The translations under genes and the position numbers were made by a program. From assembly GCF_004125265.1 (NCBI RefSeq), contig NZ_RDTE01000003.1, forward strand, positions 6,572,001 through 6,636,000: 64,000 bases of DNA, written 5' to 3'. Source of the DNA: Streptomyces lydicus. GTDB lineage: Bacteria; Actinomycetota; Actinomycetes; Streptomycetales; Streptomycetaceae. Positions 1 to 64,000 of the stretch are shown piece after piece; the first letter of the stretch is position 1, and the number at the start of each line of letters is the position of its first letter. A model generated the notes under the pieces. The model was not told the DNA's origin, made no database searches, and worked only from the letters and a program-made list of their open reading frames with translations.

Positions 1-99
1 GTAGCTGGACTTGTACCAGGAGAGGGCGACTTCCACGCAGTCATCGCCCGAGTCGCCGCTGTAGCTGCTCTTGAACCAGGCCAGTTCGGTGGTGTTCAT
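1..99 (-). CDS. DUF397 domain protein, C-terminus cut by window edge
   Basis: The 33 visible residues start MNTTELAWFKSSYSG and continue with GDDCVEVA, the usual N-terminal pattern of DUF397 proteins (W-x-KSSYSG...CVEVA). The remaining C-terminal part lies beyond position 1. Its ATG overlaps the TGA of the upstream XRE/DUF5753 gene (ATGA), so the pair is probably translationally coupled. Such regulator/DUF397 pairs are very common in Streptomyces, and some resemble the WhiJ/BldB developmental systems. The exact role here is unknown. Confidence 0.85.
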   Translation of the reverse strand, partial: MNTTELAWFKSSYSGDSGDDCVEVALSWYKSSY

Positions 100-929
100 A
101 GCGCTCCTCGCATCTGCGTCAGCAGGCTCCGGGAATCCTCCGGTGTGAGGGCCTGCGAACGCAGTTTCGCATAGCGCATATGCAGTGTGCTGATGGTCTT
201 CGCGTCAGAAATGAGGAGGCCGCTCTCCTGTCCCTCGGAGTAGGCGTACCACCGATTGCTCGGCGTCTCCAGAAGTCGCATGGGTCCGTTCATCCCGGCG
301 TGAACTCCCCTGGCCAGCGGCATGACTTGGAGCTCAACATTCCGAAGGCGCTGGGAGGTCTCCAGTACATGGTCAAGAAGCTCCCGGGCCACGTCCGCGC
401 CGCCGGTCCGACGCAGGAACACATGCTCGTCGACGATAAAACTGAACGCCGTGTTCGGCCGGTCCCGCAGCAGCTTCTGCCGGTCCAGCCGGGCGGTCAC
501 CTTCGTCTCGGTCTCCTCGTCGGTCAGCAGCGGAATGCGGTGCTCGAACAGCTCGCGCGCGTACGCCTCGGTCTGCAACAGGCCCGGCATCAAACGGCAT
601 TCGTACGTGTACAGGCTGATCGCCTGCTCCTCCAGCCGGGCCCACTGCCGGAACCACGCGGCTAATCCCGGCTGCCGGGCCAGCTGCGTCGCCATCGCCC
701 GCAGCACCCCGAAGGCGTCCAGCACCCGCTCGGCCCGCTCGATGAACTCCGGTGGCGGGAGCCTGCGCCCCTGCTCGATCGAGGCGATGGTCCCGGCTGA
801 GAATCCCACCCGCCGCGCCAGTCCCTCCTGCGTCAGTTTCGCTCGCTTCCGGAACGCCTTGACCACGGCCCCGAAGGCCCTGAGGCTGTCGGTGGTTTCG
901 GGCTCGCTGTTGCCCGTTTTGCCGGCCAT
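96..929 (-). CDS. XRE-family HTH regulator with DUF5753
   Basis: The predicted protein has 277 residues. The N-terminal third is an XRE helix-turn-helix (LRAFGAVVKAFRKRAKLTQ, then LARRVGFSAGTIASIEQGRR). The rest, including LEEQAISLYTYECRLMPGL and LLQTEAYARELF, is the DUF5753 region typical of Streptomyces DUF397-partnered regulators. I chose ATG 929 rather than the in-frame GTG at 938 because GGGAGG lies 8 nt upstream of the ATG, while the GTG overlaps that Shine-Dalgarno. The gene is the upstream member of a coupled pair with the DUF397 gene. It probably binds DNA with its partner modulating it; the target is not visible. Confidence 0.88.
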   Translation of the reverse strand: MAGKTGNSEPETTDSLRAFGAVVKAFRKRAKLTQEGLARRVGFSAGTIASIEQGRRLPPPEFIERAERVLDAFGVLRAMATQLARQPGLAAWFRQWARLEEQAISLYTYECRLMPGLLQTEAYARELFEHRIPLLTDEETETKVTARLDRQKLLRDRPNTAFSFIVDEHVFLRRTGGADVARELLDHVLETSQRLRNVELQVMPLARGVHAGMNGPMRLLETPSNRWYAYSEGQESGLLISDAKTISTLHMRYAKLRSQALTPEDSRSLLTQMRGAL

Positions 930-1097
930 ACCGGCCACCTCCCCTGCGTCTGTCGTGCCCCACGCACAACACGTCCATGGTTACGGTCCGTTATCGTCGC
1001 TGTCTACCCTTTGCACTCGTACGCTGACGCTGCGTACGAGCTCCGTAGGGGCGGAAACCCTGGCCATGGCTGCCATGGGGGCGTCACCGTAGGGCGC

Positions 1098-1580
1098 ATG
1101 CCAGCCCAGTCAGCCTTCCGGGCCACCCAAGCCCCGGTTACCGTACGTGTGTTCACCATGCGCTTCAGTGCGACCCGCCTCGGTGCCCGTCTTGCCCGTC
1201 GCCTCGCCGTGCACCGGCTCGATCAGTGGGGCTTCCCCTACGACAGCGAGCTGTCCGATACGGCCGCCGCGGTCGTCGCCGAACTCGCCGCGAACGCCGT
1301 GACGCACGGCCGGGTCCCCGGCCGCGACTTCGAGCTCCGCCTCGCGACCCTGTCCTGCCCTCACCCCGGCGCCGCCGCCGCACGCCCCGCCACCCTGCGC
1401 ATCGAAGTCGCCGACACCCGCACGGAGAAACGCCCGCCGTCCCCCGACGCGCTCACGCTCCCGCCCCCGGACTGCGAAACGGGTCGAGGCCTCCCACTGG
1501 TGGCGGCGCTCGCTGACCGCTGGGAGGTCGTCGACCGGGTCCCGGTGGGCAAGGTGGTCCGCGCCGAACTGGATCTGTAG
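1098..1580 (+). CDS. ATP-binding protein, HATPase_c (anti-sigma-like kinase fold)
   Basis: A protein of about 160 residues with the Streptomyces HATPase_c2 layout: N-box ELAANAVTH, G1-like IEVADTRTEK, and G2-like GRGLPLVAALADRWEV. This fold is shared with SpoIIAB/RsbW anti-sigma kinases, and Streptomyces encode dozens of short stand-alone copies. The reading frame stays open upstream to 1011. I prefer ATG 1098 because conservation appears to begin at VTVRVFTMRFSATRLGARLARRLA. The gene is divergent from the XRE/DUF5753 gene. No adjacent sigma or STAS anti-anti-sigma partner is visible, so the target is unknown. Confidence 0.8.
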   Translation: MPAQSAFRATQAPVTVRVFTMRFSATRLGARLARRLAVHRLDQWGFPYDSELSDTAAAVVAELAANAVTHGRVPGRDFELRLATLSCPHPGAAAARPATLRIEVADTRTEKRPPSPDALTLPPPDCETGRGLPLVAALADRWEVVDRVPVGKVVRAELDL

Positions 1581-1706
1581 CGCCGCCCGGCTGTGTATGG
1601 ACCCTGGGTCTGTCCTGCCTCCGTCCGAAGGGTGACCCGTGCTTGACGGACCGTCAAGCGACTGCTGGGCTGGCTGTTTCCAGTCAGCCAGTCGGAGGTT
1701 GCCCAG

Positions 1707-4367
1707 GTGTCCAGGTCGGATCTTCGCGCGTTATTCCGGTCGAATGATCGTGAGCTGAAAGCCGTTGACTACTTCGCCGACCGACGTGACGAGTGGGCCA
1801 CGGTGGTGGAGAGCCTCGTACGCCATACCCGACGGGTGCACGAGGCCGCGTTCGATGTCGAGGATCTGGAAACCCCGCGTCGCAACGTGCTCGTCTTCTA
1901 CGGGGTCGGCGGTATCGGCAAGTCCACGCTGTCGCGTGGCGTCGTCGAGCACCTGGTGGACAGCGAAGCGCGTGGGGCCGACTGGCCTCCGCTGGACCCC
2001 CGGGTGAGGCGGGTGGTCCCCGTACGCATCGACTTGTCGCGTGATTCCGGCAGTGACTTCGAGTCCTTGATGCTTGCCCTGCGGCTCGCGGTGGTCGAGC
2101 TGGGGGAGCCGATGCCGGCTTTCGACCTTGCGTTCCAGCGCTACTGGGAGCGCAATCATCCCGGAGAGCCGCTTGAAGAGTATCTGCGGCGCCGCACGTG
2201 GTTCAGCCGGTTCCCGGGATCGCGGTCGTTGTCCGGGCAGATGCAGTCGGTGCTGTCGGACGTCGCAGAGGCGGCGTCCTTGCCCGGCACGGCGGGCGCG
2301 CTCGTCGGAAAGGGGCTTCGTTCGCTTGTCCGCGCCTTGCGGGACCGGCGTCACCAGGTCCGCTCGCTCGCCGAGTGCCGCCGTTTGGCCGACCTGCTCG
2401 AAGCTGAACCGGACGTGGAAGCACTCAGCTACTACTCGCACCTGCTCGCCTGGGACCTCAGCCGGGTCTCCGCCAAGCGCCGGGCAACGCTTGTCGTCCT
2501 GCTGGACACCTTCGAGGATGTCGGGGACCGCGTGCACCGCGATCTTGAGCGGCTGATCCAGCGGGTGGCGTGGCTGATGCCGAACGCCCTCTTCATCATC
2601 ACCGGCCGCAACCGTCTGCAGTGGGACGATGCCGAACTGGAGGGGCAGCTGGACTGGGCGGGAGCGGACTTCTGGCCTCTGCTCGTCGGCGGTGCGGTGG
2701 AGGAACCACGCCAGCACACTGTCGGCTACCTCTCTGCGGAGGACTGCGAGAGGTACCTTTGCGAGCGGCTGACCGTCGGCAACCGGCCGCTGATGGATGA
2801 CAGTGCGCGACACCTGATCACTGCCAACTCGCACGGGCTGCCGCTCTACCTGGACCTCGCGGTGATGCGGTTCTTGGACATGTACCGCAAGAACGGACGA
2901 GCCCCGGTGGCGAGCGAGTTCAATCTGGACTTCCCGGCGCTGGTGGCACGGACCTTCCGTGATCTCACACCGAGCGTGCGGCAGGTCCTGAGAGCGGTGA
3001 GCCTGCTCGACTCGTTCTCCATCGAGTTGGCCGCGGCCGGCGCCGGTCTCGATCATGATGCCCCCGCCCTGGAATTGGTCGAGCGCCCCTTCGTGGATCT
3101 GGATCCCGGCGCCCCTTGGCCCTACCGGCTGCACAATCTCGTACGTGATGCCATGCGGGAGGCGGACTCGACGAGTGAGGACCGCTGGAGCCCGGCGGAC
3201 TGGCGGCGGGCCGCGCAACGCTTGGTCGATGCCTTGGAACGTGAGGCGGACGGAGACCGACGGCGTCTGGTCGCCGCCCTGAGGCAGGGACTGACGCTCG
3301 CCCGCGACTACGGGTTGGAGCTCGGATGGCTGCAGGACGCGGCGTTCCGCTACGTCGACGACTTCGTGTGGGAGCCCATCGAACTGCCAGCCCCAGCCGC
3401 GCAAGCGAGCCACAACGCCCGGATCGGAAGTGCGGCGGAGGCCCTGGCCATCGCGTTGTCCGCGATCGCTCGGCGGCAGCGGTGTCACCGGAGCGAAACC
3501 GCTGAGCAATTGCGCGAGGTGCTGGCATCCGGGTGGTTGCCCGAGCCCCTTTTGGAACTGCCGCGCTACTTCCTGGCGGAGTGCGACCGCGATCTCGGGA
3601 ACTTCGCGCCCTCGCTGGAGGGGATGAGACAGGTCGTCGACGCCGGGAGACGGCTTGCCCCCACTGCGGCCCGTGGCCTGGTACACCTCGCGCGCCGCGT
3701 GGGGCAGTTCCCTCAGGTGCGTGCCGCAGCCGAGGCCCTTGGAGCGGAGGGTCGCAGGGACCGGGCCCTCGGCGACCTTTGGTGGACCCAGGGGAATATG
3801 GCGCTCGCCTGCTCCTCGTACGCGGTCAACCGGGACGAGGCGCTGCGGCTCGGCCAGCAGGGCGAGGCCGCGCTGTCACAGGCATGCCTGGCTTTCGCCG
3901 CCGCGTTCCGGGATCGCCCCCGTGCCGGGGAGGAGATCACACGGGCGCAGGACGCTTTGGGCGCGGTGTCGATCCGGTGGGCGGAGCTTCAAACGAAGAT
4001 CGCATCGCTCGTACGGGATGCAGGTGTCAGTACCGACCTGCCGGCCCGCGCCGAGGCAGTCGTCGAGGAGGCGCGTGAGGCGGGACTCACGTCATCTGTC
4101 GCGTACGTGCGCTTCGCGGTCTGTCTCCATGCCGCGGTCCTGGGGGAGTCGGCCCTGCTGGACGAGGCGCGAGAAAGGCTGCACGAGTGCGTGCGGGGCG
4201 AGGAGTTCGCCTATCTGGTCGAACTGTCGTATCTGATGGCGGGTGAAGATCCGCCCGCAGATCTGCCGCGCGCCGAGTGGGTGGACGAGCGAAGCCGAGT
4301 GCGGGCACGCTGGGCCGCGATTGTCGATGATCGGCGCCGTGAGGCTGCCGCACACAGAGGAGACTGA
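1707..4367 (+). CDS. STAND-like P-loop NTPase with helical-repeat C-terminus
   Basis: The predicted protein has 886 residues. A Walker A (GVGGIGKST, residues 66-74) is followed by a Walker B-like strand (ATLVVLLDTFED, about residue 265) and a sensor-like FIITGRNR about 30 residues later, the layout of AAA/STAND signal-transduction NTPases. Residues from about 500 to the end are Ala/Leu/Arg-rich helices with TPR character and no obvious catalytic motif. The GTG start has GGAGG 8 nt upstream. The next gene, an APH-type kinase, begins 5 nt after the stop, so the two are co-transcribed. STAND proteins often act as ligand-triggered switches, some in phage defence; that role is only an inference here. 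No signal peptide or membrane segment was seen. Confidence 0.75.
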   Translation: MSRSDLRALFRSNDRELKAVDYFADRRDEWATVVESLVRHTRRVHEAAFDVEDLETPRRNVLVFYGVGGIGKSTLSRGVVEHLVDSEARGADWPPLDPRVRRVVPVRIDLSRDSGSDFESLMLALRLAVVELGEPMPAFDLAFQRYWERNHPGEPLEEYLRRRTWFSRFPGSRSLSGQMQSVLSDVAEAASLPGTAGALVGKGLRSLVRALRDRRHQVRSLAECRRLADLLEAEPDVEALSYYSHLLAWDLSRVSAKRRATLVVLLDTFEDVGDRVHRDLERLIQRVAWLMPNALFIITGRNRLQWDDAELEGQLDWAGADFWPLLVGGAVEEPRQHTVGYLSAEDCERYLCERLTVGNRPLMDDSARHLITANSHGLPLYLDLAVMRFLDMYRKNGRAPVASEFNLDFPALVARTFRDLTPSVRQVLRAVSLLDSFSIELAAAGAGLDHDAPALELVERPFVDLDPGAPWPYRLHNLVRDAMREADSTSEDRWSPADWRRAAQRLVDALEREADGDRRRLVAALRQGLTLARDYGLELGWLQDAAFRYVDDFVWEPIELPAPAAQASHNARIGSAAEALAIALSAIARRQRCHRSETAEQLREVLASGWLPEPLLELPRYFLAECDRDLGNFAPSLEGMRQVVDAGRRLAPTAARGLVHLARRVGQFPQVRAAAEALGAEGRRDRALGDLWWTQGNMALACSSYAVNRDEALRLGQQGEAALSQACLAFAAAFRDRPRAGEEITRAQDALGAVSIRWAELQTKIASLVRDAGVSTDLPARAEAVVEEAREAGLTSSVAYVRFAVCLHAAVLGESALLDEARERLHECVRGEEFAYLVELSYLMAGEDPPADLPRAEWVDERSRVRARWAAIVDDRRREAAAHRGD

Positions 4368-4372
4368 GCCGG

Positions 4373-5314
4373 GTGGCCACGTACACCAAGCTGGACCAGA
4401 TCGACCTGCCCGCTGTGTCCGAGCGCTACGGACTACAGGACGCACAACTGGAACCGCTCAAGGGCGGTGCAGCGAACTCCAGCTTCCACGTGTCCGGTCC
4501 ATCCGGGGACTTCACGCTGACCATCCTCGACAATCACGACCTCGTCAGCGCCCAGAACCTCGCGACGTACACGCAGGCCGTGTATCGGCTGGGGGTGCCG
4601 ACGACCGAAGTTGTTCCCGCCCTCGACGGAGCTTTGATCACCACTTTCGACGACGGCCGCCCGATCATCCTCAAGAAGTGGATTGAGGGGGACGTGCGCC
4701 AGCCGCTTCCGATTCCGTTGCTGCCCGAAGCAGGGCGCATTCTTGCGCAACTGCATTCCCTGGCACCGGAGTCGGAAGGGCTCGGTGACCTTCCCGTCGG
4801 GACGCGCCGCCTCTCGGCTGAGCAGTTGGATGTCATTCCGCAGTTCGCCGACCGGGAGTTTGCGGAGTGGCTCGCGGCTTGCCTGAGGCGGGTGCGCAGC
4901 GCCGAAGCCGACAGTGAACGTACTCGGAAGGTCGCACACGGGGACCTTTTCGCCGACAACGTGATCGTGCGTGACGACGGGGCGCTGTCCGTGCTGGACT
5001 GGGAAACGGTCTCGCTTGACGATCCCCTGCTGGATCTCGGCATGGCGGCGGTTGGACTGGCAGCGGAGGATGACGTCCTGGTACCCGAACGGCTGCACGC
5101 TCTGGTGACGGGCTATCAGGCTCTTGCGCCCCTGTCGGAGGCAGATACAGCCGCACTGCCCCTGGAAATCGAGCACGCGGCGTGCATCATCGCGTTCCAC
5201 CGCTACTACCGGCACAGCATTCGCTTCCCCGACCCGAGCAGAAGCACCTACCACCTGAAGATGATCAAGTTCGTGGAGTCTGTGGGGGCTGCCGCGCAGT
5301 CCGGTTCCTCGTGA
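4373..5314 (+). CDS. APH/homoserine-kinase-type phosphotransferase
   Basis: The predicted protein has 313 residues and an aminoglycoside-phosphotransferase fold. The Brenner motif is HGDLFADN (H189, D191), followed by LSVLDWETVSLDDPLLDLG, which supplies the metal-binding Asp. The N-lobe has LKGGAANSSFHV as its nucleotide-binding loop. Length and motifs fit the homoserine kinase II/APH superfamily, but the substrate cannot be told from sequence. The GTG start lies 5 nt after the STAND NTPase stop, with the purine-rich GAGGAGACTGA before it, so it is the second gene of that operon. It might phosphorylate a small molecule or a protein linked to the NTPase switch. Confidence 0.78.
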   Translation: MATYTKLDQIDLPAVSERYGLQDAQLEPLKGGAANSSFHVSGPSGDFTLTILDNHDLVSAQNLATYTQAVYRLGVPTTEVVPALDGALITTFDDGRPIILKKWIEGDVRQPLPIPLLPEAGRILAQLHSLAPESEGLGDLPVGTRRLSAEQLDVIPQFADREFAEWLAACLRRVRSAEADSERTRKVAHGDLFADNVIVRDDGALSVLDWETVSLDDPLLDLGMAAVGLAAEDDVLVPERLHALVTGYQALAPLSEADTAALPLEIEHAACIIAFHRYYRHSIRFPDPSRSTYHLKMIKFVESVGAAAQSGSS

Positions 5315-5553
5315 GGACGTGCACTGCGCCCGAGTCCTTCACTGGGCTTGGCCAGCGGGCCAGGTGTGCTGTCCCGGCGAGGCTGTAGGGGAGTTGGCGG
5401 GGAGGTGGCGGCACCGGTCCGGTCGTCCGGGCGCGTGGGCCCGCGGGGCGGGCCTCCGGGCGGCCGGACCGGCTACTGCGGGAACGTAACACCCTTGCAA
5501 TGTCTTGCGTAAGGTCTTGCAGCGTGGAATCGGCGCGGATAGAACCATGACCC

Positions 5554-8235
<2,682 letters not shown>

Positions 8236-8600
8236 CGTCCCACGTTTTTGGCTTTCCCGCCGTGGGGGTTGCTCGTCGTGTTTCGCCCCGCTGCGCGGGT
8301 GCGCCCGCCGTTGCGCCTGCGCCTGGCGGCGGGCGTTGCCGCTGCGCTTTGCCTCGCCCCGTGTTTCGGCCGTCCCGCCGTGGGGGTTCTCGCCGTTGCT
8401 CCCCCACTGCCTGAAGGGCGTGGGAGGTACCCCCAGCGGCGGGCGGTGCCGCTGCGCGGGGCTGTCGGGGTGCGGTGACGGTCCTCCGCGGGTGGGGTGC
8501 CGGACTGCTTCGCTTTACGTCCGGCACCCCACCCGCTCCGGCCCGTCCCCTCCCGTTGAGGGGATAGGAAAAGGCCGGTGGGGGTGGACCTGAGTGGTCC
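8236..8600 (+). repeat. Streptomyces-type intergenic repeat, copy A
   Basis: This G/C-rich non-coding block begins directly after the pulA stop. Its core modules are CCCGCCGTGGGGGTT, then CTCCCCCACTGCCTGAAG, GCTGCGCGGGGCTGT, and CTGCTTCGCTTTACGTC flanked by CCGGCACCCCACC inverted arms. The first module occurs twice inside the copy. Closely related modules recur in opposite orientation at about 8690-8940 and in direct orientation at about 11305-11450. No convincing coding potential was seen. Confidence 0.7.
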
Positions 8601-8689
8601 GGTGCACCTGGTGATCAGACGAAAAACGGGTCACCCTGAATGACCAGTAGAGGCCGCACGGCGACAACCGTGGCCAGCCCCCACCGATC

Positions 8690-8940
8690 TTCACTTACTC
8701 CCCCAACGGGAGGGGACGGGCCGGAGGGGCCTGGTGTGTGGACGTAAAGCGAAGCAGTCCACACACCAGGCCCCGGAGGCCTGTCACCGCACCCACAGCC
8801 CCGCGCAGCGGACCGGCCCGCCGCAGGCGCCACGGCGGGCGCACCGCGCAGCGGGCGAAAAACGGCGAGCAACCCCCACGGCGGGACAGCCGAAAACATG
8901 GGAAGACAGCCAAGCGCAGCGTCACCGCACAGACCAAGAA
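8690..8940 (-). repeat. Intergenic repeat, copy B (inverted relative to copy A)
   Basis: Read on the minus strand this block repeats copy A's modules: CCCGCCGTGGGGGTTGCTCG, GCTGCGCGGGGCTGTG, CTGCTTCGCTTTACGTCC and CCGGCCCGTCCCCTCCCGTT. With copy A it forms a large imperfect inverted repeat of about 250 bp per arm around 8600-8690. It runs up to and slightly into the 3' end of the monooxygenase gene. The centre between the arms shows nothing recognisable. Confidence 0.7.
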
Positions 8941-10088
8941 GCCCGTTCGTTCAGCAAGACCGGATCAAAACCCGCCGTCCGCTTGTAAGAAGCGGCGATC
9001 TCCGCTCGTTCCGTGAGCGGGACGACCTGGTCGATGTCGTCGAAGCCGTCGGGAGCCCGTTCGTGGGCGAGCCGCATGACGACCTCGGGTCCCTGGCTCC
9101 GGTTGGCGAGCTGGAGTGCGGTGGTGGCCGGCCTGCGGATGTCCTCGTAGGCGGCTGCGGAGCCGGTCGTGGCGAGCGAGTGGGCGAGTACCCGGGCGTC
9201 GATGATCGCCTGGGACGCCCCGTTGGACCCGACGGGGTACATGGCATGTGCGGCGTCGCCCAGCAGGACGACATCGTCCCTGGTCCAGCTGGGCAGGGGG
9301 TCGCGGTCCACCATCGGGTACTCGAAGGCCGCCTCGGCTCCCGTGATGATCCCGGGTACGTCGAGCCAGTCGAACTTCCAGTCGGCGAAGTGCTCCACGA
9401 TCGTGGCCGGTTCGGCGGGGCGGTTCCAGTTTCCCCGCTCGGGCGGTTCGTCGCCCAGCGGCCGTTCGGCGATCCAGTTGATCAGTCGGCCGTCCCCGAT
9501 CGGGTAGGCGACGAACTTCTGCGAGCCGTCCCCGGCCATGATCATGGACCGGCCGGTCAGGAACGGCTCGGCGCGGGTCGTGCCCCGCCACAGCACGAGC
9601 CCGTTCCACGGCGGTGCCCCTTCGCCGGGGAAGAGCGCGGCCCGGACGGCCGAGTGGATCCCGTCGGCGCCGACGAGCAGATCGGCATCGTGGCGCAGGC
9701 CGGTGATCCGGCTCCCGGTCCGCACCGCGTGCGCACCGAGGCGTTCGCGGACGGCGTCCAGCAGCAGCATTTGCAGCCTGCCGCGGTGCACCGAGTACTG
9801 CGGCCATCGGTAACCGGCGCCCAGCCCGCGTGGTTCGGACCAGATCGCCTGCCCGTACCGGTTGTAGTAGGCCAACTCGGCCGTGGGGACGGCGATCGCG
9901 GCCAGCCGGTCGGCCAGACCGAGCTCGGTCAGCTCCCTCACCGCGTGCGGAAGGAGGTTGATCCCGACGCCGAGCGGACGGATCACCTGGGCCGCCTCGT
10001 GGACGACCACGTCGTCGAATCCGGCCGCATGCAGGCTGAGCGCGGTGGCGAGCCCGCCGATACCGCCTCCAGCGATGGTGATCCGCAC
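8922..10088 (-). CDS. PhzS-like FAD-dependent monooxygenase
   Basis: The predicted protein has about 388 residues. It shows the flavoprotein aromatic hydroxylase signatures: GGGIGGLATALSLHAAGF (FAD GxGxxG), DLLVGADGIHSAVRAALF (DG motif), and LLGDAAHAMYPVGSNGASQA (GD motif). Segments RPLGVGINLLPHAV, EPRGLGAG...PQYSVHRGRLQMLLL and YPMVDRDPLP resemble the Pseudomonas phenazine monooxygenase PhzS as I recall it, so it probably hydroxylates an aromatic substrate using NAD(P)H and O2. The frame is open to ATG 10124, but that ATG lies inside a perfect palindrome and lacks a Shine-Dalgarno. GTG 10088 has GGAGG 5 nt upstream and is preferred. It is divergent from a MarR gene that probably controls it. 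Confidence 0.85.
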   Translation of the reverse strand: MRITIAGGGIGGLATALSLHAAGFDDVVVHEAAQVIRPLGVGINLLPHAVRELTELGLADRLAAIAVPTAELAYYNRYGQAIWSEPRGLGAGYRWPQYSVHRGRLQMLLLDAVRERLGAHAVRTGSRITGLRHDADLLVGADGIHSAVRAALFPGEGAPPWNGLVLWRGTTRAEPFLTGRSMIMAGDGSQKFVAYPIGDGRLINWIAERPLGDEPPERGNWNRPAEPATIVEHFADWKFDWLDVPGIITGAEAAFEYPMVDRDPLPSWTRDDVVLLGDAAHAMYPVGSNGASQAIIDARVLAHSLATTGSAAAYEDIRRPATTALQLANRSQGPEVVMRLAHERAPDGFDDIDQVVPLTERAEIAASYKRTAGFDPVLLNERASWSVR

Positions 10089-10106
10089 AGCATCCTCCGG
10101 CTCGTT

Positions 10107-10134
10107 GGAGATTGTTACGGCCATAACAATCTCC
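10107..10134. promoter_or_regulatory. Perfect palindrome, candidate MarR operator
   Basis: GGAGATTGTTA, 6-nt spacer CGGCCA, then TAACAATCTCC: 11-bp perfect arms in the divergent gap between the monooxygenase and the MarR gene. It is AT-rich against a G/C-rich background. MarR regulators classically bind such sites and repress a divergent partner. It overlaps the upstream candidate ATG (10124) of the monooxygenase, which argues for translation from GTG 10088 instead. Confidence 0.7.
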
Positions 10135-10166
10135 CGTCGAGGCCGCCATGCGCAAGACTCTGTCCC

Positions 10167-10670
10167 GTGGAACGACCAGATCTCAGCTACGCCGCCTACG
10201 CGCGCGACCGGCTGGCGGGCATGCCGTCACCGGCCGACCCGGAAGCCTTCTCGCTCGCCTACCACCTGCTGCACCTGTCCTACCTGGTCATCGCCGACCT
10301 GGAGAGCCACATCCACCGCCCGCGTGGCTGGACGCTCCCGGGCTTCCGGCTGATGTTCAAGCTGTGGCTGCTGGGCCCCACCCAGCCCGCCAGGCTTGCC
10401 GAGCTCTCGGCGATGTCCCGCTCGTCGGTCACCAACGCCGTCAACACCCTCGAACGGGACGGCCTGGTGGAGCGCCGACGACTCCCCGACGACGGCCGCG
10501 CGATCGCCGTCGGCCTCACCGCCGCGGGCGCGGACGCCGTCCAGGAGGCGTTCGCCGAGCAGTCCCGCCGCGAGCAGCAGTGGTTCGCCCCCCTCGACGC
10601 CGAGGAGCGGGCCACCCTCACCGACCTGGTCACCCGCGTCCTCACCGCACGCCCCGAGGACGCGGCCTGA
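10167..10670 (+). CDS. MarR-family transcriptional regulator
   Basis: The predicted protein has 167 residues with a MarR winged helix: FRLMFKLWLLGPTQPARLAE, then LSAMSRSSVTNAVNTLERDGLVERR as recognition helix and wing start, and LPDDGRAIAVGLTAAG as wing. GTG 10167 begins VERPDLSYAAYARDRLAG. No Shine-Dalgarno precedes it, so the transcript may be leaderless. It is divergent from the PhzS-like monooxygenase with a perfect palindrome between them, so it is probably an autorepressor and repressor of the enzyme gene, relieved by an aromatic ligand. Nothing in the sequence identifies the ligand. Confidence 0.88.
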   Translation: MERPDLSYAAYARDRLAGMPSPADPEAFSLAYHLLHLSYLVIADLESHIHRPRGWTLPGFRLMFKLWLLGPTQPARLAELSAMSRSSVTNAVNTLERDGLVERRRLPDDGRAIAVGLTAAGADAVQEAFAEQSRREQQWFAPLDAEERATLTDLVTRVLTARPEDAA

Positions 10671-10706
10671 GGATGCGCTGCCCACGCCCCCGGGCAGCGG
10701 TTGGTG

Positions 10707-10757
10707 GGCACCTTCACCGTCCCGGCCCGCACGGTGGCGGACTTCCGGCGCGGCTGA
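10707..10757 (+). pseudogene. Relic of a pullulanase 3' end
   Basis: This stretch encodes GTFTVPARTVADFRRG followed by TGA, matching the tail of the pulA protein 2.5 kb upstream (GTFTVPARTVAVFRRS). Synonymous and non-synonymous differences show it is not a fresh copy. Upstream sequence does not continue the match. It lies immediately before the 3' end of the convergent GNAT gene, so the ancestral arrangement may have been a pullulanase gene directly next to that gene. Confidence 0.65.
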
Positions 10758-10765
10758 GGTCCGGC

Positions 10766-11281
10766 TCAGGCCTTCAGCCGCTTTTCGAGGAGGGCGACGG
10801 CATACCGGTTGCCGCCGTTGCCCTCCTTGAAGGGCTGCTCCCCGACGACGGTGTAGCCGGCGCCCTCGTAGTAGGTGCGCAGCCGAGGGTTGGACGCGAG
10901 ACAGTCCAGCCGGGCCCACGCGCGGCCCGCTCCGGCTATCCGCCGCTCGGCGTGCGCCAGCATCGCCCGCCCGGTTCCGGCCGGTGCCCGCTCGCGGTCC
11001 ACCATCAGCCGGTGCACATAGCCCGCCACCGGTGGCTGCGGCCCCCACGCGGGCTCGTCACACCACCACAGTTCGAACCCGCCCACCCGCCGCCCGGCGG
11101 CCTCCGCGAGCCAGACCTCGCCCTCCTTCCGCCGCACCCGGAAGTGCTCCTCGTCCTTGCCGCCGGGCTTCCACTGGTCGATGCCGTTGGCCTGCATCCA
11201 GCGGGCCGCGGCGTCGTACAGCCCGACCAGGCCCGGCAGATCGTCGCCGTCGTCGGCGAGCCGAAAGGTGATCTCGTCCAT
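10766..11281 (-). CDS. GNAT-family N-acetyltransferase
   Basis: The predicted protein has 171 residues and a GNAT fold. HRLMVDRERAPAGTGRAMLAHAERRI forms strand 4 and the acetyl-CoA pyrophosphate-binding loop, with RAPAGTGRAML as the R/Q-x-x-G-x-G/A equivalent. LDCLASNPRLRTYYEGAGYTVVGE is the C-terminal strand and helix. The start ATG 11281 gives MDEITFRLADDGDDLPG; the long upstream open frame is intergenic repeat and is ignored. The acceptor substrate is unknown. Confidence 0.85.
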   Translation of the reverse strand: MDEITFRLADDGDDLPGLVGLYDAAARWMQANGIDQWKPGGKDEEHFRVRRKEGEVWLAEAAGRRVGGFELWWCDEPAWGPQPPVAGYVHRLMVDRERAPAGTGRAMLAHAERRIAGAGRAWARLDCLASNPRLRTYYEGAGYTVVGEQPFKEGNGGNRYAVALLEKRLKA

Positions 11282-11304
11282 GGGGTGATTCTGCCTTTGG
11301 CCGT

Positions 11305-11450
11305 CCGGCCGTGGGCTTCCCACGATTTCGGCTTTCCCGCCGTGGTTGCTTCTCGCCGTTTCTCCCCCCACTGCCTCAAGGGTGTGGGAGGTGCCCCCAG
11401 CGGCGGGCGGGGTCCGCTGCGCGGGGCTGTGGGTGCGGTGACGAGTCTTC
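11305..11450 (+). repeat. Intergenic repeat, copy C
   Basis: This is a shorter copy of the repeat seen at 8236-8600, in the same orientation: CGGCTTTCCCGCCGTGG, CCCCCACTGCCTCAAGG, GTGGGAGGTGCCCCCAGCGG and GCTGCGCGGGGCTGTGG. The rest of the gene-free stretch 11282-11616 shows only this repeat plus about 160 bp without recognisable features, presumably the promoter region for 11617. Confidence 0.68.
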
Positions 11451-11616
11451 GAATGCAGTGCCCAAGGTGCCGAAGGATCAAGGGGTAAATCGGCCATTCT
11501 CGTCTGGCGAATGCGGCCGGACATCCACACAGCTTTCGCGTAATCGACGGCTCGGGGCCACCCCTGGGGCGGCATGCTAGTGCTTGTTCGCGCACCTGCT
11601 TCGGGGGGAACGAGCG

Positions 11617-12879
11617 GTGAACTCAGATCCAGCAGCAGATCCAACTCCGACGTCGACAACAGCGGAACCCTCCCTGGCCGTCGTACGGGCCTCTCGCTCC
11701 TTACGGCCACGTGTCCTCCGCGCGCTGATGCCGGCCGTGGTCTTGGCCCTGACGGTGACGGGGACCGTCCAGCTGGCGAGGAGCGGGCATCTCCTGCTGC
11801 CCTTCGAACGCGTCACCACCCTCAAGGGGCGCCTGGCGTCCATCGGCGACTTCTTCGAGGACCCGCAGGTCGTCCGGATCCTGCGCAAGCACGGGTTACG
11901 GGTGGAAACCTCCAGCGCGGGCTCCCGCGCGGTGGCGACGGGCAGCCTGAAGGGTCTTGATTTCGTCTTCCCCTCCGGCAAGCCCGCCGCGGATCAGATC
12001 CACGACACACGGCAGGCAGCCGGGGAGTACAGCAAGGACTTCCAGCCCTTCGACAGCCCCCTGGTCCTGGCCAGCTTCCGCGGGTACGCGGAAACGCTGC
12101 ACGACCGGCAGGTGGCCTCCCCCCAGCCCGCTCCCGGCGGGGGACAGCCGCTCTACTACACGCTCAAGATGGACAAGTTCCTGACCCTGACCAGAAAGGG
12201 TCTGAGCTGGAACGACCTCCACGTTGACCACCATGGCATCCACAATGACAATCCGGTGCTCGCCCAGACCTCCGACATCTGCCAGTCGGCCTCGGCGGAC
12301 GCCTACGTGGGCCTGGTCGCTTTCACCCAGCACCACAACACCCCGCCCATCGACAACCGGCAGGCCCGGGCGCTGGCCCGCAGCATCTCGCCACTGCTGC
12401 TCAGCCAGGGCAGCCCCAGCGACAGCCTGTACACGTACTACATCGACTCCGACGGCCCCAGCCAAGACCCGATCGCCGTCCTGTACGAGCACCAATACCT
12501 CGCCTACCAGGCCACGTACCGGGCCGCTCACGGGACGGTGGACACCGAGCGGGTACTGCTCTATCCGCAGTACCCGATGCTGTCCCATCCGCATTTCATC
12601 GCTCTGGACCACGAAGCCAACCAGCTCGGCGAGCTACTGGAGAACGATCCTGAACTGCGCCGCCGTGAGACGCAGCTCGGCTACCAGCTCGTTCCCTCGG
12701 GCAGCACCGACGAGCTCGCCGAACACCTGAACGGCCAGGGCATCCCGGCTCCGCGGCCGTCCCACCGCGAGCAGACGGCGGCGAGAATGCCCGACTGGCA
12801 GGTGCTGGAGCAGATGATCGCAGTCGTCAAGAAGTGCCCGAAGCCGGTTTCAGACCCGGCCCAACAGAAAACGGGGTGA
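11617..12879 (+). CDS. Membrane-anchored protein with substrate-binding-like ectodomain
   Basis: The predicted protein has 420 residues. A basic N-terminus (RASRSLRPRVLRAL) is followed by one membrane segment (MPAVVLALTVTGTVQLA). The ectodomain begins LKGRLASIGDFFEDPQVVRILRKHGL and continues VETSSAGSRAVATG and FVFPSGKPAADQI, resembling periplasmic-binding-type domains found with VWA domains in Streptomyces; no VWA domain is present. GTG 11617 is preferred over the upstream TTG because a GGGGGGA purine run precedes it. Its stop overlaps the next gene's start (GTGA), so the two products probably act together at the membrane. I do not recognise the family with confidence. Confidence 0.7.
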   Translation: MNSDPAADPTPTSTTAEPSLAVVRASRSLRPRVLRALMPAVVLALTVTGTVQLARSGHLLLPFERVTTLKGRLASIGDFFEDPQVVRILRKHGLRVETSSAGSRAVATGSLKGLDFVFPSGKPAADQIHDTRQAAGEYSKDFQPFDSPLVLASFRGYAETLHDRQVASPQPAPGGGQPLYYTLKMDKFLTLTRKGLSWNDLHVDHHGIHNDNPVLAQTSDICQSASADAYVGLVAFTQHHNTPPIDNRQARALARSISPLLLSQGSPSDSLYTYYIDSDGPSQDPIAVLYEHQYLAYQATYRAAHGTVDTERVLLYPQYPMLSHPHFIALDHEANQLGELLENDPELRRRETQLGYQLVPSGSTDELAEHLNGQGIPAPRPSHREQTAARMPDWQVLEQMIAVVKKCPKPVSDPAQQKTG

Positions 12880-13661
12880 ACCACGTGCCCGTGTTCAGCG
12901 ACCCTCTGTGGTGGGACCTCAACTGGCGCTGGATGCTCGTGTGGTTGGCGACCGTAGCGAGCGTGGTCGTCCTGCTGGCGCTGCTGAACGGCGCCCGACG
13001 GCGACGCAGGCGACTGTCGAAGCGCCTGGTGGACGGCACGACGTGCATCTACCTCGATGACCGGAAAATCATGGACGCGTACCAGATGAACCGGTACACC
13101 ACGGCACTCCGCAAGGCAGTCGAACAGCGGACCAGGACGAGCTGGACCTCCCGACTCCAGATGCTCGTGCCGTCCTTCAGCCAAGCAGGCACCAACTACG
13201 AGCGCAGCCGTGAGGTCGTCACCAATTACATCGAGGTGGCCGAAGCCATTTCCGTCATCGGCCTCATTGTCGACGGCCTGGAAGGCAGCAATGCCATTGT
13301 CCACGCCAACCTGCGGCGCGGCACCGTACGCCGCAATGCCGCATTGGCAAAGGCGCGCTCCGCGGGCCACCGGAACGAGCCGGTCCGCCTCACCGCCACC
13401 GATGGCGGGTTCGTCCTCCTGTCCGGCGACTTCGAACGGAACGAGGCCGCGTCAACCGATACCCGCACCGTCTTCACGGCCCCCTACGGTCCCACCGCAA
13501 CGGCACGCATCCGTTTGTCCTGCCGTACCTCGGGCCTGCGCTCGCAGGAGGACGGGGACCCGGACCCCGGCCCCTTCTTCGCCCTCTGCCTGGGCAAGGT
13601 CCGCAGATGGAGTCCCACGGACGCAGTCCTGGAAGTCCGCCCCCTGGCGATCTTCAGCTGA
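12876..13661 (+). CDS. Membrane-anchored protein of unknown function
   Basis: The predicted protein has about 261 residues. It starts with one membrane helix (WRWMLVWLATVASVVVLLALL) followed by the basic stretch NGARRRRRRLSKRL, so the bulk is cytoplasmic. The soluble part opens LVDGTTCIYLDDRKIMDAYQ and contains helices (EVAEAISVIGLIVDGLEG) and a C-terminal strand-rich region ending AVLEVRPLAIFS. The opening recalls DUF6414-type proteins, but I cannot confirm that. The start GTG overlaps the TGA of the upstream gene; an alternative GTG lies 9 nt downstream. Coupling suggests a two-protein membrane module with the substrate-binding-like partner. Confidence 0.68.
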   Translation: MNHVPVFSDPLWWDLNWRWMLVWLATVASVVVLLALLNGARRRRRRLSKRLVDGTTCIYLDDRKIMDAYQMNRYTTALRKAVEQRTRTSWTSRLQMLVPSFSQAGTNYERSREVVTNYIEVAEAISVIGLIVDGLEGSNAIVHANLRRGTVRRNAALAKARSAGHRNEPVRLTATDGGFVLLSGDFERNEAASTDTRTVFTAPYGPTATARIRLSCRTSGLRSQEDGDPDPGPFFALCLGKVRRWSPTDAVLEVRPLAIFS

Positions 13662-13844
13662 CCGAGAACGATCACCCGCCTGGAACAGGGCGAAGAGGAA
13701 TTGTGCAGTGGCGAACCGGTCCTTCCTGGGGAATTGCGTGATCACTCACACAGCCGCCGACCTCCAAAACGGCAAGGCCGGAAATCCACACGGCGGCATA
13801 GAGCGGCTTGTCCGGCGGTGCGGCCCGTGAAATCCTCGGGAGCC

Positions 13845-14429
13845 ATGCGTAGGTTATCGGCTGCCCTGACAATGGTTCTGACCGTCTCTCTGGTCGCGGC
13901 GTGCTCAAGCGGGGAGGACAAGACCGGCCCCGCATCAACTGCCAAGCCGGTCGTGAAACCAACCGCCGGCTCCCCGCCTTCCGGCCCGCAGATGCGGTAC
14001 AAGGACTCACCGCTCACACTGGGTGGCAGGCCGCAGGCCGGCGGAATCACCTGTGAGCACTTCTGGGCCGCCCTCTACGGCGACTCTCCCCACACCGTTG
14101 AAGCATCCCCCTCGGCACTCGACGGCACGGACCTGTCGGTCTTCGCTTGCCGAAGCGGCGACGCAGAGTTGGGATTCTCCAAGCCCGACGCCCGCGCAAT
14201 TTTCCAGGTCACCGGCGCGCAGGATGGGCGCAGTTGCAACGAAGCCATGAAGAGCGGTAAAGCCTCCGAGATCAAGGACGGCATTCCGCTGCTCAAGCTC
14301 AAGGTCGGCCAGCAGTTCTGCATAACTCATCCCTACAACCCGGAGAAAGGCGAACTGCTGCGCGTGCGGCAGGTTTTGCCGCCGGAAGGCAAGGTGACGC
14401 TTTCAGTGACCGCCTGGGAAGGCCGCTAG
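13845..14429 (+). CDS. Secreted lipoprotein of unknown function
   Basis: The predicted protein has 194 residues. A type II signal (MRRLSAALTMVLTVSLVAAC) ends in the lipobox LVAAC, followed by a Ser/Thr/Pro-rich linker. The mature part contains four Cys (ITCEHF, FACRSGD, RSCNEA, QFCITH), suggesting two disulfides. ATG 13845 has CGGGAG upstream; an in-frame GTG at 13827 is less likely. It is probably attached to the outer face of the membrane. It lies in the same direction as, but 180 bp from, the two membrane proteins upstream, so any link is speculative. Confidence 0.75.
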   Translation: MRRLSAALTMVLTVSLVAACSSGEDKTGPASTAKPVVKPTAGSPPSGPQMRYKDSPLTLGGRPQAGGITCEHFWAALYGDSPHTVEASPSALDGTDLSVFACRSGDAELGFSKPDARAIFQVTGAQDGRSCNEAMKSGKASEIKDGIPLLKLKVGQQFCITHPYNPEKGELLRVRQVLPPEGKVTLSVTAWEGR

Positions 14430-14446
14430 GCTCCGACGAAACGGCC

Positions 14447-14476
14447 CGGCGGTCGAAGGCGGGTGGCCGACCGCCG
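14447..14476. terminator. Stem-loop between convergent genes
   Basis: CGGCGGTCG and CGACCGCCG form a 9-bp stem with a 12-nt loop in the 85-bp gap between the convergent lipoprotein and sigma-like gene ends. No T-run follows. It is a plausible bidirectional terminator. Confidence 0.45.
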
Positions 14477-14514
14477 TGGCTGCCTCGCCGCGGACGGTTC
14501 GCCCGCTGAACTGC

Positions 14515-16488
14515 CTAGCCCACCGCCCCCATCGCCCTCCCGTTCGCCAGGCGCCCCTTCAGCTCCGCCCGGTCGCCCGACTTCGCCGGGAGGGTCAGCA
14601 GGCGGCCGGGGGACTGGCCGCGGACGTCGCCGGTGGTGGTGATCGAGGTGACCTTGCTGCTGCCCGCGGCCAGTAGCCACCACTGGCCGGTGGTGGACTT
14701 CCACAGCACTCCGGCCAGGGCGCGCGGGGCGCGGGGGCCGCAGGCCGTGCCGCCCTCGGCGCGGGCCGCCACCGTGCCGGGTGCGTAGCGGCTGCCGCCC
14801 GCTGCCGGTGTCTGGATCTGGGCCATCGTCCGGCTGCCCGGACCGCGCCAGGTCTCGGCGCGGGTGCACAGCCAGGCCGCGCTGCCCGCGCCCCCGGGCA
14901 GCGGCTGGTGGGCGAACTCCCAGGAATTCACCGCGCGGACGCCCTGGCCGCGTACCGCGGCGAGCTGACAGGCCGTGCGGGCCCAGGCCGTCCTGGCGCG
15001 CGGTGCGGTCACCTCGCCCGGCTTGCGGGGGGTGCCGTACGTCAGCCGGGCCGGGGCCAGTTCGCCGAGGTCGGTGAGCAGACGGCCGCCCATCCGCAGC
15101 GCCGGCCAGGTCGTGCACGTCGCCGCCGCGGGCCGGGGGGTGGGGACGGGATTGGTGGTGCCGTCGGGCCGGATCCGCAAGCGAGCACCCGGCGCGTCCG
15201 GCTTGACCAGGTCCACCAGCCGCGCCGACTTCACCCAGGGGGCGGTCAGATACCGGACGTTGCCCTGTGTACGGCTCACCACCAGCGCGCTCGCCGAATC
15301 CGCCGCCGCGCCGTCGGTCCGCGCGAAGTCCACCGCGGCGCCGGTGCCGTCGCTCTGCCCCTCGCCGTCCGCCGCCTCCGCGTAGCGCACCACCCGCAGT
15401 CCGTCGTGCAGGAGCACCACGACGACGTGGTCCACCACGCCCGCGAAGAGCAGTTGGGCCGGGCCCGCGGCCGGTCCGGTCGGGGTGCCGGGCGTCGCCG
15501 AGACCGGGACCCCCTCGCCGGGCCTGGCCCAGACGGCCAGCGCCCGCCGCAGCAGCGCCTTGTCGTGGATCCGGTCGCCGCGGGCGGGCCAGGCGGAGAA
15601 GTCCTGCCGGGCGGCGTTCTTCCAGGCGGTCGCGGAGGTCACCGTGAGCTTGCCGGGGTCCAGCGCCGCCTCGGACGCCGCGTTGCGCGCGTACGGCGGG
15701 GCGGCGGCGCCGTCCGGGCCCCAGCCGTCGCCGGGCATCCCCAGCAGCGCCCCGCAGACCAGCACGGCTGCACCGGCGGTCAGCACCGCCCTGCCGTGCT
15801 GCCGCCGCCGGATCAGGTCCGTCGGCCTGGCCTGCAGTGCGCAGGGGTCGAACTCCGGTGACTCCAGCAGCGACCGGTCCCGGCTGCCGGCCGGGGTCTT
15901 GGCCCGCTCCGCCTCGTCCAGCGCCGCGCGGGGGTGGTCCACCCCGGCGGCCTCCAGCACCCGGCGCGTCTCGGGGGCGCTGAGCCGTTCCAGATCGCGC
16001 AGTACGAACGCCGCCCGCCCCGGGCCGGACAGCGCCGACAGCGCCTGGTCCAGGGCGAGTTCATCGGCCCCGCCGGAGCGCGGGAACAGCCGCAGGCCCC
16101 AGACCTGGGGGAACGGGTGCGGCGGCACCGGCAGCCACCGGCGCGAGCGGCCGGCGGCCAGGGCGGCCCGCAGGACCCGCAGCCGGACGAAGGCATAGCC
16201 GGGGTCGATCGCCGCGTCCGTGCCGGCGCGCTGGGCGGGCAGTCCCAGGCCGCGGGTGGAACTGCGCTGGCGCGGCAGGGCCCGCTGCACGACGGCATGG
16301 GCGGCCAGCACCCGCCGGCCGCGGCTGGGGCCCGGCGGCAGGACGAGGTAGGCCAGCCGGACCAGCCGCGGGTAGTGCTCGACCAGCGCCGCCTCGGCCT
16401 GCTCGACGTCGATGACGTCACCGATGTCCTCAAGGCTGCCGGGGGAGGTGCGGTCCGGACGCTGGGGTGTCGCTTGCTGCTGCTTCAC
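14515..16488 (-). CDS. ECF-sigma-like domain fused to a membrane anchor and ectodomain (paralog 1)
   Basis: The predicted protein has 657 residues. Residues 28-72 (VEQAEAALVEHYPRLVRLAY...) resemble sigma region 2. Residues about 148-195 (LSALSGPGRAAFVLRDLERLSAPETRRVLEAAG) resemble sigma region 4 of ECF factors, somewhat degenerate. A membrane helix (VLTAGAAVLVCGALLG, about 233-252) leads to a roughly 400-residue extracytoplasmic domain with GWARTACQL-type and SAAWLCTRAETWRGPG motifs. The gene at 51917 encodes a clear full-length paralog with the same order. The start is GTG 16488, 9 nt after a conserved promoter-like element, compatible with a leaderless mRNA. It may be a membrane-tethered regulator; whether the sigma-like part still binds RNA polymerase is unknown. 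Confidence 0.75.
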   Translation of the reverse strand: MKQQQATPQRPDRTSPGSLEDIGDVIDVEQAEAALVEHYPRLVRLAYLVLPPGPSRGRRVLAAHAVVQRALPRQRSSTRGLGLPAQRAGTDAAIDPGYAFVRLRVLRAALAAGRSRRWLPVPPHPFPQVWGLRLFPRSGGADELALDQALSALSGPGRAAFVLRDLERLSAPETRRVLEAAGVDHPRAALDEAERAKTPAGSRDRSLLESPEFDPCALQARPTDLIRRRQHGRAVLTAGAAVLVCGALLGMPGDGWGPDGAAAPPYARNAASEAALDPGKLTVTSATAWKNAARQDFSAWPARGDRIHDKALLRRALAVWARPGEGVPVSATPGTPTGPAAGPAQLLFAGVVDHVVVVLLHDGLRVVRYAEAADGEGQSDGTGAAVDFARTDGAAADSASALVVSRTQGNVRYLTAPWVKSARLVDLVKPDAPGARLRIRPDGTTNPVPTPRPAAATCTTWPALRMGGRLLTDLGELAPARLTYGTPRKPGEVTAPRARTAWARTACQLAAVRGQGVRAVNSWEFAHQPLPGGAGSAAWLCTRAETWRGPGSRTMAQIQTPAAGGSRYAPGTVAARAEGGTACGPRAPRALAGVLWKSTTGQWWLLAAGSSKVTSITTTGDVRGQSPGRLLTLPAKSGDRAELKGRLANGRAMGAVG

Positions 16489-16497
16489 GTTCGGTGA

Positions 16498-16522
16498 AAC
16501 GAGTGATTCCTGTGATGGTCAC
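16498..16522 (-). promoter_or_regulatory. Conserved promoter-like element upstream of sigma-like paralog 1
   Basis: On the minus strand the block opens GTGACC and ends GAATCACTCGTT 25 bp later. It matches 22 of 25 positions of the block upstream of paralog 2 (51830-51854). GTGACC, a 15-nt spacer and CGTT fit an ECF-type -35/-10 pair. Transcription would then start close to the GTG at 16488. Confidence 0.6.
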
Positions 16523-16631
16523 CGGCCCTCCGGGGCGCCCCGACGGGTGACGCCCGCACGGCAGCGGCCACCGCGGTGGGTGGACCGCGGTGGCCGCCGT
16601 GACTGCCGGACGGGCCGGCTTTCGCGCTGTG

Positions 16632-16711
16632 GGCCGGACCTCAGCGCTGCAGGCCGGACCTCAGCGCTGCAGGCCGGACGTCAGCGCTGCAGGCCGGAGC
16701 TCAGCGCTGCA
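16632..16711. repeat. Four tandem 20-bp repeats made from the 3' end of the DUF397 gene
   Basis: Units at 16632, 16652, 16672 and 16692 follow GGCCGGACCTCAGCGCTGCA with single-base changes. The last unit contains the final codons (Leu-Gln-Arg-stop) of the DUF397 gene, so three extra copies of its terminus lie downstream of the stop. It looks like replication slippage. Confidence 0.85.
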
Positions 16712-16931
16712 GGTCGAACTCGCCGTCCCGCGCGCCGAGGACGAAGGCCCGCCACTCCGCCTCGGTGTAGCGCAGTACCACATCAGGGTCCGTGGAGTTG
16801 CGCATGGCCACCGCGCCCCGCTCCAGGAAGGCGATCTCCACGGCCTCCTCGGCGTCTCCGGGGGCGCGCTGCCAGGTGGCGTCGGAAATGTCGAGGGCGT
16901 AGAGCCACTCCTTCTCAGCTGCGGCACTCAT
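16701..16931 (-). CDS. DUF397 domain protein
   Basis: This 76-residue protein reads EKEWLYALDISDATWQRAPG, VEIAFLERGAVAMRNSTDPD, then LRYTEAEWRAFVLGARDGEFD, the complete DUF397 pattern ending in the usual W-x-AFV-x-G-x-x-x-GEFD. Length is normal for the family. No XRE/DUF5753 partner is adjacent; the neighbour upstream is a GH89 glycosidase. The C-terminus LQR coincides with a 20-bp unit that is repeated downstream. Confidence 0.88.
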   Translation of the reverse strand: MSAAAEKEWLYALDISDATWQRAPGDAEEAVEIAFLERGAVAMRNSTDPDVVLRYTEAEWRAFVLGARDGEFDLQR

Positions 16932-16980
16932 GTGGTGATCCCCTCGCTCGTGGTGCGTTCCCGGTCAGGGTACGCGGCGG

Positions 16981-19900
16981 TCAGGCGAGCTTCCAGCGGC
17001 GGAATTCCGCCGTCCCGCGGTGCTCCGTCGCGGAGTTGGCGGCGCACTGGTGCAGACCGGTGTCCTGGCGGGCGGCCGCTCCGGGGACGGTGACGGTGGC
17101 GATCTCGCGCCAGGTCGCGCCGTCGTCGGTGGAGCAGGAGCCGGTGTAGGTGCCCGCGGTCCCGGCGTCCTTCCCGCGGGTGAGGCGGAGCAGGACGGGC
17201 GCGGTGAGGCCGGTGAGCCGCCGGTAGGTGTCCAGGGTCCCGTCGCCGTTCGCGTCGTAGGAGAGCACGACGCCGCTGGCGGGGGTCACGGAGAGGTTGA
17301 GGAAGCCGAGGGCGTCCGCGGCGCCTGTGGCCGAGGGGGCGCCCGGGGCGGAGGGTGAGGAGGGCACGGAGAGCGAGGAAAGCGCGGAGGGCGCGGAGGG
17401 TGCGGAGGGTGCGGCGAGGCGGTTGCGGACGACCAGGCCGGCGCGGGCCCAGGGGCCGGTCGGGTCCTGGGAGGTCACCTCGACGGTCACCGAGCCGCCC
17501 GCGGTGAGCGCGCCCGGCCGGTAGACCGCGCCGAACTCTGCGGTGGCCTTCCAGAGGTCCGCGCCCCCGCCGTTGACGGCCAGCCGCTCGCCCAACTGGC
17601 CGAAAACCGCCGCATTGGTGGTGACGGTCCGCAGCCCGTCGTCCAGCGGCCCCGCCACGTACAGGGTGCCGTGCCGCGCCGCGCGGACCCGTGGCTCGCC
17701 CTTCGGGCCGTAGTCGACGGTGAGGTCGTAGGGGAGCGGGTGCAGGGGGGTGTGCAGGGGGCCGGCGGGGGCGGTGACCTGCCAGCGGGCGTGGCCGGTG
17801 CCGCCGGGCGGGAGCGACGGCAGCGACGCCGGGCCCGACGCGGTGGCGTCGACGCCGCCCAGCGCGAAGTCCACCCGGCCGGTCGCCCGCAGCCCGTTGA
17901 CGTTGCGCAGCGCCGCGGTGACGGTGGCCCGGCCGCCCGGAGGCAGCGCGGACGGGTCGGCGGTGACCGTGACGGTGCCCTGGTAGGGGGCCTTGGCAAG
18001 GGTGTCGTGGACCCGCCGCGCGGTGCGGTACGCATCGGTCGTCGGGCGCAGCGGATGGGTGGTGCGCGCGCGGGTCCAGGGCTCTTCCAGGGCGTACCAG
18101 TCGAAGGTCTTCGGGGGCCGGTCCGCGGCCAGCGCGTCCGCCAGTTCGTCCAAGTACGCCTGCCACTGCGGGAGATGGACCTCGCGGATCAGGCCGTGCC
18201 AGTCGCGGTTGGCGTAGTTGGCGAGGGAGCCGCCGTCGGCGGTGGCCCGGTCCGCCCAGGTGGTGATCAGCGCACGGGCGCTGTGTTCCAGCCGCGCCTG
18301 CTCCTCGGCCCCGGTCGCCATGGCCTTGGCCTGGGCCAGCCAGGGCCCGAGCAGGAACAGCCGGTGCGCGCCGGTGACCTCGTCGCACAGCCGCATCAGC
18401 CGCAGCCACAACTCCGACAGCGCACGGAACGTCGTACCGTCCTTGCGCCGGTAGGCCTCCTGGAGCTGGCCGATCAGCTGCCAGGACCGGTTTGCGAGGG
18501 CCTGCCGGGCGGCGTCCGTCAGATCGTGGCGGTAGGCGTCGCTGTCGCGCAGCGCGGGGCGGACCGTCAGCAGCGCGGCGAAGGCGGTGTCGAACGCCGC
18601 CGGGTCGAAGGCCGGGGTGTGGGTGGCGTAGACCGTGCCCGAGCGGGCGGCCAGCGAGGGGCGGGCGGCGAAGACCGAGTCGTGCGGCCGGCCGTCCTTG
18701 CTGGAGATCTCGTACGCGCTGGTGCGCAGCGCGGCGTAGGCGGCGCGGGCCCCGTCGTCGCGGGCGCCGTAGCGCAGGTCGGCATAGCCGTCGAACCAGG
18801 CGGCGCGGTCCACCGGGCGCTCCCGCCAGGCCAGTTCGCAAAACAGCTCGAACGCGGCCGGGTCGCGTTCGGCGGCCTCCGGCATGTACGCGGTCCCGGC
18901 GAGCCTGCTGCCCGGCTTGTCGCGCCAGGCGGTGAAGCGCTCGGCCCAGATATGGGTCTTGGCGCCGAGAGTGGTGCGGCCGCCGAAGTTGGGGATCGAG
19001 CCGAAGGCGTACGGCACCCCGCCCCAGTCCCGCTCCCGGTCGGTGACCGTGTCCAGGTCGCTGAGGCCGTCCACGATCAGCATCCGGTCGTGGTCGACGG
19101 CGTCCAGCAGATCGCGCCGGGGATTGCCCTGCCAGCCCAGGATCACCCAGGTGGCATCGGGGCGGGCGGTGCGCAGCGCCTTCTCGACGGCGCGGGCGGC
19201 GTCCGGCACGGGCACGTCGCCCGGGTCGCCGCCCTCGTGCAGCAGATCCATCTTGAAGTGGTCTGCGGGGCCGAGGAGTTGTTGCTGATGGCGGTAGAAG
19301 GAAGCGGCGGCCGCGGCGAAGGCGTCGGTGCGCGGATCGAGCCAGTCGGGGCGCTTGAGGCCGGACCAGGTGCCCTGCGGGACGGTGCGCGCGCCGGGGT
19401 TGCGGGCGGCGAAACCGTCCGGGACGGTGCCGAAGTAGCCGGGCAGGACGGGGTGCATGCCGAGCTCGCGCAGCCGGCCGGTGATCCTGCGGCCCAGCTC
19501 GGCGCGCCTGTCGATCAGCTCGCGGCTGAGCGGGCCGCCGTAGCCGCTCATGTTCTGCAGCAGCCACCACGGCTGGTGCGACGGCGCGGGGAGCCAGGCG
19601 CGGGCCTCGGCGTCGGAGTAGCCAAAGTCGGTCAGCAGCCGGTGGTAGACGGCCTCGGCGCCCGGGGTGACCAGCACCTCGTTCACCCCGTGCAGCGCCA
19701 GCACATCGATCAGCCGCTCCCAGTGCGGCCAGTCGGCGTACGGGGCGGTGTAGCCGTCGTGGGTGTCGTTGAGGGCGAAGCGGTGGCGCAGCGCGGTGGA
19801 CCGGTCGACCGGCGAGGCCGGGGCGGGCAGCCGGCCGGGGAGCTCCACCTGGTCGCCGGCCCAGGACAGCTGGGCCCGGCAGGTGTACTTGAGGTACCAG

Positions 19901-20232
19901 TGGACGCCGGTCAGCAGGACGGCGGGGGTGGTCCCGGAGACCGTGATCCGGCCCGCCCGGCCGTCCACCCGGAAGCGGTCGGCGCCGCCGTCCGGGGCGA
20001 GCGGCACCAGCTGGAACTGGTCGGCGTGCCGGGGCAGCAGCCGGGTCAGTGCCGCCCGCGCCGGTTCCGTGTCATACGCCGCTCCGGTGCCGTGCGCCGC
20101 TGCCCGCCGCTGGTGGCGGGCGGGTCTCGTGGCGGCCGCGGCGCCCGCGGCGGGAACGGCCCCGCCGAGCGCCGCCCCGGCCCCGATCGCTCCGGCGGTT
20201 CCCAACAGTGCGCGTCGTGACGGTCGGCTCAT
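16981..20232 (-). CDS. TAT-exported alpha-N-acetylglucosaminidase (GH89)
   Basis: The predicted protein has 1083 residues. A twin-arginine signal (SRPSRRALLGTAGAIGAGAALGG) is followed by the NAGLU N-domain and the GH89 catalytic region: HRFALNDTHDGYTAPYADW, PWWLLQNMSGYGGP, PVLPGYFGTVPDGFAARNPG, DLLHEGGDPGDVP, WVILGWQGNP, and IPNFGGRTTLGAKTHIWAERF. The helical C-domain follows. The last 200 residues contain an Ala-Pro-Ser linker and a calcium-type DANGDGTLDTYRR loop in a carbohydrate-binding-like domain. ATG 20232 has GTGGGAG upstream. The likely role is release of terminal alpha-linked GlcNAc from glycans outside the cell. No sugar transporter or regulator is adjacent. Confidence 0.85.
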   Translation of the reverse strand: MSRPSRRALLGTAGAIGAGAALGGAVPAAGAAAATRPARHQRRAAAHGTGAAYDTEPARAALTRLLPRHADQFQLVPLAPDGGADRFRVDGRAGRITVSGTTPAVLLTGVHWYLKYTCRAQLSWAGDQVELPGRLPAPASPVDRSTALRHRFALNDTHDGYTAPYADWPHWERLIDVLALHGVNEVLVTPGAEAVYHRLLTDFGYSDAEARAWLPAPSHQPWWLLQNMSGYGGPLSRELIDRRAELGRRITGRLRELGMHPVLPGYFGTVPDGFAARNPGARTVPQGTWSGLKRPDWLDPRTDAFAAAAASFYRHQQQLLGPADHFKMDLLHEGGDPGDVPVPDAARAVEKALRTARPDATWVILGWQGNPRRDLLDAVDHDRMLIVDGLSDLDTVTDRERDWGGVPYAFGSIPNFGGRTTLGAKTHIWAERFTAWRDKPGSRLAGTAYMPEAAERDPAAFELFCELAWRERPVDRAAWFDGYADLRYGARDDGARAAYAALRTSAYEISSKDGRPHDSVFAARPSLAARSGTVYATHTPAFDPAAFDTAFAALLTVRPALRDSDAYRHDLTDAARQALANRSWQLIGQLQEAYRRKDGTTFRALSELWLRLMRLCDEVTGAHRLFLLGPWLAQAKAMATGAEEQARLEHSARALITTWADRATADGGSLANYANRDWHGLIREVHLPQWQAYLDELADALAADRPPKTFDWYALEEPWTRARTTHPLRPTTDAYRTARRVHDTLAKAPYQGTVTVTADPSALPPGGRATVTAALRNVNGLRATGRVDFALGGVDATASGPASLPSLPPGGTGHARWQVTAPAGPLHTPLHPLPYDLTVDYGPKGEPRVRAARHGTLYVAGPLDDGLRTVTTNAAVFGQLGERLAVNGGGADLWKATAEFGAVYRPGALTAGGSVTVEVTSQDPTGPWARAGLVVRNRLAAPSAPSAPSALSSLSVPSSPSAPGAPSATGAADALGFLNLSVTPASGVVLSYDANGDGTLDTYRRLTGLTAPVLLRLTRGKDAGTAGTYTGSCSTDDGATWREIATVTVPGAAARQDTGLHQCAANSATEHRGTAEFRRWKLA

Positions 20233-20646
20233 GTGTGCTCCCACTGCTCGGTGGTAACAAACAGTCTCCGTGCGGGTGGCACGCTAACGGGCGCCCGGTC
20301 CCAGTCCAAGACGGTAGGCGACGGAGCCCGGACATACCGGCCGGGACATCGGCCCGCGGGAGCGACGCGCCCCCGGTCCCGGAGCGCGGCGACCAGTGTT
20401 CCGCAGGCCCTCACCCGTTCGCTCCCTGGGCTTCACGCGCCCGGCCGGCGGGCCAGGGAACAGTCTGCCGTGTAGAGAAGGGCCAGGTCATGGGGTTGCG
20501 CCCGCGCTCAGGGCGTACCCGGACCACCGCGGAGCGGTGCAGCGGCCGAACAGTGCACCGGCAGCTCGCTCCGTACGGTCCGCCGGCCCCGCCGACTCAC
20601 CGTCCGCCGACTCGCACAGCCTCCCCACTCCCCACGGAGGGCTCTC
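20233..20646. other. Divergent intergenic region
   Basis: This 414-bp gap separates the divergent GH89 and OlsB-like genes. It must hold both promoters, but no strong -35/-10 pair, palindrome or convincing small ORF was recognised. GGAGGG sits just before the ATG at 20647. Confidence 0.4.
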
Positions 20647-21585
20647 ATGAGCATGGCATCGACCGCGTCCGCTGCCGTTCGCCGCACGGCTTCCGCATCC
20701 GCTTCCGCTACCGTCCCCGCGCCCGTGGCCGCCCCCACGGTCGTTCCCGGCCCGGCACCCGCTCCCGCCCCCACGGGGGCCGCCTCCGCCGGTCCCGGCC
20801 ACGCTCCCGCCGCCGTCCCCGCCGGTCCCGGGCACGCCCCCGCCGGTCCCGGTCCCGGCCACGCCGCCGACGCGGGCTACACCGCGGAGATCGCCGACAC
20901 CCGCGCGCAGATCCGCGCCGCACAGCGGCTGCGCCACCAGGTCTTCGCCGGTGAGATGGGCGCGACCCTGCACTCCCCGCTGGCCGGCCACGACATCGAC
21001 GCCGTCGACGACCTCGCCGACCACCTCGTCGTCACCCACACCGCCACCGGCGACGTCGTCGGCACCTACCGGCTGCTGCCGCCCGGCCGCAGCCCGCGGC
21101 TCTACTCCGACGGCGAGTTCGACCTCGGCGCGCTGGCGGAGCTGCGCCCCTCCCTCATCGAGGCCGGCCGCTCCTGTGTCCACCCCGCCCACCGCAGCGG
21201 TGCCGTCATGACCCAGATGTGGGCCGCGCTCGCCCGCTACACCCTGCTCTCCGGCCACCGCTACCTCGCCGGCTGCGCCTCCGTCCCGCTCGCCGACGGC
21301 GGCACCGCGGCCGCTCACGCCTGGGGACTGGGCCGCACCCGCTACGCCGCCCCGCACGGGCTGCAGGTCACCCCGCACCACCCCTGGCACCCCACCGTCC
21401 CGGTCCCCGCACGCCCCAGCCTGGCCCAGCTGCCGCCGCTGCTCCGCGGCTATCTGCGCATCGGCGCCTTCATCTGCGGCGCGCCCGCCCACGACCCCGA
21501 GTTCGACGTCGCCGACTTCTTCGTCGTCCTGGACATGGAACGGCTCGACGACCGCTACCGCCGCTACTTCCTGGGCGCGCGGTGA
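20647..21585 (+). CDS. OlsB-like N-acyltransferase (ornithine lipid type)
   Basis: The predicted protein has 312 residues. The first 75 or so are a low-complexity Ala/Pro/Gly tail (PAPVAAPTVVPGPAPAPAPT, GPGHAPAGPGPGHA). The rest is a GNAT-related acyltransferase: IRAAQRLRHQVFAGEMGATL, HLVVTHTATGDVVGTYRLLPP, LIEAGRSCVHPAHRSGAVMTQMW, and PEFDVADFFVVLDMERLDDRYRRYF, as in OlsB-type 3-hydroxyacyl-ACP:ornithine acyltransferases. Its stop overlaps the GTG of a PlsC-like gene (GTGA), the classic OlsB/OlsA arrangement, so the pair probably makes an ornithine lipid or another lyso-aminolipid. The acceptor amino acid is inferred, not seen. Confidence 0.72.
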   Translation: MSMASTASAAVRRTASASASATVPAPVAAPTVVPGPAPAPAPTGAASAGPGHAPAAVPAGPGHAPAGPGPGHAADAGYTAEIADTRAQIRAAQRLRHQVFAGEMGATLHSPLAGHDIDAVDDLADHLVVTHTATGDVVGTYRLLPPGRSPRLYSDGEFDLGALAELRPSLIEAGRSCVHPAHRSGAVMTQMWAALARYTLLSGHRYLAGCASVPLADGGTAAAHAWGLGRTRYAAPHGLQVTPHHPWHPTVPVPARPSLAQLPPLLRGYLRIGAFICGAPAHDPEFDVADFFVVLDMERLDDRYRRYFLGAR

Positions 21586-22658
21586 ACGGCCCCTGGGACG
21601 TGTGGTCCGACTGCACCCCGGACTGCGCCGCCCACGCCCTGCCGCGCGTACCGGCGACCCGCACCGCCCGGCGCGGCGCCGCGTTCGCCCGCTGTGTACG
21701 GCGGGCGCTGACGGACGGTGAGCGGATGGCCGATCCGGTACGGCTGCGGGCCCACGCCGCTTCGCTGCTCGATGCGCTCGGTGTCCGCGTCGAGGGCGCG
21801 GCCGCGCTCACCGCGGGCGGTCGCGACGGTGACGGCACGGGTCCCGGCTCCGGCCCCGGCACCGCCAACGGCCCTGGCCTCGGCACCGGCACCGGCGTTG
21901 GCCTCGGTGCCGGCTCCGGCCCCGGCACCCTCATCGTCATCAACCACATCTCCTGGCTCGACATCCTCGCCCTGCTCGCCGTCGAACCGGTCACCCTGCT
22001 CGCCAAGCGCGAGGTCGGCACCTGGCCGGTCGTCGGCGGCCTGGCCCGCAGGGCCGGTACGCACTTCATCGACCGTACGAGCCCCCGCCGCCTGCGGCAC
22101 ACCGTCCGGGAGGTGTCCGAACTGCTGGGCTCCGGGCGGTCGGTGGCGGTCTTCCCGCAGGCCACCACCTGGTGCACGGCCGACCGGGGCAGCTTCCGCC
22201 GGGCCACCTTCCAGGCCGCCCTCGACGCGGGCGCGCCGGTCCGCCCGGTGACCCTCCACTACACCCAGCAGGGCCTGCCCAGCACGGTGGCCGCGTTCTG
22301 CGGCGAGGACACCTTTGCCGCCTCGCTGCGCAGGGTGCTCGGCGCCCGGGCGCTGACCGTTCGCGTCACGGCACATCCGGTGCTGAACGCGGCGGACGGC
22401 CTCTGGGACCGGCGGGAGCTGGCGGACCGGGCGGCGCGCGCGGTGCTGGGCGGCCGGCCGGAGCCGGGCGCGGTGACGGTGCCCGGACCGGGAGCGGTGG
22501 CGGTGCCGGCGTTCCCCGTACCGGCGTTCCCCGTACCGGCGTTCCCCGTACCGGAGGTGGCCCCCGTACCGGAGGTGGCCCCCGTACCGGAGTTCCCCGT
22601 GCGGGTGGTTCCGGTACCGGCGGGGCCCGCCACACCGGAGACTCCGGCCCGTGTTTGA
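21582..22658 (+). CDS. PlsC/OlsA-like acyltransferase with altered motif III
   Basis: The predicted protein has 358 residues. The HX4D catalytic motif is intact (NHISWLD; H122, D127), followed by LLAKREVGTWPVVGGLARRAGTHFIDR. The usual FPEGT block reads FPQATTW, so the conserved Glu is Gln193 and the Gly is Ala. Residues about 85-110 are Gly/Thr-rich low complexity. The last 50 residues are Pro/Val repeats (VPAFPVPAFPVP, EVAPVPEVAPVP). In an OlsBA-type pathway it would O-acylate the lyso-lipid made by the upstream protein. Start and stop overlap both neighbours, indicating one operon. The motif change could lower or alter activity. Confidence 0.75.
   Translation: MNGPWDVWSDCTPDCAAHALPRVPATRTARRGAAFARCVRRALTDGERMADPVRLRAHAASLLDALGVRVEGAAALTAGGRDGDGTGPGSGPGTANGPGLGTGTGVGLGAGSGPGTLIVINHISWLDILALLAVEPVTLLAKREVGTWPVVGGLARRAGTHFIDRTSPRRLRHTVREVSELLGSGRSVAVFPQATTWCTADRGSFRRATFQAALDAGAPVRPVTLHYTQQGLPSTVAAFCGEDTFAASLRRVLGARALTVRVTAHPVLNAADGLWDRRELADRAARAVLGGRPEPGAVTVPGPGAVAVPAFPVPAFPVPAFPVPEVAPVPEVAPVPEFPVRVVPVPAGPATPETPARV
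22509..22589 (+). repeat. In-frame tandem repeats in the PlsC-like gene tail
   Basis: Three perfect 15-bp units (GCGTTCCCCGTACCG) at 22509-22553 are followed by two perfect 18-bp units (GAGGTGGCCCCCGTACCG) at 22554-22589. All are in frame and encode AFPVP and EVAPVP repeats. Perfect identity indicates recent expansion. Confidence 0.88.
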
Positions 22659-23307
22659 GCAGCTGGACCAGCTCACCGAGCCCCTGCAGGGCATGCTGGG
22701 CTCGCCCTGGCTGTGGCTGGTCATCCTGTTGGTGTCCGGTCTCGACGCGCTGCTGCCGTTCATGCCGAGCGAGACCACCGTCGTCCTGGTCGCCGTGCTC
22801 ATCGGCCCCGACCTGCCGCTCCTCGCCCTGCTGGCGGGCGTGGCGGCGGCCGGGGCACTGGCCGGTGACTGCCTGGGCTATGCCGTGGGACGGTACGCGG
22901 GCCCGCGCGCGGTCGCCCGGCTGCTGCGGGGAGAGCGCGGCCGGGCCCGGCACTCCAGGGCCCGGGCACGGGTCGAACGGCATGCCGCCCTGCTCATCAT
23001 CGCCGGCCGCTTCCTGCCCGGCGGCCGGGTGATCGCCGCCCTGTCCACCGGGAGCGTCCGCTTCCCGCTGCGCCGTTTCGTCGCACTGGACGCGGTGGGC
23101 GCGGGCATCTGGGCGGTGGGCAGCGCGGCGCTCGGCGGTCTGGGCGGTACGGCGCTCACCGATTCCCCGGCCGAGGGGATGCTGCTGGCCTCGGGGACCG
23201 GGCTGGTGGTGGCGGGCTGTGTGGGCGCTCTGCACCGCCGGTCCGCACCACGGGACGGGGACCGGGGCACACCGAAGCGGTGCGGGCCCCGGATACGCGC
23301 GCTGTGA
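22651..23307 (+). CDS. DedA-family membrane protein
   Basis: The predicted protein has 218 residues and several membrane segments (LWLVILLVSGLDALLPFMPS, LALLAGVAAAGALAGDCLGY). Family signatures are the PFMPSET re-entrant loop, GDCLGYAVGRYAG, and the GRFLPGGRVIAALSTG Arg motif. DedA/SNARE-associated proteins act as lipid carrier flippases or transporters in the cytoplasmic membrane. GTG 22651 overlaps the end of the PlsC-like gene by 8 bp, making this the third gene of the lipid operon. It may move the lipid product or undecaprenyl-phosphate across the membrane; the cargo is not evident. Confidence 0.85.
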   Translation: MFEQLDQLTEPLQGMLGSPWLWLVILLVSGLDALLPFMPSETTVVLVAVLIGPDLPLLALLAGVAAAGALAGDCLGYAVGRYAGPRAVARLLRGERGRARHSRARARVERHAALLIIAGRFLPGGRVIAALSTGSVRFPLRRFVALDAVGAGIWAVGSAALGGLGGTALTDSPAEGMLLASGTGLVVAGCVGALHRRSAPRDGDRGTPKRCGPRIRAL

Positions 23308-23342
23308 GGCCGGGCGGGGGAGCACTTCCCCCGCCCGGCCTC
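23306..23342. terminator. Strong bidirectional stem-loop
   Basis: GAGGCCGGGCGGGGG and its perfect complement CCCCCGCCCGGCCTC form a 15-bp stem with a 7-nt loop. It sits in the 49-bp gap between the convergent DedA gene and winged-helix gene. Confidence 0.8.
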
Positions 23343-23356
23343 AAGGCCTGTGGATC

Positions 23357-24013
23357 TCAGATGCCCGGCACGTACTTGTAGCCGACCCGCCGCACCGTCA
23401 CGATCGACGACCGGTGCGCGGCGCCCAACTTGCGCCGCAGCCGGGCGACATGGACGTCGACCGTACGGCCGTCGCCGACGTGCCCGTAGCCCCACACCGT
23501 GGACACCAGCTGGTCGCGGGTGTGCACCCGGTGCGGATGCGCGACGAGATGGGCCAGCAGCTCGAATTCGAGGTACGTCAGGTCCAGCGGCCGGCCCTGG
23601 ACCTGTGCGGTGCGCTGTTCGGGGTCGATCCGCACGATCTCGTCGCCGGCCGGCGCACTCGCCCCGGGACCGGCGGTGGCCGGCGGCGGGGCGGTCGCGA
23701 CCTGCTCGGCCGGTACGAGGACGAGATAGCCGACCATCGGCGGCCGGCCGGGAAGCGCGGGCAGAGTGTGCTGCGGGGCCGGAAGCCAGGTGGCGCCGGA
23801 GTCCAGCAGTTCGGCGACCGAGGGGACACCGAGGGGCGGGGCGCCTTCGCCCGGGGGCGTGGCGGGCGACGCGTGGGCCTCGTCCGGCGCCACGGCGCGC
23901 AGCCGGTGGCGCGGGGGATGCGGGGGATGCGGGGGATGTGCGGCGGGGTGGGCGGCGTGGGCCGGGAGGGGAGCCGTGGCGGAACCGGCGGTCAGGGTAC
24001 GGAGGTTCGTCAT
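23357..24013 (-). CDS. Orphan OmpR-type winged-helix regulator without receiver domain
   Basis: The predicted protein has 218 residues. The C-terminal 95 are a Trans_reg_C winged helix: LTYLEFELLAHLVAHPHRVHTRDQL, VSTVWGYGHVGDGRTVDVHVARLRRKLG, then IVTVRRVGYKYVPG. The N-terminus is not a response-regulator receiver: it is a His/Pro-rich stretch (AAHPAAHPPHPPHPPRHR) and a short domain containing MVGYLVLVPAEQVA. With no phosphoacceptor Asp it must be regulated differently. A 34-codon ORF ending in RLCCRAH lies 106 nt upstream on the same strand. No histidine kinase is adjacent. Confidence 0.85.
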   Translation of the reverse strand: MTNLRTLTAGSATAPLPAHAAHPAAHPPHPPHPPRHRLRAVAPDEAHASPATPPGEGAPPLGVPSVAELLDSGATWLPAPQHTLPALPGRPPMVGYLVLVPAEQVATAPPPATAGPGASAPAGDEIVRIDPEQRTAQVQGRPLDLTYLEFELLAHLVAHPHRVHTRDQLVSTVWGYGHVGDGRTVDVHVARLRRKLGAAHRSSIVTVRRVGYKYVPGI

Positions 24014-24118
24014 CGGAAGTCAGCTCTTTCGCGCAGAGGGGCGTCGGGGACGTCATGCGCGCGGGCAGGGCGTAAAACGCCGGTCAACGGCGTCGACGAG
24101 GGGTGTGCGGGCCCGCGC

Positions 24119-24223
24119 TCAGTGCGCGCGGCAACACAGACGGTCGAATGCGTGCGCCTGCCGGGACGGCCAGAAAGGCTCGAGGTCGCTGCGACCCGTC
24201 GCGGTGTCGGTGAGGCTGGCCAT
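24119..24223 (-). CDS. Possible 34-aa leader peptide with Cys-Cys tail
   Basis: This short ORF begins MASLTDTATGRSDLEP and ends with HAFDRLCCRAH. Codon third positions are mostly G/C. No clear Shine-Dalgarno precedes the ATG. It sits just upstream of the orphan winged-helix gene and could be a small protein or a cysteine-responsive attenuator leader; the adjacent Cys codons are the only hint. Confidence 0.45.
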   Translation of the reverse strand: MASLTDTATGRSDLEPFWPSRQAHAFDRLCCRAH

Positions 24224-24483
24224 GGGCCTATTGAACCAGACGGCCGGTGATCTGTCCCTCGTGCGGCGGACCCTGTGACGGGATTCGCCGCACACGAGTC
24301 GCGCGAGCCCACGCGAGCCGCGCGGGTGCCGGGAACGGCAGCCGTTCGCACCCGCTCCGCTCCGCGCCTGCGTTGGTCCACGCCCGCGTTGGTCCGCGCC
24401 CGCCTCGCTCCGCGCCCGCGCCCACCCGTCGTGGTCCGCGCACGTCCCGCCTCTCTCCACGCCCGCGTTGGTCCACGCCCGCC
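24224..24483. repeat. Short degenerate repeats in an intergenic gap
   Basis: Between about 24365 and 24483 the motif GTTGGTCCACGCCCGC and variants occur at least four times, mixed with CGCTCCGCGCCCGC. The repeats are imperfect and partly overlapping. Nothing coding was seen. Confidence 0.5.
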
Positions 24484-25209
24484 TCAGCCCCCTCCTGCCC
24501 GTCTCCCCTTTACGGCCCGTATCCCCGTCCCCATCGCCACCCCGAGCGCGAGCGCGGCCAGATGCCCGGCGTCGGTGAACGTCCGCCGGCGGCGCAGCAC
24601 GGGCCAGGTCCCCAGTGCCAGCAGACCGGCCGTGGCCGCGGTGCGCGCGCCACGGTGCGGGACGGTGGCGGCGAGGGCGCCCACCGTGGCGTTGAAGCCG
24701 TAGCTGGCTCCGACGTCGATGGCCCGGGTGGTCGCGTCCGGCGGCGCCTCTCCCGTGGCCTCGGGGGCGGGAACGGCGCAGTCCCCGGCGCCAGTTGGGC
24801 GAGCGCAAGGGGCACCGGGAGCACCGGGAGCACCGCCCGGCGACCGGCCGCGCAAGGCCGCGTAGACCAGCAGACTGGCCCCCACATGACCGGCTGCGAA
24901 CACCCCTGCCGTACGCCAGGGGCCCCAGCGGGCCTCGGCCGTGCCGAGGGCGGCGAGCAGCGCGGCGCCGTAGGCCACCGGCAGCGGCTCCTCGACGAAC
25001 GCCGCGCTCGTGACCAGCGTCTGCCACTTTCCGGCCCGCAGATTGGTGACATTGGTGGAGTGCGCACGCAGCAGTTCCGTACGCCGGTGACGGGGGAGCC
25101 GTGCGGTGGCGTACGCACCGAGCTGTACGGCACCGACATAGAGCGACGCGGCCCAGGGCACGGCAAGGGGCAGACCACGGGGCGTCATCCGCGATGCGGC
25201 CGTCGGCAT
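24484..25209 (-). CDS. Rhomboid-like membrane protein
   Basis: The predicted protein has 241 residues with about six hydrophobic segments. LRAGKWQTLVTSAAFVEEP, WRTAGVFAAGHVGASLLVYA and IDVGASYGFNATVGALAA match the actinobacterial rhomboid-like family (N-terminal WQTLVTSAF-type motif, a TM2 His, a SYG motif). Ser169 in GASYG and His216 in GHLAALALG could form the serine-histidine dyad of an intramembrane protease, although the canonical GASG is changed to ASYG. A Gly/Pro/Ala linker (about 122-158) interrupts the core. It starts one base upstream of the next gene's stop on the same strand (25211), so it is probably co-transcribed with the DUF6891-like gene. Confidence 0.7.
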   Translation of the reverse strand: MPTAASRMTPRGLPLAVPWAASLYVGAVQLGAYATARLPRHRRTELLRAHSTNVTNLRAGKWQTLVTSAAFVEEPLPVAYGAALLAALGTAEARWGPWRTAGVFAAGHVGASLLVYAALRGRSPGGAPGAPGAPCARPTGAGDCAVPAPEATGEAPPDATTRAIDVGASYGFNATVGALAATVPHRGARTAATAGLLALGTWPVLRRRRTFTDAGHLAALALGVAMGTGIRAVKGRRAGGG

Positions 25210-25210
25210 C

Positions 25211-26152
25211 TCAGGCTCCCGTTCCCGTCGTTCCCGTTCTCGGCAGCCGCTTGCGCCAGTCCAGCGGGGCGACCTCGATGACCCGGTCCGGGTCGCCGTC
25301 CCACTGGGCCGGCAGGTCCGCGCCGGTGAGCGCCGCCACCACCGTCCGCCCGACCGCGGCGCGGTCCTCCGCGGCGGCCTCGCCGTTACCGGCATCCGCA
25401 TAGGCGCCGTAGCGCACGGCCAGTCCATGGCCTTCCGCTGCCGCCTCGGTGTCCTGGTAGTGGAAGAAGACGAAGCCCCGGTCCCCTTGGGCGCGTTCGT
25501 GGGCTATCTCGCCCACCGCGCAGTTGCTGCAGCAGCTGTAGTTCATCCGGGCGGTCAGCCCCTGGGCGTCCAGCGCCTCGAAGGCCCGCTCCACCCGGTC
25601 GGCGTCGGTCACCTCGGGCCATTCGGCCTGTTCGGCCAGCCGTTCTTCCCACAGGCCGCCGACGATCCGGCGTGCGTCGTCCAGCGAGACCTGGGCGTCC
25701 TCGGGGCCGAAGGCCTCGCAGACGCCCTGTGCGACCTCATGGAAGTCCCGGAAACCGCCATGGATCTGCTGACGCGCCCGCTGCTCGGCGACGCCACGGG
25801 TTTCCGGATCCAGACCGGGGGTGGAGTACAGGTCCGCCCACTGCCAGTCGAGGGCCGTACGCCAGGCCTCCCCGCCGCGCGCCCAGTCCAGGAAGACCTC
25901 CACGACCCGCTCGGCGTCCCCGCTCTCCGCGCGGAAGTGCCGCTCCGGTGCGCCGTCGCGGTACTCGACCGTGAACGGTCCGTCGTCGTCCCGCCAGGCC
26001 TGTACGAATGCCTGGGCCTCCTCGGGGAACCGCTCGACGACCACGAAATGGTCGTCGTCGGCGCCGATCCGCCTCAGCAGCCCCGTGAGTTCGGTTTCGC
26101 CAGGGCGTGATCGGTCCGGGCCGGACTCGGTCTTGACGCTGATCTCAAGCAT
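25211..26152 (-). CDS. DUF6891-like protein
   Basis: The predicted protein has 313 residues. The N-terminal half (MLEISVKTESGPD..., DDHFVVVERFPEEAQAFVQAW) binds no recognised ligand. The C-terminal half contains LTARMNYSCCSNCAVGEI, HERAQGDRGFVFFHYQDTEAA and LAVRYGA, the pattern of DUF6891 proteins with a CC-x-x-C cluster that might bind a metal. No signal peptide or membrane segment is present. ATG 26152 is the natural start; the longer open frame upstream is intergenic. The function of the family is unknown to me. Confidence 0.72.
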   Translation of the reverse strand: MLEISVKTESGPDRSRPGETELTGLLRRIGADDDHFVVVERFPEEAQAFVQAWRDDDGPFTVEYRDGAPERHFRAESGDAERVVEVFLDWARGGEAWRTALDWQWADLYSTPGLDPETRGVAEQRARQQIHGGFRDFHEVAQGVCEAFGPEDAQVSLDDARRIVGGLWEERLAEQAEWPEVTDADRVERAFEALDAQGLTARMNYSCCSNCAVGEIAHERAQGDRGFVFFHYQDTEAAAEGHGLAVRYGAYADAGNGEAAAEDRAAVGRTVVAALTGADLPAQWDGDPDRVIEVAPLDWRKRLPRTGTTGTGA

Positions 26153-26329
26153 GCCCCCAGCCTGCCAGCCGCCACTGACAACCGGCCCCCGATCCGCTCC
26201 TCGCGCGACCGTACGGCACAGGCCGAGGGGCCGGACCACACCGGACACCGTGGGTACCCCCCGGTGTCCGCAGCGGTCCGGCCCCTGGCCCTCGCCCCGG
26301 CCCTCGCCCACGCTCCCGTGGGCGGACGG

Positions 26330-27352
26330 TCAGACCTGCTCGCGCCGCGCCAGCTCCGTGCAGCAGGTGTCCACCATCAGCCGGGTGACCACATACGGGT
26401 CGACGTTGGCGTTCGGGCGCCGGTCCTCGATGTAGCCCTTCTTCTCGACCTCGACCTGCCAGGGGATGCGGACCGAGGCGCCGCGGTCCGAGGCGCCGTA
26501 GGAGTACGCGTCCCAGGGGGCGGTCTCGTGCGCGCCGGTCAGCCGGTCCTCGATGCCGGTGCCGTACTGGCGGACGTGCTCCAGCGGCTTGTCGTCCTGG
26601 CCCAGCGCCTCGCAGGCGGTGATGATCGGGTCGTAGCCCTCCCGCATCGCGCGGGTGGAGAAGTTGGTGTGCGCGCCCGCGCCGTTCCAGTCGCCCTTGG
26701 CCGGCTTGGCGTCCAGCGACGCGGTGACGCCGAACTCCTCCGCCACCCGGTGCAGCAGCCAGCGCGCCACCCACATGTGGTCCGAGACCTCCAGCGGCGG
26801 CAGCGCGCCGACCTGGAACTCCCACTGGCCGGGCATGACCTCGGCGTTGATGCCGGACAGGCCCAGACCGGCCGCCAGGCACAGGTCGAGGTGCTTCTCG
26901 ACGATCTCCCGGCCGAAGATCGCGTCGGCGCCCACACCGCAGTAGTAGTCGGCCTGCGGGGCCGGGTAGCCGCCGCCCTCGGGGAAGCCGAGCGGACGGT
27001 CGCCCTTGAGGAAGGTGTACTCCTGCTCGATGCCGAAGATCGGCTCCTGGCCGGCGAACTTCTCCGCCACCGGGCGCAGCAGCGCGCGCGTGTTGGAGGG
27101 GTGCGGAGTGAGGTCGGTGTGCAGCACCTCGCACAGCACCAGCAGGTGGTCGCCGCCGCGGATCGGGTCAGGGCAGCTGAACACCGGCTCCAGCACGAGG
27201 TCCGAGGAGTGGCCTTCGGCCTGGTTGGTGCTGGACCCGTCGAAGCCCCACCGCGGCAGCCGACTGCCGTCGGACAGGATCTTGGTCTTGGAGCGGAGCT
27301 TGGCGGTCGGCTGCGTGCCGTCGATCCAGATGTACTCGGCCTTGATGCTCAC
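26330..27352 (-). CDS. glnII: Glutamine synthetase type II
   Basis: The predicted protein has 340 residues, the normal length for eukaryotic-like GSII. Motifs in order are RWGFDGSSTNQAEG, IFGIEQEYTFL with active-site Glu, GINAEVMPGQWEFQVG, KGDWNGAGAHTNFST, and RRPNANVDPYVV. It makes glutamine from glutamate, ammonia and ATP in the cytoplasm and, unlike GSI, is not adenylylated. GTG 27352 has AGAGGA about 5 nt upstream. A four-half-site GlnR-like array lies 65-105 bp upstream. It is the second glutamine synthetase in the window; glnA lies 14 kb away. Confidence 0.95.
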   Translation of the reverse strand: MSIKAEYIWIDGTQPTAKLRSKTKILSDGSRLPRWGFDGSSTNQAEGHSSDLVLEPVFSCPDPIRGGDHLLVLCEVLHTDLTPHPSNTRALLRPVAEKFAGQEPIFGIEQEYTFLKGDRPLGFPEGGGYPAPQADYYCGVGADAIFGREIVEKHLDLCLAAGLGLSGINAEVMPGQWEFQVGALPPLEVSDHMWVARWLLHRVAEEFGVTASLDAKPAKGDWNGAGAHTNFSTRAMREGYDPIITACEALGQDDKPLEHVRQYGTGIEDRLTGAHETAPWDAYSYGASDRGASVRIPWQVEVEKKGYIEDRRPNANVDPYVVTRLMVDTCCTELARREQV

Positions 27353-27417
27353 GGGGGTCCTCTTCACGGTCGGTGCGGGTACGGTGCGGGCGTACCGCCG
27401 CACTCTCGCAACGCGCC

Positions 27418-27455
27418 GTTTCTCGTCCGTTGCCCGTTTGTGAACCACAGGTTAC
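27418..27455 (-). promoter_or_regulatory. GlnR-type box array upstream of glnII
   Basis: On the minus strand: GTAAC, 6 nt, TTCAC, 6 nt, GCAAC, 6 nt, GAAAC. The spacing is exactly that of the actinobacterial GlnR a-b-a-b arrangement (GTnAC-n6-GAAAC repeated). The second and third half-sites are imperfect. GlnR activates or represses nitrogen genes; glnII is a known target in S. coelicolor. Confidence 0.65.
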
Positions 27456-27615
27456 CGAGCCGGACATCCAGCCGTTTCCAAGGAATTCCATCCAGTGAAC
27501 CTGTGATTCCAGGCCCCAATGTGGGCGTCTTCACATCATTCCCATGTGGCGCAGGCCTCAGGACTCCCGTGCGGCGCGAGCTCGGACGCCCCGCACTCCG
27601 CGAGACACTGCCCCC

Positions 27616-28524
27616 ATGACGACCGCGCGCATCGGACTCCTCGGCACCGGACCCTGGGCGCGGCGCGTCCACGCCCCCGCCCTCGCCGCCCACCCCGGCG
27701 TCGAGTTCACCGGCATCTGGGGGCGCAGGGCGGAGGCCGCCGCCGCGCTGGCCCAGGTCCACCGCACCCGCCCCTACGAGAGCCCCGACGAGCTGTTCGA
27801 GGCCTGCGACGCCGTCGCGATCGCCCTGCCGCCGTCCGTCCAGGCCGCGTTGGCACTCCGCGCCGCCGAGGCCGGCTGCCATCTCCTCCTGGACAAGCCG
27901 GTGGCCACCGCCGTGCCCGAGGCGCGCGCCCTCGTCGCGGCAGCCGACCGGGCGGGTGTCGCCTCGGTGGTCTTCTTCACGGCGCGCTTCGGGGTGCAGG
28001 AGGGGGAGTGGATCGCCGCCCAGGCCGCGGCCGGCGGCTGGTTCACCGCCCATGCCGACTGGCTCGGCTCGGTCTTCGCCGACGACAGCTCCAGCCCGTA
28101 CTCCGACTCGCCCTGGCGCCGGGAGAAGGGCGGGCTGTGGGACGTCGGCCCGCATGCGCTGTCGGTGCTCCTGCCGGTCCTCGGCGACGCGGAAACGGTC
28201 ACCGCGGCCCGCGGTCCGGCCGATGCCGTGCTGCTGACGATGCGGCACAGCAGCGGCGCGGCCAGTTCGGCGACGCTCGGCCTGACCGCGCCCGCCGCGG
28301 CGTCCGGCGTCGAGGTCACCCTCCGCGGCACCGCGGGCATCACCTCCCTGCCCCGTCGCCAGGACGGCCCCGAAGTGGCCTACCGCCATGCGGTCGACGC
28401 CCTGCTCGCCGCCGTGGAGACCGGTCTGCCCAACGCCTGCGACCTGCGCTTCGGCCTCCGGGTCACCGAAATCCTGGCGGCGGCGGAGGAGACCCTCCCG
28501 CCTCCCGTGCCTGACGGGCCATGA
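27616..28524 (+). CDS. Gfo/Idh/MocA-family oxidoreductase
   Basis: The predicted protein has 302 residues. The Rossmann start RIGLLGTGPWARRVHAPAL is followed by FTGIWGRRAEAAAALA, CDAVAIALPPSVQAALALRA and LLLDKPVAT, the (E/D)KP motif that holds the catalytic Lys. GLWDVGPHALSVLLPVLG is the GGH-like motif. The family oxidises or reduces sugars and other hydroxy compounds using NAD(P). ATG 27616 gives MTTARIGLLG; the upstream open frame is discarded. It is divergent from glnII. The substrate is unknown. Confidence 0.85.
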   Translation: MTTARIGLLGTGPWARRVHAPALAAHPGVEFTGIWGRRAEAAAALAQVHRTRPYESPDELFEACDAVAIALPPSVQAALALRAAEAGCHLLLDKPVATAVPEARALVAAADRAGVASVVFFTARFGVQEGEWIAAQAAAGGWFTAHADWLGSVFADDSSSPYSDSPWRREKGGLWDVGPHALSVLLPVLGDAETVTAARGPADAVLLTMRHSSGAASSATLGLTAPAAASGVEVTLRGTAGITSLPRRQDGPEVAYRHAVDALLAAVETGLPNACDLRFGLRVTEILAAAEETLPPPVPDGP

Positions 28525-28527
28525 GAC

Positions 28528-28660
28528 AGGCCATGGTCACGAGTCGCACCTCACGAGCCGTACCTCACGGATCATGGCCCACGCCATGCCCCACGTCATG
28601 GTCCGCGTGATGGACCCATGTCATGCCTCATCGGTCATGACCACATGGCGAAATTGGTCG
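28528..28660. other. CATG-rich intergenic segment
   Basis: At least eight CATG tetranucleotides occur in about 130 bp between the Gfo/Idh gene and the acyl ligase gene, embedded in short variants of CCATGGTC and CACGTCATGG. No hairpin or ORF explains them. They may be degenerate short repeats or binding sites. Confidence 0.4.
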
Positions 28661-28744
28661 TGGAGGGCATCAGCGAACACCCGTAGCGTCAAGGCGTGAC
28701 CGTTTCCTCACACGCCCTGTCACCGGACCAAGGGACCCACTGCC

Positions 28745-30310
28745 ATGACACCCGCCACCGGCTTCACCAGTTACGCCGACGCTCTCCTCGCCGCCCTCGC
28801 CCGTGACCCCTCCCGCACCGCGGTGACCGTGGGGGAGGACGGCGAAGAGATCACCGCCGGCGCCCTGCACGCCACCGTCCACCGCATGGCGGCGGTGCTC
28901 GCCGCCCACGGCATCGGCCGAGGGCAGACCGTCTGCCTCCTCAGCGGCAACCGCCCCGAGGTACTGGACGCCCGCTACGCCGCGGGCCTCCTCGGCGCCC
29001 GGGTGGTCTTCCTCTACGACGGCATGGCCGCCGAGACCCTGGCCCGGATCGCCGCCAGCGTGGACACCGCCCTGCTCCTGGTCGACCCGGCCCTCCACGA
29101 CACCGTGCGCACGCTGCTCCACCACCTCCGGGGCCCGCTCCCGGCCGTCATGACGCTGAGGGAGGGCGCCGCCGCTCTCGGCCCCGACCTGCTCGCCGCC
29201 GCTGCCGCACTCCCCACCACCCCCGAGGTGCCGAGCGCCGCCCGCCCCGAGGACGACTGGTCCATCCGGCACACCGGCGGCACGACCGGCATCCCCAAGG
29301 GCGTCCGGATGAGACACGACGCGTACGCCCGGATGGTGATCCACCAGCGCATGGAGGCCGCCGGTGATCCGCCGCGCTTCCTGGCCTGCAGCCCGCTCGC
29401 CCACCTCGCGGGCATCCTGGCCGATGCCACGCTCGTGGCCGGCGGCACCGTCGTACTGCACCGCGCCTTCGACCCCACCGCCGTACTCGCCGCCGTCGCC
29501 CGCCACCGCATCACCCACCTCTGGCTGCTGCCCCCGCTCCTCTACCGGCTCCTCGACGACCCCACCCTCCCCACCACCGACCTCAGCTCCCTCACCCGCA
29601 TCTCCTACGGCGGCTGTGCGGCCTCACCCACCCGGCTGGCGGAGGCCGCCGAGGCCTTCGGGCCGGTGCTGTTCGGGATGTACGGCCAGTCCGAGGCGAT
29701 GTCGATCACCGAGGCCCGCCCGGAGGACCATCTCCGCACCGGCCCCGGCGGACGGATCACCGTCGGCCGCGCCCTGCCCGGAGTGACCCTCGCGGTGCGC
29801 GACGCGGACGGGCGGGACCTGCCGGCGGGGGAGCGGGGCGAGGTCCAGGTGCGCTCCACCGGGATGATGAACGGCTACTGGAAGCAGCCCGAGGTGACGG
29901 CGCAGGTCCTGGGGGCCGACGGCTGGCTGCGCACCGGCGATGTCGGCGTGCTGGACGACGAGGGGCGGCTCTACCTCGTCGACCGGGTCAAGGACCTGAT
30001 CATCGTCGTGGGCGGGCACGTCCACCCGGCGGAGGTCGAGGACCTGCTGCACACCCATCCCGCGGTCGCCCACTGCGCCGTCTACGGGGTGCGCGGGGCG
30101 GACGAGGCCGAGGAGGTGCATGCCGCGGTCGTCCCCGCCCCGGGCCACCGGGTGGACGCCGACGGCCTCCGCGCCTTCGTCACCGAGCACAAGGGCGCCC
30201 TGTACGCCCCGGCCGCCGTCCGTGTCCTCGACACCATCCCGCTCACCCCCGTGGGCAAGCCGGACAAGGCACTGCTGCGGGCCACCGCCGCCTCGGCCGC
30301 GTCGGCCTGA
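28745..30310 (+). CDS. Class I adenylate-forming enzyme (acyl-CoA ligase-like)
   Basis: The predicted protein has 521 residues. The ANL motifs are complete: RHTGGTTGIPKGVRM (P-loop), SYGGCAASPTRLAEA, LFGMYGQSEAMSITEA, WLRTGDVGVLDDEGRLYLVDRVKDLIIVVGG (hinge and A8), and TPVGKPDKALLR, with the catalytic Lys near the end. The order and length fit acyl-CoA synthetases that activate a carboxylate as acyl-AMP and transfer it to CoA. No carrier protein or other biosynthetic gene is next to it, so the acyl substrate is open. It is followed by two terminator-like stem-loops. Confidence 0.88.
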   Translation: MTPATGFTSYADALLAALARDPSRTAVTVGEDGEEITAGALHATVHRMAAVLAAHGIGRGQTVCLLSGNRPEVLDARYAAGLLGARVVFLYDGMAAETLARIAASVDTALLLVDPALHDTVRTLLHHLRGPLPAVMTLREGAAALGPDLLAAAAALPTTPEVPSAARPEDDWSIRHTGGTTGIPKGVRMRHDAYARMVIHQRMEAAGDPPRFLACSPLAHLAGILADATLVAGGTVVLHRAFDPTAVLAAVARHRITHLWLLPPLLYRLLDDPTLPTTDLSSLTRISYGGCAASPTRLAEAAEAFGPVLFGMYGQSEAMSITEARPEDHLRTGPGGRITVGRALPGVTLAVRDADGRDLPAGERGEVQVRSTGMMNGYWKQPEVTAQVLGADGWLRTGDVGVLDDEGRLYLVDRVKDLIIVVGGHVHPAEVEDLLHTHPAVAHCAVYGVRGADEAEEVHAAVVPAPGHRVDADGLRAFVTEHKGALYAPAAVRVLDTIPLTPVGKPDKALLRATAASAASA

Positions 30311-30311
30311 C

Positions 30312-30360
30312 GGACGGCCTTGCTAAAGCCCCTCGGGAAGGCCCTTCAGCAAGGCCGTCC
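30312..30360 (+). terminator. Stem-loop after the acyl ligase gene
   Basis: GGACGGCCTTGCT and AGCAAGGCCGTCC form a perfect 13-bp stem with a 23-nt loop, starting just after the TGA at 30308-30310. Confidence 0.7.
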
Positions 30361-30398
30361 CGAGGGCGCCCGGCACGGCCCTCCCCCGGCTCCAAATC

Positions 30399-30418
30399 GC
30401 CCCTGGCCAGGGGCTTTT
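30399..30418 (+). terminator. Rho-independent terminator with T-run
   Basis: GCCCCTGGCCAGGGGC is a perfect 16-bp palindrome followed directly by TTTT, in the gap before the small gene at 30485. It is the second terminator-like element after the acyl ligase gene. Confidence 0.78.
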
Positions 30419-30484
30419 GTCAGTGCCCGGCAGTAGAATGGGAACCAGTCAGTGAGGGTTCATCCACGCTCCAGGAGGTCGCCG

Positions 30485-30757
30485 ATGGCCGCTGCCACAC
30501 TCATGACGAAGCCTCTCCCGGCCCACCCACTGCCCAAGAAGCCGCTGCCCGCCGGATGGCCGCGCGAACGGTACGAATCGCACAACCGCCGCCTGAAGGC
30601 CATGCGGCTCGCCATAGCCCTGCTCGACACCGGCGTCTACCGCCCCGAGCAGGCCCACAACCGCAAGATCCGCAGCACCGCGGCCGAGATCGGGGTCCAC
30701 ACCCCGTCCGAGACGACCTGCCGCCTGGTGCGCGCCCTGCTCTACGACCACTGCTGA
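30485..30757 (+). CDS. Small basic protein of unknown function
   Basis: This 90-residue protein is rich in Lys/Arg (KKPLPAGWPRERYESHNRRLKAMRLAIALLD). The C-terminal half predicts helices (NRKIRSTAAEIGVHTPSETTCRLVRALLYDH), with an arrangement suggestive of a small DNA-binding helix-turn-helix, but I do not recognise it. A strong AGGAGG lies 6 nt before ATG 30485, supporting the start. It is flanked by terminators on both sides, so it is monocistronic. Confidence 0.75.
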   Translation: MAAATLMTKPLPAHPLPKKPLPAGWPRERYESHNRRLKAMRLAIALLDTGVYRPEQAHNRKIRSTAAEIGVHTPSETTCRLVRALLYDHC

Positions 30758-30790
30758 CGGCCTGCCGGCGCACCCACGGCAACACCAACA

Positions 30791-30829
30791 GGGCGGCCGC
30801 CCCCGGGACTTCCCCGGGGGCGGCCGCCC
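30791..30829. terminator. Long perfect stem-loop
   Basis: GGGCGGCCGCCCCCGGG and its complement CCCGGGGGCGGCCGCCC form a 17-bp stem with a 5-nt loop between the convergent small-protein and PadR genes. Confidence 0.85.
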
Positions 30830-30848
30830 CTTGCCGTACGGGCACGGC

Positions 30849-31496
30849 TCACCCGGCCGGAGAGCCCCCCGGACCCACCGGCCCGTCCCCCGGACCCGCC
30901 GGCCCGTCCCCCGGACCCACCGGCCCGCTCTCCGCAGCGGCGTCCGGCCCGCCCTCCGTGGCGGCATCCAGCCCCGTGACCTCCGCCAACGCTTCCTCCA
31001 GCCACTCCACCCAGAAGGTCTCCAGCCCGATCCCGGCCCGCAGCACCAGCCGCCGCAGCCGGTCCTCCGGGTCCGCCGCGGCCCCGAAATCGCGCTCCTC
31101 GATCTCCTGGTACTCCGCCAACTGCCACCGGTGCAGCGTCAGATGGCGTCGCAGCTCCTCGTCGAGCCCGGCCCGCCCCACCACCGCCGAAGCGCGCAGC
31201 CGCAGCAGCAGCGCGTCCCGGATGGGCTTGGGGTCCTGCTCGCCACCCGCCCAGCGGGTCAGCTCGGCCCGTCCCGCGGGCAGCACCTCGAACTCCTTCT
31301 TCTGCCCGCGGGACGGCTGCGCGCTCGGCAGTGCCCGGATGAACCCGGCCTGCTCCAGCTTCCCCAGCTCCCGGTAGATCTGCTGGTGCGTGGCCGACCA
31401 GAAGTAGCCGATCGACCGGTCGAACCTGCGGGTCAGCGCCAGCCCCGACGACGGCTTCTCCAGCAGGGCGGTGAGGATGGCGTGCGGGAGTGACAT
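30849..31496 (-). CDS. PadR-family transcriptional regulator
   Basis: The predicted protein has 215 residues. A winged helix opens MSLPHAILTALLEKPSSGLALTRRFD and continues FWSATHQQIYRELGKLEQAGFI, with SRGQKKEFEVLPAGRAELTRW as wing, the PadR N-domain. The C-terminal Vir-like helices include VVGRAGLDEELRRHLTLHRWQLAEY. The last 35 residues are Gly/Pro/Asp repeats (GPGDGPAGPGDGPVGPGG). It starts 28 nt after the fadH stop on the same strand, so it is probably co-transcribed with fadH and may autoregulate through the palindrome at 33596. Confidence 0.9.
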   Translation of the reverse strand: MSLPHAILTALLEKPSSGLALTRRFDRSIGYFWSATHQQIYRELGKLEQAGFIRALPSAQPSRGQKKEFEVLPAGRAELTRWAGGEQDPKPIRDALLLRLRASAVVGRAGLDEELRRHLTLHRWQLAEYQEIEERDFGAAADPEDRLRRLVLRAGIGLETFWVEWLEEALAEVTGLDAATEGGPDAAAESGPVGPGDGPAGPGDGPVGPGGSPAG

Positions 31497-31524
31497 GCCG
31501 CCATCCTAGGCAGCCGGCGGCAGG

Positions 31525-33947
<2,423 letters not shown>

Positions 33948-34817
33948 ATGAGCACTGTGCAAGCCATCACGCCCGACCAGGTGGTCGACACCGCCCGGTA
34001 CCCCCTGTCGCAGCTCGACAGTGCCGAAGGACGGGCCGTGATCACCCGTGCCCGGCGCGAACTCGCGGCGTCCGGCTGCACCGTGCTGCCGGACTTCATC
34101 CGTCCGTCGCTCCGCGAGGCGCTGGAAGCGGAGGGCGCGGCCCTCGCGCCCCACGCGCACTACGACGTCGAGACCGTCAACGTCTACAACATCGCGGTGG
34201 ACCAGGAGCTGCCCGAGGACCACCCCGGCCGCCGGACCTTCCAGCGGGGCAATGCGTTCGTCCCCCGCGACCGCGTCCCCGCGAGCTCCCTCATCGGCAG
34301 CCTCTACTCCCACACGGCGTTCCAGGACTTCATCGCCCGCTGCTTCGGACTGCCCCAGCTGCACGAGCTGGCGGACCCGCTCTCCGGGCTGGTCCTCAAC
34401 GTCGTCGCGCCGGGCATGGAGCATCCCTGGCACTTCGACACCAACGAGTTCACGGTCAGCCTGCTCACCCGCCAGGCACAGGACGGCGGCGTCTTCGAGT
34501 ACTGCCCCAACATCAGGTCCGCCCGGGACGAGCACTTCGACGACGTCCGCGACGTCCTGGACGGCCGGGGCGAGCGGCTGACCCGGCGCCTCCCGCTGAA
34601 CCCCGGCGACCTCCAGCTGTTCAAGGGCCGCTATTCGCTGCACCGGGTGAGCCCGGTGCGCGGCGAACTCGCGCGCCACTCCGCGATCTTCGCCTACAGC
34701 GAGCGCCCCGGTGTCATCGGGAGCGTGGCCCGCACCCGGCAGCTCTTCGGCCGGGTGCTGCCCGAGCATCTGGCGGCCGAGGGCCGGGCCGTACGGGGCG
34801 ACCAACTGCTGGATTAG
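33948..34817 (+). CDS. HalD-like 2-oxoglutarate/Fe(II)-dependent oxygenase
   Basis: The predicted protein has 289 residues. The facial triad is visible as HFD (H162, D164) in PWHFDTNEFTVSLLTRQ and a distal His in YSLHRVSPVRG (H232), followed by HSAIFAY. GGVFEYCPNIRSARDE and the overall order resemble, from memory, the HalD/BesD family of amino-acid halogenases and lysine hydroxylases. The Asp of HxD is present, whereas halogenases carry Gly there, so hydroxylation is expected. The gene after it encodes a carnitine acyltransferase-family protein, suggesting hydroxylation of a lysine-derived or betaine-like substrate. AGAGGG precedes ATG 33948. Cytoplasmic; substrate untested. Confidence 0.78.
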   Translation: MSTVQAITPDQVVDTARYPLSQLDSAEGRAVITRARRELAASGCTVLPDFIRPSLREALEAEGAALAPHAHYDVETVNVYNIAVDQELPEDHPGRRTFQRGNAFVPRDRVPASSLIGSLYSHTAFQDFIARCFGLPQLHELADPLSGLVLNVVAPGMEHPWHFDTNEFTVSLLTRQAQDGGVFEYCPNIRSARDEHFDDVRDVLDGRGERLTRRLPLNPGDLQLFKGRYSLHRVSPVRGELARHSAIFAYSERPGVIGSVARTRQLFGRVLPEHLAAEGRAVRGDQLLD

Positions 34818-34939
34818 CGGCCGGCTGACGAGGACGCGCCGTCCGGCGAGGACACGCCGGCGCCGTGTGCCACCGCCCGCCCGCGCTCCCCGCAGCGGCG
34901 GACACGGTCGGTGACGGCGCGACCATGGACGAGTGACAT

Positions 34940-35003
34940 CACGGCCCAGCGGCCCACGGCCCAGCGGCCCACAGCCCAGAGGCCCACAGGTCCCACAGGT
35001 CCC
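34940..35003. repeat. Short tandem repeats between oxygenase and acyltransferase genes
   Basis: CGGCCCAGCGGCCCA recurs in tandem with small changes, then degrades to CAGCCCAGAGGCCCACAG and GTCCCACAGGTCCC. The repeats occupy most of the gap just upstream of the acyltransferase start. Confidence 0.7.
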
Positions 35004-35058
35004 CACGACCGGAATCGAGAGAGCAGAATTGAACACCCGTCAGGAAAGGCCCGCAGAC

Positions 35059-36867
35059 ATGACGACCTTCGCCCACGAGGACAGCCTGCCGCGGGTGCCC
35101 CTGCCCACACTGGAGGCCAGCGCCGAGCGGTTCCTCGCCTGGTGCGCACCGCTGCTGACCGCCGACGAGCTGGCGGCGACGGAGGCGGAGGTGGCCGCCT
35201 TCCTCCGGCCCGGCGGCCCCGGCCGGGCACTGCACGCCGCGCTGGAGGAGTACGACGCCACCGAGGGCGTCCACAGCTGGCTCGACACCTTCTGGCCGTA
35301 CCGCTACCTGGGCCGCAGGGACCGGATCGCGCTCAACGCCAACTTCTTCTTCCTCTTCCAGGACGCCGCACCCCGGCAGTCGCAGGTGGAGCGGGCCGCC
35401 GGGCTCATCGCCGGAGCCGTCGACTACAAGCGGCAGCTCGATGCGGAACTCATCCCTCCCGTGGTGCAGCGCGGCGCACCCCAGTCGATGATCCAGAACA
35501 GGTACCTGTTCTCCGCCACCCGCATCCCCGGCGCACAGCAGGACACCGTCCGCAGCCCCTACACCGACGCCTGGCCGGGCCCGTCCCGCGCCCGCCACAT
35601 CGTGGTCTTCTTCCGCGGCAACATGTTCCGGATGGAGGTGCTCGGCGCCGACGGCGTCCCGCACAGCCTCGACGACCTCGAAGCGGGACTGCGCGCCGTC
35701 CAGAAGGCCGGCGCCGAACCGGCCCCCGAGGGCACCTCGGTGGGCCACCTCACCACCATGGCCCGCGCCGAGTGGGCCGCGGCCCGGGAGTCCCTGCGCG
35801 CCGGCCACCCCCGCAACGCGGACGCCCTCGACGACATCGAGACCGCCCTGTTCTGCGTCTGCCTGGAGGACTTCGCCCCCGAGGACACCCAGCAGGCCTG
35901 CGACCAGCTGCTCTACGGCGACCGCGGCAACCGCTGGTTCGACAAGGCCGTCTCGCTGATCGTCTTCGCGGACGGCCGGGCGGGCATCAACGTCGAGCAC
36001 TGCGAGCTGGACGGCACCACCATCCTCAGCTTCACCGACGCCCTGCTCAGCACCCCCGCCGAGGAACACTCCCGCCGCTCCGGCGCCCGCCCCCAGGGGC
36101 TCCCCTCCCTGGAACCGGTCGTCTTCGAGCTGGACGACACCCTCCGAGGCCAGGTGCGCTCCGCCGCCGAGGCGTTCGCGGCGTACGGGGAGAACACCGC
36201 GACCCGGACCGTCTCCTTCGACGACTTCGGCAGCACCACCGCCAAGGCCCTGGGCTCCTCCCCGGACGCCTTCGTCCAGCTCGCCTACCAGCTCGCCCAC
36301 CAGCGCGCCAAGGGGCACCTCGGCGCCACCTACGAGTCGATCGCCACCCGCCAGTGGCGGCGCGGCCGTACCGAGGCGATGCGGGTGGTCACCCCGGAGA
36401 TCCAGGCGTTCGTCGGCGCGATGGAGGACCCGGCGGCCGACGCGGACACCCGCCGGGCCGCCTTCCGCGCCGCCGCCGCCCGGCACGTCGCCCGCGCCAA
36501 GGAGTGCCAGGCCGGCGACGCGCCCGAGCAGCACCTGTGGGAGCTGGAACTGATCCAGCGCCGCCGCGGAACGGAACTCGGCGTGACCGAGCAGCCCGCC
36601 CTCTACCGCACGCCCGGCTGGCTGACGATGCGCGACGACTACCTGAGCACCAGCTCGGCCCCGTCCGCCAACATCCAGTACTTCGGCTTCGGCTCCACCA
36701 GCAGCCGCTGCATCGGCGTCGCCTACGTCCTCCTGCCCGACCGCTTCCACCTCTACCTGAGCACGCCACTGGCCGTGGCCGACCAGATGCACACCTTCGC
36801 CGACCGCCTCCGTGAGGCGGTGACGGAACTGCGCGAGCTGCTGGCGCCGGGGGAGGGCGAGGCCTGA
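35059..36867 (+). CDS. Choline/carnitine O-acyltransferase family protein
   Basis: The predicted protein has 602 residues, the family's normal length. Visible signatures are an N-terminal LPRVPLPTLEASAERFL, INVEHCELDGT with the catalytic His (H314), TRTVSFDDFGSTTAKAL-type strand regions, and the CoA/carboxylate-side YESIATRQWRRGRTEAMR. This family transfers acyl groups between CoA and the hydroxyl of carnitine, choline or related compounds; bacterial members are uncommon. ATG 35059 is chosen, with AGGAAAGG upstream; an in-frame TTG at about 35029 is possible. It directly follows a HalD-like 2OG oxygenase on the same strand (241-bp gap with repeats), so the oxygenase could make its hydroxy-amine acceptor. 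Confidence 0.82.
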   Translation: MTTFAHEDSLPRVPLPTLEASAERFLAWCAPLLTADELAATEAEVAAFLRPGGPGRALHAALEEYDATEGVHSWLDTFWPYRYLGRRDRIALNANFFFLFQDAAPRQSQVERAAGLIAGAVDYKRQLDAELIPPVVQRGAPQSMIQNRYLFSATRIPGAQQDTVRSPYTDAWPGPSRARHIVVFFRGNMFRMEVLGADGVPHSLDDLEAGLRAVQKAGAEPAPEGTSVGHLTTMARAEWAAARESLRAGHPRNADALDDIETALFCVCLEDFAPEDTQQACDQLLYGDRGNRWFDKAVSLIVFADGRAGINVEHCELDGTTILSFTDALLSTPAEEHSRRSGARPQGLPSLEPVVFELDDTLRGQVRSAAEAFAAYGENTATRTVSFDDFGSTTAKALGSSPDAFVQLAYQLAHQRAKGHLGATYESIATRQWRRGRTEAMRVVTPEIQAFVGAMEDPAADADTRRAAFRAAAARHVARAKECQAGDAPEQHLWELELIQRRRGTELGVTEQPALYRTPGWLTMRDDYLSTSSAPSANIQYFGFGSTSSRCIGVAYVLLPDRFHLYLSTPLAVADQMHTFADRLREAVTELRELLAPGEGEA

Positions 36868-36885
36868 CCGCTCGCGCCACCGGAT

Positions 36886-36930
36886 GGCGGCAGGCCGCTC
36901 GGGGGCCTGGCCCCCGACCGGCCTGCCGCC
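36886..36930. terminator. Bidirectional stem-loop
   Basis: GGCGGCAGGCCG and CGGCCTGCCGCC form a perfect 12-bp stem around a second, inner GGGGGCCTGGCCCCC hairpin, between the convergent acyltransferase and Fpg/Nei genes. Confidence 0.8.
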
Positions 36931-36966
36931 GTCCTCCCTGCCCGGCTCCTGGTTTGGCCCTCCCGC

Positions 36967-37836
36967 TCACTTCAGCAATCGGGACATCCGCCGATCGGCG
37001 AGAACCTTGCCCCCGGTCTGGCAGGTCGGGCAGTACTGCATCGACGCATCACTGAATGACACCTCACGGATGGTGTCCCCGCACACCGGACAGGCCTCCC
37101 CCTTCCGCCCGTGCACCCGCAGCCCGCTCTTCTTCTCTGCCTTGAGGTCCTTGAGCGCCAGCCCCCGCGCCCGCTCGACCGCCTCCCGGAGCGTCCTGCC
37201 GATCGCCTCGTAGATCCGCGCCACCTCGTCCTCCGAGAGCCTGGCAGCCAGCTTGAAAGGCGACATCCGCGCCGCATGCAAAATCTCGTCCGAGTACGCG
37301 TTCCCGATCCCGGCAAGCACGCTCTGGTCCCGCAGCACCCCTTTGATCTGCCGGCTTTCCCCCGCCAGCAGCCCCGCGAACGCCTCCACGGTGAACCCTT
37401 CGGAAAGCGGATCGGGCCCGAGCCGCGCCACCCCCGACACCTCCAGCACATCCCGCACCACATACACCGCAAGATGCTTCTGACTCCCGGCCTCGGTCAC
37501 CTCGAACCCCGCACCATCGCCGGGATCACCGAGCCGCACCCGCAACGCCAACGGCCCCTTGCCTGGCCGCGGCGGCACCTCCGGCAGCCGGTCACTCCAC
37601 CGCACCCACCCCGCCCGGCCGAGGTGCATGACCAGATGCAGCCCCCCGACCCCAAAATCAAGAAACTTCCCGCGCCGCTCCACCCCCTCGAACACCCGCC
37701 CTTCGAGCGCGCTGAGCGGCGGGTCATAGGTCTTCAGCGCATGCACCGCAACCGCATACACCCGGGCAACGGACCGACCAACCAACCGCTCACCCAAAAA
37801 CCGCGACAGCGACTCAACCTCTGGCAACTCAGGCAT
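36967..37836 (-). CDS. Fpg/Nei-family DNA glycosylase/AP lyase
   Basis: The predicted protein has 289 residues. MPELPEVESLSRFL supplies the catalytic Pro1-Glu2 after Met removal. SVLAGIGNAYSDEILHAARMSPF is the H2TH region, and CPVCGDTIREVSFSDASMQYCPTC is the C4 zinc finger. The enzyme excises oxidised bases and cleaves the abasic site in base-excision repair. Several Fpg/Nei homologues exist per actinobacterial genome, so I do not assign MutM or Nei specifically. Confidence 0.9.
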   Translation of the reverse strand: MPELPEVESLSRFLGERLVGRSVARVYAVAVHALKTYDPPLSALEGRVFEGVERRGKFLDFGVGGLHLVMHLGRAGWVRWSDRLPEVPPRPGKGPLALRVRLGDPGDGAGFEVTEAGSQKHLAVYVVRDVLEVSGVARLGPDPLSEGFTVEAFAGLLAGESRQIKGVLRDQSVLAGIGNAYSDEILHAARMSPFKLAARLSEDEVARIYEAIGRTLREAVERARGLALKDLKAEKKSGLRVHGRKGEACPVCGDTIREVSFSDASMQYCPTCQTGGKVLADRRMSRLLK

Positions 37837-37912
37837 ATCGCCATTTTGCCGCGTAATGATGGAATCGGAGCGGCGGGGAGCCGGGCCGGGCTGCTGCTCG
37901 TCGAGTGTTTCC

Positions 37913-38362
37913 TCAGCCGAAAGTGCCGGCCAGGTAGGCGTTGCGGGTCCTGATGAGGCGGGGCATGTACCGGCCCAGAAGGATTCCGTCGACGATGCGC
38001 CCGACCGGCCCCAGCGGCGAGGCGAAGTCGATGACGTCCCTCATCACAGTGCCACCGGCACCGTCCGGCTCGAAGTGATGGACGTGATGCCATCGCTTGA
38101 AGGGCCCGGACTCCTGCTCGTCCACGAACCGTCGGGGCCGGTCGTATGCAGTGATACGGGCCTTGAGGCGCCAGGTTATGCCGAAATGCCGAGCCTGAAA
38201 GGTCACCGTGTCCCCGAGCGACAACTCGCCGCCGGTCTTGCCGTCCACCGCCCGCTCCGACGACGAGGCCATCGAGCGGGTATGCGCCCGCACATCCAGA
38301 CACACCGCGAACACCTGCTCCGGGGGCGCGGCAACGACTGTCACGACCTCGAAATGCGGCAC
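37913..38362 (-). CDS. SRPBCC-family protein
   Basis: This 149-residue protein opens MPHFEVVTVVAAPPEQVFAVCLDVRAHT, the START/SRPBCC first strand and helix. DTVTFQARHFGITWRLKARITAYDRPRRFVDEQ and GGTVMRDVIDFASPLGPVG complete the helix-grip fold, with the long C-terminal helix ending NAYLAGTF. Such proteins bind hydrophobic ligands or act as polyketide-cyclase-like lipid carriers. No catalytic residues are evident. Neighbours give no clue to a pathway. Confidence 0.82.
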   Translation of the reverse strand: MPHFEVVTVVAAPPEQVFAVCLDVRAHTRSMASSSERAVDGKTGGELSLGDTVTFQARHFGITWRLKARITAYDRPRRFVDEQESGPFKRWHHVHHFEPDGAGGTVMRDVIDFASPLGPVGRIVDGILLGRYMPRLIRTRNAYLAGTFG

Positions 38363-38476
38363 CCTCTCACCCTAATGGTCCATCTGTAGACCCTGATCCG
38401 GCTGGCGGGGCTGCGACCATGATGAGGGACCGATATCGGATCGCATGCGACGGTCGTCAACTGGCACGCTGCCTGC

Positions 38477-39031
38477 ATGGATCATCCAGAAGTACTGCTC
38501 ATCGGTGGGCGGGCCGGGGTTGGCAAGACGACGGTGGGGTGGGAGGTTTCGGCGCTGCTGCGTGCCGCGACCGTTCCCCACGCGGTCATCGATGGTGACT
38601 TCATGGGGCAGGTGCACCCGGCGCCCGAGGGGGACTCTGATCGCTCGCAGGTCACCGAAAGCAATCTGCGGGCAGTGTGGGCGAACTTCTCTCACCGCGG
38701 TTACCGCCGCCTGATCTATACGAACACGCTGAGTGTGCTGCCCGAAGCGACGGGCATGTTTGAGCGCGCTATGGGGGACGGGGTGCGGATCGTTCGAGTT
38801 CTGCTCACCGCCTCGGATGCCACCGCCCGCGAGCGGTTGCTGGGCCGGGAGCTCGGCTCGGAGCTGGAGAAGGAACTGCAAGGCAGCGTCCGCAAGGCAC
38901 ATCTCCTGGATGAGAGGGCTCCTGCTGGGACGGCGCGCGTGATGACGGACAGTCGGCTCGTGGCGGACATCGCACGGGAGGTGGTGGCCGCCACTGGCTG
39001 GACCGGTCCTGATGCCGTCGGCGGATCGTGA
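38477..39031 (+). CDS. P-loop nucleotide kinase-like protein
   Basis: The predicted protein has 184 residues. VLLIGGRAGVGKTTVGWEVSALLRAATVPH carries a Walker A (GGRAGVGKT) and AVIDGDFMGQVHP holds the acidic strand following it, as in adenylylsulfate- and shikimate-kinase-like P-loop kinases. RLIYTNTLSVLPEA and VRIVRVLLTASDATARERLLGREL form later strands and a lid-like Arg-rich helix. The phosphate acceptor is unknown. It is the first gene of an accessory-looking patch that continues with an aminotransferase relic and a NUDIX gene. Confidence 0.75.
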   Translation: MDHPEVLLIGGRAGVGKTTVGWEVSALLRAATVPHAVIDGDFMGQVHPAPEGDSDRSQVTESNLRAVWANFSHRGYRRLIYTNTLSVLPEATGMFERAMGDGVRIVRVLLTASDATARERLLGRELGSELEKELQGSVRKAHLLDERAPAGTARVMTDSRLVADIAREVVAATGWTGPDAVGGS

Positions 39032-39118
39032 AGCGCATGGGCGGGCTGGTCCGGAAGGTGGCCACCACTGATCGGCCGGGCCGTCGAATCGTGCGAAGAA
39101 GTCGTCGAGGGGTTGGGG

Positions 39119-39292
39119 GTGATGGCGAGAGCGTTGGCGTCATACCGGGAGGGTGACTTCCCCGTCGCTGAGAAGGCGCACGCGCACACGATCAAGCTGC
39201 CCGTCTGGCACCGTGATCAGGATCTGAAACTGGCCGAGCAGTACGTCAGGGCGGCCAGCAAGGCCAGCGAACACCACAAGGAGCTCTTGTGA
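39119..39292 (+). pseudogene. C-terminal relic of a DegT/DnrJ/EryC1-type aminotransferase
   Basis: This 57-codon frame reads ASYREGDFPVAEKAHAHTIK, then [20 protein letters not shown], and ends SEHHKELL. It matches the final segment of sugar aminotransferases (Y-x-x-GDFP-x-AE...LP). The PLP-binding and catalytic parts are absent; upstream sequence back to 39032 is open but unrelated. The TGA overlaps the GTG of the NUDIX gene, so the relic preserves an ancestral coupled gene junction. Confidence 0.65.
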
Positions 39293-39726
39293 CCGTGACC
39301 TCCGACCTCGCCCGAACCCTGGCAGAGGAGGCCGAAACCGAAGGCATCACCACCTTCGTGGCCGCGGCCGTCGTCACCGACGCCGACCTCATCCTCCTGG
39401 TCCGCCGCAAGCCGGACGACTACATGGGCGGCCTGTGGGAGATCCCTTCCGGTCATGTGGACGCCGGAGAGAGCATTCTGGATGCGGCCCGCCGCGAAAC
39501 GCTGGAGGAAACCGGCCTGACCGTCGCCTCCGTGGACCGCTACCTCGGACACTTCGACTACGAGAACAGCCACGGCACCACCACCCGTCAGTTCAACTTC
39601 GCCGTCACCGTCTCTGCCACCGGGCCGGTCATCCTGACCGAACACGACCTGCACCAATGGGCCGCCCGCGCCGGCGACCTGCCGGGCGTCACCGACGGCG
39701 TACGGGAGATTCTGGCCCGCGCGTAG
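39289..39726 (+). CDS. NUDIX hydrolase
   Basis: The predicted protein has 145 residues. The NUDIX box is intact: [23 protein letters not shown] (G-x5-E-x7-REUxEE). [21 protein letters not shown] and [14 protein letters not shown] are the flanking strands. It hydrolyses a nucleoside diphosphate linked to an unidentified group. GTG 39289 overlaps the stop of the aminotransferase relic (GTGA), so it was probably the downstream gene of a nucleotide-sugar pair whose first gene is now lost. Confidence 0.88.
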
Positions 39727-39764
39727 GACAGCGGTCCTCGCGTCGTTTCTGACATCAAGTCAGA

Positions 39765-39920
39765 GTGCTGGACTGGCTGAAGCGGTACGACATCAAGCCG
39801 ACCAACGGGCCAGGTCGCTATGCGGTACCGACGGACAAGATCGATGAGTTCAACAAGTACGTGGAGAAGACGACCGTCCAGCCGCTCGACTCAGGCGGCG
39901 GCTGCAGGAGGAGACGATGA
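39765..39920 (+). pseudogene. Short HTH-like fragment
   Basis: This 51-codon frame starts VLDWLKRYDIKPTNGPGRYA and continues VPTDKIDEFNKYVEKTT, which looks like the DNA-reading part of an excisionase/MerR-like or helix-turn-helix protein (WL-x-R-x-x-I-x-PTN...YAVP-x-DKI). There is no upstream start with a ribosome site, and the frame closes at 39750, so it is probably a truncated remnant. Its TGA overlaps the ATG of the next gene (ATGA). Confidence 0.5.
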
Positions 39921-40717
39921 ATCCGTCATCGCCGCGCGGACGCCTGCGTGATGCCCTGCTGTGTGTAGGAGAGAGGGGTGACGTAAGCGAGGCGGGCCTC
40001 GGCGCGGCAGTCACCACCGCGCTGCGCGAACTGGCCTCGGAGGCGCTGGGCGAGCGATCGCGCGTCGAACTGGTCACCGTTGGCGCTGAGGACAACCCCT
40101 GGGGGCGAAGCCTCGGTCTTCGGCTTGCGGACTATGACGTAGAGCTGCTGGATGTGCTCTTGTGTGCAGACCAGAGCGACCTTCCGCCCCAGGTGCAGGC
40201 GAGTTGCCCGACTCTGAGCCAGGAGGAGTGGGAGACCGTACTGCTGGTCTCCAAGCTCATCTTCATTGGTCTTCAGTCGGAGCCCGAGCCTGTGCACGCC
40301 GATGCCGGCCAACATCCGCAGGTCACCCCGAGACCGCCCCGGTCGGTAGCGAGAGAACGGTTCTGCCAGGCGCTGGCTGCCATTTCGGAACGCCCTGATC
40401 TGTACCAGGGCGAACTCACTGCACAATTGCGGACTGCACTTCTGAACTTCGCGTCGGAGACACCCGACAACAAGGACGCCGCTCGGCGCATCGCGGTGCT
40501 GCGCTCAGAGGAGCCCCGTCAAGGGCCGCGCTTGTGCCTCAGCCGCTCGGGGTTGGCCTTCGCGAAGGTGGTGCTGAGTGCTGGTGGCTGTCCTGTCCCC
40601 AGTTGTGTACTGGAGGAATTTCCGGACTTGACCCAGGACGAGTGGGACGCCGTCATCCACGTCACAGGGATGACGCTCATGGCGTTCGAGACCGAGCCGG
40701 CCCGCGACGTGGGATAG
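39917..40717 (+). CDS. Unknown protein with two tandem copies of a ~115-aa domain
   Basis: The predicted protein has 266 residues and no signal or membrane segment. Residues about 7-122 and 139-262 align: RLRDALLCVGERGD... with RERFCQALAAISERPD..., LGLRLADYDVELLDVLLCA with LCLSRSGLAFAKVVLSAGG, and PTLSQEEWETVLLVSK...GLQSEPEP with PDLTQDEWDAVIHVTG...AFETEPAR. Each copy ends in an acidic T-x-x-EEW/DEW helix. I do not recognise the domain. ATG 39917 has AGGAGG 5 nt upstream, so the start is well supported. It sits at the end of an accessory patch before glnA. Confidence 0.75.
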   Translation: MNPSSPRGRLRDALLCVGERGDVSEAGLGAAVTTALRELASEALGERSRVELVTVGAEDNPWGRSLGLRLADYDVELLDVLLCADQSDLPPQVQASCPTLSQEEWETVLLVSKLIFIGLQSEPEPVHADAGQHPQVTPRPPRSVARERFCQALAAISERPDLYQGELTAQLRTALLNFASETPDNKDAARRIAVLRSEEPRQGPRLCLSRSGLAFAKVVLSAGGCPVPSCVLEEFPDLTQDEWDAVIHVTGMTLMAFETEPARDVG

Positions 40718-40791
40718 CGTCCGTGCCGCGCTGACGGTCCAGGTTCGGCAAAAGACAGTCGGCAACCAACAGAGGGGTCGCGACAGACGAC

Positions 40792-40827
40792 GAGCGGTTG
40801 CCTCCACCCGGGTGGAGGCAACCGCTC
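40792..40827. terminator. 36-bp perfect palindrome downstream of glnA
   Basis: GAGCGGTTGCCTCCACCC followed by its exact complement forms an 18-bp stem with no loop, 40 nt beyond the glnA stop and 75 nt beyond the 40717 gene. It can act as a terminator for both convergent genes, although no T-run is present. Confidence 0.75.
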
Positions 40828-40866
40828 TGAGTATTACCGTCGGTTGCTGAGTTCCAGCTTTACTTT

Positions 40867-42276
40867 CTAGATGTCGAAGTAAAGCTCGAACTCGTGCGGG
40901 TGCGGCCGCAGCTGGATCGGGGCGATTTCGTTGGTGCGCTTGTAGTCGATCCAGGTCTCGATCAGGTCGGAGGTGAAGACGCCGCCCTGCTGGAGGTACT
41001 CGTTGTCGGCCTCGAGGGCGTCGAGGACGGCCGGGAGGGAGGTGGGGACCTGGGGGACGCCCGCGTGCTCCTCGGGGGCGAGCTCGTAGAGGTCCTTGTC
41101 GATCGGCTCGGCCGGCTCGATCTTGTTCTTGACGCCGTCCAGGCCCGCGAGGAGGAGGGCGGAGAAGGCGAGGTACGGGTTCGAGGACGGGTCCGGGGCG
41201 CGGAACTCGACGCGCTTGGCCTTCGGGTTCGAGCCCGTGATCGGGATACGCATGGCCGCGGAGCGGTTGCGCTGCGAGTAGACCAGGTTGACCGGGGCCT
41301 CGAAGCCGGGGACCAGGCGGTGGTAGGAGTTCACCGTCGGGTTGGTGAAGGCCAGCAGCGACGGAGCGTGCTTGAGGATGCCGCCGATGTAGTAGCGGGC
41401 GGTGTCCGAGAGGCCCGCGTAGCCCTGCTCGTCGTAGAAGAGCGGGCTGCCGCCCTGCCACAGCGACTGGTGGACGTGCATACCGGAGCCGTTGTCACCA
41501 AAGATCGGCTTGGGCATGAAGGTCGCGGTCTTGCCGTTGCGCCAGGCGACGTTCTTCACGATGTACTTGAAGAGCATCAGGTCGTCGGCGGCGGCGAGCA
41601 GCGTGTTGAACTTGTAGTTGATCTCCGCCTGGCCGGCGGTGCCGACCTCGTGGTGCTGGCGCTCGACCTGCAGGCCGGCCGCGTCCAGCTCCAGGGAGAT
41701 CTCGGCGCGCAGGTCGGCGAAGTGGTCGACCGGCGGGGCCGGGAAGTAGCCGCCCTTGTAGCGGACCTTGTAGCCGCGGTTGTTCTCCTCCGACCCGGTG
41801 TTCCAGGCGCCCGCCTCGGAATCGATGTGGTAGAAGGACTGGTTCGCGCCGGTCTCGAAGCGCACGCTGTCGAAGACGTAGAACTCGGCCTCGGGGCCGA
41901 AGAACGCGGTGTCCGCGATGCCGGTGGAGGCGAGGTAGGCCTCGGCCTTCTTGGCGATGTTCCGCGGGTCACGGCTGTACTGCTCGCCGGTGATCGGGTC
42001 GTGGATGAAGAAGTTGATGTTGACGGTCTTGTCGCGGCGGAACGGGTCCACACGGGCCGTCGACAGGTCCGCGCGCAGCGCCATGTCCGACTCGTGGATG
42101 GCCTGGAAGCCGCGGATCGAGGAACCGTCGAAGGCGAGTTCCTCGGCCGGGTCGAACGCCTTCGCCGGGATCGTGAAGTGCTGCATCACACCGGGCAGGT
42201 CGCAGAACCGGACGTCGATGAACTTCACGTCCTCGTCGGCGATGAACTTCTTGGCCTCGTCGGCGTTCTGGAACAT
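40867..42276 (-). CDS. glnA: Glutamine synthetase type I
   Basis: The predicted protein has 469 residues, the exact GSI length. Motifs are [55 protein letters not shown], and [48 protein letters not shown] covers the substrate-binding Arg. Tyr397 in [10 protein letters not shown] is at the adenylylation position of GSI-beta enzymes. It is the main ammonium-assimilating enzyme of the cytoplasm. ATG 42276 has AGGAGG 6 nt upstream; the open frame beyond it is not coding. A four-half-site GlnR array lies about 100-137 bp upstream. Confidence 0.96.
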
Positions 42277-42375
42277 CCAACTCCTCCTAGCCCGGTCACC
42301 GGTCGGCGGACGCGGGATTGCTACTCGGAACGCGACCATGTGCGGTGGCGCGTTGCCCGACCATAGGCAGGCGGG

Positions 42376-42413
42376 ATTTCCCAAGCATGACCCATTTGTT
42401 TCGCCGAGGTTAA
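42376..42413 (-). promoter_or_regulatory. GlnR box array upstream of glnA
   Basis: On the minus strand: TTAAC, 6 nt, GAAAC, 6 nt, GTCAT, 6 nt, GAAAT, the a1-b1-a2-b2 pattern known for actinobacterial GlnR sites. The remainder of the 42277-42615 gap shows AT-richer sequence (TTTATTCACC, ATAAAAGGG) that could hold promoter elements, not resolved further. Confidence 0.8.
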
Positions 42414-42615
42414 CCGGCGCACGCCTGCCTTTATTCACCAGTGTGACCCATAAAAGGGTATTTTGGCCCGGGGTGGCGGCCGTTCGCCGCGGCGCCGTGC
42501 CGAGCCCTTCCGCCCCTGGCGGCGCGCCCCCGGGGCCCGGCCCGGAAGGGGGCCCGAATGGCCTCGTACCGGACCTCGGCGCAGCGAATGTATGCGGTCG
42601 CAGTACCGTGGTCGG

Positions 42616-43083
42616 GTGGACAACAGGCAAGCAATCGGATCGTGGATCTCCGGGCCCCGCGCGGTAGCCGAGGACATGGGTGTCGAGTTCGGGTACCGCG
42701 GGCAGCAGCTCGGGCTGCCGGAGACCGGGCCGGGCTCGATCGCGCGCCCCGGGCGCCGCTTCGCCGCGCTCTTCCTCGACTGGGCGCTGTGCCTGCTCAT
42801 CGCCTACGGCCTGCTCAGCGGCGGTAAGGCGCAGTCGGCGAGCAACTGGGCGCTGGTGGTCTTCGCGGTGCTCAGCGTGCTCACGGTGGGCACGGTCGGG
42901 TTCACACCGGGCAAGCGGCTGCTGGGCCTGCGGGTGGTCGCCGAGGGCGGTGGCCGGATTTCGCTGCCGCGGGTGGCGCTCCGTACGGTGCTGCTCGTCG
43001 TGGTCATCCCGGCCGTGGTCTGGGACCGGGACGGGCGGGGGCTGCACGACCGCGTCTCGCGCGCGGTGCAGGTCCGCATCTGA
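42616..43083 (+). CDS. RDD-family membrane protein
   Basis: The predicted protein has 155 residues. [28 protein letters not shown] is the first membrane segment with the R...D signature. [31 protein letters not shown] is the second, with the typical [45 protein letters not shown] is the third and the RDD C-terminus. GTG 42616 is the start that keeps the soluble head ([20 protein letters not shown]). It is divergent from glnA. Function of RDD proteins is mostly unknown; some are transporters. Confidence 0.85.
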
Positions 43084-43362
43084 ACTTCCGGGTCGTGAGG
43101 CCGATCCGGCGTGACCCGTACGGGTGCACCCGAGCCCGTACCGCACGCCGACCCGACGACCGGCCCCCGGCGAGGGCGGTACCCCCGACGAGCCCTTGGG
43201 CTCACCTGAGCCAGTAGGGGGAGGCCGTACGCCGCCCCCTCCCCGTATACGACGCCGCCGTACGCACGCCGCCATCCGGCGCATCCGTGCGTACGCCCGC
43301 CCCGTATGCAACCCCGCAACCCCGCAAACCGCATACACCCCCGCATCCCCCGACATGACGAA

Positions 43363-43390
43363 ACGCCCCGGAGCCACAGCCCCGGGGCGT
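43363..43390. terminator. Stem-loop between RDD and DUF4191 genes
   Basis: ACGCCCCGG and CCGGGGCGT form a 9-bp perfect stem with a 10-nt loop, between two convergent genes. The rest of the gap 43084-43450 contains G/C-rich sequence with short CGTACG-type repeats and nothing coding. Confidence 0.75.
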
Positions 43391-43450
43391 CATCGTTCGG
43401 TCAGGATGTCGGGTCCCTCGGCCGGACGCGGGTGCGGCCGGCCGTCACGG

Positions 43451-44170
43451 TCAGCGGGTCTTGCCGCCGCCCTTGGGCATCCGCATGCCCTTCGGCATCG
43501 GGCCCTTCGGGACCGGCATATTGCTCATCAGGTCGCCCAGCGCCTTGAGCCGGTCGTTGACGGCGGTGACCTGGGCACCGGGGAGCACGCGCGGCAGCTT
43601 CAGCAGCGTCGTACGGATCTTCTTCAGCGGCACCTGGCCCTCGCCGTCGCCCACGATGATGTCGTGGACCGGGGCGTCGGCGACGGTGCGCGCCATCCGC
43701 TTCTTCTCGGCGGCCAGCAGACCGCGCAGACGGTTCGGGTTGCCCTCGCCGACCAGCACGATCCCGGCCTTGCCGACGGCGCGGTGGACCACGTCCTGGC
43801 TGCGGTTCATGGCCACCGCGGGGGTCACCGTCCAGCCGCGGCCGACGTTGTCCAGCACGGCGGCCGCCGCACCGGGCTGGCCCTCCATCTGCCCGAAGGC
43901 AGCCCGCTCGGCGCGCCGTCCGAAGACGATCGCCATGGCGAGGAAGGCCAGGACGAAGCCCAGGATCCCCGCGTAGATTTCGTGGCCGATCGCGAAGCCG
44001 ATGGCCAGGAGAACGCCGAATACGACGATGCCTACACCAGCGACGACTAGACCGACCTTGGAGTCGACCCGACGGGTCATCTTGTAGGTCAGGGCGATCT
44101 GCTTCAGCCGCCCGGTGTTCTCAGCGCCGGCAGCGCCGGCAGCGCCCTCAGCATTTACCTTCCTCGCCAT
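43451..44170 (-). CDS. DUF4191 membrane protein
   Basis: The predicted protein has 239 residues. GRLKQIALTYKMTRRVDSKVG leads two close membrane helices (LVVAGVGIVVFGVLLAIGFAI and YAGILGFVLAFLAMAIVFGRRAERA). The cytoplasmic part includes GWTVTPAVAMNRSQDVVHRAVGKAGIVLVGEG and VPLKKIRTTLLKLPRVLPG, standard for DUF4191. The C-terminus is Met/Pro/Lys/Gly-rich (VPKGPMPKGMRMPKGGG). This conserved actinobacterial gene lies near lipA/lipB as in other Streptomyces; function unknown. Confidence 0.88.
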   Translation of the reverse strand: MARKVNAEGAAGAAGAENTGRLKQIALTYKMTRRVDSKVGLVVAGVGIVVFGVLLAIGFAIGHEIYAGILGFVLAFLAMAIVFGRRAERAAFGQMEGQPGAAAAVLDNVGRGWTVTPAVAMNRSQDVVHRAVGKAGIVLVGEGNPNRLRGLLAAEKKRMARTVADAPVHDIIVGDGEGQVPLKKIRTTLLKLPRVLPGAQVTAVNDRLKALGDLMSNMPVPKGPMPKGMRMPKGGGKTR

Positions 44171-44180
44171 ACAGCGCAGT

Positions 44181-44399
44181 CTACGTGGCGTGCGGGTGCT
44201 GGGTCGCCGCGGCCTCCAGTACGTACTCGGCCTCGTGGCGGTCCTTGGCGCGGCGGCGGTCCTCCAGGACCGATGTCCAGGCGTTACGACGGGCGGTGCG
44301 CTGTCCGCCGCGCATCAGGACGGCCTCGACGGCGCGCAGCGCACCGGTGACCGAAGGGATGGGGAGGGCGGGATTGGCGCGGAGCGGCGCGGCCTGCAT
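44181..44399 (-). CDS. Small conserved protein
   Basis: This 72-residue protein, MQAAPLRANPALPIPSVTGA and onward, contains helices rich in Arg (GGQRTARRNAWTSVLEDRRRAKDRHEAEYVLEAA). ATG 44399 has AGGGAG 8 nt upstream and is preferred to ATGs at 44465 and 44471 further up the same frame. It lies between lipA and the DUF4191 gene on the same strand. I do not recognise a function. Confidence 0.65.
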   Translation of the reverse strand: MQAAPLRANPALPIPSVTGALRAVEAVLMRGGQRTARRNAWTSVLEDRRRAKDRHEAEYVLEAAATQHPHAT

Positions 44400-44610
44400 G
44401 GTGGTGACTCCCTCTGATCTGTTCGGAGAAGCAGGGGTAGGTGCGGGAGCGGTGCGTGCATCCATCGTCACGGAAAGGTGTTACCAACGGATGACCTGCC
44501 GGTCAAACACCGATGAAACGTTGACGCGGCCCCCACGCCCCCCGTCAGGGGGAGTGCGGGCCGCGTCCTCCAGCATGTGCCACGTTTCACAAGACGGCGC
44601 GCCGGGGAAA

Positions 44611-45561
44611 TCAAACCGCCTGACTGGCCGCCTCGGCCTCGCGCCGGTCCATGGCCTGCTGGTAGAGGCGGCCGGCGCGGTAGGAGGAGCGGACCAGCGG
44701 GCCGGACATCACGCCGGCGTAGCCGATCTCCTCGGCCTCCTCCTGGAGCTCCACGAACTCGGCGGGCTTGACCCAGCGCTCGATGGGGTGGTGGCGCACG
44801 GTGGGGCGCAGGTACTGGGTGATCGTGATCAGCTCGCAGCCCGCGTCGTACAGGTCCTGCAGCGCCTGGCTGATCTCCTCGCGCTCCTCGCCCATGCCCA
44901 GGATGAGGTTGGACTTGGTGACCAGACCGGCCTCGCGGGACTTGGAGATGACCTCCAGCGAGCGCTCGTAGCGGAAGCCGGGGCGGATCCGCTTGAAGAT
45001 GCGCGGGACCGTCTCGACGTTGTGCGCCAGGACCTGGGGGCGTGAGGAGAAGACCTCGGCCAGCTGCTCGGGGACCGCGTTGAAGTCGGGGATCAGCAGC
45101 TCGACGCCGGTGTCGGGCATCGCGGCGTGGATCTGCCGGACGGTCTCGGCGTAGAGCCAGGCGCCGCCGTCCTCCAGGTCGTCGCGCGCGACGCCGGTGA
45201 TCGTGGCGTACTTCAGGCCCATGGTCTGCACGGACTCGGCGACCCGGCGGGGCTCGTCGCGGTCCAGCTCCTGCGGCTTGCCGGTGTCGATCTGGCAGAA
45301 GTCGCAGCGGCGGGTGCACTGGTCACCGCCGATGAGGAAGGTCGCCTCGCGGTCCTCCCAGCATTCGAAGATGTTGGGACAGCCTGCCTCCTGGCAGACC
45401 GTGTGCAGACCTTCGCTCTTGACCAGGCCCTGGAGGTGGTTGTACTCGGGACCCATCTTCGCCCGGGTCTTGATCCACTCGGGCTTGCGCTCGATGGGGG
45501 TCTGGCTGTTCCGGACCTCCAGGCGCAGCATCTTGCGTCCGTCGGGTGCGACTGCGGACAC
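44611..45561 (-). CDS. lipA: Lipoyl synthase (radical SAM)
   Basis: The predicted protein has 316 residues. [12 protein letters not shown] supplies the auxiliary 4Fe-4S cluster (C-x4-C-x5-C) and CTRRCDFCQ the radical-SAM CX3CX2[46 protein letters not shown], and [15 protein letters not shown] are conserved. A C-terminal RSSYRAG holds the Ser/Arg cluster ligand region. It inserts sulfur at C6 and C8 of octanoyl groups on carrier domains such as those of SucB. GTG 45561 has GGGAG upstream. lipB lies 174 bp upstream on the same strand. Confidence 0.96.
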
Positions 45562-45701
45562 GACCGGCTCCCTACGACTTCGTTTCTTCGGCGTACACCA
45601 GGGTACGCCCGTTGATTCGCACGTCTTTACGTGCGGGGCAACCCCGTATGGCGGGGTGGCATTCCCGGCGGCCCCGGAGAGGGCCCCGGCCGGGCGGCTC
45701 A

Positions 45702-45724
45702 CCGGCCCGGTACGGCCGGGCCGG
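45702..45724 (-). terminator. Stem-loop between lipB and lipA
   Basis: CCGGCCCGG and CCGGGCCGG form a perfect 9-bp stem with a 5-nt loop, just after the lipB stop. It may attenuate or process the lipB-lipA transcript. Confidence 0.45.
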
Positions 45725-45735
45725 CGACCGCTCGG

Positions 45736-46551
45736 TCAGACCGCGCGGGGGAGCAGTTCGGCGCCCTCCAGGACGTCCCGCAGATGTTTCTCGGCGACGG
45801 GCAGCACCTCGGCGATGGTGATCTCGCGGCCCAGCTCGCCCGCGAGCGAGGCGACACCGGCGTCCCGGATGCCGCACGGCACGATCTTGTCGAACGAGGT
45901 GTTGTCCGGATTCACGTTCAGCGCGAAGCCGTGCATCGTGACGCCCTTGGCGACGCGGATGCCGATCGCGGCGAGCTTGCGGTCCTCGCGGCGCTGGCCG
46001 GCGTTGGACGGCGCGTACTCCGGGCCGTTGAGCCGCGGGTCGAACAGCTCGTCCGTCAGCCGCGGGTCGAAGTCGAGGTTCAGCCCGCCCAGGGCCGCCC
46101 GCTCCTCCACCGGATCTCCCAGGACCCACACCCCGCTGCGGCCCTCGACCCGGGTGCCCTCCACGCCGAACTCGGCGCAGACCCTGATCAGCGCCTCCTC
46201 GAGCCGGCGGACATGGGCCACGACGTCCACCGGGCGCGGCAGCTTCTGGATGGGGTAGCCCACCAGCTGGCCGGGCCCGTGCCAGGTGATCTTCCCGCCG
46301 CGGTCCACGTCGACGACCGGGGTCCCGTCCAGCGGGCGCTCCTCGTCGGCCGTACGGCGTCCCGCGGTGTAGACGGCCTGGTGCTCCAGCAGCAGGCAGG
46401 TGTCGGGCAGCTCGTCGGCGAACCGGGCGGCGTGCACCCGGCGCTGCTCCTGCCAGGCCGAGGTGTACTCGACGGCGTCGGCGCCGAAGCCCAGATGCAC
46501 AAAGCGCAGCCCCTCGGGTGCGGGGGTCTCCCCCCGAGAGATCGCAGTCAC
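45736..46551 (-). CDS. lipB: Octanoyltransferase
   Basis: The predicted protein has 271 residues. [39 protein letters not shown], and [12 protein letters not shown] are LipB signatures. [24 protein letters not shown] carries the catalytic Lys, and [17 protein letters not shown] the catalytic Cys. It transfers octanoyl from ACP to lipoyl domains; LipA then sulfurates it. GTG 46551 has GAGGAG 5 nt upstream and replaces the more upstream open frame. It is followed on the same strand by lipA, and the target subunit SucB is encoded 15 kb away. Confidence 0.95.
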
Positions 46552-46826
46552 GGCAGCTCCTCTTCGAACCTTTGTTGCACTTTGCTGCAACGTTGATGCC
46601 ACTTCGCGCCCATGCCACTGTACGGCCGCCTCTCGCGGTCCCCGCAGGCGGCCGGTGTCCGCCCCTCCCGTCCCTGCTCACACGATCGGATGAACGCGGG
46701 GAGGAGGCGGTGATCGGGGCGCCGAAGGCCGTTACATTCACGCCGTTCCACAAGGGCGAATGAGCATGCCGGACAGGGTCCGCCGAACCCGGCAGCGGCC
46801 CGGAAGGCAGGAGACCGGTAAAGCTG

Positions 46827-48281
46827 ATGACGGAACGACCGCCGCACCACACCCCCAACCGCCAGCTCGCCGCGCTCATCGCCGAGGCGGGATTCTCCAA
46901 TGCCGGGCTGGCCAGACGGGTGGATCAGCTCGGCATCGAGCACGGCCTCGATCTGCGGTACGACAAGACGTCGGTGACCCGCTGGCTGCGCGGCCAGCAG
47001 CCCAGAGGCACCACCCCCGCCCTGATCGCGGAGGTGTTCACCCGCCGGCTGGGGCGCCGGCTGTCCGCCCAGGACCTCGGCCTGGACGCCTGTGCGCCGG
47101 TGTACGCCGGGCTGGAATTCGCCGCGAGCCCCAGCGAGGCGGTGGACATCGTCAGCGGCCTGTGGCGCAAGGACTCCGGCAGCCACGCCGAGCTCCGCAA
47201 GATCGCCTTCACCCCGGCCGGGCTCGTGGTGCCCAGCCGCGACTGGCTGATCGGGCGCGCCGACGAACGGGTCGCCCGCGGCGAGACCAACGGCGACGGC
47301 GCGGGCCGGGTCCCCGCCCAGGGCCGGGTCACGGTGCCCCGGCAGCGCCGCACCGACCGGGTCGACCGCACCCAGGGCTCCAAGGTCACCTCCGGCGACA
47401 TCGCGGCGCTGCGCTCGGTCGGCGAGCTGTTCCGGGCGCTGGACCACGCCTACGGCGGCGGCCACGCCCGCCAGGCCCTGGTGCGCTATCTGGAGCACGA
47501 GGCCGAGCCGATGCTCCGCGGCAGCTACGGCGAGGCCGCCGGCCGCCGGCTCTTCGCGGCCGCTGCCGATCTGACCCGGCTGGCGGGCTGGACCTCGTAC
47601 GACATCGCGGCCCACGGGCTGGCCCAGCGGTACTTCGTCCAGGCCCTGCGGCTGGCCCAGGCCGCCGGGGACCGGGCGTACGGGTCCTACGTCCTGGTGA
47701 CGATGAGCCGGCAGGCCGTCTACCTGGGGCACGGCAGGGAAGCCGTGCAGCTCGCGCGGGTCGCCCAGCAGGGCATCGGCGGCAGCGCGCCGCCCGCCGT
47801 GCAGGCGCTGCTGCACTCCGCGGAGGCACGCGGCCACGGCGTCCTGGGCGAGGTCCGGGCCTGCACCACGGCGCTGGCCCGTGCCGAACGGGCGCTGGAG
47901 ACCGTCCGCCCCGGTGACGAGACTCCGTACTGGGCCCGCTTCTTCGACGAGGCGCAGCTCGCCGACGAACTGGCGCACTGCCACCGCGATCTCCAGCAGT
48001 ACCGCGCCGCCTCCCAGCACGCCGAGCGCTCCCTCCAGCTGCGCGCGGCCGGATTCGCCCGCAGCAGGCTCTTCTGCCGGGTGGTGCTGGCGACCGCGCG
48101 GCTGGGCCTGGGGGAGCTGGAGCAGGCCTGCACCCTGGGCGCGGAGGCGGCGCTCCAGGCCTCCGAGATGCGGTCCGTACGGGCCCATGAGTACGTCAGG
48201 GAGTTCGAGCGCCGCCTGGAGCCCTACCGGGACGCGGCGGCGGTGCGCGGATACCGCGAACGGGTGGCGGCGCTGGGCTGA
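46827..48281 (+). CDS. NsdA-like regulator (HTH plus TPR)
   Basis: The predicted protein has 484 residues. NRQLAALIAEAGFSNAGLARRV opens an XRE-like HTH, then LRYDKTSVTRWLRGQQPRGT is its recognition part. The long remainder contains repeated helical pairs (AQRYFVQALRLAQAAGDRAY, AVQLARVAQQGIGG, RAASQHAERSLQLRAAG) of TPR type. The order resembles the Streptomyces NsdA/NsdB pleiotropic regulators, which influence antibiotic production and sporulation; the exact orthologue is not certain. It is divergent from lipB, with no operator recognised. Confidence 0.82.
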   Translation: MTERPPHHTPNRQLAALIAEAGFSNAGLARRVDQLGIEHGLDLRYDKTSVTRWLRGQQPRGTTPALIAEVFTRRLGRRLSAQDLGLDACAPVYAGLEFAASPSEAVDIVSGLWRKDSGSHAELRKIAFTPAGLVVPSRDWLIGRADERVARGETNGDGAGRVPAQGRVTVPRQRRTDRVDRTQGSKVTSGDIAALRSVGELFRALDHAYGGGHARQALVRYLEHEAEPMLRGSYGEAAGRRLFAAAADLTRLAGWTSYDIAAHGLAQRYFVQALRLAQAAGDRAYGSYVLVTMSRQAVYLGHGREAVQLARVAQQGIGGSAPPAVQALLHSAEARGHGVLGEVRACTTALARAERALETVRPGDETPYWARFFDEAQLADELAHCHRDLQQYRAASQHAERSLQLRAAGFARSRLFCRVVLATARLGLGELEQACTLGAEAALQASEMRSVRAHEYVREFERRLEPYRDAAAVRGYRERVAALG

Positions 48282-48363
48282 GGGCGGGCCGGCCGCCGGC
48301 CCTTGGGTGAGAGCGGGACCGGCCGCCCGGCCGTCGGGGTGAGGCCGGGCCCGGCCAGCCGGT

Positions 48364-49815
48364 TCAGGCCGCCCTGGGCAGGGCGTCCGGTTCCGTGGTG
48401 AAGGCCGGCAGCCCGAAGTCCTGGAGGAGCGCGCGGGCGGCGCGGCGGCCCGAGTTCAGCGCTCCCTGGAGCGTGCCGGTGTCACGGTGATCGCCGCACA
48501 CATACAGGCCGGAGAGCACCCGCACCGGCCGCTCCGGGTCGTGCGGCGCCGGCATCGCGGGGACCGCATACGGGTCGTGATGGGCGGTCAGCAGCTGCCA
48601 GTCGTCGGTGTGCGCAGCGTAGATCCGGTCGAGCTGGGGGCGGACCGTCTTGTCCAGTACGGACAGCGGCAGCATCGCGGCGGCGCCGAGCACGGTCGTG
48701 GTGAGCAGGGACCGGCCCGGCGGCGTACGGGAGGGGTCGATGGCGCCGGCGGCGTAGCTGTAGGCGACCGGACCGTCCGTCGGGAGGATCAGGGCGGTGT
48801 CGCGGGACTGCGCGGCGCGGCCCCCGTCCGCCGCCGCGGTGTGGTGCAGGACGGCGACCGGGTGGAAGGCCGGCACCCGCAGTCCCGGCAACAGCTCGGC
48901 CGCCTCCCGCGCGCCGGTGGCCACCAGTACCGCCCGGCAGGGGATATGACCGTGCTCCGCGGTGCTGACACCGGTGGTGGAGACGGCGGTGACCTGCACG
49001 GATGTACGGACCGTGCCGGGCGGCAGGGCGGCGGCGAGCAGTTCGGGGACGGCCCCGGCGCCGCCGGCCGGCAGCCACAACCGGCCCTGGGCGTAGGCGC
49101 GCAGCGCCGCCGCCGCGCCCCGGCTGGAGCCGCGCAATTTTGGATCGCACAGCAGCGCGGTCAGCAGGGGTCGCAGGAACGCGTCGTGGCCGCGGTGCGG
49201 GAAGGCCGGGCGGCTCGCCAGGGCGTCGTGGATCGGACGGTCGGCGGGCGGGGCGTGGGGGGCGAAGGCAGGGGGCGCGGCGGCGGTGTCGGCGGCGCGG
49301 CGGTCCGTACGGCGGTCGATACGGCGGACCGGGCGGCGGTCCGGGGGCGGTGCGGCCCGCCCATCGGTGAGGCGGACGGTCTGACGCTCCGTCCAGCGGT
49401 CCGTCCGGCGTTCCGTACGGCGTTCCGTCCTGCGTTCCGTCCTGCGTTCCGCGCGGCGGTCGGCGCGCGAGAGGGCGCGGGCCGCGGACAGCGCGCCCTT
49501 CGCACTCCGGGGCGCGCTGACGCGCTGCGCCCGCTGGCCGTTGTGGACGCTCAACCCGGGCGCGAACGGACGGAGCGTCAGATCACCGAGGCCCGGGGTA
49601 CGGCACAGATCCGCGGCGGAGACGGCCAGCGGCCGGCCGCAGCGGTCCAGCCGGAAGCCGTCGAGATGGTCGGTGGCGGACCGGCCGCCGATCCGCGGCG
49701 CGGCCTCCAGGACCGTGACGGACACCCCGGCCCCGGTCAGATGGCGGGCGGCGGCGAGTCCGGCCGGACCGGCCCCCACGATGACGACGTCCACGGCCGA
49801 TGCGGTACGCAGCAC
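48364..49815 (-). CDS. FAD-dependent oxidoreductase with Arg/Thr repeat insertion
   Basis: The predicted protein has 483 residues. [21 protein letters not shown] starts the FAD-binding Rossmann domain, with VLEAAPRIGGR after it, and GLYVCGDHRDTGTLQGALNSGRRAARALL ends it, as in amine oxidase/phytoene-desaturase-like flavoproteins. Residues about 122-180 hold an insertion of ERRTERRTERRTERRT and variants, encoded by 12-bp tandem repeats. GTG 49815 has GGGAGGGG a few nt upstream and is preferred to ATG 49839. No substrate can be named. It is convergent with the NsdA-like gene. Confidence 0.82.
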   Translation of the reverse strand: MLRTASAVDVVIVGAGPAGLAAARHLTGAGVSVTVLEAAPRIGGRSATDHLDGFRLDRCGRPLAVSAADLCRTPGLGDLTLRPFAPGLSVHNGQRAQRVSAPRSAKGALSAARALSRADRRAERRTERRTERRTERRTDRWTERQTVRLTDGRAAPPPDRRPVRRIDRRTDRRAADTAAAPPAFAPHAPPADRPIHDALASRPAFPHRGHDAFLRPLLTALLCDPKLRGSSRGAAAALRAYAQGRLWLPAGGAGAVPELLAAALPPGTVRTSVQVTAVSTTGVSTAEHGHIPCRAVLVATGAREAAELLPGLRVPAFHPVAVLHHTAAADGGRAAQSRDTALILPTDGPVAYSYAAGAIDPSRTPPGRSLLTTTVLGAAAMLPLSVLDKTVRPQLDRIYAAHTDDWQLLTAHHDPYAVPAMPAPHDPERPVRVLSGLYVCGDHRDTGTLQGALNSGRRAARALLQDFGLPAFTTEPDALPRAA

Positions 49816-49938
49816 ATGCCCCTCCCGAGGTCGGTCCAACGGCGGCGCACCCCGTCGTGCCCGGTGCCGCCATGGGGGATACCGAGATGAGGCGTGCGAG
49901 GTCGGCAGAAGGGCGGCGGTCCGTTCGAGAGGGGGCGT

Positions 49939-49966
49939 CCAAGGGGCGCGTCCACGCGCCCCTTGG
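49939..49966. terminator. Strong stem-loop
   Basis: CCAAGGGGCGCGT, CC, ACGCGCCCCTTGG: 13-bp perfect stem, 2-nt loop, located 225 bp downstream of the TIGR01777 gene's stop on the minus strand. It may be a terminator of that transcript. Confidence 0.6.
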
Positions 49967-50023
49967 CCAAAGCTTCCCGTGTGGCCCCGCGGCTATGCCG
50001 CCCGGACGACGGTGTGACGCGGA

Positions 50024-50091
50024 CGACTCCGCGGTGCGGGCGACTCCGCGGTGCGGGCGACTCCGCGGTGCGGGCGACTCCGCGGTGCGGG
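50024..50091. repeat. Four perfect 17-bp tandem repeats
   Basis: CGACTCCGCGGTGCGGG occurs four times with no change at 50024, 50041, 50058 and 50075. There are no spacers, so it is not a CRISPR array. Confidence 0.9.
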
Positions 50092-50191
50092 CGACGGTAG
50101 GACGCGCATGACTCGGGTAGGACGCGAACGACTCCCCGGTGCGGACGGCTACGGAGCCCGGGAACCAGGGGCGTCGTCCGGGTCCGGAGCG

Positions 50192-51079
50192 CTACGCGGC
50201 GGCCCGGACCGCCTCGATGATGCGCGGACGGTTGAACGTGAACCCGGAGTCCAGCAGCCGCCGCGGAATGACCCGCTGACTGCCCAGCACATCGCCGGCG
50301 AACTCGCCCAGGGCGGCCCGCAGGACCGGCGCCGGCACGGTGAACAGCGTGGGGCGGCCCAGGACATGGCCCATCACGGCGGTGACCTCGCGGTTGGTGA
50401 CCGGCTCCGGAGCCGTGAGGTTGACCGGACCGGCCAGGCCCTCGGTGTCGATGAGGTGGCGGAGCGCCCTGATGTGGTCCTCCAGGGCGATGAAGCTCCA
50501 GTACTGGCTGCCGTCGCCGAGCCGGCCGCCCAGACCGAGCCGGAAGACGGGGAAGAGCCGGCCCCAGGCGCCGCCGGACCGTGCCACGACCAGACCGGTG
50601 CGGGCGAAGACGGTACGGATGCCCGCGTCCTGGGCCGGCTTCGCGGCGTCCTCCCAGGCCACACAGACCTCCGGCAGGAACCCGTGGCCGGCCGGCGCGC
50701 TCTCGTCCGTCGGCCGGTCGCCGGTGTCGCCGTAGTAGCCGATCGCGCTGCCGCACACCAAGACTTCCGGCGGGGCGTCCATGGCGGCGAGGGCCGAGGC
50801 GAGGGCCCGGGTGCCCAGGACCCGGCTGTCGCGGATCTCCTGCTTGTAGGCGGCCGTCCAGCGGTGGTCGCCGACCCCGGCGCCGGCCAGATGGACGACG
50901 GCCCCGCAGCCGGCCAGCCCGGCGGTGTCGACCTCCTGGCGCCCGGGGTCCCAGCGCACCTCGTCGGCGGCCGCCGGCGCCCGCCGTACGAGCCGTACGA
51001 CGTCATGGCCCTCCGCGCGCAGAGACCGTACGAGCGCCGTGCCGATGAGCCCGGTCGAGCCGGTGATCGCGATCCGCAT
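50192..51079 (-). CDS. TIGR01777-type NAD-dependent epimerase/dehydratase-like protein
   Basis: The predicted protein has 295 residues. MRIAITGSTGLIGTALVRSLRAEGHDV is the extended-SDR Rossmann GxxGxxG. VVHLAGAGVGDHRWTAAYKQEIRDSRVLGTRAL and VLVCGSAIGYYGDTGDRPTDES are characteristic of TIGR01777 proteins (YfcH-like/SDR39U1). VNLTAPEPVTNREV and GSQRVIPRRLLDSGFTF complete the C-terminal DUF1731. The physiological substrate is unknown. ATG 51079 is used; the longer frame is not coding. The gene is followed by repeats. Confidence 0.88.
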   Translation of the reverse strand: MRIAITGSTGLIGTALVRSLRAEGHDVVRLVRRAPAAADEVRWDPGRQEVDTAGLAGCGAVVHLAGAGVGDHRWTAAYKQEIRDSRVLGTRALASALAAMDAPPEVLVCGSAIGYYGDTGDRPTDESAPAGHGFLPEVCVAWEDAAKPAQDAGIRTVFARTGLVVARSGGAWGRLFPVFRLGLGGRLGDGSQYWSFIALEDHIRALRHLIDTEGLAGPVNLTAPEPVTNREVTAVMGHVLGRPTLFTVPAPVLRAALGEFAGDVLGSQRVIPRRLLDSGFTFNRPRIIEAVRAAA

Positions 51080-51164
51080 GGAGCCATACTGCCCGCAACG
51101 AAGGACCGGTGGTGGCACCCGGGGGCCGGAGCCCGCCGCGCCCCGGTGCGAACCGGCCCCGTTG

Positions 51165-51683
51165 CTACGGCCGGAAACGGTCCCAGAGGGTGGGGAAGCG
51201 CTCCGCCATGCTCCGGTCGTCGTCGAAGTCCAGGTACGTGCCGACCGGTTCGCGGGGCGGCGCGGGCAGCCCCAGGTCCGGCATCACCCCGCCGGTCAGC
51301 TGCTCGTACGCCTCGTCGGCGGCGTAGCCCACCTCCTCGGCGTCGCCGTCCACCGCCTCGTCGAAGTCGTCCAGCAGCTCGGCGAGCTGGTCGGGGTCGT
51401 GCAGCGCGCCCTCGAAGACCTCCCGGCCCTGGGCGATCAGCCAGCAGCGGAAGTAGTCGAAGGCGTCGTCGCCGGCGCCGCCGAGCAGCACCGAGGCCGC
51501 GGCCCACAGATCCCAGGAGTACGCCCGGTTGTAGCGGGCCTCGAAGTGGCGGGCGAAGTCCACGACGGCATCCGGGTCGAGCCCGAGGAGCCGCTCGACC
51601 AGCGCGTCGGCCTGCTCCTCGGGGTCGCCCGCGGCGGCCTCGCGGGAACCGTCGATCAGTTCCCAGAACTCCGTCTCGTCCAT
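51165..51683 (-). CDS. DUF4240 protein
   Basis: The predicted protein has 172 residues. MDETEFWELIDGSREAAAGDPEEQADAL and VVDFARHFEARYNRAYSWDLWAAASVL, then DDAFDYFRCWLIAQGREVFEGALHDPDQL, are the DUF4240 signature. It is strongly acidic. No catalytic motif is apparent; some DUF4240 proteins accompany polymorphic toxin immunity, but nothing here supports that. It lies 85 nt upstream of the TIGR01777 gene on the same strand. Confidence 0.85.
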   Translation of the reverse strand: MDETEFWELIDGSREAAAGDPEEQADALVERLLGLDPDAVVDFARHFEARYNRAYSWDLWAAASVLLGGAGDDAFDYFRCWLIAQGREVFEGALHDPDQLAELLDDFDEAVDGDAEEVGYAADEAYEQLTGGVMPDLGLPAPPREPVGTYLDFDDDRSMAERFPTLWDRFRP

Positions 51684-51829
51684 CACCGCTCCAGCATCTG
51701 CCCTGCCGGCGCCCGTCGCATGCGGAGTACCCCGGATGCGACGGGGTCCGTATCCGGATCGGTGACCTGGCGGGCGCGCCGCTGACGGGGTGTTCGGACC
51801 GGGTTCGCTCACCGGGCCGGCGCCGCCGT

Positions 51830-51854
51830 GTGACCGTCCCAAGAATCACTCGTT
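51830..51854 (+). promoter_or_regulatory. Conserved promoter-like element upstream of sigma-like paralog 2
   Basis: The block opens GTGACC and ends GAATCACTCGTT, identical at 22 of 25 positions to the element at 16498-16522 upstream of paralog 1. It lies 62 nt before ATG 51917. GTGACC-n15-CGTT fits an ECF-type promoter. Confidence 0.6.
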
Positions 51855-51916
51855 GGACGGCGTGCAACGACCGAACGACGGCATATCCACCATTTCGCGA
51901 AGGGCTGTTCCAGGCC

Positions 51917-53827
51917 ATGCCCATGGACGAACGCACCCGGGCCGATGTCGAACGGGCCGAGGCGGCCCTCGTCGAGCACTATCCACGGCTCGTCCGCCTC
52001 ACCTACCTCGTCCTGCCCCCGTCGACGGGCCGCCACCGCCGGGTCCTGACCGCACACGGCCTGGTCCAGCGGGCGCTGCCGAGAGCGCGGCTGCGCCGGC
52101 CGGACGGCGGACTGCCGGCACAGCGCGGCCCGGCGGCCGAACCGGGCTACGACATGGTGCGGCTGCGGGCCCTGCGGCTGGCGCTGGCGTATGAGGGACG
52201 GCCCCTTCGGGGACCGGCGGCCCTGCCCCAGGTCTGGGGCCTGCGGCTCTTCCCGCGGGTCGGCGGCGCCGAAGAACTCGCCCTGGACCAGGCGCTGTCC
52301 ACGGTGCCGGCGTCGGTACGCGCCGCCCTCGGGCTGTGGCATCTGGAAGGACTGGACGAGGACGCCGCACGCAGCGTGCTGGCACGGGCCGGGGTCGAGG
52401 AGCCCGATGCGGCACAGCGGGCGGCGGCGCAGCTGGACCGGGAGACGGAGACGGGCGCCGCGGCCCTGCTGAATTCGGCGGAGTTCGACCCGTGCACGGT
52501 GCAGACCCGGCCGACCGACCTGCTGCGCCGCCGGCAGCGGGTGCGGGCGGCGATCGCGCTGGTGGCCGTAGTGGCGGTCGGCGCCGCGGCGGCCGGGCTG
52601 GCGCGCGGCGACGGGGACCGGACGGGGCGCCCACCGACCACCGCGCAGCAGGCGCTGGACCCGGGCCGGCTGCTGCGCACCCCCAACGAAGAGTGGACGG
52701 ACACCTCCCGGGTGGACTTCACCGCCTGGCCCGTCCGCGGCCGGCAGGCCGGCGACCGGGAGCTGCTGGCGCGGGCGCTGCGGGTCTGGGCGGCGCCACC
52801 CGCCGACGCCCGGATCATGGCGTCCGCGGGCACCTCCACCCGGCCGCCCGACCACCCGCCGCAGCTGCTGTACGCGGGCCAGATCGACGCCGTGACGGTC
52901 GTGGTCTTCTACGACGGCGAGCGGCTGGTGCGCTACGCCGAGCCCGAAGGCGCCACGCCCACCCTGCACTTCGCACGGGTCGACGACGCGGATCTGACGA
53001 CCGGTGCCGCGCTGGTGATCGGCCGCGGCAACGGCTGGATGCGTTATCTGCTGGCGCCGTGGGTCTCCGACGTGGGCGTCCGCGACCTGCTGGCACCGGC
53101 CGCCCCGGTGCACGGGCTGCATGTCACGCCGGACGGGGTCACCGACCGCATCCCGGTACCGCCCGAGGGGGGCACCGGCTGCGGACACTGGCCCGCGGCC
53201 CAGTTCCGGCCCTCGACCCGGATCGCGGGCACCGGCGTGAACCCTCCCTTCCTGCTGACCGACCTCAACGACCTCGTCCCCGTCCACCTCACCTCCGTGC
53301 CGCCCGGCGGCGCACCGGCCGCCCAGGCGGGCGAGGCGACCGGCACCCCGGCCCTGCAGGGCTGGGCCCGTACGGCCTGCTCGCTCGGGGCGCTGCGGGG
53401 CGCCGGCGTACGGTCCGTCGACAACTGGGCGTTCGCCGGCCAGCGCCTCCCGGAGGACAGCGGCAGCGCGACCTGGGTGTGCAGCCGTGCCGACACCTGG
53501 CGCGGGCCCGGCAGCGTGACCCTGCATTTCCTGCCGCCCGCCACCCGCCCGGACGGGCCCGGCCGGATCGCCGGACGGGCCGGGGACACCGCCGCCTGCA
53601 GCCGCTTCGGATCCCCCGTGCTCGGGAACGTCCACTGGCGGGCGCAGTCCGGCAAGTGGTACCTGCTCGCGGCCGGCAGCCAAGGGGTCGGCGGCATCGA
53701 CGCCACCGGCGGGGTACGGGTCTCCGGCCACACGAACACGCTCACCGCGCCCGCCGGGAAGAACGCCCCCGACGAGGTCGTCGGACGGCTGCGGAGCGGG
53801 GGGACGGTGCGCGCGCTCCGTCCGTAG
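51917..53827 (+). CDS. ECF-sigma-like domain fused to a membrane anchor and ectodomain (paralog 2)
   Basis: The predicted protein has 636 residues. VERAEAALVEHYPRLVRLTYLVL (about 11-33) mirrors paralog 1. Further shared blocks are PQVWGLRLFPRVGGAEELALDQAL and NSAEFDPCTVQTRPTDLLRRR. ALSTVPASVRAALGLWHLEGLDEDAARSVL resembles sigma region 4. A membrane helix (AAIALVAVVAVGAAAAGLA, about 211-229) leads to the ectodomain with LLAPWVSDVGVRDLL, GWARTACSLGALRGAGVRSVDNWAF and SATWVCSRADTWRGPGSVT. The fusion of a sigma-like head to a transmembrane sensor-like tail is unusual. ATG 51917 is chosen; ATG 51923 is equivalent. No anti-sigma gene is adjacent. Confidence 0.75.
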   Translation: MPMDERTRADVERAEAALVEHYPRLVRLTYLVLPPSTGRHRRVLTAHGLVQRALPRARLRRPDGGLPAQRGPAAEPGYDMVRLRALRLALAYEGRPLRGPAALPQVWGLRLFPRVGGAEELALDQALSTVPASVRAALGLWHLEGLDEDAARSVLARAGVEEPDAAQRAAAQLDRETETGAAALLNSAEFDPCTVQTRPTDLLRRRQRVRAAIALVAVVAVGAAAAGLARGDGDRTGRPPTTAQQALDPGRLLRTPNEEWTDTSRVDFTAWPVRGRQAGDRELLARALRVWAAPPADARIMASAGTSTRPPDHPPQLLYAGQIDAVTVVVFYDGERLVRYAEPEGATPTLHFARVDDADLTTGAALVIGRGNGWMRYLLAPWVSDVGVRDLLAPAAPVHGLHVTPDGVTDRIPVPPEGGTGCGHWPAAQFRPSTRIAGTGVNPPFLLTDLNDLVPVHLTSVPPGGAPAAQAGEATGTPALQGWARTACSLGALRGAGVRSVDNWAFAGQRLPEDSGSATWVCSRADTWRGPGSVTLHFLPPATRPDGPGRIAGRAGDTAACSRFGSPVLGNVHWRAQSGKWYLLAAGSQGVGGIDATGGVRVSGHTNTLTAPAGKNAPDEVVGRLRSGGTVRALRP

Positions 53828-53975
53828 GCGCCGGACGGAAGGCGTCGGGCGGATCGCTGTACGGCGGCCGGTGAATCCCGGGCAGGCGGCCGGTGAATCC
53901 GGACAGGAGATGTCGGGTTTCCCTGCCACGGTCGCCGTGTACGGATGCGAGCACCGACAGCGAGGAGTGGCGTAC

Positions 53976-54896
53976 ATGACGGGACAGCGGGAACTGGCGG
54001 GACGGGTGGCGCTGGTGGCCGGGGCGACCCGCGGGGCCGGGCGGGCGATGGCGGTCGAGCTGGGGCGGGCCGGCGCCCTGGTGTATGTGACGGGCCGGAC
54101 GACCAGGGAACGGGTCAGCGAGGTCGGCCGGGCCACGGAGACGATCGAGCAGACCGCGGAGCTGGTGAGCGCGGCGGGCGGCACCGGTATCGCCGTACCG
54201 ACCGACCATCTGGATCCCGCACAGGTCAAGGCGCTGACCGAGCGCATCGACCGGGAACAGGGGCGACTGGACGTACTGGTCAACAGCGTCTGGGGTGGCG
54301 ACCGGCTGATCGAGTTCGACACCAAGCTGTGGGACCTCGACCTGGAGAACGGGCTGCGGATGTTCCGCCTCGGCATCGACACCCACGTCATCACCAGCCA
54401 TTACGCCCTGCCCCTGCTGATCAGGCGGCCCGGCGGTCTGGTGGTCGAGGTCACCGACGGCACCGCCGCCTTCAACCGCACCTACCGGGGCAACCTCTGC
54501 TTCGACCTCACCAAGAACGCGCCGCACCGCATCGCCTTCGGTCTCGCCGCCGAACTGAAGGACCACGGGGGCACGGCGGTCTCGCTCACCCCCGGCTTCC
54601 TCCGCTCCGAGGAGATGCTCGACCACTTCGGGGTGACGGAGGAGAACTGGCGCGATGCGGTGGCCGAGGAGCCGCACTTCGCCATCGCCGAATCGCCGGC
54701 CCTGATCGCCCGCGGCGTACGGGCGCTCGCCGCCGACCCGGCCAAGGAGCGCTGGAGCGGCCGGTCGCTCTCCAGCGGGCAGCTGGCGAAGGAGTACGAC
54801 TTCACCGATACGGATGGCTCGCGGCCGGACTGCTTCGGTTACTTCGAGGAGGTCGTCTTCGGGGGGAAGGAGAGCAGCGCGGAGGAGTACCGCTGA
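53976..54896 (+). CDS. SDR-family oxidoreductase with Phe in the Tyr position
   Basis: The predicted protein has 306 residues. GRVALVAGATRGAGRAMAVELGRAG is the TGxxxGxG-type NAD(P) motif and DVLVNSVWGGDRLIEFD covers the NNAG-like region. At the catalytic site, GNLCFDLTKNAPHRIA has Phe176 where Tyr of YxxxK is expected; Lys180 is kept. ALTERIDREQGRLDVLV and AVSLTPGFLRSEEM match a known Streptomyces SDR group. ATG 53976 has GAGGAG 8 nt upstream; earlier in-frame Mets are not used. Without Tyr its hydride-transfer acid/base is questionable. Confidence 0.82.
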   Translation: MTGQRELAGRVALVAGATRGAGRAMAVELGRAGALVYVTGRTTRERVSEVGRATETIEQTAELVSAAGGTGIAVPTDHLDPAQVKALTERIDREQGRLDVLVNSVWGGDRLIEFDTKLWDLDLENGLRMFRLGIDTHVITSHYALPLLIRRPGGLVVEVTDGTAAFNRTYRGNLCFDLTKNAPHRIAFGLAAELKDHGGTAVSLTPGFLRSEEMLDHFGVTEENWRDAVAEEPHFAIAESPALIARGVRALAADPAKERWSGRSLSSGQLAKEYDFTDTDGSRPDCFGYFEEVVFGGKESSAEEYR

Positions 54897-54974
54897 CGGA
54901 TCCCGCTGACGGCTGCTGCTGACGCGGGCCGGTTTCGGTTGGGGGCCGCCCGCGTCGGAGCACCATCCGGCGGA

Positions 54975-56114
54975 TCACGGGCCGCCGTGGCCAGGTCCGG
55001 TCTCGCCTGGTTTGCCCTCGCCCGGTCCGTCCGCGTCCGGCCCGGCTCCTGCCGTGTCCCCCTCCGGGTACAGCGCGGCCATCCGGCGGGCGGCCGAGGC
55101 GAAGCGCTCACGCAGTTCGGGAGGTGCGAGGATGTCGCCCTCCGGGCCGAGCGCCAGCAGCTGGGCGTAGGCGACCTCGGCGGACTCCACGGCGAGTGTC
55201 ACGGTCAGCCGGCTGTGCTCGTCGGGACCGTCCGCGGTCTGCGCCCGCTCGATCGCCTCGCGGGCCGCGGCGCGTTCGGTGACGTACGGCAGTTGGCGGA
55301 CGCCGCGTGGGGAGAGCCGCAGCACCACCTCCTCGCGCAGGATCGACCGGGCGAACTGGGCCGCCCGCTGTGCCCAGAACTCCGGGAGGTCGAAGGAGGC
55401 GTCGCGGGCGAACCGCCCGTCGGTGGTGTCGGTTTTGTCGGTGCGGTCGGCGTCGTCTGCGTCGTTTGCGTCGTCGGTCCCGGAGGTGGCGCCGCTCCCG
55501 GTGGGCGCCACCTCGGTGAACCGGTCGACACGGTAGACGCGGTAGTCGCCCTGTGTACGCGCCGCCAGATACCAGACGCCTGCCTTCAGTACGAGGCCGT
55601 ACGGCTCCAACTCCCGTTCCACCTCGGTGTCCTTGCGGAGGTAGCGGGCGGTGATCCGGCGGTCGTCCCAGACCGCGTCGGCGATCTTGGGGAGCAGGGC
55701 GGGTGTCTCGGGCTCCTGATACCACCCCGGTGCGTCGAGGTGAAAGCGCTGGGCGGCGCCGGTCGCGGCGTCCCGCAGCTCGGGCAGCAGGGCGGCGGAG
55801 ACCTTCAGCCGGGCGGCGGACGCGGCGTCGGCAAGGCCCATCTCGCGCAGGGCGGAGGGCACTCCGGACAGGAAGAGGGCTTCCGCCTCGCTGCGGCCGA
55901 GGCCGGTGAGCCGTGTGCGGTAGCCGCCAATGAGGCGGTAGCCGCCGGCTCGGCCGCGGTCCGCGTATACGGGCACCCCGGCCTCGGAGAGCGAGAGGAC
56001 GTCCCGGGCGACCGTACGCTCGGAGACCTCCAGCTCCCGTGCCAGCTCGGCGGCCGTCATCGATGGTCGTGCCTGCAGCAGTAGCACCATTTTGATCAGG
56101 CGGGCAGCGCGCAT
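54975..56114 (-). CDS. HTH/WYL-domain transcriptional regulator
   Basis: The predicted protein has 379 residues. LIKMVLLLQARPSMTAAELARELEVSERTVARDVLSL is a DeoR-type HTH. RGRAGGYRLIGGYRTRLTGL leads to the WYL domain: GLVLKAGVWYLAARTQGDYRVYRVDRF. A C-terminal WCX-like region ends in a Gly/Asp/Glu tail. An Asp/Thr-rich insert (DDANDADDADRTDKTDTTD) interrupts the middle. WYL regulators sense nucleotides or ssDNA in several systems. ATG 56114 is chosen; upstream open frame is repeat sequence. Confidence 0.85.
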   Translation of the reverse strand: MRAARLIKMVLLLQARPSMTAAELARELEVSERTVARDVLSLSEAGVPVYADRGRAGGYRLIGGYRTRLTGLGRSEAEALFLSGVPSALREMGLADAASAARLKVSAALLPELRDAATGAAQRFHLDAPGWYQEPETPALLPKIADAVWDDRRITARYLRKDTEVERELEPYGLVLKAGVWYLAARTQGDYRVYRVDRFTEVAPTGSGATSGTDDANDADDADRTDKTDTTDGRFARDASFDLPEFWAQRAAQFARSILREEVVLRLSPRGVRQLPYVTERAAAREAIERAQTADGPDEHSRLTVTLAVESAEVAYAQLLALGPEGDILAPPELRERFASAARRMAALYPEGDTAGAGPDADGPGEGKPGETGPGHGGP

Positions 56115-56273
56115 GGGTCCATGATGGGGCGCGTTGGTTGTCTGCGGGTGGGTTGTGGCTGGGCGCGCAGTTCCTCGCGCCCCTTGGGGGCGTTGTTGCC
56201 GCCGGGCCTCGGTGTTGCCGGTTGGGCCGTTGGGGCCGGCGCCTTTGCGGGGTTCGTGGTTGCCGCGGGGGCC

Positions 56274-56382
56274 GGAGGGGACGCCCGGTACCCCGTCCTC
56301 GGCGCGGGCGGATCTGGTACGTGGAGTTGAGTACCCCGGCGTTCGCTCCGGTCCTGCGGGCGGGGCACCGGGCATCCCCTCC
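56274..56382 (+). repeat. Left arm of a 109-bp inverted repeat
   Basis: The arm begins GGAGGGGACGCCCGGTACCC and ends GGGCATCCCCTCC. It is nearly identical, in reverse complement, to the arm at 56878-56986, with a handful of mismatches near the middle. The arms enclose about 495 bp that include the 45-bp tandem repeats. Confidence 0.88.
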
Positions 56383-56592
56383 GGCCTTCGTTCATTCCCG
56401 GCTGTCGGCCGGTGGCACCGTCCGTCACTGACCACAGGCGCAGGCGCGCCGCCTCCGGTCAAGGAACCCCGGGGCGGGTCCAAAGCCAGCAACACCCGGT
56501 GCGGGTCCGCTGAAGAACACCCGGTGCGGGTCGGTGGGATCGGCCGGACGAAGACGGGCGGGGCGGACGACAACCTGTGCGCCCGGTCGGTC

Positions 56593-56773
56593 AGTGCCCT
56601 GCCCAGGGGTGGTGTGGGCGCGGACCTGGTGGTTGCCCAGTGCCCTGCCAAGGGGTGGTGTGGCGCGGCTTGGTGGTTGCCCAGCGCCCTGCCAAGGCCT
56701 AGTCCGGCGCGACCCTGGTGGTTGCCTGGCGCTCTGCCAAGGCCGGGTGTGGCTTGGGCCTGACTGTTGCCCC
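56593..56773. repeat. Four 44-46-bp tandem repeats
   Basis: Units begin at 56593, 56639, 56683 and 56728 and share AGTGCCCTGCCAAGG, then GTGGTGTGG, GCGCGG and TGGTGGTTGCCC with small changes. Degenerate fragments continue to about 56820. Function unknown. Confidence 0.8.
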
Positions 56774-56877
56774 GTTGCCCAGTGTCCTGCCAGTTGCCCA
56801 GCGTCCTGCCAAGGGGTGAGCTCCCGGAGCCGTAACGGTGATGGGTACGGCGGGACGGTCGCCGACGGGCAGCGGTC

Positions 56878-56986
56878 GGAGGGGATGTCCGGTGCCCCGC
56901 CCGCAGGACCGGAGCGAACGCCGGGGTACTCAACTCCATGGACCAGGGCCGCCCGCGCCGAGGACGGGGTACCGGGCGTCCCCTCC
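56878..56986 (-). repeat. Right arm of the 109-bp inverted repeat
   Basis: Reverse complement of the left arm: GGAGGGGATGTCCGGTGCCC at its left edge, TACCGGGCGTCCCCTCC at its right edge on the plus strand. No transposase lies between the arms. Confidence 0.88.
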
Positions 56987-57166
56987 GACCCACCACCCAC
57001 AACGAAACGGCGCCCGGCCCCCAGCCACAGGCACACCCGCACCGACTCCACGCCGCGCAGCGACCACGCCCCCGCCAGCGGCACCGCAGCGCACCGCACC
57101 GCACAGGCATAAAGACAGCCCGGCCCGGCCGTAGTCAGGGCGTGGTTGGCCGGGCCGGTGGTGGGT

Positions 57167-57212
57167 TCCCGTGTGGAGGCCCCGGGCGCGGGAAGGTGGC
57201 CTCCACACGGGA
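57167..57212 (-). terminator. Stem-loop downstream of aceE
   Basis: TCCCGTGTGGAGGCC and its complement GGCCTCCACACGGGA form a 15-bp perfect stem with a 16-nt loop, about 90 bp past the aceE stop on the minus strand. Confidence 0.8.
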
Positions 57213-57301
57213 GTTGGGGTGCCCCGGAGGGCGGGCGGCGCCCGGTGTGGGGCGGGGCCGCCGGCGAGGCAGGGGCCGCGCGCGGTGTGGCGGCCCGTGG
57301 C

Positions 57302-59974
57302 TCACAGGCCGTAGCGCTCCCTGGCCTCCTTGACCGCCTCCGGCTTGACCTGGCCGCGACGGGCGAGGGCGGCGAGCGCCTGGACGACCACCGACTGCGG
57401 GTCGACGCCGAAGTGGCGGCGGGCCGCCTCGCGGGTGTCGGACAGGCCGAAGCCGTCGGTGCCGATGGAGGTCCAGTCCTGCTCGACCCAGGGGGCGATC
57501 TGGTCGGGGACCGCCCGCATCCAGTCGCTCACCGCGACGACCGGGCCGGGGGCGCCGGCCAGCGCACGGGTGATGTACGGGATACGGTCCTCGCCCTCCA
57601 TGCGGGCGGCATCGCACTCCAGGGCGTCGCGGCGCAGCTCCGTCCAGGACGGCGCCGACCAGACGTCCGCCGCCACGCCCCAGTCGTCGGCCAGCAGCTG
57701 CTGCGCCTCCAGGGCCCAGTGGATGGCGGTACCGGACGCGAGGAGCTGCAGCTGCGGGCTGTCGGCCTCGGGCCTGGTGCCCTCGTTGAAGCGGTACAGG
57801 CCCTTGAGGATGCCCTCCTCGACGCCCTCGGGCATGGCCGGCTGGACCTTGGTCTCGTTGTAGACCGTGAGGTAGTAGAAGACGTCCTCGGCGTCGGGGC
57901 CGTACATCCGGCGCAGGCCCTCCTTGACGATCACGGCCACCTCGTAGGCGAAGGCCGGGTCGTAGGAGAGCGCCGCCGGGTTGGTGGAGGCGATCAGGTG
58001 GGAGTGGCCGTCGGCGTGCTGGAGGCCCTCGCCGGTCATCGTGGTGCGGCCGGCGGTGGCGCCGATGACGAAGCCGCGGCCCAACTGGTCGGCCAGCGCC
58101 CAGAACTGGTCGGCGGTGCGCTGCCAGCCGAACATCGAGTAGAAGATGTAGAAGGGGATCATCGGCTCGCCGTGCGTCGCGTAGGACGTCGCGGCGGCGG
58201 TGAAGTCGGCGAGCGAACCGGCCTCGGTGATGCCCTCGTTGAGGATCTGGCCGTCCTTGGCTTCCTTGTACCAGAGCAGCTGATCGCGGTCGACCGGGTC
58301 GTAGGTCGCGCCCTTGGGGGAGTAGAGGCCGGCGGTCGGGAAGAGCGATTCCATGCCGAAGGTGCGGGCCTCGTCGGGGACGATCGGGACCCAGCGCTTG
58401 CCGGTCTCCTTGTCCCGCATCAGGTCCTTGACCAGCCGGACGAACGCCATGGTGGTGGCGATCTCCTGGCTGCCGGAGCCCTTCTTCAAGGCGTCGAAGG
58501 TCTTGTCGGCGGGCATCGGCAGCGGCTTGGCGACGACCTTGCGGGCGGGGGCCGGGCCGTCGAGGGCGGCGCGGCGTTCGCGCAGGTAGACCATCTCGGG
58601 GGAGTCGTCGGCGGGGCGCCAGTACGGCACCCGGTCGCCCTCCAGCGCGCTGTCGGGGATGGGGAGTTCGAGCACGTCACGCATGGTGCGGAACTCCGCC
58701 ATGGTGAGCTTCTTCATCTGGTGGTTGGCGTTGCGGGACTCGAAGCCCGCGCCGAGGGTGTAGCCCTTGACGGTCTGCGCCAGGATGACGGTCGGCGCGC
58801 CCCGGTGCTCGACGGCGGCCTTGTAGGCGGCGTACACCTTGCGCGGCTCGTGGCCGGCGCGGGAGGTCTGGAACAGCTCCAGCAGCTTGGCGTCGGTGAG
58901 GTTGCGGGCCAGGGCCTGCAGGGACTCGTTGGCGCCGAAGAAGTGCTCGCGCAGGTAGGCGGCGTCGCGGGTGGCGTACGTCTGGAACTGCGCGTCGGGG
59001 GTCTCGCCGAGGCGGCGGATCAGCGCGCCGTCGGTGTCGAGCGCGAAGACCTCGTCCCAGGCCTGGCCCCACAGCGACTTGACGACGTTCCAGCCGGCCG
59101 CGCGGAACTGGGCCTCCAGCTCCTGCACGATCTTGAAGTTGGGACGGACCGGGCCGTCGAGGCGCTGGAGGTTGCAGTTGATGACGAAGGTCAGGTTGTC
59201 CAGGCCCTCGCGGCCCGCGAGGGCCAGTGCGGCGGTCGACTCGGGCTCGTCCATCTCGCCGTCGCCCAGGAACGCCCAGACGTGGGAGTGGGCGGTGTCC
59301 TTGATGCCGCGGTGCTCCAGGTAGCGGTTGAAGCGCGCCTGGTAGATGGCGGAGAGCGGGCCCAGGCCCATGGAGACGGTGGGGAACTCCCACAGCCAGG
59401 GCAGCCGCCGCGGGTGCGGGTAGGAGGGCAGGCCCTCGCCGCCGGCCTCCTGGCGGAAGTGGTCGAGGTGGTCCTCGGTGAGGCGGCCTTCGAGGAAGGC
59501 GCGGGCGTAGACGCCGGGGGAGGCATGGCCCTGGATGTAGAGCTGGTCGCCGCTGCCGTCCCCCTCCTTGCCGCGGAAGAAGTGCTGGAAGCCGGTCTCG
59601 TAGAGCCAGGCGGCGGAGGCGAAGGTGGCGATGTGGCCGCCGAGGCCCAGCGCGGAGCCGCGGGTCACCATCGCGGCGGCGTTCCAGCGGTTCCAGGCCG
59701 TGATCCGGGCCTCCATCGCCTCGTCGCCGGGGAAGGCGGGTTCGGCGGAGGTCGGGATGGTGTTGACGTAGTCCGTCTCCAGGAGGGACGGCAGGGCGGT
59801 GCCTTCGGTGCGCGCGGTGTGCTCCAGGGCGCGGCGCATCAGGTACGCGGCGCGCTGGGGGCCCGCTGCCTCGGTGACGGCGTCAAGCGACTCGCGCCAC
59901 TCGGCGGTCTCCTCGGGGTCGCGGTCCGGGAGCTGGTCGAGCTGGCTGTACGGCAGGCGCACGGGATCGGGCAT
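57302..59974 (-). CDS. aceE: Pyruvate dehydrogenase E1, homodimeric type
   Basis: The predicted protein has 890 residues, normal for AceE. The thiamine diphosphate motif is FLGDGEMDEPES...TFVINCNLQRLDGPVRPN. GHIATFASAAWLYETGFQHFFRG, QGHASPGVYARAFLEGRL, and GYTLGAGFESRNANHQMKKL match the E1 alpha half. FYIFYSMFGWQRTADQFWALADQLGRGFVIGATAGRTTMTGEGLQHADGHS matches the transketolase-like beta half. It decarboxylates pyruvate and acetylates the E2 lipoyl arm. It has no E2 next to it; lpd and an E2 of the 2-oxoglutarate type are nearby. A palindrome 145 bp upstream and the GntR gene suggest local control. Confidence 0.95.
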   Translation of the reverse strand: MPDPVRLPYSQLDQLPDRDPEETAEWRESLDAVTEAAGPQRAAYLMRRALEHTARTEGTALPSLLETDYVNTIPTSAEPAFPGDEAMEARITAWNRWNAAAMVTRGSALGLGGHIATFASAAWLYETGFQHFFRGKEGDGSGDQLYIQGHASPGVYARAFLEGRLTEDHLDHFRQEAGGEGLPSYPHPRRLPWLWEFPTVSMGLGPLSAIYQARFNRYLEHRGIKDTAHSHVWAFLGDGEMDEPESTAALALAGREGLDNLTFVINCNLQRLDGPVRPNFKIVQELEAQFRAAGWNVVKSLWGQAWDEVFALDTDGALIRRLGETPDAQFQTYATRDAAYLREHFFGANESLQALARNLTDAKLLELFQTSRAGHEPRKVYAAYKAAVEHRGAPTVILAQTVKGYTLGAGFESRNANHQMKKLTMAEFRTMRDVLELPIPDSALEGDRVPYWRPADDSPEMVYLRERRAALDGPAPARKVVAKPLPMPADKTFDALKKGSGSQEIATTMAFVRLVKDLMRDKETGKRWVPIVPDEARTFGMESLFPTAGLYSPKGATYDPVDRDQLLWYKEAKDGQILNEGITEAGSLADFTAAATSYATHGEPMIPFYIFYSMFGWQRTADQFWALADQLGRGFVIGATAGRTTMTGEGLQHADGHSHLIASTNPAALSYDPAFAYEVAVIVKEGLRRMYGPDAEDVFYYLTVYNETKVQPAMPEGVEEGILKGLYRFNEGTRPEADSPQLQLLASGTAIHWALEAQQLLADDWGVAADVWSAPSWTELRRDALECDAARMEGEDRIPYITRALAGAPGPVVAVSDWMRAVPDQIAPWVEQDWTSIGTDGFGLSDTREAARRHFGVDPQSVVVQALAALARRGQVKPEAVKEARERYGL

Positions 59975-60118
59975 GGGTGGCCCCTTTCCGGACGGGAGAT
60001 AGCTCGGGGGTGCCGTCGTGACCGGCCGCGTCCTTCAGGGTGGACGGCGGCCTTGACGACACCCCCTACGAGTTCGGCAGGCAGGGTTGTCGCGCCCCGA
60101 CGGAAGACGATACGCCTC

Positions 60119-60135
60119 TGATCGATGATCGATCA
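60119..60135. promoter_or_regulatory. Palindromic operator upstream of aceE
   Basis: TGATCGAT, G, ATCGATCA: an 8-bp perfect inverted repeat about 145 bp upstream of the aceE ATG. The adjacent GntR/FCD regulator is the obvious candidate ligand. The rest of 59975-60237 shows no other motif. Confidence 0.6.
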
Positions 60136-60237
60136 ACGCTCTCCGGACGAATAACCGCAGGTCGGCACGGGGTGCCGCAATTTTGGGCACCGCGTGCCAG
60201 CCGGGAGAGGGGACCGCCGGCCCCGTCCGAGTCCTTC

Positions 60238-60861
60238 TCAGACCCGAGGTGCGCAGCTCAGGACGTGTGACTTGAGCAAGGCGCCGATCTTCGGGTCGCG
60301 CCGCCGGAACGCGTCCACGATCTCCTGGTGGTCCTGGGCGTGCGAACGCGGCTCCGGGCTGAACCAGCGGATCGACAGCGTCGTCCAGACCTCGATGCCC
60401 AGCGACTCCCAGGTGTGCAGCAGGACGGCGTTCCCGGCCGCCTGCACGATCTCCCGGTGGAAGGCCACGGTGTGCCGCACCTGCGCCTCGCCGTCACCGG
60501 CCAGGTCCGCCGCGCGCAGCGCCGCCACCTCGTGCTCCAGCGCCACGGTGTCCTCGGCCAGCCGCCCCGCGGCCAGTTCGGCGGCCACCTGCTCCAGGCC
60601 GGCCCGCACCGGGTAGCTCTCCTTGAGGTCGTCCGCGGTCAGATTCCGTACCCGTACGCCCTTGTTGGGTGCCGACTCGATCAGCTGCAGCGATTCCAGC
60701 TCCCGCAGCGCCTCCCGTACGGGCGTCTGGCTGACCTCCAGCTCCACCGCGATCCGCCGCTCCACGATCCGCTCGCCCGGCTGCCAGCGGCCGCTGACGA
60801 TCCCCTCGAGGATGTGCTCGCGGATCTGCTCGCGCAGCGAATGGACGACGGGCGGGGTCAT
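60238..60861 (-). CDS. GntR-family regulator with FCD domain
   Basis: The predicted protein has 207 residues. SLREQIREHILEGIVSGRWQPGERIVERRIAVELEVSQTPVREALRELESLQLIES is the GntR winged helix. The helical FCD domain follows (LKESYPVRAGLEQVAAELAAG, HREIVQAAGNAVLLHTWESL, QDHQEIVDAFRRRDPKIGALLKSHV) with His residues able to bind a metal. It lies between sucB and aceE on the same strand, so it plausibly senses a carboxylate and controls aceE, like PdhR. ATG 60861 has AAGGAG upstream. Confidence 0.9.
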   Translation of the reverse strand: MTPPVVHSLREQIREHILEGIVSGRWQPGERIVERRIAVELEVSQTPVREALRELESLQLIESAPNKGVRVRNLTADDLKESYPVRAGLEQVAAELAAGRLAEDTVALEHEVAALRAADLAGDGEAQVRHTVAFHREIVQAAGNAVLLHTWESLGIEVWTTLSIRWFSPEPRSHAQDHQEIVDAFRRRDPKIGALLKSHVLSCAPRV

Positions 60862-60950
60862 GAGGTGCTCCTTCAGAGCGCGTGGTGACGAGGGGGCCAT
60901 TATCCGGGACGGGCGGAAGGGCCCGGGCGAAAGTGCTCAGGACGCGCAAA

Positions 60951-60988
60951 GGGGCCGGCCCCGGCTCGTACGAACCGGGGCCGACCCC
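60951..60988 (-). terminator. Stem-loop downstream of sucB
   Basis: GGGGCCGGCCCCGG and CCGGGGCCGACCCC pair with one mismatch around a 10-nt loop, 32 bp after the sucB stop on the minus strand. Confidence 0.78.
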
Positions 60989-61019
60989 TGCTTGCACACC
61001 TATGGCGTGACTGCCGGAA

Positions 61020-62789
61020 TCAGAGACCGATCTCGGTCTCGAACTCGGCGGCCTCCAGGATCTGCTTGACCGTGGTCAGGTAACGGGCGGCGTCCGCGCC
61101 GTCCACCAGACGGTGGTCGTAGGAGAGCGCCAGGTAGGTCATGTCGCGCACCGCGATGGTCTCGCCGAGGTCCGGGTGGTTGATGACCACCGGGCGCTTG
61201 ACGGTCGCACCGATGCCCAGGATGCCGACCTGGTTCGGGGGCACGATGACGGTGTCGAACAGGGCGCCGCGCGAACCGGTGTTGCTGATGGTGAAGGTCG
61301 CACCGGACAGCTCGTCCGGCGTGATCTTGTTCGCGCGGACCTTGCCCGCCAGGTCCGCCGTCTTGCGGGCGATACCGGCGATGTTGAGGTCACCGGCGTC
61401 CTTGATGACCGGGGTCATCAGGCCCTTCTCCGCGTCCACCGCGATACCGACGTTCTCGGTGTCGAAGTAGGTGATGGTGCCCTCGTCCTCGTTGATCCGG
61501 GCGTTGACGACCGGGTGGGCCTTCAGCGCCTGGACCGCGGCCTTGACGAAGAACGGCATCGGGGAGAGCTTGACGCCCTCACGCTGCGCGAACGCGTCCT
61601 TGGCCTTGTTGCGCATCCGCATGATCGCGGTGATGTCCACCTCGACCACGGTGGTCAGCTGCGCCTGGCCGTGCAGGGCCTTCATCATGTTGTCGCCGAT
61701 GACCTTGCGCATCCGCGGCATCTTGACGGTCTGGCCGCGCAGCGGGGACGCCTCGATGACCGGGGCCTTGGAGGCGGCCGGGGCGGCGGCCGGAGCCGGG
61801 GCTGCGGCCTTGGCGGCCTCGGCGGCTGCGGTGACGTCCTGCTTGCGGATGCGGCCACCGACACCGGTGCCCTTGACCGTGGACAGGTCGACGCCGTTCT
61901 CCGCGGCGAGCTTGCGCACCAGCGGGGTGACGTAGGCGCCGTCGCCCTCACCGGCGGCCGCGGGGGCCGGGGCGGGGGCAGCGGCCGGCTGGGGGGCCGG
62001 AGCCGGCGCGGCCGGAGCCGGGGCGGCAGCGGCCGGAGCGGGAGCCGGGGCCGGCGCGGTGGCCGGTGCCGGGGTGGGCTCCGGAGCGGCGGCCGGGGCC
62101 GGCGCGGCCGGAGCCGGGGCGGCGGCCGGAGCGGCACCTGCGGCACCGATGACGGCGAGCTTGGCGCCGACCTCGGCCGTCTCGTCCTCACCGACGACGA
62201 TCTCCAGCAGGGTGCCGGACGCCGGGGCGGGGATCTCGGTGTCGACCTTGTCGGTCGAGACCTCCAGCAGCGGCTCGTCGGCCTGGACCTCCTCGCCGAC
62301 CTCCTTCAGCCAGCGGGTGACGGTGCCCTCGGTGACGCTCTCGCCGAGCGCGGGGAGGAGAACTTCAGTGCCGGAGGCTCCAGCGGAGCCGGTGCTTGCA
62401 CCGGGGGTGCCCTCGGCGCCGCCCGCGGGGGCAGCGGCGGGGGCGGGGGCCTCGGCGGCCGGAGCCGGCTCGGGCTGCGGCTCGGCCGCGGGGGCCTCGG
62501 CGGCGGGCGCCTCGGCGGCGGCCGGGGCCGCCTCGGCCGCGGGCGCACCGCTGCCGTCGTCGATGAGGGCCAGCTCGGCGCCGACCTCCACGGTCTCGTC
62601 CTCGGCCACCTTGATGGCGGACAGGACACCGGACGCCGGGGCGGGGATCTCGGTGTCGACCTTGTCGGTCGACACCTCGAGCAGCGGCTCGTCGGCCTCG
62701 ACGCGCTCACCCTCGGCCTTGAGCCAGCGAGTGACGGTGCCCTCGGTGACGCTCTCGCCGAGCGCCGGCAGGGTTACGGAAACCGCCAT
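61020..62789 (-). CDS. sucB: Dihydrolipoamide acyltransferase (2-oxoacid dehydrogenase E2)
   Basis: The predicted protein has 589 residues. Two lipoyl domains carry [18 protein letters not shown] (Lys in TDKVDTE), at about residues 1-77 and 143-222. Ala/Pro/Glu-rich linkers separate them. The peripheral subunit-binding domain is [34 protein letters not shown]. The catalytic core has [16 protein letters not shown] with the active His. The substrate is most likely succinyl, 2-oxoglutarate complex, as commonly annotated, but an acetyl role with AceE cannot be excluded. It is the second gene after lpd (56-nt gap). Lipoyl groups would come from LipB/LipA. Confidence 0.92.
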
Positions 62790-62845
62790 GGTTTCAGTTG
62801 CTCCTTACAAGTGTGGTGCGGATGTGGTCGCGCCCGGGACTGGGG

Positions 62846-64000
62846 TCAGTCGTGGGAGTGGAGAGGCTTGCCGGCCAGGGCCAGGTGGGCCTCGCCGAGG
62901 GCCTCGTTCTGCGTCGGGTGCGCGTGGATGAGCTGCGCAACCTCGGCCGGCAGGGCCTCCCAGTTGTAGACCAGCTGGGCCTCACCGACCTGCTCGCCCA
63001 TACGGTCACCGACCATGTGGACGCCGACCACGGCACCGTCCTTGACCTGGACGAGCTTGATCTCGCCCGTGGTCTTCAGGATCTTGCTCTTGCCGTTGCC
63101 CGCGAGGTTGTACTTGAGAGCGACGACCTTGTCGGCGCCGTACAGCTCCTTGGCCTTGGCCTCGGTGATGCCCACCGAAGCGACCTCGGGGTGGCAGTAC
63201 GTGACGCGCGGCACGCCGTCGTAGTCGATCGGCACGGTCTTCTGACCGGCCAGCCGCTCCGCCACCAGCATGCCCTCGGCGAAGCCGACGTGGGCGAGCT
63301 GGAGGGTGGGAACGAGGTCACCGACGGCCGAGATGGTCGGCACGTTGGTCTGCATGTACTCGTCGACGAGGACGTAGCCGCGGTCCATCGCGACGCCCTG
63401 CTCCTCGTAGCCCAGGCCCGCCGAGACCGGCCCGCGGCCGATCGCGACCAGCAGCACCTCGGCCTCGAAGGTCTTGCCGTCGGCGAGGGTGACCTTCACG
63501 CCGTCGGCGGTGTACTCGGCCTTGTCGAAGAAGGTGCCGAGGTTGAACTTGATGCCGCGCTTGCGGAAGGCCCGCTCCAGCAGCTTGGAGCTGTTCTCGT
63601 CCTCGACCGGGACGAGGTGCTTGAGGCCCTCGACGATGGTCACGTCGGTGCCGAAGGACTTCCACGCGGAGGCGAACTCGACGCCGATGACGCCGCCGCC
63701 CAGCACGATCGCGGACTTCGGCACGCGGTCCAGCGTGAGCGCGTGGTCCGAGGAGATGATGCGGTTGCCGTCGATCTCCAGGCCCGGCAGCGACTTCGGC
63801 ACGGAGCCGGTCGCCAGCAGGACGTGGCGGCCCTGGACACGCTGGCCGTTCACATCGACGGAGGTCGGGGAGGACAGCCGGCCCTCGCCCTCGATGTAGG
63901 TCACCTTGCGAGAGGCGATCAGGCCCTGCAGGCCCTTGTACAGGCCCGAGATGACCTCGTCCTTGTACTTGTGGACCGCCTTGATGTCGATGCCCTCGAA
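62846..64000 (-). CDS. lpd: Dihydrolipoamide dehydrogenase, N-terminus cut by window edge
   Basis: The visible 384 residues run FEGIDIKAVHKYKDEVISGL... to the C-terminus. HVLLATGSVPKSLPGLEIDG, SAIVLGGGVIGVEFASAWKSFG (NAD-binding), TISAVGDLVPTLQLAHVGFAEG and IHAHPTQNEALGEA (His-Glu of the dimer interface) define E3. The N-terminal FAD domain with the redox disulfide is beyond position 64000. It reoxidises dihydrolipoyl groups on SucB and related E2 subunits. It is the first gene of the lpd-sucB operon. Confidence 0.95.
   Translation of the reverse strand, partial: FEGIDIKAVHKYKDEVISGLYKGLQGLIASRKVTYIEGEGRLSSPTSVDVNGQRVQGRHVLLATGSVPKSLPGLEIDGNRIISSDHALTLDRVPKSAIVLGGGVIGVEFASAWKSFGTDVTIVEGLKHLVPVEDENSSKLLERAFRKRGIKFNLGTFFDKAEYTADGVKVTLADGKTFEAEVLLVAIGRGPVSAGLGYEEQGVAMDRGYVLVDEYMQTNVPTISAVGDLVPTLQLAHVGFAEGMLVAERLAGQKTVPIDYDGVPRVTYCHPEVASVGITEAKAKELYGADKVVALKYNLAGNGKSKILKTTGEIKLVQVKDGAVVGVHMVGDRMGEQVGEAQLVYNWEALPAEVAQLIHAHPTQNEALGEAHLALAGKPLHSHD

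Follow-up and report, generated by a model that had tools for sequence, protein, structure and literature searches.

Among Fe(II)/2-oxoglutarate (2OG) oxygenases, the BesD/HalD halogenases have the iron-site Asp replaced by Gly, which makes the halide site, and the TMLH and BBOX enzymes of eukaryotic carnitine biosynthesis are of the TauD type. Among acyltransferases of the choline/carnitine family, we take R518, T465 and Y452 of CrAT to contact the carnitine carboxylate, F566, W102 and Y107 to lie near the ammonium and M564 to limit chain length, and the longer-chain enzymes presumably have Gly at the acyl-pocket position occupied by Phe542 in the enzyme studied here. Choline acetyltransferase has Asn at the Arg position. 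In the free-lysine oxygenases of the BesD group, the lysine ammonium is bound by E123 and D143 (and D239; numbering of PMC13244439).

We analysed a window of 64,000 nucleotides from Streptomyces lydicus, the whole stretch of DNA under study, in which an oxygenase gene and an acyltransferase gene with these affinities lie on the same strand. The features of the region are as follows:

30849..31496, minus strand: PadR-family regulator beside fadH (PF03551, E 7.8e-9; PF10400, E 4.7e-22)
31525..33540, minus strand: FadH, 2,4-dienoyl-CoA reductase, 671 aa, divergent from the oxygenase and judged incidental
33541..33947, no strand: intergenic region upstream of the divergent oxygenase and fadH genes, presumed from sequence reading to be a promoter region
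33948..34817, plus strand: Fe(II)/2OG oxygenase of the HalD/BesD fold group, 289 aa, with H162-x-D164 ... H232
34818..35058, no strand: gap between oxygenase and acyltransferase, site of a methyltransferase in related loci; gene absent here
35059..36867, plus strand: choline/carnitine-type acyltransferase, ATG at 35059 and stop ending at 36867, 602 aa, with H314, Gln491 and Phe542

Of 199 genomes sampled in the window's genus, 20 encode a close homologue of the oxygenase, and these 20 are also the ones that encode a close homologue of the acyltransferase, adjacent in 20/20, an association beyond chance, and the pair noticed in the sequence-only reading is thus conserved together in other genomes. 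A class I SAM methyltransferase gene lies between the two in 13 of these 20 genus loci and in all 80 Nocardia loci, which were fetched through their acyltransferase and in which the three-gene cassette is complete (80/80). The unit and its order are seen directly: oxygenase, methyltransferase and acyltransferase follow one another on the same strand, separated by short gaps and, in 4 loci, by a single extra gene. It is therefore strongly supported that the oxygenase and the acyltransferase flank the middle gene of a conserved three-gene pathway unit of actinobacteria. The methyltransferase had been overlooked in the sequence-only reading. The extra gene, NDH-2-like and placed between methyltransferase and acyltransferase in 4/80 Nocardia loci, is taken as a lineage insertion. 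Reading translations by eye, we saw metH-like, protein kinase, HAD-like, hisE/hisG-like and proteasome-ATPase-like genes around the Nocardia cassettes; these neighbours mark a chromosomal site common to many of the 80 loci and were dropped as a functional clue. The operon is not described in the literature searched, which covers few subscription journals, and the terms carnitine, betaine, quaternary and choline do not occur in the main text of two Nocardia natural-product reviews.

The gene next door is indeed fadH, its product matching the E. coli 2,4-dienoyl-CoA reductase 1ps9 with E 2.9e-283, and it had been thought to link the pair to fatty acid use. The pair would then form a fatty-acid module with FadH that loads long chains onto a carnitine-like carrier, as the divergent fadH in the window and its adjacency in four relatives might suggest. 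Yet fadH adjoins the pair only in these 5 of 20 genus loci and was not found in the fetched stretch of the other 15 or of the Nocardia loci (0/80), while it is present in 77/101 sampled genomes of the genus; moreover, Phe542 sits where, by the rule assumed above, longer-chain enzymes have Gly. On this distribution we reject fadH as a functional partner, and we regard such a module as highly improbable. The 4 sibling loci with fadH also carry the PadR-family regulator, which belongs to the fadH block.

The oxygenase proved to be of the HalD/BesD type, as had been proposed. It matches PF23169 (HalD) with E 3.8e-14 and 53.1 bits against a curated cut-off of 26, and HalD and WelO5 are the sole Pfam models that match it at E<=0.1; TauD-type models gave no match at that threshold, and the suggested kinship with eukaryotic-type carnitine synthesis is not supported on this point. 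Its AlphaFold model (pLDDT 87.8) has HalB as top structural match (Z 21.1, rmsd 3.5, 234 aligned) and the lysine hydroxylase 7jsd close behind (Z 20.6); ranks 1-11 are all of the HalB/HalD/BesD group, with structurally aligned residues 13 to 20% identical, and rank 12 drops to Z 16.3. The predicted iron ligands H162, D164 and H232 are invariant in 100/100 cassette oxygenases. HalB and HalD have HWG in our alignments, and the retention of D164 in all 100 cassette enzymes, where halogenases have Gly, indicates a hydroxylase-type oxygenase and led us to reject halogenation.

The cassette enzyme also differs from the free-lysine oxygenases at their acidic ammonium binders. We located these positions by counting from the iron His (-17 and +3); HalB, HalD and 7jsd align Glu and Asp there, a comparison that covers two of the three positions (the counterparts of E123 and D143) and has BesD itself outside the alignment. 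Position -17 is L145 in 97/100 cassette oxygenases (Phe in 2, Tyr in 1) and position +3 is T165 in 100/100. Three residues before the iron His, H159 is retained, and its BesD counterpart binds the substrate carboxylate.

Farther out in the family, oxygenases adjoin a gene for Fae, the formaldehyde-activating enzyme, at 35 of the 57 loci fetched (33 are distinct, and 29 of those lie outside the set that prompted the test), and this adjacency fits methylated-amine substrates in that branch, whose Fae-linked members we propose remove methyl groups as formaldehyde. Extending this chemistry to the cassette, the oxygenase would demethylate and release formaldehyde, and the unit would tune the methylation of a choline-like alcohol esterified by the acyltransferase. 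Fae is adjacent in 35/35 fetched rows whose best match is the sister branch, but none of the 18 fetched loci nearest to the cassette enzyme gave a Fae hit, and a methyltransferase would work against a demethylase of its own operon, which makes a demethylating oxygenase very unlikely here. A beta-hydroxyacid dehydrogenase-family gene adjoins 7 of these 18 loci.

The acyltransferase matches PF00755 along the whole profile (positions 1-574 of 574, E 1.5e-159, 532.6 bits against 22.3), and the catalytic His recognised earlier, H314, is confirmed and kept together with the STS motif in 100/100 cassette enzymes. The aligned aromatics W79, Y83 and F544 are likewise kept in 100/100. At the position of the carnitine-carboxylate Arg, where COT, CrAT and CPT2 have DRHL in our alignments, all 100 cassette enzymes have Gln (Gln491). 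Thr438 and Tyr425 are kept and align with two CrAT carnitine-contact residues, and the second Thr of the acceptor site is Ala. Lacking the Arg that marks carnitine acyltransferases in the strict sense, the enzyme probably has, as judged from these residues, an acceptor other than carnitine. Phe542 occupies the acyl-chain-length position in 100/100 and, with the rule given above, suggests a preference for short acyl groups. PMC11852590 names two CoA-phosphate lysines, of which one seems, by eye, to be replaced in the alignment.

A true bacterial carnitine route, in which gamma-butyrobetaine made from GABA or trimethyllysine is hydroxylated to L-carnitine and then acylated, would need a methyltransferase, a 2OG oxygenase and a carnitine-type acyltransferase, and it could draw on the conserved Thr438 and Tyr425, aligned with presumed carnitine contacts, and on the beta-hydroxyacid dehydrogenase-family gene beside some close oxygenase relatives. 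However, the invariant Arg-to-Gln change, at a position where two distant actinobacterial acyltransferases retain Arg, and the lack of TauD-type matches for the oxygenase render this route rather improbable. Of the earlier idea of a path to a carnitine-like compound, hydroxylation and acylation fit and the methyltransferase strengthens them; carnitine itself as the acceptor is not supported.

In the window the middle gene is absent, and tblastn with the methyltransferase against 34701-35150 detected no remnant at E<=10. The model of a Nocardia methyltransferase (pLDDT 90.1) has a class I fold, with class I methyltransferases as its structural matches (best Z 13.0) and a query-normalised TM of at most 0.45 among the best 50 matches; structural comparison found no close solved relative. 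Searches gave no match in NCBIfam or PDB sequences, and in Pfam either none or matches below cut-offs. C-methyltransferases head the Z list, so we infer N-methylation rather than read it from the fold.

This ranking, and the fact that the oxygenase's nearest solved relatives use free amino acids, would suit a single non-quaternary small molecule, such as a hydroxylated amino acid that receives a methyl group on C or O before its O-acylation. Against it, the acyltransferase keeps the residues that we take to form the trimethylammonium pocket (W79, Y83, STS and F544), the oxygenase lacks two acids that would hold a free ammonium, and Fae beside oxygenase relatives points to methylated compounds in that branch. 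We consider a non-quaternary substrate unlikely, although it is the most serious of the alternatives.

Lineages without the operon methyltransferase are nested among lineages with the gene in a tree with some weak branches, and loss from the operon in the window's lineage is the best explanation. The 7 genomes concerned perhaps represent two or three independent lineages. A methyltransferase homologue is encoded outside the operon in 7/7 genomes lacking the operon copy versus 1/13 having it (as a second copy); in the window's genome it lies at G000:C3:1639046-1639840. Orthology with the operon gene is unsupported, since it is 37.6% identical to the operon enzyme of locus L053, which is itself 53-56% identical to two Nocardia operon copies. 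This homologue may be a divergent stand-in, but its role is uncertain because of this low identity and because 40 of the 179 genus genomes without the pair have such a homologue too.

Taken jointly, these data lead us to a reading on which our confidence is evenly poised, namely that the three-gene unit methylates, hydroxylates and short-acylates an N-methylated small molecule. We infer that the methyltransferase would act on the nitrogen of a small amino acid or amine and probably carry methylation to the quaternary (betaine-like) state, that the HalD-type oxygenase would then hydroxylate the carbon chain of the methylated compound with Fe(II), O2 and 2OG, and that the acyltransferase would finally esterify the new hydroxyl with a short acyl group (acetyl or propionyl class) taken from CoA; in the window's lineage, the divergent homologue may serve for the lost operon enzyme. 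The expected product is an ester akin to acylcarnitine or acetylcholine, with the acid group missing or placed unlike that of carnitine. Some soil bacteria may thus make and acylate a carnitine-like compound that is probably distinct from carnitine. More tentatively, Nocardia and a subset of Streptomyces could possess a dedicated, de novo quaternary hydroxy-betaine that is stored or exported as a short-chain ester, a new scaffold and a counterpart of acetylcarnitine and acetylcholine; 5-hydroxy-N6-trimethyllysine or 4-hydroxy-N5-trimethylornithine are our guesses. If the operon reading is true, bacteria would have an acyl-carrying betaine of their own, new members would join a family known chiefly from animal metabolism and nerve signalling, and one could readily search for the specific, labelable metabolite that this reading predicts. 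An uncharacterised branch of HalD-type oxygenases would also gain a testable substrate class.

Compared with known systems, the cassette oxygenase shares its fold group with HalB, HalD, BesD and the BesD-type lysine hydroxylase, has the HxD...H iron site of the latter and the carboxylate-binding His of BesD (H159), but has Asp where halogenases have Gly and has replaced two of the three ammonium-binding acids of the BesD group (L145, T165). The operon methyltransferase has the class I fold of MmtN and phosphoethanolamine N-methyltransferase, both among its structural matches, although it has no close solved relative among such MmtN-type small-molecule enzymes. The acyltransferase is homologous over most of its length to CrAT, COT, CPT2 and choline acetyltransferase and has in common with carnitine acyltransferases the catalytic His, the STS motif and an acceptor-site Tyr and Thr, whereas it differs from them in Arg to Gln, in the second Thr to Ala and in the Phe at the chain-length position. 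Unlike TMLH and BBOX, the cassette employs another 2OG branch and a dedicated operon methyltransferase, and its acceptor is probably not carnitine; like eukaryotic carnitine biosynthesis, it would modify a trimethylammonium compound by hydroxylation followed by acylation.

The oxygenase and acyltransferase genes lie about 241 bases apart in the window, within a genome of 9.24 Mb, next to a fadH gene:

33948-34817, + strand: oxygenase (Pfam HalD, E 3.8e-14)
35059-36867, + strand: acyltransferase (Pfam carnitine acyltransferase, E 1.5e-159)
31525-33540, - strand: fadH, divergent from the oxygenase gene (match to the E. coli enzyme 1ps9, E 2.9e-283)

Across 199 genomes of the genus (oxygenase cut-off E<=0.001), oxygenase matches were found in 25: 20 close ones (71-100% identity) and 5 weak ones (27-36%). 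Acyltransferase matches were found in 21, 20 of them close (76-100%) and a single one distant (31%, in genome G069). The close sets, which include the window's own genome, comprise the same 20 genomes, and the two genes are adjacent in every one, bearing out the sequence-only reading that they belong together. Across 396 genomes of the phylum, PF00755 gave 5 matches: the window's genome, G247, G426, G334 (distant) and G401 (a fragment); in G247 and G426, oxygenase and methyltransferase genes adjoin the acyltransferase. The acyltransferase match of loci L067 and L068 (G031 and G154) is interrupted near residue 105 by a lineage-specific insertion of some 70-95 bases whose length is a multiple of three. 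Downstream of the pair, 38477-39031 (+ strand) encodes a small protein resembling P-loop kinases, whose AAA_33 and zeta-toxin-type Pfam matches are weak and stay under the cut-offs.

In 13 of the genus's 20 loci a third gene separates the two; it encodes a class I SAM methyltransferase, about 266-287 residues long where simple gene calling returned a clean reading frame. Scanning named genomes by acyltransferase alignment gave 376 relatives, and in the best 80 of these, all Nocardia and several of them strains of one species, oxygenase, methyltransferase and acyltransferase follow in the same order and strand (80/80), a count that, with the acyltransferase as query, is silent on genomes without it. 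The Nocardia gaps, estimated from match ends, measure 15-86 bases for the first and, for the second, 20-246 bases in 76 loci and about 1.6 kb in 4, where it contains an extra gene. In loci L187, L192, L195 and L198 the methyltransferase and acyltransferase genes are separated by an inserted gene, which the L187 translation suggests to be an NDH-2-like oxidoreductase. There is strong support for placing the three enzymes in a single pathway, and we hold this to be highly probable; literature searches, with most subscription journals outside their coverage, showed no description of such an operon among the papers listed.

A Pfam scan of three operon methyltransferases (METHYLTRANSFERASE) left one without a match and gave two weak general methyltransferase matches under the cut-offs, and no match was found in NCBIfam or among PDB sequences. 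The model of the N. cyriacigeorgica enzyme (pLDDT 90.1) has a class I fold (best Z 13.0), structure comparison found no close relative of it, and its structural matches include small-molecule C-, N- and S-methyltransferases. Since these matches are weak, absent or mixed, we infer N-methylation from the company that the gene keeps.

In a tree built on oxygenase plus acyltransferase, the seven methyltransferase-free loci are spread over three positions among loci that bear the gene; given the low support of some branches, two to three losses are likely but not proven. The window gap holds no methyltransferase remnant at E<=10. Within this gap, short imperfect GGCCCA-type repeats run from 34942 to 35010. 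All 20 pair-bearing genomes have a methyltransferase match somewhere, and the seven without the operon gene carry a divergent homologue elsewhere, 37-45% identical to the operon enzyme of locus L053. Of the 13 genomes with the operon gene, one (G024) has a second homologue as well; among the 179 genomes lacking the pair, 40 have a homologue, one of them (G181) as a weak partial match. This distribution fits displacement of the operon methyltransferase by the divergent homologue; common descent could account for some of this pattern, because the homologue has the same gene neighbourhood in five of the seven genomes. In the window's genome the stand-alone homologue lies outside the window, at G000:C3:1639046-1639840 (L101:9047-9841), in a neighbourhood common to four relatives also lacking the operon copy. 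An orphan methyltransferase with 56% identity to the operon type (L108:1514-2422), in genome G113, which has no oxygenase or acyltransferase match, is a possible relic.

The earlier proposal that fadH links the pair to fatty acid use is not supported, as fadH adjoins the pair in only 5 of the 20 loci of the genus (the window, G064, G090, G137 and G194), all without the operon methyltransferase. It was not found within the fetched stretch of the other 15 or of the 80 Nocardia loci, and it occurs at E<=1e-150 in 77 of 101 sampled genomes of the genus. A landmark more widely common to the loci is glnA, which is present in the window and was seen in the fetched stretches of 10 of the 19 sibling loci (one of them partial).

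Acyltransferase site residues (ACYLTRANSFERASE) were assigned from alignments to solved animal enzymes and counted over 100 cassette proteins, 20 from the genus and 80 from Nocardia; a residue check on these also confirmed H162, D164, H232 and H314 as previously assigned. The catalytic H314, Y425, T438, S530-T531-S532, W79, Y83, F544 and K396 are invariant (100/100). Equally invariant are Gln491, at the Arg of DRHL in COT, CrAT and CPT2, which in CrAT we take to bind the carnitine carboxylate; Ala440, replacing the second Thr of the carnitine-carboxylate site; and Phe542 at the chain-length position, Met in CrAT and presumably Gly in longer-chain acyltransferases. Two distant actinobacterial acyltransferases, of G069 and G334, keep Arg at the Gln491 position. 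The G069 gene (L070:6413-15412) is flanked by a class III aminotransferase and another methyltransferase gene, with a 1485-residue open frame nearby and a member of the operon-methyltransferase family about 5 kb off. Compared by eye with the residues in the available part of PMC11852590, the catalytic His appears to be retained, as do the Asp, the Glu and one of the CoA lysines; the second CoA lysine appears to be replaced. These kept and changed residues match the expectation for an enzyme that would still bind a trimethylammonium alcohol and a short acyl-CoA without anchoring carnitine's carboxylate. Carnitine itself is an unlikely product; the best reading, to which we give an even chance, is that the product is a small molecule, hydroxylated and N-methylated, esterified with a short acyl chain.

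Relatives of the oxygenase offer a hint that methylated compounds are natural substrates of this group. Of 396 phylum genomes 19 have an oxygenase match, which in 16 cases (two very weak) belongs to no cassette, and 4 of 14 fetched loci around non-cassette oxygenases have a neighbouring formaldehyde-activating enzyme (Fae; three identified with Pfam at E values no higher than 2e-37, the fourth through similarity). Two further families were searched (oxygenase matches in 25 of 120 genomes and in 58 of 121), and 57 loci, part of the matches, were fetched. Wherever a fetched row was of the Fae type, meaning that its oxygenase best matched one Fae-linked protein, Fae adjoined it: 35 of 35 rows, at 33 distinct places, four of which had prompted the test. 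Fae-linked oxygenase loci are:

L230:7127-8487
L231:2277-3604
L232:7587-8920
L235:7184-8502
Fae rows among L239-L295

This points to formaldehyde release, hence demethylation, in the Fae-linked branch. Together with Fae, the oxygenase of this sister HalD-type branch is a candidate for a new demethylase pair that releases formaldehyde. The 18 loci closest to the cassette oxygenase have a beta-hydroxyacid dehydrogenase-family neighbour (7), an M24 neighbour (1) or neither (10); two more, nearest the M24-linked query, adjoin M24, one being the query's own locus, and two fragments had no match.

The oxygenase model (pLDDT 87.8) is closest to HalB (Z 21.1), the BesD-type lysine hydroxylase 7jsd (Z 20.6), HalD, HalA and BesD, a group that Foldseek also ranked first; the next structural group reaches Z 16.3 or less. 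By sequence alone the resemblance is much weaker, a profile matching HalB at E 0.0012. In the available part of a molecular dynamics study of BesD, the lysine ammonium lies at D239, D143 and E123 and the carboxylate at R77, H137 and W241 (PMC13244439). Located by spacing from the iron His, the E123 and D143 positions hold Glu and Asp in HalB, HalD and 7jsd, whereas in the cassette oxygenases the former is L145 in 97/100 (F in 2, Y in 1) and the latter T165 in 100/100; the carboxylate His of BesD is kept as H159 in 100/100. With H159 kept and L145 and T165 in place of the acids, the cassette oxygenase may still bind a carboxylate but probably does not bind a free ammonium in the manner of BesD.
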